Shown here: positions 1-36,280 of the stretch, piece after piece
Numbering within the stretch: position 1 is the first letter of the stretch
How the letters are laid out: every line of letters begins with the position of its first letter
NCBI GenBank assembly: GCA_025363775.1
Contig: JANYLG010000075.1
Location: 1-36,280 of the forward strand
Reading direction: 5' to 3'
Source: Acidobacteriota bacterium
GTDB taxonomy: Bacteria > Acidobacteriota > Vicinamibacteria > Vicinamibacterales > Fen-181
Length of the DNA: 36,280 nucleotides
The notes under the pieces: generated by a model
The model's database searches: none
What the model saw: the letters and a program-made list of their open reading frames with translations, nothing else
Told to the model about the DNA's origin: nothing
Position numbers and translations under genes: made by a program

Positions 1-789
1 GAGGCGATGCCCGACAACCCGAAAGTGGTGGCGGTGTTGTACGGTCCCATCCTGCTGGCCGGAGACCTGGGCAGGGAGGGGCTGACGCCGGCGGTCCGCT
101 ACGGTCCCAGCGCTCCGCCCGTCCGGCGGATGACGATGCCCTCGGTGCCCGGCCTCGTGGGCGACCCGCGCACGCTCGTGTCGTCCATCACGCCGGTTCC
201 CGGCTCGACGCTGACGTTCAGGACGTCGGGGATCGGCAAGCCGGCGGACATCACCTTCGTACCGTTCTCTCGCGCGTTCGACATCCGCTACTCGGCGTAT
301 TGGAACGTGTACACTCCCGCGGAGTGGGAGAAGCGCACGGTGGAGCTGGGCGCCGCCGAGGCGCGTCAGCGCAGTCTGCCGGCACGGACGATCGACACGG
401 TCGATCTCGGCATGCCGGACAGCGAGAAGGCCCACGAGTACCAGGGCCCCGGCGCGACCCAGGCGGATTTCGACGGCCGGATGGGGCGGGAGGCGACCCG
501 CGATGCGTGGTTCAGCTACGCGCTCGCGGTGCGGCCCGACGCGCCGCTCGCGCTCCTCGTCACGTATCGAGGCAGCGAGGGGCGGCGTCGTGTCTTCGAC
601 ATTCTCGTGGACGCGGAGAAGATCGCGACGGAGACACTGCCGTATCATCCGACCGAGCTGCTCGACATGGAGTACCCGATTCCCGAGGCGCTGACACGAG
701 GGAAGACGCGGATCGTCGTGAAGTTCAGGCCCCTGGAGCAGGCCGCCACGGCGCAGGTGTTCGAGATTCGCACGTTGGCCCGTCAGTAG
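1..789 (+). CDS. Glycoside hydrolase family 127 (DUF1680, beta-L-arabinofuranosidase-like), C-terminal part; 5' end outside window
   Basis: Frame is open from base 1. 'PDNPKVVAVLYGPILLAGDLG' resembles the DUF1680/GH127 'PDNP..VA.LYGP..LAG.LG' motif. Sits next to arabinose catabolic genes. Confidence 0.75.
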   Translation, partial: EAMPDNPKVVAVLYGPILLAGDLGREGLTPAVRYGPSAPPVRRMTMPSVPGLVGDPRTLVSSITPVPGSTLTFRTSGIGKPADITFVPFSRAFDIRYSAYWNVYTPAEWEKRTVELGAAEARQRSLPARTIDTVDLGMPDSEKAHEYQGPGATQADFDGRMGREATRDAWFSYALAVRPDAPLALLVTYRGSEGRRRVFDILVDAEKIATETLPYHPTELLDMEYPIPEALTRGKTRIVVKFRPLEQAATAQVFEIRTLARQ

Positions 790-870
790 GACCCCAAGAG
801 CGGAAGATCCGGTTGTGAACGCAAGAGTGGGTCCGGCGAACGGCCGGTCGTTGTTGAGAGATCACGCGCT

Positions 871-2595
871 ATGTCCATTCATCTGATCGCGTTGTCCCTG
901 GGGGATGCCCCTGTCCCGACCCGCCTGCTGGCACTGGCGCCAGTGGACATGATCATCATCGCGCTCTACTTCGCGATGGTGCTGGGCATCGGCTTCTACC
1001 TCAAGCGCTACACCAAGACCGGCGACGACTTCTTCCTGGCCGGCCGCGAGATGACCGCGTGGGTGGCAGGCCTCAGCTTTCTCGCGGCGAACCTGGGCGC
1101 GCTCGAGCTGATGGGCTGGGCCGCCGCCGCCTACCAATACGGCATCCTCGCGACGCACTGGTACTGGATCGGCGCCATTCCAGCGATGCTGTTCCTCGGC
1201 ATCGTGATGATGCCGTTCTACTACATCTCCAAAACCCACTCAGTGCCGGGCTACCTGAAATTGCGGTTCGGCGAACCGTCACGAGTCCTCTCGGCGGTCT
1301 CGTTCGGGTTCATGACGGTGCTCATGAGCGGCATCAACATGTATTCGATGGCGCTCGTGATGAAGGTGGTGCTCGGTTGGGACATCAATTTCAGCATCTG
1401 GGTGTCGTCGATCACGGTCGCCGTCTACGTCTGCCTCGGCGGCCTGCTCTCGGCGATATTCAACGAAGTGCTGCAGTTCGTCCTGATCTGGATGGGTGCG
1501 CTGCTCATCTCGATCATCGGGCTGATTGAAACGGGCGGCTGGAGCGGCATGGTGGCGCGCATCCACACGAACTTCCCGGGCGGAGACTACACGCACCTGT
1601 GGCGGACGATGGGGTCGTTCACCGACAACCCGATGGGGATTCACTGGACAGGGATCGTGCTCGGCCTCGGCGCCGTGCTCTCCTTCGGCTACTGGACCAC
1701 CGACTTCCTGGTCGTGCAGCGCGTGCTGGCCGCCAAGGACCTGCGGGCGGCCAAGCTCGCGCCGATCATCGGGGCGGGCTTCAAGATGATGGTGCCCTTC
1801 ATCGTCATCCTGCCCGGCCTGCTGGGCCTCGCGCTCCTGCAGCCAAAGCTGATGGGCGAAGCGCAGGCGGTGGCCACCGGGGGCCACAGCTACAACGAAG
1901 TGCTGCCGCTGATGCTCGCGCGCTACTGTGGCCCGGGCCTGCTCGGCCTGGGAGTCACGGCGCTCATCGCCGGGTTCATGTCCGGGATGGCGGGCAACGT
2001 GTCGGCCTTCGCGACCGTGTGGACCTACGACATCTACAAGGCGTTGATCCGCAAGGACGCCACCGACGCACATTACGTGTCCATGGGCCGGTGGTGCACG
2101 ATCCTCGGCGTGCTGGTCAGCATTGGCACCGCGTACCTCGTGATGCAATTCCTCAGCATCATGGACTACGTGCAGGCGCTCTTCAGCTTCTTCATCGCGC
2201 CGCTGTTCGGCACCGTGGTGCTCGGCATGTTGTGGAAGCGCTGCTCGCCGGCCGGGGGGTTCTGGGGGTTGCTCGCGGGCACGCTGTCCTCGATAGGCAT
2301 GTGGGCCTGGGTGAAACTGGACCCCGCCGCACTGAAGTACATCGCGCTGTCGTCGAACGCGCGCGACATGGCGGAAAACATGTACCGGGCGCTCTGGTCG
2401 TGGATCGTCTGCGTGCTGGTGACCGTGGCGGTCAGCCTGGTGACGAAGCCGAAGCCCGAGAGCGAGCTGACGAACCTGGTGTACGGCTGCACCGACATCC
2501 CCGGCGAAGGCCACCTGCCGATGCACCAGCGCCCGATGTTCTGGGCCGTGGTGGTCGCCCTGTGCTTCGTCGTCCTCAACGTGATCTTCTGGTAG
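871..2595 (+). CDS. Sodium:solute symporter family (SSS) transporter, probable L-arabinose/sugar importer
   Basis: 574 aa, about 13-14 hydrophobic segments; 'DDFFLAGREMTAWVAGLSFLAANLGALELMG' and 'ALIAGFMSGMAGNVSAFATVWTYDIYK' are typical of SGLT-like SSS proteins. Confidence 0.9.
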   Translation: MSIHLIALSLGDAPVPTRLLALAPVDMIIIALYFAMVLGIGFYLKRYTKTGDDFFLAGREMTAWVAGLSFLAANLGALELMGWAAAAYQYGILATHWYWIGAIPAMLFLGIVMMPFYYISKTHSVPGYLKLRFGEPSRVLSAVSFGFMTVLMSGINMYSMALVMKVVLGWDINFSIWVSSITVAVYVCLGGLLSAIFNEVLQFVLIWMGALLISIIGLIETGGWSGMVARIHTNFPGGDYTHLWRTMGSFTDNPMGIHWTGIVLGLGAVLSFGYWTTDFLVVQRVLAAKDLRAAKLAPIIGAGFKMMVPFIVILPGLLGLALLQPKLMGEAQAVATGGHSYNEVLPLMLARYCGPGLLGLGVTALIAGFMSGMAGNVSAFATVWTYDIYKALIRKDATDAHYVSMGRWCTILGVLVSIGTAYLVMQFLSIMDYVQALFSFFIAPLFGTVVLGMLWKRCSPAGGFWGLLAGTLSSIGMWAWVKLDPAALKYIALSSNARDMAENMYRALWSWIVCVLVTVAVSLVTKPKPESELTNLVYGCTDIPGEGHLPMHQRPMFWAVVVALCFVVLNVIFW

Positions 2596-2641
2596 GCGCA
2601 GGATTCACACCCGCGCCTGCAACGAGTTGGAGGGAGCGCAC

Positions 2642-2860
2642 ATGCATCGTCCTGGAATGGTCTCCATCTGGTTCTTTGTCGGCATCCTGCTGTTGGCGTA
2701 CGGCGTGCTGATCACGGCCTCCGGGCTCTACGAGCTCGTCTCTCCGCCGGCCAGACCCGTCGTGTTGGGCGAACTGCACGCGGGCATCTGGTGGGGCGCG
2801 GTTCTGCTCGTGCTCGGCGCCGTCTACACCTATCGGTTTTCCCCGCGGAGGCAGAAGTAG
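2642..2860 (+). CDS. Small two-helix membrane protein (about 72 aa), unknown function
   Basis: ATG at 2642 preceded by GGAGGG; two hydrophobic segments; stop codon abuts the ATG of the next gene at 2861 (TAG|ATG). Confidence 0.6.
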   Translation: MHRPGMVSIWFFVGILLLAYGVLITASGLYELVSPPARPVVLGELHAGIWWGAVLLVLGAVYTYRFSPRRQK

Positions 2861-4279
2861 ATGAACGCGCACAGGTCTCAGACCATTGGTGTGATTGTCG
2901 GAAACCGCGGGTTCTTTCCGGATCATCTCGCGAAGACCGGCCGCGAGGAAATGCTGGCCGTGCTCGAGAAGGCGGGCGTGACGGCGGTCGCGCTTGGGCC
3001 GAACGACACGAAGTGCGGCGCGGTCGAAACGCGCGAGGAGGCGCGGACGTGCGCCGACCTGTTCCGTCAGCACCGCGACGCAATCGAGGGCGTGATCGTG
3101 ACGCTGCCGAACTTCGGCGACGAGCGCGGAATCGCCGACACGCTGCGGATGGCTGAGCTCAACGTGCCTGTCCTGGTGCAGGCGACGCCTGACACGCCGG
3201 CGCTGATGGCCATCCAGGACCGCCGCGACAGCTTCTGCGGGAAGATGTCCGCCTGCAACAACCTGAAGCAGTACGGTATCCGCTACTCGCTCACGAGCCG
3301 GCACACCCAGGCCCCGGGCTCCGGGGACTTTGCGCGCGACCTCGACTGGTTCCTCGGCGTCTGCCGCGTAGTGAAGGGGCTCCGCCGCCTGCGGATTGGC
3401 GCGATCGGTGCGCGTCCCGCCGCGTTCAACACGGTCCGCTTCAGCGAGAAGCTGTTGGAGGCGGCGGGGATGTCCGTCGAGCCGATCGACCTGTCGGAGA
3501 TCCTCGGCCGCATCACCCGTCTGAAAGACGACGATGCCGGCGTGCAGGCCAAACTGGCCGCGATCAAGGCCTACGTGCCGACGGGGAACGTCCCGGCGCC
3601 AGCGCTGATCAAGATGGCCAAGCTTGGCACGGTCATCGACGGTTGGATGCGCGAGACCGAGGTGGCGATCAGCGCCGTCCAGTGCTGGACCTCTCTCGAG
3701 GAGTTCTTCGGCGTCGTCCCGTGCACGGTGATGAGCATGATGAGCAACGAGCTGATGTCCAGCGCCTGCGAGGTGGACATTTGCGGCGTCATCGGGATGC
3801 ACGCGATGCGCCTCGCGTCGGGGATGCCAAGCGCGCTGCTCGACTGGAACAACAACTACGGCGACGATCCCGACAAGGCCGTCTGCTTCCACTGCAGCAA
3901 CCTGCCGAAGCACTTCTTCCAGGAGGTGCGAATGGACTACCAGGCGATCATTGCGGGCACGGTCGGCCGCGACAATACGTACGGCACGTGCGTCGGCCGC
4001 GTGAAGGCCGGCCCGATGTCCTACGCCCGCTTCTCAACGGACGATCTCCGCGGGACGATCTGCGGCTACGTCGGCGCGGGCGCGTTCACGGACGACTCGC
4101 TACAGACCTTCGGCGGCGCGGGCGTCGTCCACATTCCCAACATGCAGGCGCTGCTGCGCCATATTTGCGAGAATGGCTTCGAGCACCACGTCGCCGCCAG
4201 TCTCTCGTCGGTCGCCGGGATCGTGTACGAGGCGACGACCAACTACCTCGGGTGGGATGTGTATTGGCACAGGGGATAG
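2861..4279 (+). CDS. L-fucose/L-arabinose isomerase family protein
   Basis: 472 aa; 'GVIVGNRGFFPDHLAKTGREEML', 'VLVQATPDTP', 'SFCGKMSACNNLKQYGI' fit the fucose/arabinose isomerase fold family; directly upstream of ribulokinase and ribulose-5-P epimerase genes. Confidence 0.75.
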   Translation: MNAHRSQTIGVIVGNRGFFPDHLAKTGREEMLAVLEKAGVTAVALGPNDTKCGAVETREEARTCADLFRQHRDAIEGVIVTLPNFGDERGIADTLRMAELNVPVLVQATPDTPALMAIQDRRDSFCGKMSACNNLKQYGIRYSLTSRHTQAPGSGDFARDLDWFLGVCRVVKGLRRLRIGAIGARPAAFNTVRFSEKLLEAAGMSVEPIDLSEILGRITRLKDDDAGVQAKLAAIKAYVPTGNVPAPALIKMAKLGTVIDGWMRETEVAISAVQCWTSLEEFFGVVPCTVMSMMSNELMSSACEVDICGVIGMHAMRLASGMPSALLDWNNNYGDDPDKAVCFHCSNLPKHFFQEVRMDYQAIIAGTVGRDNTYGTCVGRVKAGPMSYARFSTDDLRGTICGYVGAGAFTDDSLQTFGGAGVVHIPNMQALLRHICENGFEHHVAASLSSVAGIVYEATTNYLGWDVYWHRG

Positions 4280-4298
4280 GCGGATAGGCGGATAGGCG
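4275..4298 (+). repeat. 3 x 8-bp tandem repeat (GATAGGCG) overlapping the isomerase stop codon
   Basis: gataggcg gataggcg gataggcg; the first unit carries the TAG stop (4277-4279). Confidence 0.9.
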
Positions 4299-4364
4299 GG
4301 ACAGAAGCGCCGCCCTCCGCCTTTCCCCCTTTCCGCCTGCTCCCGTCGCGCAAGAGGAGCCCGC

Positions 4365-5945
4365 ATGGCCGTGGTCGCAGGCGTGGATTTTGGGACATTG
4401 AGCGTTCGGGTCTCGCTCGTGGATTCCACCCGGGGTCGGCTGGGGTCCGGCGTAGCGGAGTACCCGCTCCACCGAGAGAAGAGCGACCCGGACCGCGCGA
4501 CGCAGAGCCACCAGGACCAGATGGACGCGCTGGCGCTGGCGTCGCGGCGGGCGACCGCGGCGGCCGGCGTGGATGGCGAGGCGGTCGAGGCGATCGCGCT
4601 CGACACCACCGGCTCCAGCGTCATCCCGGTGGGCGAGGGGCTCGTGCCCCTCGACGACTACTACCTCTGGTGCGACCACCGCGCCTGGGAAGAGGCGGCG
4701 TTGATCTCCCGCGTGGCACACGAGACCGGTCTCCAGGCGATCCACTGGTGCGGCGACACCTACTCGTCCGAGTGGGGCTTCTCGAAGCTGCTGCACTGGC
4801 TCCGCCACAATCCCGACAAGCGAGAACGCTTCGTCACCGCGCTCGAGCACTGCGACATGGTGGCCGCGGTACTGTGCGGCGTCACCGATCCGGCGCGCGT
4901 GCCGAGAAGCGTCTGCGCGATGGGTCACAAATGGATGTGGAGCGAGGCGCTCGGCGGCCTGCCGCCCGAGAGTTTCCTGACGGCCGTGGATCCGCTTCTC
5001 GCTGGCGTGCGCGCGAAGATCACCGGGCGCTACGCGACGTCGAACCATGTGGCCGGCCACCTCGCGCCCGACTGGGCCGCGCGGATGGGGCTGCGGCCAG
5101 ACATTCCGATCCCGGTCGGGGCATTCGACGCGCACTGGGATGCTATCGGCGCGGGGGTTCGACTGGGCGATGTCGTCAACGTCATCGGCACCTCCACCTG
5201 CATCATCGCCGTCAGCGACAAGGCTGCGTGCGTGCCTGGACTGTGCGGCGTCGTACCCGGGTCGGTGCATCCGGCGCTCACCGGCATCGAAGCCGGACTC
5301 TCGGCCACGGGCGACATCTTCGACGCCATTGCGAGCCGCGCCGGTACGTCGGTCGCCGCGCTTTCCAACGGGCTCGAGCGCTACCGGGCGGGTGAGACCG
5401 GGCTCCTGCGCCTCGCCTGGGACAACGGCGACCGCACCGTGCTCGTCAATCCCGAGCTTGGCGGCGTCACCCTTGGCTGGAATCTCATGCACACCGCACA
5501 GGACGACCTGTTCGCCGCGATCGAAGGCACGGCGTTCCACACGCGGATCATCCTCGAGCGGATGGAGGAATACGGCGTTCCCATTCGCCGGGTGATCAAC
5601 GGCGGCGGAATCCCGCGCAAGAACCCGACGCTCAACGCGGTCTACGCCAACGTCCTGAACAAGCCGATCCTCGTCCCGAAGGCCGAGGTGACCAGCCTCG
5701 GCTCGGCGATCTTCGCGTTCCTGGTCGCCGGAACCTTCAAGACGATCGAGGAGGCGCAGGACGCGCTCTGCCCGGGATTCGATGTCGTCGAACCCGACCC
5801 GCGGCAGGTCTTTGTGTACGACAAGTTGTTCGCGCTGTATCGAACGGTGTATTTCGCCATGGGCCGGCGGGATGCGGCCCCGGCCGCGATCGGCGAGGTG
5901 TTGCCTACCCTCCGACGCGTCGCAGCAGAAGCGAGGCGGTCATGA
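4365..5945 (+). CDS. araB: FGGY-family carbohydrate kinase, ribulokinase-like
   Basis: 'AGVDFGTLSVRVSLVDS' N-terminal phosphate motif, 'ALDTTGSSVIPV', 'INGGGIPRKNPTLNAVYANVLNKPILVPKAEVTSLGSAIFA' ribulokinase-like C-terminus. Confidence 0.85.
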   Translation: MAVVAGVDFGTLSVRVSLVDSTRGRLGSGVAEYPLHREKSDPDRATQSHQDQMDALALASRRATAAAGVDGEAVEAIALDTTGSSVIPVGEGLVPLDDYYLWCDHRAWEEAALISRVAHETGLQAIHWCGDTYSSEWGFSKLLHWLRHNPDKRERFVTALEHCDMVAAVLCGVTDPARVPRSVCAMGHKWMWSEALGGLPPESFLTAVDPLLAGVRAKITGRYATSNHVAGHLAPDWAARMGLRPDIPIPVGAFDAHWDAIGAGVRLGDVVNVIGTSTCIIAVSDKAACVPGLCGVVPGSVHPALTGIEAGLSATGDIFDAIASRAGTSVAALSNGLERYRAGETGLLRLAWDNGDRTVLVNPELGGVTLGWNLMHTAQDDLFAAIEGTAFHTRIILERMEEYGVPIRRVINGGGIPRKNPTLNAVYANVLNKPILVPKAEVTSLGSAIFAFLVAGTFKTIEEAQDALCPGFDVVEPDPRQVFVYDKLFALYRTVYFAMGRRDAAPAAIGEVLPTLRRVAAEARRS

Positions 5946-6637
5946 GCACGATAGCCATTCTCCGCGCCGAGGTCCTGGGCGCCAACGTCGAACTCGTCCG
6001 CCACGGCCTTGTCGTTCACGCGTTCGGCAACGCGAGCGCCATCGACCGCGACGACGGTCTGGTGGTGATCAAGCCGAGCGGCGTCCCGTACGACGAACTG
6101 GAGGCCGAGACGCTCGTGGTCACCGACCTCGAGGGCCGCGTCGTCGAAGGCCCGTTTCGGCCATCCTCGGACCTGCCCACCCACCTGGCGCTCTACAAGG
6201 CATTCCCGCACATCGGGGCCGTCGTGCACACGCACTCGCGGTTTGCGACGATCTGGGCGCAGGCCGGCCAGGAAGTGCCGTGCCTCGGGACGACCCACGC
6301 CGACTACTTCCGTGGCGCGATCCCCCTCACCGACGCGATGACCGCGGACGAGATCCAGTCGGCCTACGAGTGGAACACCGGGCAGGTGATTGTGCGACGG
6401 TTCGCGAACCTCGATCCGATGGAGATTCCGGCCGTGCTCGTCCGCGGGCACGGGCCATTCTGCTGGTCGAGATCGGCGCGGGGCGCCACGGATCTCGCCG
6501 TGGTCCTCGAAGAAGTGGCATGCACGACGTGGCACTCGGTGATGCTGAACCCCGGCGTCAGGCCCCTCGCGCCCGCGCTGCGCGACAAGCACTTCCGCCG
6601 GAAACACGGACCGGGGGCGTATTACGGTCAGTCGTGA
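5942..6637 (+). CDS. araD: L-ribulose-5-phosphate 4-epimerase (class II aldolase family)
   Basis: 'GNASAIDRDDGLVVIKPSGVPYDEL', 'SSDLPTHLALYKAFPHIGAVVHTHSRFATIWAQAG', 'GHGPFCW'; 4-bp ATGA overlap with the upstream kinase gene. Confidence 0.92.
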   Translation: MSTIAILRAEVLGANVELVRHGLVVHAFGNASAIDRDDGLVVIKPSGVPYDELEAETLVVTDLEGRVVEGPFRPSSDLPTHLALYKAFPHIGAVVHTHSRFATIWAQAGQEVPCLGTTHADYFRGAIPLTDAMTADEIQSAYEWNTGQVIVRRFANLDPMEIPAVLVRGHGPFCWSRSARGATDLAVVLEEVACTTWHSVMLNPGVRPLAPALRDKHFRRKHGPGAYYGQS

Positions 6638-6705
6638 CACGATGTGCCACGGTCAGTCGTGACACGATGTGCTGCGGTCAGTCGTGACACGATGTGCTGC
6701 GGTCA
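6625..6705 (+). repeat. 25-bp tandem repeat, 3 full copies plus a 6-bp partial, overlapping the araD stop codon
   Basis: cggtcagtcgtgacacgatgtgc(ca/tg) at 6625-6649, 6650-6674 and 6675-6699, then cggtca. Confidence 0.95.
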
Positions 6706-6717
6706 GGTGTAATGTGG

Positions 6718-6737
6718 CGCGGGCCTTCAGGCCCGCG
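6718..6737. repeat. Perfect hairpin CGCGGGCCTTCAGGCCCGCG upstream of the M24 peptidase gene
   Basis: Arms are perfect reverse complements; the core CGGGCCTTCAGGCCCG recurs at 11000-11015. Confidence 0.85.
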
Positions 6738-6756
6738 TTGTTCATGGAGGGTCTCA

Positions 6757-8040
6757 ATGTCGATCGACAGACGCACTTTTCTCTATTCATCCGCCATCGC
6801 GGCCGGGGCCGGTCTCACCGCGAACGCCGCCGCTCTTTCTCCCACGTCGGACGTCGCGGACCAGGCCACGGCTCGGGAAGGCCCGTTCAGCCATCTCGAG
6901 CCGATGACCGCCGGCATCACGCGCATTGACGTCGAAGACCGGAAGGCACGCGTGGAGAAAGCGCGGCGCCTGATGGTCGAGAACAAGATCGACGCCGTCA
7001 TCCTCGACTCGGGGACGAGCCTCGTGTATTTCACGGGCATCAGCTGGTGGGCGAGCGAACGCACGTTCGTCGCGATCCTGCCCGCGCGTGGCGAGGTGGC
7101 GTATGTCTGCCCGAAGTTCGAGGAGGGGCGCGCCCGCGAGTTGATCACGATCGGCTCCGACGTGCGCGCGTGGGAGGAGCACGAGAGCCCGTTCCGCCTG
7201 ATTGCGCAGGTCTTGAAGGACCGGGGGGCATCGCGGATCGGCATCGAAGAGTATGCGCGCTTCTTCGTCTTCGACGGCCTCCGGCAGGCGTCGCCCGCGC
7301 TGCAGGTCGTGAGCGCGAGCCCGGTGACGATCGGGTGCCGCGTCATCAAGACCCCGAAGGAAATCGCGCTCATGCAGCGGGCGATGGACATCACGATCGA
7401 GGCCTACCGCGTGGTGATCCCGCTCCTGAAGCCCGGCATGACGTCCGAGCCGTTCAGCGCCTTGGCAAGTGCCGCACACCGGGCGCTTGGCGCCGAGGGC
7501 AGCATCGGCGCCACCTTCGGAGAGGCCACCGCGTCTCCGCACGGGAGCGTCAAGCGCCGCCCGATTCGCGAGGGCGACATCGTGCTGATGGATGGCGGGT
7601 GCAACGTGGACGGCTACCGATCAGACATCAGCCGGACCGTCGTCGTGGGCACGCCGACCACACGCCAGCGCGAGATCTGGGACCTGGTCAAGCGCGGCCA
7701 GGCGGCGGCATTTGCCGCCGCGAAACTCGGAGCCGCCTGCGAGGACGTGGATGCGGCGCCGCGGAAGGTCTACGCCGACTTCGGCTTCGGCCCCGACTAC
7801 AAGCTGCCCGGCCTGCCGCACCGGACCGGCCACGGCATCGGCATGGACGGCCACGAGTGGACGAACCTCGTTCGCGGCAACAAGACGAAGCTCGCGCCCG
7901 GCATGTGCTTCAGCAACGAGCCGATGGTGGTCGTGCCCGGCGAGTTCGGGGTCCGCATCGAGGACTGTATCTACATGACCGAACAGGGCGCGAAGTGGTT
8001 CACCACGCCCAGCCCTGCGATCGACAAGCCTGTTGTGTAG
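6757..8040 (+). CDS. Exported M24-family Xaa-Pro peptidase (Tat-type signal)
   Basis: ATG 6757, 'MSIDRRTFLYSSAIAAGAGLTANAAA' twin-Arg leader; M24 motifs 'MDGGCNVDGYRSDISRTVVVG', 'HRTGHGIGMDGHEW', 'SNEPMVVVPGEFGVRIEDCIYM'. Confidence 0.88.
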   Translation: MSIDRRTFLYSSAIAAGAGLTANAAALSPTSDVADQATAREGPFSHLEPMTAGITRIDVEDRKARVEKARRLMVENKIDAVILDSGTSLVYFTGISWWASERTFVAILPARGEVAYVCPKFEEGRARELITIGSDVRAWEEHESPFRLIAQVLKDRGASRIGIEEYARFFVFDGLRQASPALQVVSASPVTIGCRVIKTPKEIALMQRAMDITIEAYRVVIPLLKPGMTSEPFSALASAAHRALGAEGSIGATFGEATASPHGSVKRRPIREGDIVLMDGGCNVDGYRSDISRTVVVGTPTTRQREIWDLVKRGQAAAFAAAKLGAACEDVDAAPRKVYADFGFGPDYKLPGLPHRTGHGIGMDGHEWTNLVRGNKTKLAPGMCFSNEPMVVVPGEFGVRIEDCIYMTEQGAKWFTTPSPAIDKPVV

Positions 8041-8209
8041 GGGCGACCGCTGGTCGCCCGGACGCGTGGTAAGTGTAGGGGCGACCGGTTGGTCGCCCGG
8101 ACGCGTAGTAAGTGTAGGGGCGACCGCTGGTCGCCCAGACACGTAGTGAGTGTAGGGGCGACCGGCTGGTCGCCCGGACACCGATGTCACGCGGGTCGTC
8201 TGGCCCGCG
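8035..8209. repeat. Array of hairpins: 4 x ~38-bp units (GTGTAGGGGCGACC-n3/4-GGTCGCCC...) plus a trailing CGCGGG...CCCGCG hairpin
   Basis: Units start at 8035, 8073, 8112 and 8150 with 8-bp arms GGGCGACC/GGTCGCCC; trailing hairpin at 8190-8209; the first unit includes the peptidase TAG stop. Confidence 0.92.
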
Positions 8210-8228
8210 ATCAGCAAGCAGGCCTATC

Positions 8229-10901
8229 ATGCGTGTTCCGCGTTGCTTCGCTCTGTCCCTTCTCCTCCTCCTCGTCGCAGCCAGCGTCGCGATCCTCGCT
8301 CAGGCGCCTGCGCCGTCCCTGACCGAGGACCAACTGGCGGGCTTCACGTACCGCAACCTCGGCCCCTACCGCGCCGGATCGTGGATCGCGGATATTGCCG
8401 TGCCCGAATCGCCGCAGAAATCGCACCTCTACACGTTCTACGTCGGTGTTCGCTACGGCGGGGTCTGGAAGACGACGAACAACGGCACGACGTTCCAGCC
8501 GGTCTTCGACAGCCAGGACGTGACGGGTATCGGCTGCCTGGCCATCGCGCCGTCGAACGAGAACATCGTCTGGGTCGGCACCGGCGACGCGGCCAGCGTG
8601 AGGGTGGCCTACCCGGGCGACGGCGTCTACAAGTCGACCGACGCCGGCAAGACATGGCAGCGGATGGGCCTGCAGGACACGCACCACATCGGCCGCATCG
8701 TCGTCCACCCGACGAACCCCGACATCGTCTACGTAGCCGCGATGGGCCACCTCTGGTCGCCCAACGAAGAGCGCGGCGTCTTCAAGACGATTGACGGCGG
8801 AAAGACCTGGAAGAAGGTGCTCTACATCAACGATAAGACGGGCGCAATCGACCTGGTGGTCAACCGGCGGCAGCCCGACACGCTCTACGCGGCGATGTAC
8901 GACGTCCAGCGGCGGCCGTGGCGGCTGGTCGAAGGAGGCGAGGGCAGCGGGATTCACAAGACGACGGACGGCGGCAAGACCTGGACGAAGCTGGCCGGCG
9001 GGTTTCCGGCGACGCCGCAGGGCCGTATCGGCCTCGACATCTACCAGAAGAACCCGAACATCCTCTACGCCGTGACGGAGAACTTCGCGAAGCGTCCGCC
9101 GACCGAGGACGAAGCGACGCGCGACCGCGCGCGCAATCTCGAGCCGCAACCGCGACATGTCGGAGGTGAAGTCTACCGGACCGAGGACGGCGGCAAGACC
9201 TGGCGGAAGATGAACGCCGCGACCGACGACGTCAGCTCGAAGGCCGGGTACTCCTTCAACCAGATCCGGCTGGATCCCAACAACGACAAGCGGATCATCA
9301 TCAACTGCGATTCGCTTCTGAGCTCGGTGGACAGCGGCAAGACGTGGACTGGTCTCACCTGGGACTCGCGGAACCTGTTCGGCAAGGGGTTTGGCGACTT
9401 CAGGACGATGTGGATCGACCCGCAGAACTCCGACCGGTGGATCCTCGGCAGCGACGGCGGCGTGCACATCTCGTACGACGCCGGAAAGACGTGCGATCAC
9501 TACTCCAACATCCCGGGCGGCGAGTTCTATTCCATCACGGTGGACATGGAGAACCCGTACCGGGTCTACGGCGGCCTGCAGGACCACGACTCGTGGCGCG
9601 GGCCGATCAACGGGCCAGCCGGTCGGATTGGTCCTGAAGACTGGGTGACGGTGGGTGACAACGACGGGATGTACAACCGCGTGGACCCGACCGACAGCCG
9701 ATGGGTCTACAACACGGTTCAGTGGGGCGGCCACTACCGGCTCGATCAGCACACGCACACCCGTACGTCGATCGTGCCGACGCGCGCGGCGGGGCAGCCG
9801 CCGCTCCGGTGGAACTGGACGCCCCCGCTGGCGCTCTCGCCGTTCAACAGCCGGATTCTCTACACGGGCGCGCAGGTGCTCTTCCGCTCGATCGACCAGG
9901 GCGACCACTGGGAGGAGATCAGTCCAGACCTCACTGGAAACGACGCCTCGAAGATCTCGCCGCCCGGCACCACGGTGCAGTACTGCACCATCACGACGAT
10001 TTCTGAATCGTCCGTCACGCCATGGGTCCTCTGGGTCGGCACCGACGATGGGAGGGTGCAGGTGTCAAGGAACCACGGCGCGAACTGGACCGACGCGACC
10101 GAGCAGGTCGTGGCTGCCGGCGGTCCCGAGCACTACGCGGTGACGCGCGTCCTCGCGTCGCGCACGGCCGCCGGAACCGCGTACATCACGAAGAACGGTC
10201 GGCGCTTCGACGAGTTCAAGCCGGTGGTGATGAGGACAACCGACTTCGGTGCGACGTGGACATCGCTGGCGGCGAACCTGCCGGACCGCGCGATCGACGT
10301 GATCGTGGAGGACGTGAATGACGCGGACATCCTCTTCGTCGGATCGAACCGCGGCGTTCACGTGTCGCTCGACGGGGGGCGCCGCTGGACGGCCATGAAG
10401 GGGAACATGCCGACGGTGCCCGTGACCGACCTCGTCATCCACCCGCGCGAGCGCGACCTTGTCGTCGCCACCTACGGCCGGGGGTTGTATGTCGCGAACA
10501 TCGGATGGCTGGACGAGGCGAAGCAGGGCGCTTTTGACAAGGATGCCCACTTCTTCAGGGTGAAGGCGCGCCCGACTCCGCCCGCCGGGGCCATCGGCAA
10601 TTTCGAGTTGTACGGCGACCGCCAGTTGATCGTGCCGAATGACGAGGGCCTCGAGTTCGAGTACTACCTGAAGGCGAAGGCCGACGGCGGTACGGTGAAG
10701 ATCGCGATTGCCGATGCGTCGGGCAAGGACGTGAGGACGATCGAGGGGACTGGCCACGCGGGCATGAACCGCGTGGCGTGGGACATGACGGGCGGGCGCG
10801 GGCGAGCCGTCGCGCCGGGGGAATACACGGTGACGCTGCAGGCGGGGGCGAAGACGCTCGTGCAGAAGGCCCGCGTGCTGCCGGCCGGGCATCGTCAGTA
10901 G
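8229..10901 (+). CDS. Secreted BNR/VPS10 (sortilin-like) beta-propeller glycosyl-hydrolase-like protein
   Basis: Signal peptide 'MRVPRCFALSLLLLLVAASVAILAQA'; many Asp-box repeats ('DGGKTWKKV', 'SVDSGKTWTGL', 'SYDAGKTCDHY', 'SLDGGRRWTAM'). Confidence 0.88.
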   Translation: MRVPRCFALSLLLLLVAASVAILAQAPAPSLTEDQLAGFTYRNLGPYRAGSWIADIAVPESPQKSHLYTFYVGVRYGGVWKTTNNGTTFQPVFDSQDVTGIGCLAIAPSNENIVWVGTGDAASVRVAYPGDGVYKSTDAGKTWQRMGLQDTHHIGRIVVHPTNPDIVYVAAMGHLWSPNEERGVFKTIDGGKTWKKVLYINDKTGAIDLVVNRRQPDTLYAAMYDVQRRPWRLVEGGEGSGIHKTTDGGKTWTKLAGGFPATPQGRIGLDIYQKNPNILYAVTENFAKRPPTEDEATRDRARNLEPQPRHVGGEVYRTEDGGKTWRKMNAATDDVSSKAGYSFNQIRLDPNNDKRIIINCDSLLSSVDSGKTWTGLTWDSRNLFGKGFGDFRTMWIDPQNSDRWILGSDGGVHISYDAGKTCDHYSNIPGGEFYSITVDMENPYRVYGGLQDHDSWRGPINGPAGRIGPEDWVTVGDNDGMYNRVDPTDSRWVYNTVQWGGHYRLDQHTHTRTSIVPTRAAGQPPLRWNWTPPLALSPFNSRILYTGAQVLFRSIDQGDHWEEISPDLTGNDASKISPPGTTVQYCTITTISESSVTPWVLWVGTDDGRVQVSRNHGANWTDATEQVVAAGGPEHYAVTRVLASRTAAGTAYITKNGRRFDEFKPVVMRTTDFGATWTSLAANLPDRAIDVIVEDVNDADILFVGSNRGVHVSLDGGRRWTAMKGNMPTVPVTDLVIHPRERDLVVATYGRGLYVANIGWLDEAKQGAFDKDAHFFRVKARPTPPAGAIGNFELYGDRQLIVPNDEGLEFEYYLKAKADGGTVKIAIADASGKDVRTIEGTGHAGMNRVAWDMTGGRGRAVAPGEYTVTLQAGAKTLVQKARVLPAGHRQ

Positions 10902-10927
10902 CAGAACAGCGGGAGACCGGGACCAGG

Positions 10928-10990
10928 GGTCGGGGATCGGGGACCCGAGGTCGGAGACAGGGGATCAGAGGTCGGGGATCCGGGATCAGG
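10928..10990 (+). repeat. 3 x 21-bp degenerate tandem repeat (GGTCGGGGATCGGGGA.. type)
   Basis: ggtcggggatcggggacccga / ggtcggagacaggggatcaga / ggtcggggatccgggatcagg. Confidence 0.85.
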
Positions 10991-10999
10991 GACGTAGCG

Positions 11000-11015
11000 C
11001 GGGCCTTCAGGCCCG
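11000..11015. repeat. CGGGCCTTCAGGCCCG hairpin, second copy
   Basis: Same 16-bp core as within 6718-6737. Confidence 0.85.
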
Positions 11016-11085
11016 AGAGGACCAACGGGGCGGAGGCTGGAGGATGTATTCTGTGTTTTCAGATCCGCGAACACGAAGGAGCATC

Positions 11086-12471
11086 ATGTTCGACGCCGAC
11101 ATTTACGTCGCACGACGCACGAAGCTGCAGCAGCAGTTCAGGCACGGCTTGCTGCTGTTCATCGGCAACGCCGATTCGCCGATGAACTACGCCGACAACA
11201 CGTATCATTTCCGGCAGGACTCGTCCTTCCTCTACTACTGGGGAATCGACGATCCCGATCTCGTCGCCGTCATCGATGCGGACGCCGGGACGCACACGGT
11301 CTACGGCAACGACTTTACGATCGACGACATCGTGTGGCGCGGTCCGCAGCCGACGATTGCCGAGCGAGGGGCCATGGCTGGCGTGTCGAACGCCGGGACA
11401 CGGGACGACCTGGCCAAGGTGCTGGCCGACGCGGTGGGGAAGGGACGCCGGATACACTTCCTGCCGCAGTACCGCGCCGACAATGCGCAGTGGCTCGATC
11501 GGTTGATTGGCATCAGAGTCGGCGCGATCAACCAGCACGCATCGGTCCCGCTCATCAAGGCGGTGGTCAGCCAGCGGGCCTGCAAGGAACCGGGCGAGAT
11601 TCGCGAGATCGAACTCGCCCTCGAGGTCTCCCACGACATGCACGTGCTCGCCATGACGATCGCGAAGCCGGGCATGTACGAGCGCGAGGTGGCCGGAGCG
11701 ATGGCTGGACTCGTCGAGTCGCGCGGCTCCCAGCTCGCCTTCCCGATCATCTTCTCGGTCCACGGCGAGACGTTGCACAACCATTTCCACGGCAACCGGA
11801 TGGAAGCCGGGCAGATGGCGGTGAACGACTGCGGCGCCGACTCGCCGCTGCACTACGCGAGCGACATCACGCGCACGATCCCGATCGGCGGTCAGTTCGT
11901 CGGCCCGCAGCGCGACCTGTATCAGGCGGTCCTTCGCGCGCACAAGAAGGCACTGGCCGCCACGAGGCCGGGCGTGAAGTGGATGGACGTTCACCTGCTC
12001 GCGTGCCGCAGCCTGGCCGAGGACTTGAAGGCGATCGGCTGCATGAAGGGCGATCTCGACGCGGCGGTGCAGGCCGGCGCCCACGCCATGTTCTTCCAGT
12101 GCGGCCTCGGCCACATGATGGGCTACGACGTCCACGACATGGAGGGACTCGGCGAGCAGTACGTGGGCTACGACCCTACCGTGACGCGCAGCACGCAGTT
12201 CGGTCTCAAGTCGCTGCGCATGGGGCGCGCGCTCGAGCCCGGTATGGTCATGACGGTCGAGCCGGGCATCTACATGATCCCGACGCTGATGGACAAGTGG
12301 AGGGCCGAAGGGAAGTTCACCGACTTCCTGAACTACGACGTGATCGAGAAGTTCAAGGCCTTCGGCGGGATCCGGGTGGAGGATGATGTGGTGATCACCC
12401 AGACCGGCAGCCGCATCCTCGGCAAGCCGATCCCGATCGAGATGGCCGATGTGGAAGCGTTAGCGAGGTAG
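11086..12471 (+). CDS. pepP: Aminopeptidase P family (M24B) Xaa-Pro aminopeptidase
   Basis: 'MNYADNTYHFRQDSSFLYYWGIDDPDLVAVID' N-domain; 'HNHFHGNRMEAGQMAVNDCGADSPLHYASDITRTIPIGGQF', 'CGLGHMMGYDVHDMEGL', 'VMTVEPGIYMIP'. ORF is open from 11044 but ATG 11086 is the likely start. Confidence 0.88.
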   Translation: MFDADIYVARRTKLQQQFRHGLLLFIGNADSPMNYADNTYHFRQDSSFLYYWGIDDPDLVAVIDADAGTHTVYGNDFTIDDIVWRGPQPTIAERGAMAGVSNAGTRDDLAKVLADAVGKGRRIHFLPQYRADNAQWLDRLIGIRVGAINQHASVPLIKAVVSQRACKEPGEIREIELALEVSHDMHVLAMTIAKPGMYEREVAGAMAGLVESRGSQLAFPIIFSVHGETLHNHFHGNRMEAGQMAVNDCGADSPLHYASDITRTIPIGGQFVGPQRDLYQAVLRAHKKALAATRPGVKWMDVHLLACRSLAEDLKAIGCMKGDLDAAVQAGAHAMFFQCGLGHMMGYDVHDMEGLGEQYVGYDPTVTRSTQFGLKSLRMGRALEPGMVMTVEPGIYMIPTLMDKWRAEGKFTDFLNYDVIEKFKAFGGIRVEDDVVITQTGSRILGKPIPIEMADVEALAR

Positions 12472-12609
12472 ACACAGCCGACTTGCGACCTGCGGCGCGC
12501 GGCAGCAGGCGGTGTCCCTCCGCTCTACGGGGTGAAACGGGCCAGCGCCTGCTGCAGATTCTACAACTCCCGGACGACGTGGTCGCTGCAATCGCGGCAA
12601 GTGGTTCTG

Positions 12610-13509
12610 TCACGCGGAGCATCGGTCACGCGTGGCTTCCTCGAGCAGTTCCAGGAAAGCCCGGACCGCGGCGGAGACGCTCTGATCGCGAGCCTGAACG
12701 ACGTGCAGCGACCGCTCGAGCCGGAAACCCTTGAGCGCCACCGTCGCCAGACGGTGGTCCTGTAACTCCTGCTGGATGGTCAAGCTCGAGACAAACGACA
12801 CCCCGACGCCTGCGGACACCGAGCGCTTGATGGCTTCCGTGCTTCCCAGCGTCATCAACGGCGTGATCTCCACCCCTTTCTTCCCGAGCGCGGCCTCAAT
12901 GACTTCGCGCGTACCAGACCCCTGCTCTCTCATCAGGACCGGCTCCGCGCAAAATCGTTCGAGACGGACGCTTCGCGCGTGCGACAGGGGATGTCCGAAG
13001 GGAACGATTGGGACCAGCTCATCGACCAGGAACACACGTGCCTGCAATTCCGGCAGATGGACGAACCCTTCGGTCACGGCGATATCGACACGGCGTTCGT
13101 GCAGGTACTGCTGGATGACGTCCGTATTGGCGACCTCGAGATTCAGGGCGATGCGCGGATAGAGCCGACGGTAGCGGGCCAGGAGTTCGGGCAGGAAGTA
13201 GATGCCAATCGTCGTGCTGGCTCCGACCGTCAGTCGGCCCCCGCGCAGGCCCCGGAGTTCCGCCAGCGCAAGCTCCGCCTCGGCGGCCAGGTTCATGATG
13301 CGCTGCGTGTAGCCAGCGAGCAGTTCACCAGCCGCCGTCAGGCGCACCCCTCGGGGAAGTCGATCGACGAGCGCGGTTCCGAGGGTGTGTTCGAGGAGCT
13401 GCAGCTGCTTCGAGACGGCCGGCTGGCTGATGCGCAGGCGTCGGCCGGCTCGCCCGATGCTCTTCTCTCGAGCCACGGCATCAAAGATCGTCAGGTGATG
13501 GAAGTTCAT
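12610..13509 (-). CDS. LysR-family transcriptional regulator
   Basis: N-terminal wHTH 'MNFHHLTIFDAVAREKSIGRAGRRLRISQPAVSKQLQLLEHTLGTALVDR'; divergent from a membrane protein gene. Confidence 0.93.
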   Translation of the reverse strand: MNFHHLTIFDAVAREKSIGRAGRRLRISQPAVSKQLQLLEHTLGTALVDRLPRGVRLTAAGELLAGYTQRIMNLAAEAELALAELRGLRGGRLTVGASTTIGIYFLPELLARYRRLYPRIALNLEVANTDVIQQYLHERRVDIAVTEGFVHLPELQARVFLVDELVPIVPFGHPLSHARSVRLERFCAEPVLMREQGSGTREVIEAALGKKGVEITPLMTLGSTEAIKRSVSAGVGVSFVSSLTIQQELQDHRLATVALKGFRLERSLHVVQARDQSVSAAVRAFLELLEEATRDRCSA

Positions 13510-13513
13510 TTCT

Positions 13514-13530
13514 CATAACCTCTCATTATG
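13514..13530. promoter_or_regulatory. Candidate LysR operator (CATAA-N7-TTATG, T-N11-A type)
   Basis: Perfect 5-bp arms in the AT-rich divergent intergenic region. Confidence 0.45.
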
Positions 13531-13555
13531 AATACGATGTTTATTATGTATTGGA

Positions 13556-13584
13556 ATTATATCAATGCATGCAATAACGTTCAG
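13556..13584 (-). promoter_or_regulatory. Candidate sigma70-type promoter reading toward the LysR gene
   Basis: On minus strand CTGAAC (13584-13579), 17-bp spacer, TATAAT (13561-13556). Confidence 0.4.
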
Positions 13585-13625
13585 GCATCTGGTGAATATT
13601 TTCCATCACGCCGGGAGGAACCGAG

Positions 13626-14642
13626 ATGCTCCGTGAGCCTGCATGCCAGCGGCCGGCGAACTCCGACGCGGCGGAGTCCGGACCCTGGATTGCGCCGTAT
13701 GCGTTTGTCGCTGCGGGGCTCTTCTGTCTGACGCCGTATGCCACGCCTGGGCTCGCGCTGGGGCTCGGGATCGGTCTCGCCTTGTCGGTGGGAAATCCGT
13801 GGCCGAAGCCGATCAAGAGGTCCACAAAGGTCGTGCTTCAGGTGTCGGTGGTGCTCCTGGGTTTCGGGATGGATCTCTCGGCGGTGCTCGCGGCTGCACG
13901 CCAGGGCTTTCTGCTGGCGGCCGCCACGATTCTCCTGACCTTTGTGCTGGGCGCGCTTCTGCGTCGCGCGTTACGGTTGAAGCGCTCGACGACGATCCTG
14001 TTGTCGGCGGGGACGGCTATTTGCGGCGGGTCTGCGATCGCCGCGGTGGCGCTGGCCATCGACGCGGCCGAAGCCGAGGTGTCCGTAGCCCTCGGTACCG
14101 TCTTCACGTTGAACGCGGTGGCGCTCTATCTCTTTCCGCCGCTCGGGCACTGGCTCGGGCTTTCCCAGATCCAGTTCGGCACGTGGTCGGGCATCGCGAT
14201 TCACGACCTGTCATCGGTGGTCGGGGCGGCCTCTGCCTATGGCCAGGTCGCGCTGCAGACCGCGACAGCCGTCAAGCTGTCGCGCACGCTCTGGGTCATG
14301 CCGGTCGCCCTGCTGGCGGGCCTGCTGGTCTCCCGGGCCGCAACCGGGCACGGAAAGGCCGCGCCTGGAAAAGTCTCGGTGCCCTGGTTTGTCGGGCTGT
14401 TCCTGCTGGCTTCGCTGGCCAGCACGTTGCTGCCCGCCGTCCACCAGGCAGCGCCGATGCTGCAGGGAGCGGCCAGGATCGGGATGACGCTGGCTCTCCT
14501 GTCGATCGGCTCCGGTCTGTCTGCAGCCGTGCTGCGTGGAGTCGGTATCCGACCCTTTGTCCACGGCCTCGCCTTGTGGCTTGTCATCAGCGTCGTCTCG
14601 CTCGGCGCCTTGCTCTGGCTGGGCGCTGCTGCCGGCCACTGA
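13626..14642 (+). CDS. YeiH/UPF0324-type putative sulfate exporter family membrane protein
   Basis: 338 aa polytopic protein; 'AGTAICGGSAIAAVALAIDA', 'GIAIHDLSSVVGAASAYG' are typical of YeiH-family proteins; divergent LysR neighbour. Confidence 0.88.
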   Translation: MLREPACQRPANSDAAESGPWIAPYAFVAAGLFCLTPYATPGLALGLGIGLALSVGNPWPKPIKRSTKVVLQVSVVLLGFGMDLSAVLAAARQGFLLAAATILLTFVLGALLRRALRLKRSTTILLSAGTAICGGSAIAAVALAIDAAEAEVSVALGTVFTLNAVALYLFPPLGHWLGLSQIQFGTWSGIAIHDLSSVVGAASAYGQVALQTATAVKLSRTLWVMPVALLAGLLVSRAATGHGKAAPGKVSVPWFVGLFLLASLASTLLPAVHQAAPMLQGAARIGMTLALLSIGSGLSAAVLRGVGIRPFVHGLALWLVISVVSLGALLWLGAAAGH

Positions 14643-14727
14643 CCGTTGCCGCCGGCCTGGTTCCGCTTGGGGCCACAACACCGTCATCGTGCGGACGTGT
14701 CCGCCAGGTGGGATTCGAGACTCCTGT

Positions 14728-16287
14728 TCAGTCCGTTCGATAGTGACACCCGCGGCTCTCACGCGATTCAATCGCCGCCAGCAGCACCGCCAGCGCGGCC
14801 TGAACGCCGTTGCGAAGGCTGATGAGCGCGTCGCTCAGCTCGGCCCGCGCGTAGAACTTTCCGATTTCCAGCTGGAGTTCCCGGATGATCTCGTGCGCGC
14901 GGTCAAGGCGTCTCCGGTTCCGCACCAGTCCGACATAGTTCCACATCGTCTGGCGGATAGTCAGCCAGTCCTGCGCGACGAGCGCCGGGTCGACCGTCTC
15001 GGTTTCGTACTGCCACGGCGCGATGTCCGGGAAGTAGCAGTCCTCGCCGCCCGCGCAGCACCTGGCCGCGTCCGCGCCGGCGCGCGTGCCCCAGACGAGG
15101 CACTCGAGCAGGGAGGTGCTCGCGAGCCGGTTGGCCCCGTGGAGCCCCGTGCACGACACCTCGCCAACCGCCCGCAGCCGGCGCATGCTCGACCGGCCTT
15201 CGTCGTCCACCGCGATCCCGCCGCAGCTGTAATGCGCGGCCGGCACCACTGGAATCGGCTGGGTGGCGAGATCGAACCCCGCCTCCTGGCACCTGGCGGC
15301 AATCGTGGGAAACCGCTGCCGAACCCAGTCCGACTTCTTGTGGCTGATGTCCAGGTAGGCGCAGGGCGATCCGGTCTCGTGCATCATCTGGTGGATGCCG
15401 CGCGCCACGATATCGCGCGGCGCCAGCGAGCCGTCCGGGTGATAGTCGAACATGAACTCCCGGCCACCGGCATCCACCAGCCTGGCGCCCTCCCCGCGCA
15501 GCGACTCGGACAGGAGGAACCGCTCGCCCCCGTGATAGAGCGTCGTCGGATGGAACTGGACGAACTGCATGTTGAGGCATCGCGCGCCCGCACGGTACGC
15601 CATCGCGACGCCGTCCCCGCAGGCGCCCGCCGGGTTGGTCGTGTGGAGGTAGATGCGGCCCAGTCCGCCCGTCGCGAGAATCGTTTCTTTCGCCAGCCAC
15701 GATTCGACCTGCCTTGTGGCGTGGTCGAACACGTAGGCGCCCACGCACGTCGGCGCGGCGTAGATGTCGAGCGGGTTCCGCGAGTCGTGCGAGAGCGACA
15801 GGAGGTCGACCGCCGTCCGCCCGGTGAGCACCGTCGCGTTCGGTTCGCGGCGGACGGCCGCCAGCATCGCTTCCTCGATGGATCGCCCTGTGCGGTCGGC
15901 GTGATGGACAATGCGCGGGAGCGAGTGGGCGGCCTCGGCGGTGAGATCGAGCGTGCCGTCGGGGGCGCGATCGAACGGGACGCCCGCGTGGCCGATCAGC
16001 ACCTCCTCCACCAGGCGCGGCCCCTCTCGGCTCAGCAACTCGACGGCCTCCGGGTAGCAGAGCCCGGCGCCCGCAGCCACGATGTCGGCAGCCAGGCGCT
16101 CCGGCGAGTCGTCCACGCCCCGGTAGATGATGCCGCCCTGCGCCTCCCACGTGTTGGAGTCTTCCGCGCGGACGCCCTTGGTGAGCATGACGACGCGGGC
16201 GCCGGCGCGAGCGGCGGACAGCGCTGTCGCGCAACCCGCGAGGCCGCTGCCGATGATCAGCACGTCGATCCGATCGCCTGTAGTCAT
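14728..16287 (-). CDS. nadB: L-aspartate oxidase
   Basis: 'DVLIIGSGLAGCATALSAARAGARVVMLTKG' FAD motif, 'STSLLECLVWGTRAG', and neighbours nadC/nadA. Confidence 0.92.
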   Translation of the reverse strand: MTTGDRIDVLIIGSGLAGCATALSAARAGARVVMLTKGVRAEDSNTWEAQGGIIYRGVDDSPERLAADIVAAGAGLCYPEAVELLSREGPRLVEEVLIGHAGVPFDRAPDGTLDLTAEAAHSLPRIVHHADRTGRSIEEAMLAAVRREPNATVLTGRTAVDLLSLSHDSRNPLDIYAAPTCVGAYVFDHATRQVESWLAKETILATGGLGRIYLHTTNPAGACGDGVAMAYRAGARCLNMQFVQFHPTTLYHGGERFLLSESLRGEGARLVDAGGREFMFDYHPDGSLAPRDIVARGIHQMMHETGSPCAYLDISHKKSDWVRQRFPTIAARCQEAGFDLATQPIPVVPAAHYSCGGIAVDDEGRSSMRRLRAVGEVSCTGLHGANRLASTSLLECLVWGTRAGADAARCCAGGEDCYFPDIAPWQYETETVDPALVAQDWLTIRQTMWNYVGLVRNRRRLDRAHEIIRELQLEIGKFYARAELSDALISLRNGVQAALAVLLAAIESRESRGCHYRTD

Positions 16288-17168
16288 AGTGATCGTGAAG
16301 TCAGGTCATGATCGAAGTCGAGGGCGAGGTCCACCGAGGGCGCAGAGTGAGTCAGGGCGCCGACGGAAATTGTATCCACTCCGGTCTCCGCGTACGCCCT
16401 GATATTCTCCAGCGTGATCCGGCCCGAGGATTCAATCCAGACCGATGCCCCGCCTGGCCTTGCACGGACCATCCCCACGGCCTCCGCCGTGAGCGTCGGC
16501 GACATGTTGTCGAGCAGGACCGCATCGATCCCGACGTCGAGCGCCTCGGCGAGCTGCGTCAGCGAATCCACTTCGACCTGAACGGAGACACTGGCCGTGC
16601 GGTGCCGGGCCACTTCCTGCAGCGCCGCGGTGACGCCACCGGCTGCGGCGAGGTGGTTATCCTTGATCAGGACGCCGTCGTAGAGGCCGACGCGATGATT
16701 GCGACCGCCGCCCGCGCGCACGGCGTACTTTTCGAGCAGGCGCAGCCCGGGCGTGGTCTTGCGCGTGTCGGAGACCGACGCGCGCGTGCCGGCGACGGCC
16801 TCGACATAGCGTCGGGTGATGGTGGCCACGCCCGACAACCGCTGGAGGAGGTTGAGCGCGAGCCGTTCGCCTGACAGGATGGGCGCCGCCGGCCCGGCCA
16901 GGCGCATCAGCCGCGTGCCCGCCGTCACCCGTGATCCGTCGGAGAGCAGCGGTTCGGCCGACAGGTCGGCGTCGAGCTCGGCGAAGACGACGCGCGCCAC
17001 CATCAGCCCGGCGACGACGCACTCCTCCCGCGCGACGATCCACGCGCGCGCCTCGGTCCCGGCCGGCACCGTCCACGCCGTCGTGATGTCACCGTCCCCG
17101 ATGTCCTCGCGCAGGAACCGACGCACCTGGTCGCGCACGAATGCCGGATCGAGATCGACCGGGATCAC
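16284..17168 (-). CDS. nadC: Nicotinate-nucleotide pyrophosphorylase (carboxylating)
   Basis: '[12 protein letters not shown]', '[37 protein letters not shown]', 'DAVLLDNM'; GTG start (17168) overlaps the nadA stop by 4 bp; stop overlaps the nadB ATG by 4 bp. Confidence 0.94.
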
Positions 17169-18088
17169 GCGCTCATCTCCAGCATCCGCTCGAGCGGCAC
17201 CAGGCACTTCACGCGCAGGTCCTCGGGGAGCGTGATTTCAGGCTGCCGGTCCCGCATGCAACGGTACACCTTCTCGAGCGTGTTGAGCCGCATGTAGGGG
17301 CATTCGTTGCACGCGCACCCGTTGTCGGGCGGCGCCGGGATGAACAGCTTGTCCGGGCGCGCCTTCTTCATCTGGTGGATGATCCCCGGCTCGGTCACGA
17401 CGATGAAGCTGGCGGCCGGGCTCGTGGTCGCATAGTTCAGGATCGACGTCGTCGATCCGATATGATCCGCCAGCCGCAGCACGCGTTCCTCGCACTCCGG
17501 GTGCGCGAGCACGAGCGCGTCGGGATGCTCCGCCTTCAGCCTGATGATCCGGCGCTCGGAGAAGGTGACGTGGACCGAGCACGACCCGGGCCACAGCACC
17601 ATGTCGCGCCCGGTCTTCTCGATGACGAAGCGCCCGAGATGCTGATCGGGCGCAAACAGGATGGGGCGGTCTGCCGGGACCTGGCGCACGATCCGTTCGG
17701 CGTTGCTCGAGGTGCAGATGATGTCGCTCAGCGCCTTCACGCCGGCGCTCGAGTTGATGTAGGTGATCACGGTGTGGCCGGGATGCGCGCGCACGAACTG
17801 TTCGAACTGCGGGGCCGGGCACCCGTCGGACAGCGAGCACCCCGCCGCGAGATCCGGGAGCAACACGAGTTTGTCGGGATTGAGAATCTTCGCCGTCTCG
17901 GCCATGAAGTGCACGCCACAGAAGACGATCACCGACGCCTCGGTCTTCGCCGCCGCCTGTGCGAGGGCCAGGCTGTCGCCGATGACATCCGCGATGTCCT
18001 GGATGTCCGGTTCCTGGTAGTAGTGCGCCAGGATGATGGCGTTCATCTCCTGTTTGAGACGGGCGATTTCGGCAAACAGGTCGATCAT
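17165..18088 (-). CDS. nadA: Quinolinate synthase
   Basis: '[28 protein letters not shown]', '[18 protein letters not shown]', '[24 protein letters not shown]', '[16 protein letters not shown]'. Confidence 0.96.
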
Positions 18089-18224
18089 GGGGTCCCTGCC
18101 TGGGGTGGAAAAACGCTGTTGTTCCCCCTCTGGCTAGTTTAACGTAGATGACGGATTGCCGCCGCCACGAGCGCAGGACCGAAATCCCGTGCGGACGGGC
18201 GGACTGCGGTTGCGCCTGCTGTGG

Positions 18225-19391
18225 ATGATGTTTTCAACTCGTGTTCCAACCGACCTCGCCCCGAATCGACTCACGACGGCCGAGCTGGCAATCAGGGCAC
18301 GGGGCGTCCGGCTGATCGATCTGACAGAGACGAACCCCACCAAGATCGGCCTCGTCTACCCCGAGGGCGTGCTGGCCGCGCTCTCCGCGCCCGCCGGGAT
18401 GAGCTACGATCCACACCCTTTTGGCTTGGCGAGCGCCCGGCAGACGATTGCCGGAGAGGTCAGCGCGAGCGGGCTCACCGTCGATCCCTCGCGCGTGATT
18501 CTCACGGCCAGCACGAGCGAGGCCTATTCGTTCCTCTTCAAGTTGTTGTGCAATCCCGGCGACCAGGTGCTGGTGCCGGTTCCGAGCTATCCGCTGTTCG
18601 AGCATCTTACGCGCCTCGAACTGGTCGAGATTCGCCGGTATCCGCTCGAGTATCACGGCACGTGGTCGATCGACGTGGACGCGCTCGAGGCGGCCGTGAC
18701 GCCCCTCACGAGGGCGGTGCTGGTGGTCAGCCCGAACAACCCGACCGGGTCGACGCTCGCCCGTCGTGACTTGGCGGCGCTCGCGCGGATCTGCGCCTCC
18801 CGCCAACTCGCACTGATTGGCGACGAGGTGTTTGCCGACTACCTGCTCGACGCCCGAGCGGACGCTGCGCGCGTACTCGACCAGGACGAGGCGCTGACCT
18901 TCAGCCTCGGCGGGCTCTCGAAGTCGGCCGGGATGCCGCAGATGAAGCTCGGGTGGATCGTGGCTGGCGGACCCGCGACGCTGGTCGAGGCGGCGCTGGC
19001 TCGCCTCGAGATCGTGTGCGACGCGTTCCTTTCCGTCTCCACCCCGGTCCAGCAGGCGGCGGGCGACCTCCTGGCGGCTGGCCGCCAGATCCGCGCCCTG
19101 ATCCGAGAGCGGATCGCGGAGAACCTGCGGGACCTGCACGCGCTGGTCCTCCAGCATCCGTCGTGCTCGGTCTACCGCGTGGAGGGTGGCTGGTCGGCCG
19201 TCATTCGCGTGCCCGCCATCCGCCCGGAGGAGACCCTGGTGCTCGACCTGCTCGAACAGGACCTGGTGCTCGCTCATCCCGGCTACTTCTTCGATTTTCC
19301 GCACGAGGCGTTCGTCGTGGTCAGCCTGCTGCCGCCACCCGGGGACTTCCGGGCCGGCGTGACTCGGCTGCTGGCCCGCGCCTCCCACTGA
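18225..19391 (+). CDS. Fold-type I PLP-dependent aminotransferase
   Basis: 'VLVVSPNNPTGSTLARRDL', 'LIGDEVFADYLLD', 'SLGGLSKSAGMPQMKLGWIVAGG' (PLP lysine). Start uncertain (18156-18228). Confidence 0.88.
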   Translation: MMFSTRVPTDLAPNRLTTAELAIRARGVRLIDLTETNPTKIGLVYPEGVLAALSAPAGMSYDPHPFGLASARQTIAGEVSASGLTVDPSRVILTASTSEAYSFLFKLLCNPGDQVLVPVPSYPLFEHLTRLELVEIRRYPLEYHGTWSIDVDALEAAVTPLTRAVLVVSPNNPTGSTLARRDLAALARICASRQLALIGDEVFADYLLDARADAARVLDQDEALTFSLGGLSKSAGMPQMKLGWIVAGGPATLVEAALARLEIVCDAFLSVSTPVQQAAGDLLAAGRQIRALIRERIAENLRDLHALVLQHPSCSVYRVEGGWSAVIRVPAIRPEETLVLDLLEQDLVLAHPGYFFDFPHEAFVVVSLLPPPGDFRAGVTRLLARASH

Positions 19392-19399
19392 GGGAATGC

Positions 19400-20977
19400 A
19401 TGTCGCTTGCCGCCGGCCGACACTCAGGGCTTCTCATCCCGTTGTTCTCCATGCCGTCGCGCGCGAGTTGGGGCATCGGCGAGATCGGTGACATCCCATT
19501 CATCGCCTCCTGGCTGCGCGGCGCCCGGCAGGATCTGCTGCAGCTGCTGCCCATCAACGAAATGGCGATCGGTCAGCGTTCGCCCTATTCGGCGATGACG
19601 GCGATGGCGATCGATCCGATCTTCATCAGCGTGCCCGAGGTGGCCGACTTCCAGCAACTCGGTGGGGAATCGGCGATGGACCGCGCCTGGCAGCAGCGCC
19701 TGGCGGATGCCCGTCGTTCGCCCGCGATCGATCATGCGCTTGTGCGCAGCGTGAAGGAGCCGGCCCTGCGCGCAGCCTTCGACGAGTTCGTTCGCCGGCA
19801 TCGGGAGCCGGCCACCGCCAGGGCGCGCGCATTCGACGCCTGGTCGCGCGAGCAGTCCTGGTGGCTGGACGATTACGCGCTGTTCCGCGCGCTGCACGCG
19901 CATCGCCAGGATCGCGCGTGGAGCGAGTGGCCCGCGCCGCTGCGCGACCGCGACGCGGACGCGTTGGCGGGCGCCCGCCGGGAGCTGGCGCGAGAGGTTC
20001 TCTACCGAACGTGGCTCCAGTGGATCGCGGACACGCAGTGGCACGACGCGAAGGCGCAGGCGCGGCCGGTGTCCCTGATGGGCGATCTCGCGTTCATGGT
20101 TGACGGCGACAGCGCCGACGTGTGGGCCCAGGCCGCGTCGTTCATGCTCGACGCCTCGGTGGGCGCCCCCCCCGATGCCTTCAGCAAAACGGGACAGAAC
20201 TGGGGCATGCCGGCCTACCGCTGGGACCGGCTGGCCGAGCGCGATTTCAGCTGGCTTCGCGATCGCGCGCGACGGACCGCGTCGCTGTTCGACGGCTACC
20301 GCATCGACCACCTCGTCGGTTTCTACCGCACGTACGTGTTTCCCGACGACGGCTCGCCCGCCTTCTTCACTCCCGCCGGGGAAGCGGCCCAACTCGAGCT
20401 TGGCGAGACCGTGCTCGCCATCTTCGGCCAGGCGGGGTCGTGTATCACCGCCGAGGATCTTGGCACGGTGCCCGATTTCGTGCGTCGGTCGCTCGCGCGG
20501 CTGGGCGTTCCCGGGTACAAGGTTTCCCGGTGGGAACGGCACTGGGAGACCAAGGGCCAGCCCTATCGTGACCCGTCCGCCTACCCCGCCGCGTCCGTGG
20601 CGACGTCGGGTACGCACGACAACGAGCCGACGGCTGCCTGGTGGGACAGCCTCGACGCTGACGAACGCGCCGCGGTCCTCGCGACGCCCGGCCTGGCCGA
20701 GCGCGTTGGAGTTCTCGACGAGGCGGCCGGCGCCTTTTCCCCGGCCCTGCGCGACGCCATGATCGAGGTTCTGTTTGCGTCGGGGTCCGACTTCCTCCTG
20801 CTCCCGGTCCAGGACGTGTTCGGGTGGCGCGACCGCATCAACATCCCGGCGAGCCAGGGTGATCAGAATTGGACGTGGCGCCTTCCCTGGCCGGTCGATA
20901 CCCTGGCCTTGCAGTCGGAGGCCGTGGACCGTGCCATCGCGCTGCGGGCCTGGAGCGATCAGTACCGGCGGGGATGA
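19400..20977 (+). CDS. malQ: 4-alpha-glucanotransferase (GH77)
   Basis: 'GLLIPLFSMPSRASWGIGEIGDIPFIASWL', 'QLLPINEMAIGQRSPYSAMTAMAIDPIFIS', 'YRIDHLVGFYRTYVFP', 'ITAEDLGTVPDFV', 'SGTHDNEPTAAWW'. Confidence 0.93.
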   Translation: MSLAAGRHSGLLIPLFSMPSRASWGIGEIGDIPFIASWLRGARQDLLQLLPINEMAIGQRSPYSAMTAMAIDPIFISVPEVADFQQLGGESAMDRAWQQRLADARRSPAIDHALVRSVKEPALRAAFDEFVRRHREPATARARAFDAWSREQSWWLDDYALFRALHAHRQDRAWSEWPAPLRDRDADALAGARRELAREVLYRTWLQWIADTQWHDAKAQARPVSLMGDLAFMVDGDSADVWAQAASFMLDASVGAPPDAFSKTGQNWGMPAYRWDRLAERDFSWLRDRARRTASLFDGYRIDHLVGFYRTYVFPDDGSPAFFTPAGEAAQLELGETVLAIFGQAGSCITAEDLGTVPDFVRRSLARLGVPGYKVSRWERHWETKGQPYRDPSAYPAASVATSGTHDNEPTAAWWDSLDADERAAVLATPGLAERVGVLDEAAGAFSPALRDAMIEVLFASGSDFLLLPVQDVFGWRDRINIPASQGDQNWTWRLPWPVDTLALQSEAVDRAIALRAWSDQYRRG

Positions 20978-21251
20978 CGCCTTCCTGACGACCCCACGCA
21001 AGACGGCGTCAGTCTTTATGGGGCGTTTGACCAAGCCAGTTTCGCGATCACAGCTTTTGCTCGGGTCCGCCGGAATCGTTAACGGTCCAGAGCGCCGGCC
21101 TTTCGCGGTCCGACCGCATTTCTTCGAAAATCTACGATATTTCGATCGGACGCTGGCACCGGCCTGTGGTTCTACTCTTGCAAGACAATTGGCCGCTTGT
21201 CACATTCCGGGACGTGGCATAACGAGAGACCCGGAGATAGCGGGGCCTGAC

Positions 21252-22826
21252 GTGCAGACATCAACCTTCGTGGACGGACTTGGACGCCGATCGCGGACGC
21301 TGGAGCCGACCGGTGAGGAGGTCGAGACGCTCCGCTTGTGCAGGGAGCTATCCGAGTCGGCCGCCGCTGAAGCCGCGCTCATCGCGCGCGCTGGTCGTCT
21401 CGCCGCCTTCTCCCATCCCTCCTTCGCCCAAGTGCGCAAGGTCGAGCGCCTGGGCGGGCCGCTCGGCGGACTCGCGGTCGTCTCGACCGCCGTCCCCGGG
21501 GTCCGACTCTCCGAGGTTCTACGGCACGCCCAGCGCAAGTGGGTGACGCCGGACCTCGATGCTGGAGCGTGCCTGCTCGATCAGATCACCGGCGCGCTGG
21601 CCGATTTCCACCGCTACTCGGTAGATTTCGCCCACGGCGCCCTTGGCCCGGAACGGATCGTTGTCCGGCCCGACGGCCGCGTGGTGATCGTCGAACACGC
21701 GCTCGCCCCGGCGATCGAGCGGCTGCAGATGGGAAGGACGCCGCTCTGGAGGCAATTCCGCGTGGCGGTGCCCGCCGTCGCCGGCACGGCACGCTTCGAC
21801 CAGCTGACCGATGTCATGCAGCTCGGGGTACTCGCCCTCGCCCTGGCGCTTGGGAGGCCGATCCGCCGCGACGAATACCCCCACCGGCTACAGGACCTGC
21901 TTGCCGAGGCTTCGACCCCCGATCCGCTCGGCGAACGGCCGACCCTCTCGAGGTCGCTCCGCACCTGGATCCTGCGGACGCTCCAGCTCGAAACGCGCTC
22001 CTCTTTCCGGACGGCCGCCGATGCCGAGACTGCGCTCGATGCCGTGCTGGCCGAAGAATCGCGCTCGAAACCCGGGTTCGCGGCCGTAGCCAGGTACCTC
22101 GCCGCGTGCGTTCAGGGGCCGGACGCCGGGCAACCGGCTCCATCAATCGTAGCGGTGCCTGCCGCCGGCGACATCGTGCCGGCGACTGCTACCGAAGCCG
22201 AAGGCGCGGTCGGAACGATCACGGCCACGGGCCGGTTTGCGACCGTTCGCGTGTTCCGCCCGGCGACCTCCGTCCTGGAACCGCCGGCCGCTGATTCACC
22301 CGCGCCTGTTGAAACAGTCGATCTGTCATCCGCATCCCGCGGTCACCAGGCGGTGCGGATCATGACGGATGCCGCGCGCGCATCGCGTCGATTCGCGCGG
22401 GCGTTCGACCGGACGTTCTCGCGCTCCGACCTGCGCGTGACGATGGTGTCGATCGGCCTCGTGGCTCTCTACGGCGTCACCTACCTGGGCGCCCGCGGAT
22501 ATCTTGGCCTACCCAACTTGATCAGCGGTCGAGGCACTCTCGTCGTCGAATCGCGCCCCGCCGGCGCCGACCTCTATGTGGATGGGTTCCCGAGCGGGCA
22601 GACGCCAGCAACGCTGGAGTTGCCCGCCGGCGAGCACACGCTCGCGCTCCGTGCAGGCACGGGGACGACCCTTGTTCCCGTGATGGTCGTGGCCGGCGCG
22701 CGAAGGGTCGAGCGGATCGCGGTCCGTCAGCGCCGACGGGCGCCGCGCTCCGTCGCCCCGCCGCGCCCCGTCGTCATCTTGCCAGGCGGAACGATCCCGT
22801 TGCCGGCGACGCGCCTTCAGCAGTAG
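21252..22826 (+). CDS. Kinase-like (probable pseudokinase) protein with one TM segment and a C-terminal PEGA domain
   Basis: C-lobe-like 'DFHRYSVDFAHGALGPERIVVRPDGRVVIVEHAL'; TM 'VTMVSIGLVALYGVTYLG'; PEGA 'GTLVVESRPAGADLYVDGFPSGQTPATLELPAGEHTLALR'. GTG 21252 is a guess for the start. Confidence 0.65.
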   Translation: MQTSTFVDGLGRRSRTLEPTGEEVETLRLCRELSESAAAEAALIARAGRLAAFSHPSFAQVRKVERLGGPLGGLAVVSTAVPGVRLSEVLRHAQRKWVTPDLDAGACLLDQITGALADFHRYSVDFAHGALGPERIVVRPDGRVVIVEHALAPAIERLQMGRTPLWRQFRVAVPAVAGTARFDQLTDVMQLGVLALALALGRPIRRDEYPHRLQDLLAEASTPDPLGERPTLSRSLRTWILRTLQLETRSSFRTAADAETALDAVLAEESRSKPGFAAVARYLAACVQGPDAGQPAPSIVAVPAAGDIVPATATEAEGAVGTITATGRFATVRVFRPATSVLEPPAADSPAPVETVDLSSASRGHQAVRIMTDAARASRRFARAFDRTFSRSDLRVTMVSIGLVALYGVTYLGARGYLGLPNLISGRGTLVVESRPAGADLYVDGFPSGQTPATLELPAGEHTLALRAGTGTTLVPVMVVAGARRVERIAVRQRRRAPRSVAPPRPVVILPGGTIPLPATRLQQ

Positions 22827-22838
22827 ACTGGTATCGAA

Positions 22839-24083
22839 ATGCTCACATGGGCGGTGGTGGTGGGGCTTACGCTGTGCGTGGTCCCTGGATCGGCGTGTGC
22901 TCGGAAGAGCGAACCGGTGCGGAACACGCGCCAAGCCGACATCCATCTCGTACCCGAGAGCGAGTTGATCACCGGCCGCGTTCCCCGTCTCGCCACCCTG
23001 GCCAGCCTGCTGCAGTCCCGGCTTCGCCCCGACCTGATTCCGGCAATCGTGTCGATGACCCGAAAGGTCTTCGATCCGCGGCGGATGAAGGCCGACCACA
23101 CCTACCGGCTGGAACGAACGTCAGGTGGCCTGGTCCGCTGCTTCGAATACGAGATCGACGCCGACCGATTCCTCCGGATCCTCGGCCCATCCAACCGCCA
23201 GCCGGACGAGTTGACCGTCGAACTGGTGCCTTACCAGAAGCAACGGGCCCTCTTTTCGGTGCGAGGGGAGATCTCGAAGGCGTCGCCGTCGCTGTTTGCC
23301 GCGATGCACGATGCGGGTGAAGGGCCGGACCTGTCGGTGGAACTCGCGGACATTTTTGGCGGCGAGATCGATTTCAACTCGGACCTGCAGCCTGGCGATA
23401 GCTTCAGCCTCACGTTCGAGAAGGTGTACCGCGAAGGAGCATTCTTGTCATACGGGGCGGTACTGGCGGCCGAGTTCTCGAACGACGGGCGCGTGCTGAA
23501 AGCGGTGCGGTACACGATCCCGGGGGGCAAGCCGGCCTACTACGACGACCAGGGGCGGTCGCTGAGACGGTTCTTTCTGAAGTCGCCTCTCGAGTTTGCC
23601 GCGCCGGTCAGTTCCCGATTCTCGAACGCCCGCATGCACCCGGTGCTGCGCATCGTGCGACCGCACCTGGGGGTGGACTACCGGGCCGCGTCGGGCAGTC
23701 CGGTCGTGGCCGTGGCGAACGGCACCGTGGTCTCGGCGGGATGGAGTGGAGAGGCGGGCCGGCTGATCCACCTCCGGCACTCGAGCGGCTACGACACGCT
23801 CTACATGCACCTGTCGTCGATCGCGGTGCGAGCCGGACAGCACGTGGCGCAGGGCGAGCTGGTCGGCCGGGTTGGCATGACCGGGCTCGCCACCGGTCCG
23901 CACCTCGACTACCGGGTCAGGAAGGACGGCGGGTATCTCAATCCCCTGGTGGTCCATCGCTCACTTCCGCCCGGCGAGCCCATTCCGGCCGGCTGCCGTG
24001 CGCAGTTCGAGGCGGAACGCGACCGTTTCATGGCGTTGCTGGTGCCGCGCGGCGGGCCGTTGACGGCCGACGGAGGTCAATGA
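22839..24083 (+). CDS. M23-family peptidoglycan endopeptidase-like protein
   Basis: Signal-like N-terminus; 'MHPVLRIVRPHLGVDYRAASGSPVVAVANGTVVSAGWSGEAGRLIHLRHSSGYDTLYMHLSSIAVRAGQHVAQGELVGRVGMTGLATGPHLDYRV'. Confidence 0.9.
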   Translation: MLTWAVVVGLTLCVVPGSACARKSEPVRNTRQADIHLVPESELITGRVPRLATLASLLQSRLRPDLIPAIVSMTRKVFDPRRMKADHTYRLERTSGGLVRCFEYEIDADRFLRILGPSNRQPDELTVELVPYQKQRALFSVRGEISKASPSLFAAMHDAGEGPDLSVELADIFGGEIDFNSDLQPGDSFSLTFEKVYREGAFLSYGAVLAAEFSNDGRVLKAVRYTIPGGKPAYYDDQGRSLRRFFLKSPLEFAAPVSSRFSNARMHPVLRIVRPHLGVDYRAASGSPVVAVANGTVVSAGWSGEAGRLIHLRHSSGYDTLYMHLSSIAVRAGQHVAQGELVGRVGMTGLATGPHLDYRVRKDGGYLNPLVVHRSLPPGEPIPAGCRAQFEAERDRFMALLVPRGGPLTADGGQ

Positions 24084-24220
24084 TCCCGGTGAAGCTCGAG
24101 GCTTCCGGACCGAGAGCGTGATATATTGTATTTTTCGCCTGGCCGCAGCCTGGATCCGCGTTCCCGGCTCCTGAACTCGCGGGGGCTACGGACGGCAGAC
24201 GATGGTCGCGGCCCGTGTCC

Positions 24221-24250
24221 TTGACACACCCTTCTCGGTTCGGGTAATTA
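24221..24250 (+). promoter_or_regulatory. Possible promoter for the DUF1015-serA-serC operon
   Basis: Perfect TTGACA at 24221-24226, but the -10 (TAATTA, 18-bp spacer) is poor. Confidence 0.25.
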
Positions 24251-24343
24251 GGATCGGCTGGCGGTGGTATGCCGCCCTGCCTCGAACCCCCTCGTAACCC
24301 TCTGCGCTGCCCGGCAAGCGGGCGGCCCGCCGCGAGTCATCAG

Positions 24344-25567
24344 ATGTCTACCATTCGTCCGTTCGCCGCACTCAGACCCTCGCCCTCGAACGTCGACCGT
24401 GTGTCCGCCGTCCCCTACGACGTTGTCAATGCCGAAGAAGCGAGGGCCATGGCCGCTGGCAACCCCCTCAGCTTCCTGCACATCTCGCGCGCGGAGATCG
24501 ATCTCCCGCCCGCGACCGACCCGTACTCGGACGCTGTCTACAACAAGGCGCTCGAGAACTTCACCAACCTCCGCCAGGCGGCGCCGCTGGTGGTCGAGGA
24601 TGTGCCCGCCGTGTATTTCTACCGGCTGAAGATGGGGAATCACTGCCAGACCGGCCTGGCCGCCTGCTACTCGGTGGGCGAGTACGACATTGACCTGATC
24701 AAGAAGCACGAAAAGACGCGGCGCGACAAGGAAGACGACCGCACGCGGCACATCAGCACGCTTCGCGCGCAAACCGGGCCCGTCTTCCTGACCTATCGCG
24801 CGTCGAAGGCGATTGACGCGGTCGCGGACACGGTGACAGCCGGTGCGCCACTCTTCGATTTCGAATCCGCCGACCAGGTGTGCCACACCGTCTGGAAGGT
24901 GACGGGCGCGGACCTCGCCGCGGTCGTCAAGGCGTTTGGCGAGCTGCCGTGTGTCTACATTGCGGACGGGCATCACCGGGCCGCCAGCGCGGGCCGGACG
25001 CGGAAGTACCTGGCCGAGAAGTCGCCGACGACCGACAACAGCGAGGCCAACTGGATGCTGGCTGTCGCGTTCCCGGACAACCAGACCCAGATCCTGCCCT
25101 ACAACCGGGTGGTCAAGGACCTGGCCGGCAAGACGCCCGAGGCATTCCTCGCCGACCTGAAGACGCGCGTCAAGGTGGCGGACGGGACGCCGAACCCGAC
25201 GAAGAAGGGCGAAGTGGGGATGTACCTGGCCGGCAGCTGGTATACGCTGTCTCTCGAGGCGGCTGCCGGCGCGACCGATATCGGCAGCACGCTCGACGTG
25301 AGCCTGCTGCAGGACCAGGTGCTCTCGCCGCTGCTCGGCGTCGGCGACCCGCGGACCGACAAGCGGATCGACTTCGTCGGCGGCATCCGCGGAACCTCGG
25401 AGCTCGAGAAGCTGGTGAACGGGCGCAAGGCAGCGGTGGCGTTCTCGATGTTCCCCGTGGGCGTCAACGACCTGATTCGAATCGCGGATGCCGGCGAGAT
25501 CATGCCTCCCAAGTCCACTTGGTTCGAGCCGAAGCTTCGTGATGGACTCCTCACTCATCTCATCTAA
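24344..25567 (+). CDS. DUF1015 family protein
   Basis: 'IRPFAALRPSPSNVDRVSAVPYDVVNAEEARAMAAGNPLSFLHISRAEID', 'VYIADGHHRAASAGR'; upstream of serA/serC. Confidence 0.87.
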   Translation: MSTIRPFAALRPSPSNVDRVSAVPYDVVNAEEARAMAAGNPLSFLHISRAEIDLPPATDPYSDAVYNKALENFTNLRQAAPLVVEDVPAVYFYRLKMGNHCQTGLAACYSVGEYDIDLIKKHEKTRRDKEDDRTRHISTLRAQTGPVFLTYRASKAIDAVADTVTAGAPLFDFESADQVCHTVWKVTGADLAAVVKAFGELPCVYIADGHHRAASAGRTRKYLAEKSPTTDNSEANWMLAVAFPDNQTQILPYNRVVKDLAGKTPEAFLADLKTRVKVADGTPNPTKKGEVGMYLAGSWYTLSLEAAAGATDIGSTLDVSLLQDQVLSPLLGVGDPRTDKRIDFVGGIRGTSELEKLVNGRKAAVAFSMFPVGVNDLIRIADAGEIMPPKSTWFEPKLRDGLLTHLI

Positions 25568-25603
25568 CCGGACGCGGATTTCCGCGGCCAAGGATGGACA
25601 GCC

Positions 25604-26869
25604 ATGAAAGTGCTTGTTGCTGACAAGTTCGAAAAGAGCGGAATCGAGGGGTTGACGACGGCAGGGTGCAAGGTCATCTTCGAGCCAGACCTGAAGGACG
25701 CCACCCTCACGGAAGCCATCGGGAAGACGGGAGCCGAGGTGCTCGTCGTGCGCTCCACGCAGGTGACCGAGGCGATGATGGACGCGGGCAAGCTCGCGTT
25801 GATCGTCCGCGCGGGTGCCGGGTACAACACGATTGACGTGAAGGCGGCCAGCAAGCGCGGCATCTATGTGTCGAACTGCCCGGGGAAGAACTCGATCGCG
25901 GTGGCGGAGCTGGCCTTCGGCCTGATCCTGGCCCTCGACCGCCGTATCCCGGACAACGTCGTCGAGTCACTGCGCGGCAAGTGGAACAAGAAGGAGTACT
26001 CGAAGGCGAGGGGGTTGTATGGCGCCACGCTCGGCATCCTCGGCTTCGGAAAGATCGGGCAGGAGCTGGCCAAGCGCGCGATGGCGTTCGGCATGAACCT
26101 GGTGATCTGGAGCGAACTCGGCGTGCGCGTGGACCGCGATGCCATCCCTGTGGACCTGCCGCTGCTGTTGCAGGTCAGGCCTGGTTCTGGCGTGCTCATC
26201 GAAGAGCGCATCACCGTCGTCGAGACGCCGGGCGAGGTTGCGGAGAAGTGCGACATCCTGAGCATCCATCTCGCGTCGAGCGCGGCGACGAAGAACATCG
26301 TCAACGCTGACGTCATCGGCAAGCTGAAACCGGGTGCGTTCGTCATCAACACGGCGCGCGCGGATGTGATGGACTACAAGGCGCTGGCGAAGGCGGTCAA
26401 GGAGAAGGGCGTCCGCGCGGGGCTGGACGTCTACCCGGACGAGCCGACGAGCGCAACCGGCGACTTCGCCCAGGAACTGCTGGGGCTGCCCGGCGTGTAC
26501 GGCACGCACCATATCGGCGCCTCGACCGACCAGGCGCAGGAAGCGATTGCGGCCGAAACCGTGCGGATCGTGAAGACCTTCAAGGAGACCGGCCGCGTCC
26601 CGAACGTCGTCAATCTCGCCAAGAAGACGCCGGCGAAGTACTCGATGATCGTCCGCCACAAGGACCAGCCTGGGGTACTCGCCTGCGTGTTCGGGAAGCT
26701 TGGAAGCGCCAAGATCAACGCCCACGAGACCGAAAACATCGTCTTCGAGAACGCCGAAGCGGCCATCGTCCGTATCAACGTGGACAAGCAGCCGCCCGCC
26801 GATCTGGTGGCGTCGCTCGAGACGTGCGACGGCATCATCGAGGTGGCCGTGGTCGAGCTGGCCGGGTAA
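25604..26869 (+). CDS. serA: D-3-phosphoglycerate dehydrogenase with C-terminal ACT domain
   Basis: 'LVVRSTQVTEAMMDAGKLALIVRAGAGYNTIDVKAASKRGIYVSNCPGKNSIAVAELAFGLILALDRRIPDN', 'ILGFGKIGQELAKRAMAFGM', 'VINTARADVMDYKAL', 'THHIGASTDQAQEAIA'. Confidence 0.93.
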   Translation: MKVLVADKFEKSGIEGLTTAGCKVIFEPDLKDATLTEAIGKTGAEVLVVRSTQVTEAMMDAGKLALIVRAGAGYNTIDVKAASKRGIYVSNCPGKNSIAVAELAFGLILALDRRIPDNVVESLRGKWNKKEYSKARGLYGATLGILGFGKIGQELAKRAMAFGMNLVIWSELGVRVDRDAIPVDLPLLLQVRPGSGVLIEERITVVETPGEVAEKCDILSIHLASSAATKNIVNADVIGKLKPGAFVINTARADVMDYKALAKAVKEKGVRAGLDVYPDEPTSATGDFAQELLGLPGVYGTHHIGASTDQAQEAIAAETVRIVKTFKETGRVPNVVNLAKKTPAKYSMIVRHKDQPGVLACVFGKLGSAKINAHETENIVFENAEAAIVRINVDKQPPADLVASLETCDGIIEVAVVELAG

Positions 26870-26925
26870 GGTATCCTGTAAGGCCTTTTGTCCATTCATC
26901 GATTTTTTTCGAGGAGATCATCCCA

Positions 26926-28032
26926 ATGGTGACGACCACCCGAGTCTTCAACTTCGCGGCCGGACCTGCCGTCCTGCCGCTTCCCGTGCTCGAAGAGGCG
27001 CAGCGCGACCTGGTGGCGCTGCCCGGCGTGGGGATGTCGGTGCTCGAGATCAGCCACCGGTCGAAGGCGTTCGAGGCGATTATCGGCGAGTGCGAGGCCA
27101 ACATGCGCAAGTTGGCCGGCATTCCCGACAACTATCACGTGCTGTTCCTGCAGGGGGGCGCAACCACCCAGTTCTCGATGGTGCCGATGAACCTGCTGCC
27201 AGCCGGTTCGTGGGCGGACTACATCGTGACCGGCGCCTGGTCGTCCAAGGCGGTCAAGGAAGCGAAGAAGGTCGGCGCCGTCAACGTGGCGTTCGACAAC
27301 AAGGCCGAGAACTACCTCCGGATCCCGAAGAAGGAAGAGCTGAAGCTGACGCCTGGCGCCGCCTACGTGCACATCACGACCAACGAGACGATCCACGGCG
27401 TCGAGTTCCACCAGTTGCCCGACTTCGGCGACGCGACGGTGGTGGCGGACACCTCCTCGCACATGTTCAGCCGCCCGATCGACGTCACGAAGTACGGGTT
27501 GATCTACGCGGGCGCGCAGAAGAACATCGGCCCGGCGGGTGCGACGATCGTCATCGTCCGCGACGACCTGGTGAAGAAGGCCGCCGAGCGGCCGTCGTAC
27601 GCGAACCTCCCGGTCATGCTGCAGTACGGCACGCACGTTCCCGAGAAGTCGCTCTACAACACGCCGCCCTGCTTCACGATTTACACGATCGGGCTGGTGA
27701 TGAAGTGGCTGGTGGCAATCGGCGGCCTCGAGGCGATCGACAAGATCAACGGGCGCAAGGCCGGGAAGCTGTACGCGGAGATCGACCGCACCGGTTTCTA
27801 CCGTGGCCACGCGGCGAAGGACTGCCGCTCGCGGATGAACGTCACCTTCCGGCTGCCGAACGAGGAACTCGAGGCGAAGTTCGTGAAGGAATCGAAGGCG
27901 GCGGGCCTCGACGGCCTGAAGGGCCATCGCTCGGTGGGCGGCCTGCGCGCGTCGATTTATAACGCGTTCCCGGAGGAAGGCGTGGACGTCCTCGTGTCGT
28001 TCATGCAGGCTTTCGAGAAGAAGAACGGATAG
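26926..28032 (+). CDS. serC: Phosphoserine aminotransferase
   Basis: 'VFNFAAGPAVLPLPVLEEAQRDL', 'SVLEISHRSKAFEAIIGECEANMRKL', 'FLQGGATTQFSMVPMNLL', 'IYAGAQKNIGPAGATIVIVRDDL'. Confidence 0.96.
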   Translation: MVTTTRVFNFAAGPAVLPLPVLEEAQRDLVALPGVGMSVLEISHRSKAFEAIIGECEANMRKLAGIPDNYHVLFLQGGATTQFSMVPMNLLPAGSWADYIVTGAWSSKAVKEAKKVGAVNVAFDNKAENYLRIPKKEELKLTPGAAYVHITTNETIHGVEFHQLPDFGDATVVADTSSHMFSRPIDVTKYGLIYAGAQKNIGPAGATIVIVRDDLVKKAAERPSYANLPVMLQYGTHVPEKSLYNTPPCFTIYTIGLVMKWLVAIGGLEAIDKINGRKAGKLYAEIDRTGFYRGHAAKDCRSRMNVTFRLPNEELEAKFVKESKAAGLDGLKGHRSVGGLRASIYNAFPEEGVDVLVSFMQAFEKKNG

Positions 28033-28040
28033 GCCGTCGT

Positions 28041-28068
28041 GCAGGGGCGGCCGGCCGGTCGCCCCTGC
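28041..28068. terminator. Near-perfect palindrome GCAGGGGCGGCCGGCCGGTCGCCCCTGC downstream of serC
   Basis: 9-bp outer arms GCAGGGGCG/CGCCCCTGC perfectly complementary; no T-tract, so terminator role is uncertain; resembles the 8035-8180 repeat units. Confidence 0.5.
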
Positions 28069-28122
28069 GGTGCCACCCATCGCAAGTCGCCACGGCGGCT
28101 GATGGTACTGACCGGATGCAGG

Positions 28123-28140
28123 CCGGGCCTCGAGGCCTGG
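28123..28140. repeat. Palindrome CCGGGCCTCGAGGCCTGG
   Basis: One mismatch across the dyad; related in style to the CGGGCCTTCAGGCCCG elements. Confidence 0.6.
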
Positions 28141-28148
28141 CGAACGAG

Positions 28149-28177
28149 GGCCGCTCGATTCATCTCGGGCGGCCTTT
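28149..28177 (+). terminator. Terminator-like stem GGCCGC-N14-GCGGCC followed by TTT
   Basis: Perfect 6-bp arms and a short T run. Confidence 0.35.
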
Positions 28178-28275
28178 CGCGTGATGCGACGCCGTCGGGG
28201 CCGTGCTCTTGCAGCGCGGCGTCGAGCCCGGCAGAATGGGGGGCCACCCATGTCGGGAATCGGGGGCCAATCGCC

Positions 28276-30153
28276 ATGCCACCACACACAGAGACCGTTC
28301 GCGAACGCGCCGAGCAGTTCCTGAAGGTTGCGGCCGACTTTCACCTGGGGAGCCTCCTCACGGAGTCGTCGCATCCGCGCACGGTCGACTTGAGCGACGT
28401 GGCTCGCGGGAGCGCCGAGGCGGGCCTTGCCGCGCTGTTCGACGTGGACCGCGACGTGGTCGCGAAGTACGTCGCCTGGTCGCAGACCGGGCAGCCCGGA
28501 CAGATGGCTCGGGCCGCTCTCGAGACACTGAGACGAGGGGGGCGCATCTTTTTCACCGGCTGCGGCGCCACCGGGCGACTCAGCATCCAGCTCGATTCCA
28601 TCTGGCGCGCCTTCTGGCAGGACCGGCGGGCGGGCGGGAACGCCGCGCCCTCTCCCGATGCGTGGGAAGACCGCACGCGAAGCGTGATGGCGGGCGGCGA
28701 CTATGCGCTGATCAAATCGGTCGAAGGCTTCGAGGATTTCGCGCCTTTCGGCCGCAAGCAGATTGCAGACATGGGCCTCGTAGCGGGCGACGTGGTCTTC
28801 GCGATTACGGAGGGCGGAGAAACGTCCTTCGTGATCGGCACCGCCTGGCAGGGCGTCGAAACCGGTGCGCGCGTCTTCTTCGTCTACAACAACCCGGACG
28901 ATGTTCTCCGCGACGTGCGGCGCAGCCGCGAGGTGCTGGACGATCCACGCATCGAGAAGATCAACCTGACCTCCGGTCCCATGGCGGTCACGGGCTCGAC
29001 GCGGATGCAGGCGACGAGCATCGAGTTGCTGGCCATGCTGACCGTCCTCGAGGTGGTGCTGCGCGATCTCCTGGGCGCGAAGGGCCGGCTCGGCGCCGGG
29101 GTCGGGAGGGCCGAGGACGTGGTGGCCGAGATGAGGACCGCGATCGAAGAGGTTCACGCCGAACTCTCGAGCTCACGCGTCCTGCAGCCGCTCGCGCGGA
29201 TCGCGGAGACGGAGGAGCGGGTCTACCGCGGCGGCGCACGGACGTCCTACTTTGCTCATTCGCTGGGCATCGACGTGCTCACAGACACGACCGAGCGCAG
29301 CCCCACGTTCTGCACGCCGTCGTTCAGGAAATGGGACGACACCGAGGCGTCCGAGTCGTGGGCCTTCCTCTTCACCCCGGAGGAGACGACCGAGGCGGCG
29401 TGGCCCGCCCTGCTGCGCCGCGCCCCGCAGACCATCGAATGGACCGAGGAGGACCTCCGCGCGCTCCTCGACGACGAGGCGGCGGCCCGGCAGGCGGTAG
29501 TCCTCCGCGATATCGGGCATCGCGACCTGATGCGGTTCCGCATCGGATTGGACGGCCTTGCATACAGGCCGATCCGAAAGGGCGACGCCATCACCCTCGT
29601 CGTGTCCGAGGCCGACTTGCTCCTGCTGGCCGCCCCCGGCGCGACCTTCGCGAGTTGCCTGATGACCGCGTCAGCACGCGGGGCGGACGGGATGCTGATC
29701 GCGGTCGGCCGGCGGGAAGCCATCGACGGCCTGGCCTCGTCGGCCGGGCGCCGGCTGGCCAGCCGGTTCGTGGCATTGACCGTTCCCGACACACCATTCC
29801 TGCTGAATCCGATGACCCGGGTCGGCGTGAAGATGCTGCTGAACGCGCTGTCCACCTGCACGATGGTGCGCCTGGGGCGGGTGCTGGGCAACCGGATGAT
29901 CTGGGTGGTCCCGAGCAACCTGAAGCTGATCGACCGGTCCACGAGGTACGTCCGGGACCTGGCGAAGGTATCGTACGAGCAGGCGTGCCACATGCTGTTC
30001 GAGGTCATCGACTACGTCGAGCCTCGCCGCATCGCGGGAAAGGCCTATCCGCCGCCGGTCGGCGTGGCCACGATGCGCCTGCGCCATCAGATCGGATTGA
30101 AAGAGGCGGAGGCCAGGATTCTCGACGAGCTGTCGATCGCACCCGGCCCCTGA
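28276..30153 (+). CDS. Two-SIS-domain MurQ/glucokinase-regulatory-protein-like protein
   Basis: 625 aa from ATG 28276; 'FFTGCGATGRLSIQLDS', 'MAGGDYALIKSVEGFEDF', 'AVTGSTRMQATSIELLAM'; second half ends with 'LLNALSTCTMVRLGRVLGNRMIWVVPSNLKLIDRS'. Confidence 0.75.
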   Translation: MPPHTETVRERAEQFLKVAADFHLGSLLTESSHPRTVDLSDVARGSAEAGLAALFDVDRDVVAKYVAWSQTGQPGQMARAALETLRRGGRIFFTGCGATGRLSIQLDSIWRAFWQDRRAGGNAAPSPDAWEDRTRSVMAGGDYALIKSVEGFEDFAPFGRKQIADMGLVAGDVVFAITEGGETSFVIGTAWQGVETGARVFFVYNNPDDVLRDVRRSREVLDDPRIEKINLTSGPMAVTGSTRMQATSIELLAMLTVLEVVLRDLLGAKGRLGAGVGRAEDVVAEMRTAIEEVHAELSSSRVLQPLARIAETEERVYRGGARTSYFAHSLGIDVLTDTTERSPTFCTPSFRKWDDTEASESWAFLFTPEETTEAAWPALLRRAPQTIEWTEEDLRALLDDEAAARQAVVLRDIGHRDLMRFRIGLDGLAYRPIRKGDAITLVVSEADLLLLAAPGATFASCLMTASARGADGMLIAVGRREAIDGLASSAGRRLASRFVALTVPDTPFLLNPMTRVGVKMLLNALSTCTMVRLGRVLGNRMIWVVPSNLKLIDRSTRYVRDLAKVSYEQACHMLFEVIDYVEPRRIAGKAYPPPVGVATMRLRHQIGLKEAEARILDELSIAPGP

Positions 30154-30207
30154 ACTGAGAGCTCCCGGAAATCCGTCTGCCGTCGGCTGGCAGCTCCGGG
30201 TTGTCGG

Positions 30208-31551
30208 CTATTTTTTCACGAACTTCTTCACGAACTTCTTCACGAACTGCCCCACCAGCTGTTCCAGGTTCGGCGTGCCGATTTCCTGCAGCTGGTAGGT
30301 CACGCGCACCGTCGGCTTCTTGATCTTGACGATGCGGTTGAGGTCGATTGGCGTGCCGATGACGACGACATCGCATGGCACCTTGTTGATCGTCGCCTCG
30401 AGGTCTTTCACCTGTTCGGTGCCGTAGCCCATCGCGGGCAGCAGCATCCCGATTCCCGGGTACTTCTTGTACGTCTCGGTGATCGACCGCACGGTGTAGG
30501 GCCTCGGGTCCACCAGCTCGCTCGCGCCGTACTTCAGCGCGGCGACCACGCCGGCGCCGATCTTCATCTCGCCGTGCGTGAGCGTCGGCCCGTCCTCGAC
30601 CACCAGCGCCCGCTTGCCGGTCAGCCGCTCCGGGTGGTCGATGAAGATGGGCGATACGGCATCGACCACCACCGCCTTCGCGTTCACCGTCCGGATGTTC
30701 GCCCGCAACTGGTCGACGGCCTTCGGATCGGCGCTGTCGATCTTGTTGATGATGACGATGTCCGCCATGCGGAGGTTGGCCTCGGCCGGGTAGTAGGACA
30801 GCTCGTTGCCGACGCGCAGCGGGTCGGCCACGACGATCGCCAGGTCGGGCTTGTAGAACGGCATGTCGTTGTTGCCGCCGTCCCACAGGATGACGTCCGC
30901 TTCGGCCTGAGCCTGCTCGAGGATGGCGCCGTAGTCCACGCCGGCGTAGATGATGATCCCCTCGACGATGTGCGGCTCGTACTCCTCCATCTCCTCGATG
31001 GTGCACTTGTGCTTCTCGAGGTCGGCCAGGCTCCCGTAGCGCTGCACCTTCTGCTTCTCGAGGTCGCCGTACGGCATCGGGTGGCGGATGGCGGCAACCT
31101 TCAGCCCGTGCTGCTGCAGCAGGTGCGCGACGCGGCGGCTGGTCTGGCTCTTGCCCGCTCCGGTGCGCACGGCGCAAACGGAGATCACCGGCTTCGTGCT
31201 CTGGATCATCGTCGGCTGCGCGCCGAGCAGCTTGAAGTGCGCCCCGGACGCATTGACGATCGAGCTCCGGCTCATCACGTAGTTGTAGCGCACGTCGCTG
31301 TAGGCGAAGACCACCTCTTCGACCTCGTGCTTGCGGATCAGCGATTCGAGCTGCGACTCGGCCACGATCGGGATCCCCTTCGGGTAGAGGCGGCCGGCGA
31401 GCGATGCCGGGTACTTCCGCCCGTCGATGTTCGGGATCTGGGTGGCGGTGAACGCCACGACGTCGTAGCGCTCGTTGTCGCGATAGACGGTGTTGAAATT
31501 GTGGAAGTCGCGCCCGGCGGCTCCCATGATGATGGTCTTGATCCGGTGCAT
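30208..31551 (-). CDS. Cyclic 2,3-diphosphoglycerate synthetase-like P-loop protein
   Basis: 'MHRIKTIIMGAAGRDFHNFNTVYRDNERYDVVAFTATQIPNIDGR', P-loop 'SVCAVRTGAGKSQTSRRVA', 'VILWDGGNNDMPFYKPDLAIVVADPLR', 'VIINKID'. Confidence 0.85.
   Translation of the reverse strand: MHRIKTIIMGAAGRDFHNFNTVYRDNERYDVVAFTATQIPNIDGRKYPASLAGRLYPKGIPIVAESQLESLIRKHEVEEVVFAYSDVRYNYVMSRSSIVNASGAHFKLLGAQPTMIQSTKPVISVCAVRTGAGKSQTSRRVAHLLQQHGLKVAAIRHPMPYGDLEKQKVQRYGSLADLEKHKCTIEEMEEYEPHIVEGIIIYAGVDYGAILEQAQAEADVILWDGGNNDMPFYKPDLAIVVADPLRVGNELSYYPAEANLRMADIVIINKIDSADPKAVDQLRANIRTVNAKAVVVDAVSPIFIDHPERLTGKRALVVEDGPTLTHGEMKIGAGVVAALKYGASELVDPRPYTVRSITETYKKYPGIGMLLPAMGYGTEQVKDLEATINKVPCDVVVIGTPIDLNRIVKIKKPTVRVTYQLQEIGTPNLEQLVGQFVKKFVKKFVKK
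30211..30246 (-). repeat. 3 x 12-bp in-frame tandem repeat encoding FVKKFVKKFVKK at the extreme C-terminus
   Basis: Minus-strand units TTCGTGAAGAAG, TTCGTGAAGAAG, TTCGTGAAAAAA directly before the TAG stop. Confidence 0.95.
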
Positions 31552-31592
31552 GTAGTCCTCGCTGCCTTTGATGATTGATGGAGGGGTGATCC

Positions 31593-32783
31593 CTATTCTT
31601 CAATGACCTTCTTGATCCGCTCGACCGCCCAGTCGATCTCGTCCTTCGTGATGACGAGCGGCGGGGCGAACCTGATGACGTGCTCGTGGGTTTCCTTGCA
31701 GAGGATACCCTCTTCCTTCAGCCTTTCGCAGTAGGGGCGGGCCGCGCCGGTCATCTCGACGCCAATCCACAGCCCGAGGCCGCGCACCTGCTTCAGGCAC
31801 GGGCTCGTGATCTCCTGCAGCCGTCCCAGGAAGTACAGCCCGAGTTCCGCCGACCGCTCCACCATCTTCTCGTCCACCAGCGCCCGCAGGGACGCCCGCG
31901 CGATCGCGCAGGCCAGCGGGTTGCCGCCGAAGGTGCTGCCGTGATCACCCGGCTTGAAGACGCCGAGCACCTCCTTGGACGACAGGACGGCGGACACCGG
32001 GTAGAAGCCGCCTGACAAGGCCTTGCCGATGATCACCATGTCGGGCTCGATGCCCTCGTGCATGTAGGTGAACAGCTTGCCGGTCCGCCCGAGCCCCGAC
32101 TGGATCTCGTCGGCCAGCAACAGCACGTTGTTCCGGCGGCACGCGTCCCAGGCCTCGCGCAGGAAGCCGGCCTGAGGGATGACGATCCCCGCCTCCCCCT
32201 GGATCGGTTCGACGAGGAACGCGCAGGTGTTCGGCGTGATCGCCTCGATCAGCGCCTTCGCGTCGCCGTAGGGGATGATCGTGAAGCCCGGCGTGAACGG
32301 GCCGAAACCGTCGCGGTACTGTGCATCGGTCGAGAAGCTGACGAGGGTGATCGTGCGGCCGTGGAAGTTGTTCGAGCAGGCGATGATGTCCGCCTGGCCG
32401 TCTGGGATGCCCTTGACCGTGTAGCCCCATTTCCGCGCGGCCTTCACCGCGGTCTCGACCGCCTCGGCGCCGGAGTTCATCGGGAGCGCCACCTCGAAGC
32501 CGGTGAGGTCGTGCAGTTCCTTGTAGAGCAGCGGCAATTGGTCGTTGCGGAAGGCGCGCGAGGTCAACGTGACCTTACGCGCCTGGTCCAGCATCGCCTG
32601 CATGATCTTCGGATGGCAGTGTCCCTGGTTCACCGCCGAGTACGCCGCCAGGCAGTCCAGGTACTTCTTGCCATCCACGTCGTAGACCCACACCCCCTCG
32701 GCGCGTTCGATCACGACATCGAGCGGGTGGTAGTTGTGGGCGCCGTACTCGTCCTCGAGTCTGATGTAATCCTGCGTCTGCAT
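31593..32783 (-). CDS. rocD: Ornithine--oxo-acid aminotransferase
   Basis: '[48 protein letters not shown]', '[22 protein letters not shown]', '[46 protein letters not shown]'. Confidence 0.95.
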
Positions 32784-32840
32784 CAGTCACTCCTCTCACT
32801 CGATCTCAACCACAAAGGCCACAAAGGACGGCCCCGCTCT

Positions 32841-33752
32841 CTACTGTTCGTCCCACAACATCGTCAGCAGCGCCATGCGGACGTACAGCCCGTTGGTCGC
32901 CTGGCGGAAGTACAGCGCCCGGGGGTCTTCGTCCACCGACTTGTCGATCTCGACCGTCCGCGGCAGCGGGTGCAGGATCAACGCATCCCGCTTCATCGTC
33001 TGGAGCACCGACGCGTTGATCGTGTAGCGGCCATGGCTGCCCAGGTCCGTCAGTCGCTCCGGGCGGATGCGCGTCTGATAGACGACGTCCACTTCGCGAA
33101 GCACCTTCGCCGTATCCTGTTCGAGGGCAAACCAGACGTCGTGCTCGTCGAGGTGCTCGAGGATGTCCGCCTTCATCTGCATCTCGGGCGGGCTGACGAA
33201 ATAGATCTTCACCCGCTCGAACTTGCTGAGCAGGTAGGCGAGCGACCGCGCGGTCCGCCCACGGTCGAGCTCGCCGATGAACGCGATGCTCAGCCCTTCG
33301 ATCGGCCGCTCCCGGAAGATCGTGTAGAGGTCGAGGAGTGCCTGCGTCGGGTGCTGCCCCCCGTTGCCGTCGCCGGCGTTGATCACCGGCACCTTCGACA
33401 CCTGCGCCGCGCGCCTGGCCCCGCCCGCCTGGGTGTGGCGGATGACGATGACGTCCGAGTAGCCGCCGAGGATCCGGATCGTGTCTTCGAGCTGCTCGCC
33501 TTCGACCTCGGACGAGAAGAACCCGGCCTGCTCGGTGGAGAGCACGCGGCCGCCGAGGCGGTACATCGCCGCTTCGAACGAGAACCGGGTCCTGGTGGAC
33601 GGCTGGTAGAACAGCGTCGCCATGATCCGGTTGTGATAGTCGTTGGTGCCGCCACGCGCGGCAATCTTCTCCATCTGTCGCGTGCGGCCGAACAGCTCCA
33701 TCAGGAGCGGCACGGTGAACTGCTGCGACTCGACGACATGCTGTAGCTTCAT
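32841..33752 (-). CDS. Aspartate carbamoyltransferase-like protein
   Basis: 'FYQPSTRTRFSFEAAMYRLGG', 'VINAGDGNGGQHPTQALLDLYTI', 'ELDRGRTARSLAYLL', 'LILHPLPRTVEIDKSVDEDPRALYFRQATNGLYVRMALL'. Confidence 0.87.
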   Translation of the reverse strand: MKLQHVVESQQFTVPLLMELFGRTRQMEKIAARGGTNDYHNRIMATLFYQPSTRTRFSFEAAMYRLGGRVLSTEQAGFFSSEVEGEQLEDTIRILGGYSDVIVIRHTQAGGARRAAQVSKVPVINAGDGNGGQHPTQALLDLYTIFRERPIEGLSIAFIGELDRGRTARSLAYLLSKFERVKIYFVSPPEMQMKADILEHLDEHDVWFALEQDTAKVLREVDVVYQTRIRPERLTDLGSHGRYTINASVLQTMKRDALILHPLPRTVEIDKSVDEDPRALYFRQATNGLYVRMALLTMLWDEQ

Positions 33753-33801
33753 AACAATCCGAAGGATTCGGGAGCCGGGATTCAGGTTCCTCCTGACTCC
33801 A

Positions 33802-34743
33802 CTATTCTCGTACGATGTGTGTGCCCGCCTCGCCGTGCGCGGCCGCGCGGAGGTGCTCGTACGACGTGACGATCACCTCCTGGCCGCCGTTCTTCAGGAA
33901 TCTCAGCGCCGATTCGACCTTGGGCCCCATGTTGCCGGGCGGGAATTGTCCCGCCGCGTAGTGGGCCTGCAGTTCCGACGCGGTCACCCGCGCGAGCGGC
34001 CGTTGCGTCGGCTTGCGGTAGTCCACGTAGACCCGGTCGGCGTCGGTGGAAATGATGAAGCAGTCGACGCCCAAGCGGGTTGCGAGCAGCGCGGAGACGC
34101 GGTCCTTGTCGATGACCGCTTCCACGCCCCTCAGGCCTTCCGGCGTTCGCACGACCGGGATGCCTCCGCCGCCAGCCGCAATGACGAGCACGCCCTGCGC
34201 GAGCAGCGTGCGGATCACCTGTTCCTCGACGACCTCGACCGGCTCGGGCGACGGCACCACGCGGCGGTACCCGCGCGCGGCATCCTCCACAACCTGCCAC
34301 CCGAGCAGGCGAGCCCGCTCCTCGGCGTCGCCCCTCGAGTAGAACGGCCCGATCGGCTTGGTGGGGTGATGCATGGCCGGGTCGTCTGCGCTCACCACCG
34401 CCTGCGTGAGAACCGTGGCCACCCTCACCTGGAGCCGTGCGGCCTGCAGTTCGTTGTAAAGCGATTGCTGGAGGAGATACCCGATTTCCCCCTGCGTGGC
34501 GGCGTCGCAGACGTCCAGCGATTGCCCGTATACCTGGTCGGACGCGCGTTCGGACCGCAGGAGCGCGGCGCCCACCTGCGGCCCGTTCCCGTGCGTGAGC
34601 ACGAGGCTGAAGCCGTCCTGGATCAGGCCGACGACCGCCCGGGCGGTGCGGCGGGTGTTGGCCAGCTGCTCGTCGATTGTGCCCTTCTCGCCGGCACGAA
34701 TGAGCGAGTTGCCGCCGATGGCTATCAGTGCGGTCCGGGACAT
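33802..34743 (-). CDS. arcC: Carbamate kinase
   Basis: 'ALIAIGGNSLI', 'GFSLVLTHGNGPQVG', 'VIAAGGGGIPVV', 'AVIDKDRVSALLATRLGVDCFIISTDADRVYVDY', 'GQFPPGNMGPKVESALRF'; ATG 34743 just after the OTC stop. Confidence 0.95.
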   Translation of the reverse strand: MSRTALIAIGGNSLIRAGEKGTIDEQLANTRRTARAVVGLIQDGFSLVLTHGNGPQVGAALLRSERASDQVYGQSLDVCDAATQGEIGYLLQQSLYNELQAARLQVRVATVLTQAVVSADDPAMHHPTKPIGPFYSRGDAEERARLLGWQVVEDAARGYRRVVPSPEPVEVVEEQVIRTLLAQGVLVIAAGGGGIPVVRTPEGLRGVEAVIDKDRVSALLATRLGVDCFIISTDADRVYVDYRKPTQRPLARVTASELQAHYAAGQFPPGNMGPKVESALRFLKNGGQEVIVTSYEHLRAAAHGEAGTHIVRE

Positions 34744-34745
34744 GT

Positions 34746-35663
34746 CTAGGACATCAGTTCGAGCATGATCGCCTTCTGCGCGTGGAGGCGGTTTTCCGCT
34801 TCCTGGAAGACGACCGAGCGCGGCGAGTCGATCACGCCCGCCGTCACTTCCTCCCCGCGATGCGCCGGCAGGCAGTGCATGAAGGACGCGTCCGCCGCGG
34901 CGTTTGCGAACATCGCCTCGTTCACCTGGTACGGCATGAACAGCTTCTTGCGCGCGTCGGCCTCCGCTTCCTGGCCCATGCTCGCCCACACGTCGGCGTA
35001 GATCACGTCGGCACCACGCACCCCTTCCACCGGGTCGTTCGTGATCACGCAGCTGCCGCCGGTGTTCGCCGCCTGCGCCGTCGCCCACGCGGTCGCGTCC
35101 CGCTTCGGCTCGTATCCGGGCGGCGTCACGATCGAGACGTGCGCGCCCAATAGCGCGCCGGCGAACATCAGCGAGTGCGCCACGTTGTTGCCGTCTCCCA
35201 CGAACGCCAGCGTGATCCCGTCCAGGCGTCCCTTCACTTCCTTGATCGTCAGGAAGTCGGCCATCGCCTGGCAGGGATGGCTGTAGTCGGTCAGGCCGTT
35301 GATGATCGGGACCGAGGCTTCCTTGGCCATCTCCTCGACGATCTGGTGCGCGAAGGTGCGGATCATGATGCCCTGGACCATCCGCTCCAGGTTCTTCGCG
35401 ACATCGTGGATCGACTCGCGCTTGCCGAGGCTGATCTCCGCGGGCGACAGGTACAACGAGAACCCTCCCAGTTGCTGGATGCCGACATCGAACGTCACGC
35501 GGGTGCGAAGCGACGGCTTCTCGAAGATCATCGCCAGCGTCTTGCCCTTCAGTGCGGTCGAGAACTCGGCGGGTCTCGCCTTGATCTCGGCGGCCAGCTC
35601 GAGCAGGTGGTGGACCTGGGTCGGCGTGAAGTCGCGGAGAGAGAGGAAGTCGTTGGCGAACAT
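34746..35663 (-). CDS. argF: Ornithine carbamoyltransferase
   Basis: 'IFEKPSLRTRVTFDVGIQQLGG', 'LTDYSHPCQAMADFLTI', 'FVGDGNNVAHSLMFAGALLG', 'YADVWASMGQE', 'FMHCLPAHRGEEVT'. ATG 35663. Confidence 0.95.
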   Translation of the reverse strand: MFANDFLSLRDFTPTQVHHLLELAAEIKARPAEFSTALKGKTLAMIFEKPSLRTRVTFDVGIQQLGGFSLYLSPAEISLGKRESIHDVAKNLERMVQGIMIRTFAHQIVEEMAKEASVPIINGLTDYSHPCQAMADFLTIKEVKGRLDGITLAFVGDGNNVAHSLMFAGALLGAHVSIVTPPGYEPKRDATAWATAQAANTGGSCVITNDPVEGVRGADVIYADVWASMGQEAEADARKKLFMPYQVNEAMFANAAADASFMHCLPAHRGEEVTAGVIDSPRSVVFQEAENRLHAQKAIMLELMS

Positions 35664-35672
35664 AGGCGCTCC

Positions 35673-36059
35673 ATGAATTGGCAATGGCCTGAGATCTGGG
35701 CCAAGCTGGATGCGGGAACAGCTGAGCATTTCCGCGCGATCGATCGTACCGAGGTGTCGTTCCAACGAGTCCTCGACAACCTCCTGCACGCCGGTCGGCG
35801 CCGACCGTTGGTGATCCAGGCCTTGTTCGCACGCCTGCACGATGAGCCGCCTACGAACGTCGAACTTGCGGCATGGACCGTACGGTTGCAGGAATTACGC
35901 GCCGGCGGTGCGGCGATAGCGCGGATCCAGGTCTATACCACGGCTCGGGCCACCGCTGAATCCTGGGTTTCGCCGTTGACCCCAGCGGAAATCGATGCCA
36001 TCGCGGAGCGACCCAGGGCCTGCGGATTCATCACTGAGGCTTTTTACGGTCCGGGATAA
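35673..36059 (+). pseudogene. 5'-truncated radical SAM family protein (C-terminal part only)
   Basis: 128 aa: 'EIWAKLDAGTAEHFRAIDRTEVSFQRVLDNLLHAGRRRPLVIQALFARLHDEPPTNVELAAW..AIARIQVYTTARATAESWVSPLTPAEIDAIA..TEAFYGPG' resembles the C-terminal half of a radical SAM protein; no CxxxCxxC upstream, where the frame is antisense to argF. Confidence 0.6.
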
Positions 36060-36140
36060 GTGACCTCGTCACGTAACTAGTTGCCTCCGACTCTCCTCGT
36101 CTCCTTGCGACTGAACGGGATGTAATTCATACTCCTGGTC

Positions 36141-36280
36141 ATGCCCGGTCCCGCTTCGCTCACTCGCGTTCTGAGCGTGACCATCGGGGTCGCGATCAGC
36201 GCGGCGAGCGCTGCCGTGGCGATATTGGCACTAAGCGAAGTCGAGGATCGTCGACGTTTGCGCGATGTCAGCATGATGGC
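36141..36280 (+). CDS. Partial CDS running off the window; N-terminal membrane segment, function unknown
   Basis: ATG 36141, open to the window end: MPGPASLTRVLSVTIGVAISAASAAVAILALSEVEDRRRLRDVSMM. Confidence 0.5.
   Translation, partial: MPGPASLTRVLSVTIGVAISAASAAVAILALSEVEDRRRLRDVSMM

Follow-up and report, generated by a model that had tools for sequence, protein, structure and literature searches.

A two-SIS MurQ/GKRP-like protein of Acidobacteriota with an apparently composite phosphosugar site

The window, that is, the whole 36,280-nucleotide stretch of Acidobacteriota DNA analysed here, encodes a 625-aa protein with two SIS units, in which the catalytic glutamate missing from the first half is probably supplied by the second half (E340). 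The site is apparently composite, with every position filled: E150 and E153, the T178–T183 loop, E340, and N548, K550 and R554 near the C-terminus are all invariant, and the arrangement looks like a covalent MurQ pseudo-dimer. The original prediction was that the protein appears to lack one MurQ catalytic glutamate and is hence a sensor. The first part of this claim stands for the first half but not for the whole protein, because SIS-2 carries the invariant E340 at the position of Glu348 of GKRP, a residue that contacts the ligand. For the same reason, the step from one lost glutamate to a sensor does not follow, and a role as a regulator rather than an etherase is not established.

Reading frame, domain layout and fold

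The open reading frame runs from an ATG at 28276 to the stop at 30153. In-frame starts are also present upstream (e.g., GTG at 28039); the ATG was taken as the start, given that homology sets in a few residues after it and that the 97% identical protein of a congener likewise starts with an ATG there. The occurrence of orthologues at 55–97% identity in related genomes, together with 80 loci in other phyla, indicates that the family is real and not a chance frame. The motifs GCGATGRL, VEGFEDF and GSTRMQ and the MurQ-like C-terminal block, on which a MurQ-like protein of about 625 aa had been proposed, are all present.

Comparison with the profiles of the MurQ and GCKR families gave a mixed outcome. 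The Pfam model GKRP_SIS_N matched above its cut-off (8e-8, 32.5 bits vs 27), GKRP-like_C, which describes the lid, remained below it (15.9 vs 27.7 bits), and GKRP_SIS_2 did not match the 625-aa protein. The MurQ models of NCBIfam also fell below their curated cut-offs (TIGR00274/PRK05441; 115.8 vs 302 and 141 vs 168 bits), and they align in two separate pieces, the first half and the lid. The same pattern was obtained with phmmer against the PDB, where MurQ matched residues 23–247 and 518–578, and GKRP matched residues 514–592. A profile search confirmed that SIS-1 and the lid are MurQ-like (PDB 4s12, E = 1.6e-28). SIS-2 taken alone had no significant local hhalign match to either MurQ or GKRP. 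By sequence, the nearest relative of the protein is MurQ, while its structural class is GKRP-like.

The AF2 model built from 85 sequences (pLDDT 92.6, pTM 0.94; it supersedes one from 8 sequences with pLDDT 68.6) has low confidence in loop 342–344, directly after E340. When it was compared with the PDB using Foldseek, the top seven matches were all full-length GKRP chains (E from 8e-21 to 1e-17, alignments of ~655–670 columns, TM ~0.63–0.72), followed by MurQ 4s12 (3e-9) and then by GlmS/GFAT; the GKRP-like two-SIS architecture anticipated in the original prediction is thus borne out by the predicted structure. As in GKRP (GCKR; PDB 4BB9, 4BBA, 3W0L, 4LC9), a single chain carries two SIS units and one C-terminal lid, although identity in the Foldseek alignment is only ~16%. 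In contrast, MurQ (TIGR00274; PDB 4S12, 4LZJ, 1NRI) has a single SIS in about 300 aa, and one complete site is expected in the 625-aa protein. The coordinates of these features are given in Table 1.

Table 1. Features of the two-SIS protein and of associated loci; positions without a locus prefix refer to the window
Feature	Position	Strand	Basis
Two-SIS MurQ/GKRP-like protein, 625 aa	28276..30153	+	ORF; orthologues; AF2 model pLDDT 92.6; best PDB match GKRP
SIS-1 region, residues 18–248, predicted phosphosugar pocket	28327..29019	+	hhalign vs MurQ profile, 99.8% probability, E 1.5e-27; AF2 secondary structure
GCGATGRLSIQLDSIW (95–110), with retained phosphate loop and a residue other than Glu at 109, the Glu83 position	28558..28605	+	Residue 109 in 85 sequences
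VE150GFE153D; E153 = MurQ Glu114 = GKRP Glu153	28720..28737	+	Both Glu residues invariant (85 sequences)
T178EGGETS184 loop	28807..28827	+	T178, E179, E182 and T183 invariant
SIS-2 region, residues 321–512, degenerate, without phosphate loop or EGxED	29236..29811	+	Sequence; AF2 secondary structure; weak profile similarity alone
D337TTE340RSPTF345, SIS-2 Glu at the MurQ Glu83/GKRP Glu348 position	29284..29310	+	Invariance; best GKRP match; hhalign -glob
C-terminal lid, residues 516–582, with N548, K550, L551 and R554	29821..30021	+	Matches MurQ and GKRP lids; invariant
BadF kinase–MurQ fusion or shorter like frame	L026:9011-10822, L028:11826-13187, L029:11958-13616, L031:11676-13685		Domains confirmed for L031

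Residues of the putative composite site

In the first half, the position of MurQ Glu83, defined as ten residues after the Ser/Thr of the loop, corresponds to residue 109, where Ile, Ala, Val, Met, Leu or Thr occurs but Glu in none of the 85 sequences; the nearby D107 varies as well (D/V/E/A), and the sequence that follows GCGxTGR reads LSI(Q/L)LxSIW. Glu114, on the other hand, is kept as the invariant E153, so the original prediction was right on both glutamates of this half. The TEGGET loop resembles the SxSGET phosphate loop of SIS enzymes and differs from its counterpart in GKRP, SVGLS.

The second half contains the motif DTTE340RSPTF, which is invariant in the 89 collected copies; its ERSPTF portion is also kept in ten of ten members compared from a divergent Acidobacteriota branch. 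In the AF2 model, the motif lies after the first strand of SIS-2 (323–327), at the end of the next helix (331–341). It can be lined up without gaps with GVE348CIHTF of GKRP (whose sequence was checked against the PDB) and with ASECPPTF of MurQ, in which E83CPPTF resembles E340RSPTF. A global alignment of the C-terminal half (hhalign -glob) paired it with MurQ AEIPPTF, and a PSSM scan of GKRP found its best match on GVECIHTF, which ranked 1 of ~475 positions with profiles of 15 and 18 residues and 2 with 24 residues. By itself, the sequence resemblance of the motif is suggestive rather than strong, as 13–14% of shuffles score equally high; the assignment of E340 is based on the global alignment, the topology, the invariance and the PSSM scan.

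The residues of GKRP that form the F1P/F6P site are Glu348 and His351 of SIS-2, residues of SIS-1 including Glu153, and Asn512, Lys514, Leu515 and Arg518 of the lid (PMC4109836). Of these, Glu153, Glu348, Asn512, Lys514, Leu515 and Arg518 correspond to E153, E340 (placed by alignment), N548, K550, L551 and R554 in the two-SIS protein, all six invariant in 85 sequences that are 39–69% identical to the window protein and have a mean column identity of 50%. His351 is replaced by P343, which is also invariant and is matched by a Pro in MurQ; the adjacent R341 is specific to the family and equally invariant. SIS-1 of GKRP has no equivalent of Glu83, the same as that of the two-SIS protein. In MurQ, by contrast, Glu83 and Glu114 belong to the same SIS unit, whereas here E153 occurs only in SIS-1 and E340 only in SIS-2.

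A precedent for a site shared between two SIS units is offered by NagS, a GlcNAc-6P dehydratase of Streptomyces related to MurQ, in which Arg64 comes from the adjacent monomer and Glu94 from the same monomer; Arg64 lies ten residues after Ser54, the spacing that separates MurQ Glu83 from its loop serine (PMC12680351). Glu94 would correspond to E153 and Arg64 of the neighbour to the position of E340. NagS differs in being a single-SIS homodimer from Streptomycetaceae with a known substrate and with Arg at the shared position, where the two-SIS protein has Glu340.

These correspondences are consistent with a MurQ-type dimer that would have been fused covalently and would have kept only one of its two symmetric active sites. 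In MurQ homodimers, the Glu83 of each site would be contributed by the other subunit. In the fused protein, SIS-1 would hold the phosphosugar through the GCGxTGR loop, the TEGGET loop, E150/E153 and GSTR, SIS-2 would reach across with E340, which we infer to point into the SIS-1 pocket, and the single lid would close the site with N548, K550 and R554. The first lid, and one site along with it, would have been lost; this second site would have included the Glu83 position of SIS-1 as well as the EGxED and phosphate loop of SIS-2, which would then have decayed together.

Distribution and genome context of the family

The family is present in at least five phyla. Together, the window and its 60 near relatives contributed eight full-length copies and one fragment, the named loci belonging to Acidobacteria of the Vicinamibacterales. 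Species-representative genomes added 80 loci from Verrucomicrobiota (mostly subdivision 3/Limisphaerales), Armatimonadota, Planctomycetota/Phycisphaerae, Lentisphaerae and Acidobacteriota. A wider sample of 297 Acidobacteriota genomes had the gene in 28, most of them in the more divergent branch. Several members of this branch (L104:5944-8145, L110:5951-8116, L112:2462-4699 and L103:5751-8066) have a hydrophobic, signal-peptide-like N-terminus, which in L104 is MKITKRNKFLQTRLAGILIIPTIVVGILFAPAIFSQ and is not seen in L106–L109; these starts suggest that a sugar-phosphate-type protein may be exported there. In a tree of SIS-1 plus the lid, the two-SIS proteins sampled group together, separate from MurQ (support 99/97). 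They coexist with true MurQ in many genomes. In the tree, the branch of human GKRP (5.4) is too long for it to be placed.

The genome from which the window derives has one other relative, an ordinary MurQ of 324 aa, encoded on contig 162 next to a BadF/NagK-type kinase. With a threshold of 265 bits, canonical MurQ was counted in 23 of the 50 carrier genomes, within ~10 kb of the two-SIS gene in nine of these, and none was found in the other 27 or in the 21 divergent-branch genomes tested. All eight Vicinamibacterales carriers (the window genome and seven more) have it. AnmK was clear in 21 of the 50 carriers (a 22nd match was weak), five of them without MurQ, and was found neither in 22 Vicinamibacterales genomes nor in 21 of the divergent branch. 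Single absences carry little weight, since most of these genomes are MAGs.

MurNAc-salvage genes occur in the fetched flanks of eight of the 11 Planctomycetota loci (L091, L094, L095, L096, L099–L102), the neighbours being AnmK, canonical MurQ, NamZ, a sodium/solute symporter, and a beta-lactamase-fold hydrolase or NAGPA. In four Limisphaerales/Verrucomicrobiota loci, a BadF kinase–MurQ fusion, or a shorter frame of this kind, lies ~2 kb downstream (Table 1). Among the 105 immediate neighbours, the only recurrent families were NamZ (4), AP_endonuc_2 (4), AnmK (3) and SSF (3), and none of them is conserved throughout the two-SIS family. In two Armatimonadota loci (L030:2561-5594 and L040:9818-12776), a beta-phosphoglucomutase-like HAD hydrolase follows the two-SIS gene, as does a GH65 gene in convergent orientation, whose family was confirmed for L040.

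In the window, genes for DUF1015, a 2-hydroxyacid dehydrogenase (serA) and serC stand in a row upstream (24269–28032, +), an apparent serine-synthesis operon. At 30208–31551 (−), convergent with the two-SIS gene and adjoining arginine-synthesis genes, there is a gene that by eye resembles cyclic 2,3-diphosphoglycerate synthetase (Pfam cobW only, no NCBIfam match); it is also downstream in one congener (L114). These neighbours were rejected as partners: a similar order was seen in this congener but not in the other carriers viewed. AnmK as a universal partner was likewise discarded, being absent from the genomes searched in the Vicinamibacterales, to which the window belongs.

Possible functions and evolutionary meaning

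The reading that we favour, giving it roughly even credence, is that of a phosphosugar enzyme tied to MurNAc-6P metabolism, which would act as a lyase or etherase on MurNAc-6-phosphate or a close relative, beside or instead of ordinary MurQ. It draws on the two-SIS layout, the invariant site residues, their agreement with the ligand contacts of GKRP, the MurNAc-salvage genes near the loci of two phyla, and the presence of the gene in genomes where no canonical MurQ was found; both the persistence of catalysis and the substrate are inferred. Against it stand the lack of AnmK in the Vicinamibacterales genomes searched and of any neighbour conserved throughout the family. The invariance of the site is no proof of catalysis, because GKRP, regarded as non-catalytic, has the same two glutamates. 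Moreover, canonical MurQ in the window genome and in the seven related Vicinamibacterales carriers would make an etherase activity redundant there, and replacement of MurQ as the sole role was rejected for the window on account of the copy on contig 162. A GKRP-type regulator in bacteria is a real possibility, though short of probable: the composite pocket would bind a phosphosugar (e.g., MurNAc-6P or GlcNAc-6P) without turnover, and the loaded or the empty protein would inhibit a sugar kinase, for which AnmK in Planctomycetota and the BadF-type kinase of the fusion in Limisphaerales are proposed as candidates. The full-length GKRP fold, the complementary loss shared with GKRP (the Glu83 equivalent gone from SIS-1 but present in SIS-2), the sugar-kinase genes among the few recurrent neighbours and the coexistence with MurQ in 23 of 50 carriers agree with this; however, most lineages, the window included, have no kinase neighbour, AnmK is missing from the two groups named above, and the His351 contact is a Pro, as in MurQ. 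Neither genome context nor co-occurrence decides between regulator and etherase.

A phosphosugar enzyme unrelated to MurNAc, such as a dehydratase or isomerase with incidental MurNAc neighbours, seems unlikely to us. NagS, which acts on GlcNAc-6P, shows that a MurQ relative can change its chemistry (PMC12680351), R341 and the TEGGET loop set the family apart from MurQ, and the HAD and GH65 neighbours in Armatimonadota would fit, but the recurrent neighbours in two phyla are MurNAc-salvage genes. That the gene is a degenerate MurQ duplicate with no defined role, or a scaffold that has lost the ability to bind sugar phosphates, is very improbable; SIS-2 is strongly diverged and only 8 of 60 near relatives have a full-length copy, but long frames are intact in all 89 collected copies, and the site is invariant in 85 sequences from several phyla against the 50% mean column identity.

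GKRP is a textbook metabolic regulator, the partner of glucokinase in vertebrates; the two-SIS family is bacterial, and no description of bacterial two-SIS GKRP homologues was found in the openly accessible literature searched. To judge from the title of Veiga-da-Cunha 2009, as cited in PMC3613411, GKRP is believed to descend from bacterial MurQ. A bacterial family that shares the layout of two SIS units and a lid, with its composite site intact, makes the order of events testable, with fusion and the loss of one site coming first, and the loss of catalysis and the gain of a kinase partner later. The case also calls for caution with fused dimers: a residue that one half lacks can come from the other, so checking catalytic residues domain by domain misleads. 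We tentatively suggest a place in evolution for this family, which is widespread in bacteria and apparently uncharacterised, shares the true architecture of GKRP, is linked to MurNAc salvage in two phyla or more and keeps one composite MurQ-type site. It may stand for the bacterial stage that gave rise to kinase regulation of the GKRP type, whether it is a single-site enzyme or a kinase regulator that responds to MurNAc-6P.
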